8,226 bases of DNA from Candidatus Methanoperedens sp. (GTDB lineage Archaea; Halobacteriota; Methanosarcinia; Methanosarcinales; Methanoperedenaceae): NCBI GenBank assembly GCA_028679855.1, contig JAJRAP010000279.1, positions 1-8,226 of the forward strand, in the 5' to 3' direction. Both the position numbers and the translations under genes were made by a program. Each line of letters opens with the position of its first letter. Positions within the stretch are counted from its first letter, which is position 1. The notes under the pieces were generated by a model. The model saw only the letters and a program-made list of their open reading frames with translations, did not search any database and was not told the origin of the DNA. Of the stretch, positions 1 through 8,226 are shown in pieces.

Positions 1-1806
1 GAAAAAGACCTTACCCAGCTAAAAAATGAGATGAAGTCGGTAAGAGACAAACAAAAAAGAGTAAAAGAAACGGGTCTAATTGAACTTCAGAAAGAATTGG
101 GCAGGGAATCTGATAAATACGAAAGACAGCTCAATGACCTTCGAAAAAACTCATGTGACAAACTTCTTTCGCTTCTAAAGAACGATAATGATGATTTTAA
201 AACCTGGCTTTTCGAAGGTGTGCGAACGCCAGAAGAAGTTGCAGACTGGGCATTGTCCAATGATTGCTGCGGATATGAACTCCTGAAAAGGTACATGAAA
301 GAAGCAGACCTCTTGATATGCAATTACCATCACTTCCTCGATGAGGATATCCGTACTAATGTGCTTGGGTGGATGGACAAGAGCCTTAAGGATATCATTG
401 CGATATTTGACGAGGCGCATAATATTGAATCTGCCGCACGCTCGCACTCCTCACTTACGCTCTCTGAATTGACAATAAACAGGGCTCTTGATGAAGTTGA
501 AGCAAACAAAGATACCTTATCCTCGCAGGATATAGAGACATTCCTTCATGCACTTCTTGATACTCTTGGCGGAACATATAATTTAATTCTTGATAAAAAG
601 TTCGGTGAACGTGAAAGGATAGGTAAAGATTGGCATGATCTTCGGATCGCGGACCCCGAAGAACGCATGGATATGTTCAAGGCAAAGCTCCTTAAGGCAC
701 TTGACAGGGATGGAATAAAAAAGATCGATGAGACAATTGAACACATTCGAAGTCTTGGAGTATCCATTGATGCTTTCTATGAAAAACAGTTCATAGAAGG
801 AAAAAGCCCGGTAAAAAAAATCTCAAGCAGCCTTGCAGCAGCTCGCTTCCTTTACGATTACATGAAATTCTCAAACGACAGTAGTTATTACCCGATATTG
901 AGCGTAAGGCGCCAGAATAACGAGATATACGGTCGGCTTGAACTCTTTTCATGTATCCCGAAAAACGTTACCTCGCCTTTATTTGACAGCGTCCATTCCG
1001 CTGTACTGATGTCAGCCACCCTTGCCCCCTTTGAGACCATAAAAACCACCCTGGGCATCGCGCGGGAGACATGCGAATTATCCTATGGTCTTACATTCCC
1101 AAAAGAAAAAAGGCTGACAATAAGTGTATCAGTTCCTCCCCTTTTTGCGAAAGACAGGGACAACCCGCAAACAAAAGAGGTCATCACAAAGGTATTGAAC
1201 GATATCATCGAACAGTCGGACGGGAATGTGTTAATATTTTTCCCGAGTTTTTATGAAGCCACACAGTACAAAAACAGGATCAAATGCAATGTCCCTGTCT
1301 TTCTTGACGAGGTCGGCGTTTCATCCCGGTCGATCAGGAATGAATTCTTTAGCCTTGGAGAAGCAGGAAAGAAAGCCGTCCTCATATCATACATGTGGGG
1401 AACGCTCACCGAAGGCGTGGACTATAAGGATGGAAGGGGAAGGACTGTGGTTATCGTGGGAGTAGGTTATCCTGCTCTTAACGACAGGACGCGTGCAGTT
1501 GAATCTGCATACGAAGCCCAGTTCGGGCACGGGTGGGAATATGCCATAGAGATCCCCACAATAAGAAGGGTCAGGCAGGCGCTCGGAAGGGTGGTACGCT
1601 CACCAATGGACTACGGAGTCAGGGTGCTGCTGGACGGTCGCTATACATCCACCTCTTCGAAAAAACTGGGAAAATATTCTGTATTTAATATTTTTCCCGA
1701 AGAGGAACGGGCAGAAATAGTCGATGTGGCGCCTGAGCGCGTAAAGTATTCGCTTATGAACTTTTTTAATGATATAAGAAAGAATGATCCGAAAGGTAAA
1801 AAATAA
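1..1806 (+). CDS. XPD/Rad3-family DNA helicase, 5'-truncated by the window edge
   Basis: This is a superfamily 2 ATP-dependent helicase of the XPD/Rad3 group (5'-3' unwinding, typically with an iron-sulfur domain; DNA repair or replication role inferred from family). The frame is open from base 1, so the true start, the Walker A motif and the rest of the N-terminus lie upstream; the ATG at 31 is internal. Visible motifs are DEAH (409-420, in FDEAHNIE), SAT (1012-1020, in LMSATLAPF), a motif V-like GTLTEGVDYKDGRGR stretch, and motif VI QALGRVVR (1576-1599). Before the DEAH box a charged, helix-forming stretch leads to NSCDK, DCCGYE and LLICNYHHFL. The CGYE...ADLLICNYHH pattern is typical of the end of the XPD Fe-S domain, but I cannot assign all four cysteine ligands from this part. 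The gene converges on the TRAM gene with only 13 bp between stops. Family is secure; exact cellular role is not. Confidence 0.9.
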   Translation, partial: EKDLTQLKNEMKSVRDKQKRVKETGLIELQKELGRESDKYERQLNDLRKNSCDKLLSLLKNDNDDFKTWLFEGVRTPEEVADWALSNDCCGYELLKRYMKEADLLICNYHHFLDEDIRTNVLGWMDKSLKDIIAIFDEAHNIESAARSHSSLTLSELTINRALDEVEANKDTLSSQDIETFLHALLDTLGGTYNLILDKKFGERERIGKDWHDLRIADPEERMDMFKAKLLKALDRDGIKKIDETIEHIRSLGVSIDAFYEKQFIEGKSPVKKISSSLAAARFLYDYMKFSNDSSYYPILSVRRQNNEIYGRLELFSCIPKNVTSPLFDSVHSAVLMSATLAPFETIKTTLGIARETCELSYGLTFPKEKRLTISVSVPPLFAKDRDNPQTKEVITKVLNDIIEQSDGNVLIFFPSFYEATQYKNRIKCNVPVFLDEVGVSSRSIRNEFFSLGEAGKKAVLISYMWGTLTEGVDYKDGRGRTVVIVGVGYPALNDRTRAVESAYEAQFGHGWEYAIEIPTIRRVRQALGRVVRSPMDYGVRVLLDGRYTSTSSKKLGKYSVFNIFPEEERAEIVDVAPERVKYSLMNFFNDIRKNDPKGKK

Positions 1807-1819
1807 ATATATTAACTAT

Positions 1820-2026
1820 TTATACTACCTTTTCTCCGAAAGCGAATTTCCGCATTACCTTATCCACTTTGATCTTTACCTTGTCCCCGACTTTTGTCCC
1901 TGGCACAAATATGACAAAACCCTCAACTTTCGCGATTCCGTCGCCCTGTTTGGCAATTCCTTCTATCGATACATCATAAGTTTCCCCGGCAATTACCGGA
2001 GCACTTTTTTCCTGATCTCTCATCAC
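1820..2026 (-). CDS. Small archaeal TRAM-domain protein
   Basis: A stand-alone TRAM domain of 67-68 residues. The core runs from about residue 12 to 65 and contains GIAKQGDGIAKVEGFVIFVP followed by GTKVGDKVKIKVDKV, the OB-fold pattern of TRAM. In archaea such stand-alone proteins bind RNA and have been proposed to act as RNA chaperones similar to bacterial cold-shock proteins; that role is taken from the family, not from this sequence. The start is either GTG at 2026 or the directly following ATG at 2023. AAGGATG lies 7 nt before the GTG and 10 nt before the ATG, so the difference is one residue. The gene is monocistronic, with its own TATA box near 2093. No truncation or odd residue is seen. 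Confidence 0.88.
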   Translation of the reverse strand: MMRDQEKSAPVIAGETYDVSIEGIAKQGDGIAKVEGFVIFVPGTKVGDKVKIKVDKVMRKFAFGEKVV

Positions 2027-2088
2027 AATTACACATCCTTGATTTTTGATTATAGATGATTCTAATCTGTGGATATTACATCATCACA

Positions 2089-2097
2089 ATATATAAA
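2089..2097 (-). promoter_or_regulatory. TATA box of the TRAM gene
   Basis: The minus strand reads TTTATATAT here, a good archaeal TATA box. Transcription would be expected about 25 nt downstream, near 2066, giving a leader of roughly 40 nt that carries the AAGGATG ribosome-binding site. No plus-strand gene starts in range to claim the element instead. Confidence 0.6.
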
Positions 2098-2175
2098 ACT
2101 TCCTTATATTCTTGCCCCTACATACAAGAAGGGACCCGACTCTCTTGACCTAACTTAAACCAAAGTCAATAAAAG

Positions 2176-3138
2176 TTACTCCACCCTCCTCACCACCACG
2201 CTTCCGTCCCTCATCCGCACCATCCTCTCCTTAACTATCCCGAACTTATGATAACTCATCGCCTCCACATGCCCGATTCCCAGATGCTTTATCATCACAT
2301 TCGCATCCTCCTGCGACATGGCAAGTTCCTCAACAGGCGGAGCAACTCTTATTTTCTTTTTTGCATAAATTAAACCGTCCTTCAGGTTCGCCCCCGCAAA
2401 GCCCTTTGCATCATTCAATATGAGTGTACCCGCTTTCATGTACGCGCCGGCGAACTCACATGCCATACCATCCACGACAACAACGCCTCCATCAAGATGC
2501 GCGCCTGCATTCATCCCTGCATCGCCCCTTATATGAACAGTACCTTTACGCATTAAAAATCCTGTCCCATTATAGGCATCCCCTTCCACCGATACGAGCG
2601 CATCACAATAGCACCGTGCAGCTATCGTGCCCCGGAGTACGCCATCGTCCAAAATAAGATGATTTTTCTGCCAATCGTACTTATTTTTAACGAGCGTATC
2701 TTTTCCCGGCCCATTGCAGAGAATTTCGGTTATAGACCTGAACTTATGATAGCCAGGCTCATCTGAGGCGACCTCGACCACATTACCGAGAGGCTCTTCC
2801 ACGTTCCCTTTAACATATATTATTCCGGAGACCATGCCCATTCCCATCTCAGATTCAACGTCGCCGTCGATATAGAGTTTGCCAGCCTTTTCAACGTTTC
2901 CCGTCCCCCCAAATTGCTTAAGGTCAACGCCGGTGCTGTAAGCTAGACGCTTCCCCACGCCGCCGCATATTCTGACCTCTCCGCCGCTTCTTAATTCATT
3001 AACAAGGTCTTTGAATGAATAATCAGTACCTTGCTGGGACGGTATTATACAATCAGGGCGAACCCTGCTGTTCTTCAATGTAAATGTGTAGGTATAATCA
3101 CACAGGCTTTCAATACGCTCTTTTAGTGTCAGTAACAT
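2176..3138 (-). CDS. GXGXG beta-helix protein related to formylmethanofuran dehydrogenase subunit C / glutamate synthase domain 3
   Basis: A 320-residue protein with a glycine-repeat beta-helix in its second half: GDAYNGTGFLMRKGTVHIRG, then GDAGMNAGAHLDGGVVVVDG, then AGAYMKAGTLILND and AGANLKDGLIYAKK. This GXGXG fold is shared by FwdC/FmdC and the C-terminal domain of glutamate synthase. In those enzymes it is structural and has no active site of its own. A first, weaker set of turns (YIDGDVESEMGMGMVSGIIYVKG) lies in the N-terminal half. It is somewhat longer than typical FwdC, and no other fwd or fmd subunit gene is adjacent, so it is probably a stand-alone paralogue. I chose ATG 3138 over an in-frame TTG at 3150, because the TATA box at 3169-3176 predicts transcription starting near 3146, downstream of that TTG. 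It is divergent from ycaO. Fold is well supported; function is unknown. Confidence 0.8.
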   Translation of the reverse strand: MLLTLKERIESLCDYTYTFTLKNSRVRPDCIIPSQQGTDYSFKDLVNELRSGGEVRICGGVGKRLAYSTGVDLKQFGGTGNVEKAGKLYIDGDVESEMGMGMVSGIIYVKGNVEEPLGNVVEVASDEPGYHKFRSITEILCNGPGKDTLVKNKYDWQKNHLILDDGVLRGTIAARCYCDALVSVEGDAYNGTGFLMRKGTVHIRGDAGMNAGAHLDGGVVVVDGMACEFAGAYMKAGTLILNDAKGFAGANLKDGLIYAKKKIRVAPPVEELAMSQEDANVMIKHLGIGHVEAMSYHKFGIVKERMVRMRDGSVVVRRVE

Positions 3139-3164
3139 AATATCTGCCAATTAAGCCCTATGTG

Positions 3165-3177
3165 ATAATATATATAC
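3165..3177 (-). promoter_or_regulatory. TATA box of the GXGXG gene
   Basis: The minus strand reads GTATATATATTAT. The box centre lies about 34 nt before the ATG at 3138, so the transcript should begin within some 10 nt of that ATG and be nearly leaderless. This placement argues against the upstream TTG start at 3150, although an AGGG sits 5 nt before that TTG. Confidence 0.6.
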
Positions 3178-3285
3178 CCGCCGCCGGGAAAAAAGCAATT
3201 TTGAAAAAAAAAACAATTTATTATTTCGTTGATGCTCTCCCTGGCTGCCTCTGAGCCGCGTTCTGAATAATTTACTTCATCGCAA

Positions 3286-3294
3286 GATATATAA
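3286..3294 (+). promoter_or_regulatory. TATA box of the ycaO-tfuA operon
   Basis: GATATATAA lies with its centre about 28 nt before the ATG at 3319. An archaeal start site about 26 nt downstream would fall at about 3316-3317, which makes the mRNA almost leaderless. No Shine-Dalgarno sequence is seen just before the ATG, which fits. The in-frame TTG at 3310 would lie upstream of the predicted start site. Confidence 0.65.
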
Positions 3295-3318
3295 CCTTAT
3301 CCAATAAGATTGCAAAAA

Positions 3319-4572
3319 ATGAGTAAAATAGAGATAGACCCGGCTGTTAGTTATATTGAAGGCACTCAGCGTGTGCTGACACCTGAAGCCACGCTTGAAA
3401 GGACCACAAAGCTCCTCCCAAGGATTGGTGTAACAAGGATCGCCAACATCACAGACCTTGACCGCGTGGGCATCCCTGTATTCTCAGCCATAAGACCAAG
3501 TGCAGCCGCAGGTGCCATTTCGATATATTCAGGAAAAGGTGTAACTGACACAAACGCCAGGATATCAGCCATTATGGAAAGTTTTGAGCGCTGTCTTGCA
3601 GAGCAGCCCGAGGTCAGCATTAACCTTACCGGTGTCCCGCTTGACACTGAGAGGGTGGTGGATACCTATGAGTCCATAAGCGAGAGCTATCCCGCCCTGT
3701 TTCCCGATGCCCTTCTCCTGCCCCAGCCCTTTTCTGAGTTCACAAAACTTGAATGGGTCATGGGGCACGACATCATGAACGATATTGAAGTATTCGTTCC
3801 TGCCAATGCCGTATTCCATCCATACGACCCGCGTAACGGAGTTAAGCTTTTCCGCAGTAATACTAACGGTCTTGCTTCGGGAAATACTATCGAAGAAGCT
3901 GTGTTGCATGGACTCCTTGAAGTAATTGAGAGAGATGCCCTAAGCATCGCCGAATATACCCGCAATCCTGGCACAGAGATAATGCTTTCAGAAAGCGACG
4001 GCATAAATTTTGGATTAAAGGCCAGATTGGAAGAGGCAGGGATCAAAGTTAAGCTCTGGCTCCTTGGATCCGATGTCGATGTGCCAACTGTCGTTGCTGC
4101 ACTTGATGATACAGTTCTTAGGGACCCTGCCCTCCTTGTCATGGGCGCAGGTTCTCACCTGTCACCAGAGATAGCTGTTACAAGGGCTCTAACAGAAGCC
4201 GCCCAAAGCCGCGTTGTCCAGATACACGGAGCGCGCGAAGATACTGACAGGGAACAGGTAGTGCGAACTTTCGGTTACGACCACATGAAAAAACTGAACT
4301 GGTACTGGTATGAGGACGTAAAGACCGTGCCGATGAATGAACTCAGGGACAGCTCAAGTGATACCCCTGCCGCCAATATCAGTACAGTGCTTGAGAGACT
4401 TGACGGTATCGCTGACGGCGCTATAATAGTAAATCTCTCAAGAGGGGTGGAAGTCCCGGTCATCCGGGCGATAATCCCCATGTTCGAGCAATATACGCTT
4501 GACCGTGAGAGAAAGGGAGAGCGAATCAGTAAAAAGAAGAAGAGAGTCATAAAGCGAGGCGCCGCTTTATGA
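3319..4572 (+). CDS. ycaO: YcaO-type cyclodehydratase/thioamide synthase, probable McrA-glycine thioamidation protein
   Basis: YcaO proteins use ATP to activate a peptide amide. In methanogens and anaerobic methanotrophs this YcaO works with TfuA to turn one McrA active-site glycine into thioglycine (known from genetics in Methanosarcina acetivorans). From ATG 3319 the protein has 417 residues. The ATP/Mg-binding signatures are present: GKGVTDTNARISAIMESFER at residues 72-91 (E87, E90) and EEAVLHGLLEVIERDA at 192-207 (E193, H197, E201, E204). RSNTNGLASG just before is also characteristic. The C-terminus is strongly basic (KKKKRVIKR). A TTG at 3310 would add three residues but lies above the predicted transcription start. 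The stop overlaps the tfuA start in ATGA, indicating translational coupling. The adjacent tfuA makes the McrA role more likely than peptide antibiotic synthesis; no precursor peptide gene is visible. Confidence 0.93.
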   Translation: MSKIEIDPAVSYIEGTQRVLTPEATLERTTKLLPRIGVTRIANITDLDRVGIPVFSAIRPSAAAGAISIYSGKGVTDTNARISAIMESFERCLAEQPEVSINLTGVPLDTERVVDTYESISESYPALFPDALLLPQPFSEFTKLEWVMGHDIMNDIEVFVPANAVFHPYDPRNGVKLFRSNTNGLASGNTIEEAVLHGLLEVIERDALSIAEYTRNPGTEIMLSESDGINFGLKARLEEAGIKVKLWLLGSDVDVPTVVAALDDTVLRDPALLVMGAGSHLSPEIAVTRALTEAAQSRVVQIHGAREDTDREQVVRTFGYDHMKKLNWYWYEDVKTVPMNELRDSSSDTPAANISTVLERLDGIADGAIIVNLSRGVEVPVIRAIIPMFEQYTLDRERKGERISKKKKRVIKRGAAL

Positions 4573-5213
4573 GGGTCGTGGTGTACACTGGCACGAGCAT
4601 AAACTATCACGATGCAATGAAGATACTGAATGCAGATTACCGCCCTCCGGTAAAGCGGAATGATATCAAGAGGATAATGAGGAACCCGCCTGACATTATT
4701 GGGATAATCGACGGAGTATTTTTTGACAGCGCAGCTGTTGCTCACCGTGAGATAATCGATGCGATAAAAAGTGGAGTAATAGTGGTGGGAGGAGGAAGTA
4801 TGGGGGCGCTTCGGGCGTCTGAACTTGACTCGTACGGAATGATCGGCGTGGGAAAGATATACGAGATGTACAGGAGCGGTGTTCTTGAGTCTGATGATGA
4901 GGTCGCAGTCACTTTTGATCAAGATACCATGGAAGCGCTGTCGGTTCCGCTTGTGAACATCAGGGCGACACTCGGATCCGCGGTGGAGAGTGGGCTTCTT
5001 GAGCATGAGATAGCTGATTCCATCCTTGATATTGCCAGGAAATTATTCTATCCTGACAGGAATTACCGGAATATCGTTAGTGAGTGTATGAAAAAAGGTA
5101 TCGTCAGTGATCCGGATCAAGGAAAACTGCTTGATTGTTTATTAGAGCATGAAGTGGATGTAAAAAGAGAAGATGCTGTGAGTGTGCTTGAGAAGATTAA
5201 GGGGTTGATCTGA
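4569..5213 (+). CDS. tfuA: TfuA-like protein, partner of YcaO in McrA thioamidation
   Basis: A 214-residue TfuA-like core protein. Hallmarks in order are YRPPVKRNDI (residues 24-33), GIIDGVFFD (45-53), GGGSMGALRASEL (74-86) and SDDEVAVTFD (108-117). TfuA partners with YcaO in thioamide formation and is proposed to recruit or deliver sulfide. In Methanosarcina the ycaO-tfuA pair is needed for McrA thioglycine. The ATG overlaps the ycaO stop by 4 nt, so both are read from one promoter upstream of ycaO. No internal promoter or other start is needed. About 25 nt after the stop lies the palindrome TTTTTCGAAAAA, which begins the orphan CRISPR-leader piece and could also serve as a U-rich transcript end. 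The large opposite-strand ORF across this gene is a shadow. Confidence 0.92.
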   Translation: MRVVVYTGTSINYHDAMKILNADYRPPVKRNDIKRIMRNPPDIIGIIDGVFFDSAAVAHREIIDAIKSGVIVVGGGSMGALRASELDSYGMIGVGKIYEMYRSGVLESDDEVAVTFDQDTMEALSVPLVNIRATLGSAVESGLLEHEIADSILDIARKLFYPDRNYRNIVSECMKKGIVSDPDQGKLLDCLLEHEVDVKREDAVSVLEKIKGLI

Positions 5214-5237
5214 TCTACGTGCGGCGGTTCAAATGTC

Positions 5238-5295
5238 TTTTTCGAAAAAAAGTTGCATTTTTCCATATTTATAAAAACCAATTCAGCCGCTGCAT
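5238..5295. repeat. Orphan fragment of the CRISPR leader
   Basis: This 58-nt stretch copies the middle of the CRISPR leader at about 6872-6930. It begins with TTTTTCGAAAAA, a CG-shortened form of the leader palindrome TTTTTTCGCGAAAAAA. The 44 nt at 5252-5295 then match 6887-6930 with one difference, seen directly. No CRISPR repeat lies beside it; GTTTCAATC at 5307-5315 resembles the repeat start but sits on the wrong side for this leader orientation. It is the only recognisable content in the 207-bp gap between tfuA and the next gene. It is either a relic of a lost CRISPR locus or a short element that also occurs within leaders. Confidence 0.8.
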
Positions 5296-5420
5296 TCAGG
5301 AAAAGGTTTCAATCTTTCAACAAGCTCATCAAGCATATTCTCACCTCAAAGAACGCGAAGATCGCAAAGATTATTGCTGACAATAAGTCTTAAATTACCA
5401 GAAATCTTATAGCATATATA

Positions 5421-5720
5421 ATGTATAGTGAAGATTCAGTCTCAGAAATTACTGCTGATTTGCGCCATGTCATAGGCTTACCTGAGACTGTGCTTATCCA
5501 AAAAGGTTTATTATCCTTTATCGAAAAGGAAATCCGGCTTGCTGAAGCAGATATTGCTGACCTCATGGACAGGTATAACGTAGCTTCAAAAGAGGATTTA
5601 TATGAGGCGATCAAGTCTAAAAAGATATCAAGCCATCCTGCCTGGGAAGATTATATTATCTGGAAGAATAAGGAAAAATATGTCAATGACCTTAAAGTAC
5701 GCCTTGGCAGGTTTCCTTAG
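5421..5720 (+). CDS. Probable antitoxin partner of the TumE-like toxin
   Basis: A 99-residue acidic, mainly helical protein without signal peptide or membrane segment. I do not recognise a named domain. The C-terminal SSHPAWEDYIIWKNKEKYVNDLKVRL resembles small proteins encoded directly before TumE/DUF6516 toxins, recalled from family knowledge and not verified. Its stop codon is followed immediately by the ATG of the next gene, as expected for a co-translated toxin-antitoxin pair. No Shine-Dalgarno is seen before the ATG. A weak TATA-like CTTAAATTA at 5389-5397 is centred 28 nt upstream, which would fit a leaderless transcript. Antitoxin function is inferred from position and size only. Confidence 0.6.
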   Translation: MYSEDSVSEITADLRHVIGLPETVLIQKGLLSFIEKEIRLAEADIADLMDRYNVASKEDLYEAIKSKKISSHPAWEDYIIWKNKEKYVNDLKVRLGRFP

Positions 5721-6101
5721 ATGCTTATAACATATCGGATGCTTGAACAAATAACAAAGACCGAGTTTTCAGATATTATTAATAAAACTGCCTTGATTGG
5801 CGGAAAATCAGCACAGCCGAACAAGTTGAGGGTGTTTCTAATCGATGGAAGTTTCCTTGATGTCTGGTTGAGTGAAGAGAACGATTATTCTTTTCATTGG
5901 GAGCAGAGGGCAGTGCGTGGTTTGATACACCGATGGGACAATGCACCTGACCATCCTGATATCGAGTCTTTTCCGCATCATTTCCATGACGGCAAAGAAA
6001 ACAATATCCTGAGCAGCCAACTTAATAACGATATGATTGATGCATTCAAAGAGGTTCTAACATTTATAAGAGCTAAACTGAAAGATGTTCCAGAAAAATA
6101 A
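5721..6101 (+). CDS. TumE/DUF6516-family toxin-like protein
   Basis: A 126-residue protein with the features of the TumE (DUF6516) family: a beta-rich LRVFLIDGSFLDVWLS segment (about residues 37-52), YSFHWE (58-63), then LIHRWDNAPDHPDIESFPHH (70-89) with its conserved Trp-Asp-Asn-Ala-Pro and clustered histidines, and a helical tail. The family is classed as the toxin component of a toxin-antitoxin system; its biochemical target is not visible here. The ATG at 5721 directly abuts the stop of the upstream gene. An in-frame ATG at 5739 is a shorter alternative. The gene ends 23 bp before the repeated distal CRISPR flank and is read toward the array, opposite to the array's own transcription. Family assignment is fairly sure; toxicity is inferred. 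Confidence 0.72.
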   Translation: MLITYRMLEQITKTEFSDIINKTALIGGKSAQPNKLRVFLIDGSFLDVWLSEENDYSFHWEQRAVRGLIHRWDNAPDHPDIESFPHHFHDGKENNILSSQLNNDMIDAFKEVLTFIRAKLKDVPEK

Positions 6102-6124
6102 TCATCTCACTTTTCAAGGTTCAT

Positions 6125-6222
6125 TGTCAATCTTCTTCTCTGAATTGCGCTTTTCTTCAAACTGAAATGATTGAAGGCTCTAAGCTGTTCATTCCTCTAA
6201 AACGTGTCTGGTCTTTTCTCAC
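6125..6222. repeat. Distal CRISPR flank, copy 1
   Basis: This 98-nt stretch is nearly identical to 7826-7922; I see about six substitutions and one 1-nt indel. It starts TGTCAATCTTCTTCTC in both copies and ends in the degenerate CRISPR repeat. It lies at the leader-distal end of the array. Its presence at both loci means the whole CRISPR unit, not only the leader, was duplicated. No ORF is visible in it. Confidence 0.85.
6186..6222 (-). repeat. Degenerate terminal CRISPR repeat
   Basis: This 37-nt segment aligns without gaps to the CRISPR repeat at about 26 of 37 positions, including CTAAAACG in the middle and CAC at the end. It sits 73 nt from the first perfect repeat, inside the array's 72-81 nt period, and leaves a spacer-sized 36 nt between (6223-6258). 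That interval holds an inverted repeat TCCGAA/TTCGGA. Decay of the leader-distal repeat is common in CRISPR arrays and independently supports the leader being on the right. Confidence 0.75.
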
Positions 6223-6258
6223 AGTAAAGGTTGTTAATGTCCGAATTGTTTCGGATTT

Positions 6259-6744
6259 GTTTCAATCCCCTAAAACGGGTCAACTCCTTTTACACTGGAA
6301 CACAGGAATCCGTTTGACTCGAAAGAGGAGCAGTATATAGTTTCAATCCCCTAAAACGGGTCAACTCCTTTTACACCATTGCGGTGTGTGTGCATTGCAG
6401 ACAACTAATACCAATGTTTCAATCCCCTAAAACGGGTCAACTCCTTTTACACAGTTCGAAATTATGATGGTGGTAACATGAGACTAAATGTTTCAATCCC
6501 CTAAAACGGGTCAACTCCTTTTACACATGAATCCAGGCCCTATGGGGTGCAGCAGGCGCGAAAGTTTCAATCCCCTAAAACGGGTCAACTCCTTTTACAC
6601 TGAAGATTTCGTACCATTACCAATGTACGCATCCCGTTTCAATCCCCTAAAACGGGTCAACTCCTTTTACACCTTCTCTCGGTAGATCAGGAATTGGAAA
6701 ATTTAAAGTTTCAATCCCCTAAAACGGGTCAACTCCTTTTACAC
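6259..6744 (-). CRISPR. CRISPR array, 7 identical 37-nt repeats and 6 spacers
   Basis: Perfect repeats start at 6259, 6340, 6416, 6490, 6564, 6636 and 6708. Each is 37 nt, beginning GTTTCAATCCCCTAAAACGG and ending TCAACTCCTTTTACAC on the plus strand. The six spacers are unique, with lengths 44, 39, 37, 37, 35 and 35 from left to right. Read on the minus strand, the repeat ends in GGGGATTGAAAC, giving the usual AUUGAAAC crRNA 5' handle. Transcription is therefore leftward from the leader at 6745-6980, and the newest spacer is 6673-6707. Repeats of this length and ending are typical of subtype I-B and type III systems in methanogens, but no cas gene is present, so the subtype is inference. A degenerate repeat lies one unit beyond the left end. 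The plus-strand ORF through the array is an artefact of its repetition. Confidence 0.98.
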
Positions 6745-6820
6745 CCCGTGTCAGCGCATACGGGTTTTTGGAAAAGCATTTTAATGCCTTAATTTCCAGA
6801 TTGTAAGCCTTATGTACCTT

Positions 6821-6834
6821 TTTATAATATATAA
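6821..6834 (-). promoter_or_regulatory. TATA box for the pre-crRNA of the six-spacer array
   Basis: The minus strand reads TTATATATTATAAA, a strong archaeal TATA box, identical in the second leader. Transcription should start near 6804, about 60 nt before the first repeat. Another AT-rich candidate (TTTATATAAATA on the minus strand, near 6900-6912) lies further out but is not conserved in the second leader, so this one is preferred. Confidence 0.6.
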
Positions 6835-6853
6835 CGATTTCGGAAAAATAATG

Positions 6854-6980
6854 TTTGGCGATTCCCTCGATTTTTTCGCGAAAAAAGTTGCATTTTTCCA
6901 TATTTATATAAACCAATTCAGCCGCTGCATGCTGGCGATTGCCTCCCCCTGTTTTCGGGGGTATGGAGGGAATCGCCAAA
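6854..6980. repeat. Inverted-repeat block in the leader with long hairpin
   Basis: TTTGGCGATTCCCTC (6854-6868) and GAGGGAATCGCCAAA (6966-6980) are perfect 15-nt inverted repeats bounding 127 bp. Inside, TGGCGATT (6933-6940) and CCTCC (6942-6946) pair with AATCGCCA (6971-6978) and GGAGG (6965-6969), forming a 13-bp stem with one G-G mismatch and a further C/G-rich inner pairing. The palindrome TTTTTTCGCGAAAAAA is at 6871-6886. The block could be protein-binding sites of the leader or a small inverted-repeat element absorbed into it. Confidence 0.7.
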
Positions 6981-7065
6981 ATCTCTGTGTTTGATTTAAT
7001 CACCGCAGAGGAAGCAAAGAACACAATAAAACGCTGATACAACCATCTGCAATTGATTTTCTTTT

Positions 7066-7467
7066 CTATAATTTTAACCAGTTTTCAACTTCAATTTCAT
7101 CTAATCTTTCAAAATGATTAGGATTGTTTGTAACAAGAATGCATTTATTCACAAAAGCAACACTGGCAATCAAAATATCAAAATCTTCAATAATTTTCCC
7201 CTCACGCTTCAATTTTGATTTGAATTGCCCAAATGCCTTAGCTGAAGCATCATTATCCGAATATACAGTTAAATTTTTTTTGAATTTATCAATTCTTTCT
7301 AAATTTGCATTAACTTTTTTAGAATTATATGCTCCAAAATAAAGTTCAGCAAGAGTTGCATTCGATATTGAAATAGAATAAATACCGATTTCTTTTATTT
7401 TCTTTATTAATTTTTCTTCCCCGTTAATAAGGTATATGCAAATATTTGTATCCAATAAATATTTCAA
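7066..7467 (-). CDS. VapC-like PIN-domain ribonuclease toxin
   Basis: A 133-residue PIN-domain protein, the usual VapC size. It starts with KYLLDTNICIYLING, where D6 is the first metal ligand. E41 (ATLAELYFGA) and D95/D97 (IIEDFDILIASVA) give the next acidic sites, and TNNPNHF (114-120) closes the active centre in the usual form. PIN toxins cleave RNA, often tRNA or rRNA, when free of antitoxin; the target here is unknown. The start is TTG at 7467: the protein would lose its catalytic N-terminus with any later start, and the TTG overlaps the antitoxin stop as TTGA. The gene is AT-rich compared with the helicase and ycaO genes, suggesting separate acquisition. It lies between two copies of the CRISPR unit and is read in the same direction as both arrays. 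Confidence 0.92.
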   Translation of the reverse strand: MKYLLDTNICIYLINGEEKLIKKIKEIGIYSISISNATLAELYFGAYNSKKVNANLERIDKFKKNLTVYSDNDASAKAFGQFKSKLKREGKIIEDFDILIASVAFVNKCILVTNNPNHFERLDEIEVENWLKL

Positions 7468-7721
7468 AATATTTTCTCCGTTCTGTTAGTGGATTTTCTA
7501 CTGGAATAAATCTCTTTTATTTGATTTTCAATAGTCCTATTATCTTCCCATGTACCACATATTGACAAAAATTCCAGGGTTGCTTTTTCTTCTGAAGATT
7601 GATTTTCAATGATTTCAGACCTGAAAAAATGTATTATTTTAAGGATCTTTTCCTGAACTATCTCAGGCAGATCTCGTATTTCTTTCAAGATTTCTTCCTC
7701 CTGCTTTGTTTTGGTTTGCAT
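7464..7721 (-). CDS. VapB-like antitoxin
   Basis: An 85-residue protein directly before and overlapping the PIN toxin gene by 4 nt. Its N-terminal half is helical and charged (EEEILKEIRDLPEIVQEKIL), resembling the short DUF2281-like helix seen in some VapB antitoxins; I do not see a clear AbrB or ribbon-helix-helix motif. The C-terminal WEDNRTIENQIKEIYSSRKS followed by NRTEKIF matches the tail by which many antitoxins wrap around a PIN toxin. The ATG at 7721 has CAGGT about 5 nt upstream. The TTGA overlap implies that toxin translation depends on antitoxin translation. Antitoxin identity rests on arrangement and C-terminal pattern. Confidence 0.8.
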   Translation of the reverse strand: MQTKTKQEEEILKEIRDLPEIVQEKILKIIHFFRSEIIENQSSEEKATLEFLSICGTWEDNRTIENQIKEIYSSRKSTNRTEKIF

Positions 7722-7769
7722 ATAAACCTGTATTGTTTCTAAATTGAATTAAGTTTATGTAATGAAATG

Positions 7770-7777
7770 TATTTAAA
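7770..7777 (-). promoter_or_regulatory. TATA box of the vapBC-like operon
   Basis: The minus strand reads TTTAAATA preceded by GCC. The expected start near 7747 gives a leader of about 25 nt that includes CAGGT just before the antitoxin ATG. The pair probably has its own promoter, although transcripts from the mini-array upstream run in the same direction. Confidence 0.5.
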
Positions 7778-7825
7778 GGCGTGTGTTCTTTGGTACATGA
7801 TGGTTGCACGTGGTTTCTGATTGAG

Positions 7826-7922
7826 TGTCAATCTTCTTCTCTAAATTGTGCTTTTCTTCAAACTGAAATGATTGAAGGCATAAGCTGTTCATTCATCTAA
7901 AAGGGGTCTGGTCTTTTCTCAC
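7826..7922. repeat. Distal CRISPR flank, copy 2, ending in a degenerate repeat
   Basis: Near-identical to 6125-6222. The last 37 nt (7886-7922) form a degenerate CRISPR repeat like that at 6186-6222, with its own changes (TCATC for TCCTC, AAGGGG for AACGTG). No ORF is visible. It lies about 50 bp upstream of the vapBC-like promoter. Confidence 0.85.
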
Positions 7923-7997
7923 ACACTCAGTCCAATAATTGCGGCATTGATTTTTCCCGTGTTTCAATCCCCTAAATCGGGTCAACTCCTTTTACAC
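7886..7997 (-). CRISPR. Mini-CRISPR locus: degenerate repeat, one spacer, one repeat
   Basis: The repeat at 7961-7997 equals the main array's repeat except for one base (CTAAATCGG in place of CTAAAACGG). To its left is a 38-nt spacer-sized segment (7923-7960), then the degenerate terminal repeat (7886-7922), 75 nt from the good repeat. To its right is a full second leader. The arrangement is that of the main array reduced to a single spacer. Because of this shared architecture I call it a CRISPR locus although automatic tools would skip one repeat. Transcription would be leftward, toward vapBC. Confidence 0.8.
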
Positions 7998-8226
7998 CCC
8001 GGTGTCAGCGCATACGGGTTTTTGGAAAAGCATTTTAATGCCTCAATTTCCAAATTGCAATCCTTATGTACCTTTTTATAATATATAACGATTTCGGAAA
8101 AATAATGTTTGGCGATTGCCTCGATTTTTTCGCGAAAAAAGTTTGATTATATTTTGTGAATAAAAACCAATTCAGCCTCTGTTTGCTGGCGATTGCCTCC
8201 CCCTGTTTTCGGCGGTCTGGAGGGAA
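7998..8226 (-). promoter_or_regulatory. Second CRISPR leader copy, cut by the window end
   Basis: It matches 6745-6972 closely, with five substitutions and one inserted G in the first 145 nt. It keeps the CCCG/CGGG hairpin, GCATTTTAATGC, the TATA box, the palindrome TTTTTTCGCGAAAAAA (8125-8140) and two TGGCGATT motifs (8110 and 8187). A 24-nt block after the palindrome (8141-8164) has the same length as in copy 1 but quite different sequence. The window ends inside the right arm of the terminal hairpin. Confidence 0.88.
8075..8088 (-). promoter_or_regulatory. TATA box for the mini-array transcript
   Basis: Identical to the box at 6821-6834 (TTATATATTATAAA on the minus strand). The predicted start is near 8058, about 60 nt before the repeat at 7961-7997. 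Confidence 0.55.

Follow-up and report, generated by a model that had tools for sequence, protein, structure and literature searches.

Organization of the locus

The window analysed here is a complete contig of 8226 bases (G000:C181) from a metagenome-assembled genome of Candidatus Methanoperedens (G000; 77% complete, 320 contigs), and nothing can be aligned past position 8226. The genus comprises methane-oxidising archaea. Along the contig lie, in order, a stump of a CRISPR leader joined to a stump of cas2, a predicted TumE-type toxin-antitoxin (TA) module, a CRISPR array (array 1), a predicted VapBC module and a mini-array with one spacer (Table 1); no intact cas gene is found. By sequence comparison, the arrays belong to two homologous array-leader units, and the predicted TA modules sit in two gaps. 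The CRISPR assignment follows from a conserved leader at the newest repeat and from regularly spaced identical repeats with unique spacers. In 11 relatives, the DNA beyond tfuA has no match to the window past that gene, and the locus therefore appears to be an insertion or relocation in G000.

Table 1. Features of the 8226-base window.
Feature	Position	Strand	Evidence or remark
Third leader copy, stump	5238..5295	-	Leader tail only, no adjoining array; 95% to leader 1, 2.6e-19
cas2 fragment	5288..5344	-	In frame (GENMLDELVERLKPFPEC), fused to leader stump; 89% DNA identity to L028:675-730
99-aa ORF, presumed TumE antitoxin	5421..5720	+	Role assigned by position; no family match over cut-off
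TumE-family toxin (predicted)	5721..6101	+	PF20126 66.1 bits, cut-off 23.4
Distal flank of unit 1	6124..6186		Homologous to 7825-7886
Degenerate terminal repeat, unit 1	6187..6223	-	Alignment to repeat variants
Array 1	6224..6744	-	Seven identical 37-nt repeats and seven unlike spacers, 35-44 nt
Spacer matching archaeal 16S rRNA	6527..6563	-	34/37 to L144:1803
Leader 1	6745..6981	-	Alignment A2 with relatives' leaders
vapC, PIN-domain toxin (predicted)	7066..7467	-	PF01850 54 bits, cut-off 23.6
Presumed vapB antitoxin	7464..7721	-	Role assigned by position; no family match over cut-off
Distal flank of unit 2	7825..7886		Homologous to flank of unit 1
Degenerate terminal repeat, unit 2	7887..7923	-	Repeat comparison
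Lone spacer of mini-array, 37 nt	7924..7960	-	Spacers counted alike in both units
Mini-array repeat	7961..7997	-	One substitution relative to array-1 repeat
Leader 2	7998..8226	-	Ended by contig end within its own inverted repeat

The presumed toxin of the first module has a TumE domain with a small partner gene upstream, and scores 28 bits against NF045777, under the cut-off of 90. In the second module, the two ORFs overlap by 4 bases, as in a putative type II VapBC operon; the best NCBIfam match of vapC, NF047863, reaches 132 bits, slightly under its cut-off of 140. Neither module matches the relatives' loci (L027-L048) at the DNA level at a threshold of 1e-3.

Two homologous CRISPR units

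Units 1 (6124-6981) and 2 (7825-8226, ended by the contig end) lie in direct orientation with vapBC between them, and share the order of distal flank, degenerate repeat, spacer(s), repeat(s) and leader. Our alignments agree with the initial annotation in this arrangement, including the shared leader and distal end. They differ from it in the divergence, which had been put at a few percent and is 8-10% as measured, and in the spacer numbers, which had been given as six and one and become seven and one when the same counting rule is applied to both units. The distal ends including the terminal repeat (6124-6223 and 7825-7923) are alike in 92 of 100 columns, the repeats of the two arrays in 36 of 37 positions, and the leaders (6745-6973 and 7998-8226) in 207 of 230 columns, with a longest exact match of 56 bases. 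Homology at both ends, together with the pairing of the two whole leaders in a tree (support 97), supports the earlier proposal that the complete unit was duplicated. A tree built from the 80-column leader tail alone leaves leaders 1 and 2 unpaired and groups leader 2 with that of a relative, G020 (67). A search of 30 other genomes of the genus did not find the distal flank of unit 1.

Since unit 2 runs into the contig end within a leader that is itself repeated, it might be thought a chimeric repeat of unit 1 introduced in assembly. The copies, however, differ by about 8-10%, indels included, and have different spacers and neighbours, and two relatives hold three and two leader copies, which together make such an artefact extremely improbable.

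The terminal repeat of unit 1 is closer to the array repeats of relatives (score 42, for G022 C27 and G012 C48) than to those of its own array (34), and neither score is reached by any of 500 shuffles. Worn terminal repeats are also found in the G022 C27 array, the array at the end of G012 C48, the G020 mini-array and, mildly, in G022 C56, while G012 C43 has no terminal repeat that can be aligned. Thus, the worn terminal repeat is not special to the two units but common in their array family. A second, older degenerate repeat within the distal flank was considered and is not claimed: the match is weak, the score of unit 1 with the C27 variant being matched by 53 of 500 shuffles and that of unit 2 with the C48 variant being reached by 6 of 500.

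Leaders and the remains of adaptation genes

In leader 1, the conserved block carries the motif GGCGATTNCCTC three times, twice direct and once inverted, as well as a predicted promoter on the minus strand. Conservation in alignment A2 is concentrated here: 23 of the 28 columns from 86 to 113 are unanimous, versus 25 of the 85 before them (columns 1-85). Leaders 1 and 2 both keep the promoter block unchanged. A search with the leader (E<=1e-8) found matches in five of 185 genomes of the order, all from a single genus, at no fewer than ten places, three of them in G000; these matches are beyond chance. We also considered whether the leader tail could be a mobile element of the MITE kind. Among the matches listed in searches of the genus and of the order, none lies outside a CRISPR locus, and a leader copy beside cas6 in G030 is further evidence against this idea, which was rejected. 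Nor is it shown that leader 2 has decayed and so kept its array short. Where the other seven leaders are all in agreement (115 columns for leader 2, 110 for leader 1), leader 2 departs from them in seven columns and leader 1 in two, but leaders adjoining cas2 also depart, in 9/117 (G012 C48) and 3/111 (G022 C27).

The outer neighbour can be read for nine leader copies, a tenth running off its contig. Six of these copies (three in G012, two in G022 and one in G030) adjoin cas genes, namely cas2-cas1 with or without an RT/primase-polymerase gene, CARF proteins and cas6. Two (leader 1 of G000 and that of G020) adjoin a TA-type module, and the remaining one, the stump in G000, adjoins the cas2 piece followed by the TumE module. 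This stump begins 25 bases past the tfuA stop. The sequence matched by its cas2 fragment lies within the cas2 gene of G012 (PF09827, 75 bits), and its leader-cas2 order is that of the intact loci G012 C48 and G022 C27. In G020, cas6 is broken into two pieces in different frames. The third leader copy, the cas2 fossil, the cas genes that stand in relatives in place of the TA modules and the 16S-like spacer described below had not been mentioned in the initial annotation.

Elsewhere in G000, at its 77% completeness, neither the cognate (A3-family) Cas6 alignment nor PF10040 finds a match, nor does the Cas10 model PF22335. The missing Cas10 match weighs little, since G012, which has Cas6 and RT, likewise lacks one. 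For the RT/primase-polymerase there is just a weak match of 27 bits, to the TPR part. The single Cas1 found in G000 lies with a different repeat, and with the window holding only the cas2 fragment, no linked Cas1-Cas2 pair accompanies these arrays. Another contig of G000, C24, carries a full Cas6b (PF17262 142 bits, PF17955 115 bits), Cas1, Cas2, Cas4 and another repeat.

Spacers and the nature of the mini-array

The guide strand of array 1 is the minus strand, on which the repeat ends in ATTGAAAC. One spacer resembles positions 308-344 of the 16S gene of Haladaptatus, in a haloarchaeal record where L144:1496-2966 was identified as SSU_rRNA_archaea, with the guide antisense to the rRNA. The spacer is likely to be self-targeting. 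The 16S gene of G000 itself was not found, and in a relative, G015, 2.0 Mb (100 stretches of 20 kb) of a nominal 3.2 Mb held no match to the spacer with up to 9-10 mismatches. With an armed type III effector, an antisense 16S guide would likely do harm, and excerpts of PMC5576922 describe antisense host-derived spacers as being selected against while type III-B interference is active.

Array 1 matched 24 plasmid records, the best 20 of which all match at the 16S spacer; the mini-array matched no plasmid, and neither array as a whole matched a phage. Viral contigs were scanned with six of the eight spacers (those at 6224-6258 and 6673-6707 being left out), using one 20-base stretch of each and, for the mini-array spacer, one 20-base and one 19-base stretch. 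An exact 19-mer of the latter in viral contig L093 was treated as chance, as the overall agreement is 23/37. With up to three mismatches allowed, the mini-array spacer matches nowhere else in 31 genomes of the genus.

The suggestion that the mini-array may have been kept for another purpose calls to mind creA- or CrePA-like RNA antitoxins, in which a guide with its effector would repress vapBC or another promoter. One spacer does lie here between a degenerate and a near-perfect repeat, with predicted transcription toward the adjoining toxin operon; in G020, a TA-type pair adjoins a degenerate repeat-spacer-repeat that lacks a leader; and the array-1 guide from spacer 6224-6258 has a 9/10 seed match upstream of vapB, at 7823-7789. 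This last match is, however, at chance level (one place in the window versus 0.49 expected, with 13/35 overall). Positions 1-5 and 7-11 of the mini-array guide are fully matched nowhere in the window, and its 9/10 seed matches, at four places with 0.49 expected under even composition (the guide is A-rich), all fall within genes; the seed of the G020 spacer has no match in 17 kb. Two-repeat creA genes, as described in excerpts of PMC8501985, have no leader and two degenerate repeats, whereas here a leader is present, one repeat is intact at 36 of 37 positions, and worn terminal repeats are common across the array family. A purpose of the creA kind thus finds no support, and we regard it as very improbable. 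The mini-array is best read as an ordinary array short of spacers rather than a creA-like regulator.

Origin and persistence of the locus

On balance, we lean towards regarding the duplicated array-leader locus, which has no cas genes of its own, as an immune memory in decay, in which spacers are neither acquired nor put to use any longer. The site after tfuA would first have received a CRISPR unit together with its adaptation genes, by entry or by relocation. Duplication of the array-leader unit would have come next, then loss of the adaptation genes through deletion and settlement of TA modules in the gaps. Having lost its Cas1-Cas2-RT, the second array may have been left at, or shrunk to, one spacer beside an ordinary worn terminal repeat. 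Leftward transcription of the arrays from the conserved leader promoter probably continues, but maturation of the transcripts would require that the array repeat be accepted by another Cas6, for example the Cas6b encoded at the other CRISPR locus. Tolerance of an antisense 16S-like spacer fits an unarmed array. Likewise, the earlier proposal that the mini-array may be inactive for adaptation agrees with the reduction of cas2 to a fragment and with the lack of matches for the cognate Cas6 and RT, though it is weakened by the incompleteness of the genome. Against decay, the seven identical repeats of array 1 and the unchanged promoter block are unlike long neglect, and the unpaired leaders in the leader-tail tree count against the proposed history.

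It is also possible, though we think it rather doubtful, that the arrays are working orphans served in trans, either by Cas6b and Cas1-Cas2-Cas4 of C24, whose potential service counts against the decay that we favour, or by Cas proteins that were not assembled, with the mini-array young or recently contracted. At 77% completeness and with 320 contigs, the cognate Cas6 and effector may lie in the missing part of the genome; leaders and cas modules are spread across several contigs in G012 and G022 too, and the identical repeats and conserved promoter block count in favour of this reading. On the other side, cas2 is a fragment, the leader-linked Cas6 and RT, as well as Cas10, were not found, the C24 repeat is unlike that of the arrays, and carrying the antisense 16S-like spacer would likely be toxic if a type III system were armed. 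A further and unlikely explanation concerns why arrays without their own cas genes are retained: deletion of a unit by leader recombination would remove the TA genes as well, and the cell would be punished by the surviving toxin. In G000 and G020, three gaps running from a leader to the next array could be read, and each is occupied by a different kind of TA-type module (positions 5421-6101 and 7066-7721 of the window, and G020 L032:7537-8495). The 56-bp exact leader match offers a substrate for recombination. The latter makes the loss of vapBC by leader recombination, raised in the initial annotation, possible in principle, but no deletion variant was seen. Moreover, three gaps in two genomes are a small post hoc sample, and in a fourth, from G054 (another family, where the leader match is weak), pieces of cas2 and cas1 stand with two small ORFs that were not identified as TA genes. 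TA genes are common in G000, with 11 PIN matches in 1.68 Mb, and on C24, too, there are a PIN gene and a HepT/MntA pair, which fits plain clustering in defence islands. Retention through TA genes is compatible with decay of the locus, and the toxin genes may help to protect the array memory from deletion.

A bolder combination, to which we give little credence, is a memory bank that outlives its own machinery through built-in TA locks and holds a 16S-antisense guide plausibly captured from RNA by the RT-primase-polymerase complex. If true, recombination that erases a unit would also erase an antitoxin and kill the cell. The adaptation complex is still present in sister species. The 16S-like antisense spacer is a clue to whether the RT-primase-polymerase adaptation module of these archaea draws its spacers from RNA or from DNA, and to whether interference had ceased by the time this spacer was acquired.

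Relation to known systems

The locus touches on two questions, how CRISPR arrays survive without their own cas genes and why TA genes gather around CRISPR loci, and is a compact natural case: array-leader units in direct repeat, TA genes in the gaps, a fossil of the adaptation module, and relatives with cas genes in the same gaps. It resembles orphan CRISPR arrays, which have no adjoining cas operon, in its repeats, spacers, leader, degenerate last repeat and lack of an intact cas gene on the contig, but differs in that the whole unit occurs in two copies, a third leader survives as a stump, the gaps contain TA modules and a cas2 fossil is attached. With CreTA and CrePA it shares a single-spacer crRNA-like unit beside a toxin; here, however, there are a leader, a near-perfect repeat, a presumed protein antitoxin and a toxin promoter without full seed complementarity. 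In the Vibrio superintegron, TA genes also lie inside an array-like structure that can be lost by recombination, and excerpts of PMC11023631 discuss TA cassettes as acting in the way considered above, whereas here we have the arrangement alone, as read from DNA. Unlike the CAPP systems (RT-primase-polymerase adaptation, as presented in excerpts of PMC8211822 and PMC5513706), the window retains just a cas2 fragment, and effector and RT were not found. The likeness lies in G012, where the same leader and repeat family precedes cas2-cas1 and an RT-TPR-primase-polymerase protein (NF040561, 366 bits). A protein of the same kind is found in G022 beside another array of the leader family, and Cas10 and RAMP proteins beside the G022 C27 array suggest a type III system.

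Organization of the CRISPR locus

The contig (C181) is 8,226 bases in full and belongs to a MAG (G000) of 1.68 Mb in 320 contigs that is 77% complete. Genes for a DinG-like helicase, a TRAM protein, a GXGXG-like protein (assigned by a match below the family cut-off), YcaO and TfuA lie to the left of the CRISPR locus, which runs in the order leader stump and cas2 stump, TumE module, array 1, leader 1, VapBC, mini-array, leader 2. The initial annotation described two CRISPR units in direct orientation, and this is borne out by their shared distal flank (identity over 92 of 100 columns), repeat (36/37) and leader (207/230, with a longest exact match of 56 bases). However, the divergence between the units, put there at a few percent, measures 8–10%, and the spacer counts of six and one become seven and one when both arrays are counted alike.

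Features of the CRISPR locus in the window
Feature	Position	Remarks
Third leader copy (stump)	5238-5295	25 bases past the tfuA stop; 95% identical to leader 1
cas2 fragment	5288-5344	minus strand, in frame; reads GENMLDELVERLKPFPEC; 89% identical to the interior of G012 cas2
TumE module, two genes	5421-6101	PF20126, 66 bits; follows the leader/cas2 stump
Unit 1 distal flank	6124-6186	
Unit 1 degenerate repeat	6187-6223	
Array 1	6224-6744	seven spacers and seven identical 37-nt repeats
Leader 1	6745-6981	
Unit 2 distal flank	7825-7886	
Unit 2 degenerate repeat	7887-7923	
Mini-array	between 7923 and leader 2	one spacer and one repeat with one substitution
Leader 2	7998-8226	cut off by the contig end

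The third leader copy, which had gone unnoticed, is fused to the cas2 fragment. Because the intact order in two genomes of the same genus (G012 C48 and G022 C27) is array-leader-cas2-cas1, the stump looks like the remnant of such a unit, from which the stretch between leader and cas2 would have been deleted.

On the minus strand the repeat ends in ATTGAAAC, the usual crRNA handle, and the conserved leader block holds a TATA-like element, also on the minus strand. These two features predict leftward transcription that starts at leader 2, crosses the mini-array and heads for vapB, which has its own TATA-like element about 50 bases upstream (by eye).

In the leader tail (6854–6981 and homologues), the motif GGCGATTNCCTC occurs three times, twice direct and once inverted; the copies could fold into a long hairpin and are kept in most leaders of the family, and the region is a possible protein-binding or cruciform site. 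A short sequence resembling a dispersed repeat (CACC..CA.AG.A.GC.AAG, by eye) adjoins the leader-TA junctions at 5341–5370 and 7002–7030, and one of the same type lies near the leader of G030, of the same genus (L033:3291–3345); such sequences may mark module joins.

The leader family in relatives

At E<=1e-8, with at most four candidates scored per genome, the leader is found in five of 185 genomes of the order, at no fewer than ten places and within one genus. Weaker matches (E about 1e-7 to 4e-6) occur in three genomes of other families among 60 relatives searched (G046, G052 and G054), that of G052 covering the repeat only. The family is provisionally labelled type III, since Cas10 and RAMP proteins flank the G022 C27 array.

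The outer neighbour is readable for nine of ten leader copies. Of the three copies in G012, one has cas2-cas1-RT/primase-polymerase beside it, another a TIGR02710 CARF protein and then cas6, and the third a TIGR02619/APE2256 CRISPR protein; of the two in G022, one adjoins cas2-cas1 and the other, again, a TIGR02710 CARF protein and then cas6, and that of G030 adjoins cas6. The leader of G020, again of the same genus, is next to a nucleotidyltransferase (PF01909/PF18765) and a 136-aa partner without a family match, beyond which lie a degenerate repeat, a single spacer, a further repeat and a two-piece cas6. In the window, the neighbours are the cas2 fragment and then the TumE module for the stump, and VapBC for leader 1.

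The array at the right end of G012 C48 shares its repeat with the array ending C80, consistent with a possible tandem of array-leader-(cas2-cas1-RT) and array-leader-(CARF-cas6); no overlap of at least 15 bases joins the two contigs. Proteins of 932–945 aa in G012 (L028:1847–4645, on C48) and G022 (L031:123–2960, on C56), 75% identical, combine a group II-like RT, TPR and a primase-polymerase (AEP). That of G012 adjoins cas1-cas2, and this protein of the sister species is an archaeal RT-CAPP module.

History of the duplication

The window's two units share one repeat variant, whereas variants differ among arrays within G012 and likewise within G022, which makes the duplication comparatively recent. 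In a tree of whole leaders, the window's two leaders pair (97), as do those of G012 C43 and C80 (94); support elsewhere is weaker. In a second tree, built on 80 columns from the leader tail and including also the stump and G030, the window leaders fall apart, leader 1 with the stump (83) and leader 2 with G020 (67); such discord would result if duplication had recurred or if leaders had exchanged sequence. At the ends of the two window units, the degenerate repeats reach 42 and 38 against the G022 C27/G012 C48 repeats and 34 and 30 against their own, as if they retained an older repeat.

TfuA was found in 28 of 31 genomes. The DNA beyond it was compared for 11 of the 27 other genomes, and as none of these 11 matches the window sequence past tfuA, the CRISPR locus was inserted, or relocated, in the lineage of G000. 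In the nearest two, G017 and G013, tfuA is followed by other small genes, after which come ribosomal proteins S7 and S12 (scanned in G017, assigned by likeness in G013).

Probable decay, possible service in trans, and the TA modules

Within the 77% of G000 represented, searches with the cognate Cas6 alignment, PF10040 and the Cas10 palm model were all negative (the last also in G012, G020 and G030), and the RT/primase-polymerase search gave only a weak match, in the TPR part. The best-supported account, towards which we lean, is that of a duplicated CRISPR locus that has lost its adaptation genes and probably its effector, with TA modules now in the place of the relatives' cas genes. Its main rival is that the arrays are served in trans, by unassembled Cas proteins or by those of contig C24 (L049), a second CRISPR-cas locus of G000 that encodes Cas1 (the sole one found in the genome), Cas2, Cas4 and Cas6b (PF17262/PF17955) and has a repeat different from that of the window. 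It is the Cas6b on C24 that keeps our preference for a decaying locus restrained, and service in trans a possible, if less probable, alternative.

The TA modules may also play an active part in protecting the arrays, a reading of low probability. In its favour, the leaders are long direct repeats, and each of the three leader-to-array gaps covered in G000 and G020 has a TA-type module. Against it, the gap between units in G054 has no recognised one, and TA genes cluster at the CRISPR loci of G000 anyway: a PIN gene and a HepT/MntA pair flank the C24 locus, and two of the 10 PIN matches over the cut-off in G000 lie on C181 and C24, the CRISPR contigs identified, which make up 1.1% of its bases (about 0.006 by a post hoc Poisson estimate made by hand). 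The clustering is evident, its cause is not, and defence-island clustering explains it as well. The G054 locus (C68, L034), from another family and outside the counted leader family, has two tandem array-leader units in a similar layout, with cas1-cas2 and cas6 pieces between them, two small ORFs unrecognised as TA (one small ORF there is C39-peptidase-like) and, on the left side, a PIN gene.

The mini-array as a candidate regulator

Two-repeat CreA genes, according to PMC8501985, have no leader, both of their repeats are degenerate, and nucleotides 1–5 and 7–11 of the guide match the toxin promoter; CrePA, according to PMC12737573, carries this idea over to a protein toxin. The mini-array, in contrast, has a leader and one nearly perfect repeat, and a worn terminal repeat is common in its array family. 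Its guide has no full seed match within the window and four 9/10 seed places there, all within genes, while the guide from array-1 spacer 6224–6258 has a 9/10 place upstream of vapB (7823–7789), at chance level. On these grounds a creA-like role is disfavoured. In G020, a leaderless one-spacer mini-array (L032:7328–7440) lies between the nucleotidyltransferase-type TA pair and the broken cas6; it is nearer creA in shape, but the same seed scan gave 0 places in 17 kb.

Spacer targets

Viral and phage searches with the spacers gave no credible target, and the mini-array spacer has no second place among 31 genomes at up to three mismatches. Spacer 6527–6563 of array 1 matches archaeal 16S rRNA. 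The plasmid search matched 24 records, the best 20 of the 24 all at this spacer; among the matches listed, Haladaptatus is best with 34/37 (positions 308–344 of a full SSU_rRNA_archaea gene), and Halomicrobium gives 31/37, against at best 18 to 24 matches for the other seven spacers in these two loci. We did not find the 16S gene of the host itself, and 100 stretches of 20 kb from the relative G015 contained none. The 3' flank of the target (acttta) agrees with the anti-tag GTTTCA at 3/6 positions, so that tag protection is not evident. The guide from this spacer is antisense to the rRNA; under active type III-B interference, according to PMC5576922, antisense host-derived spacers are selected negatively.
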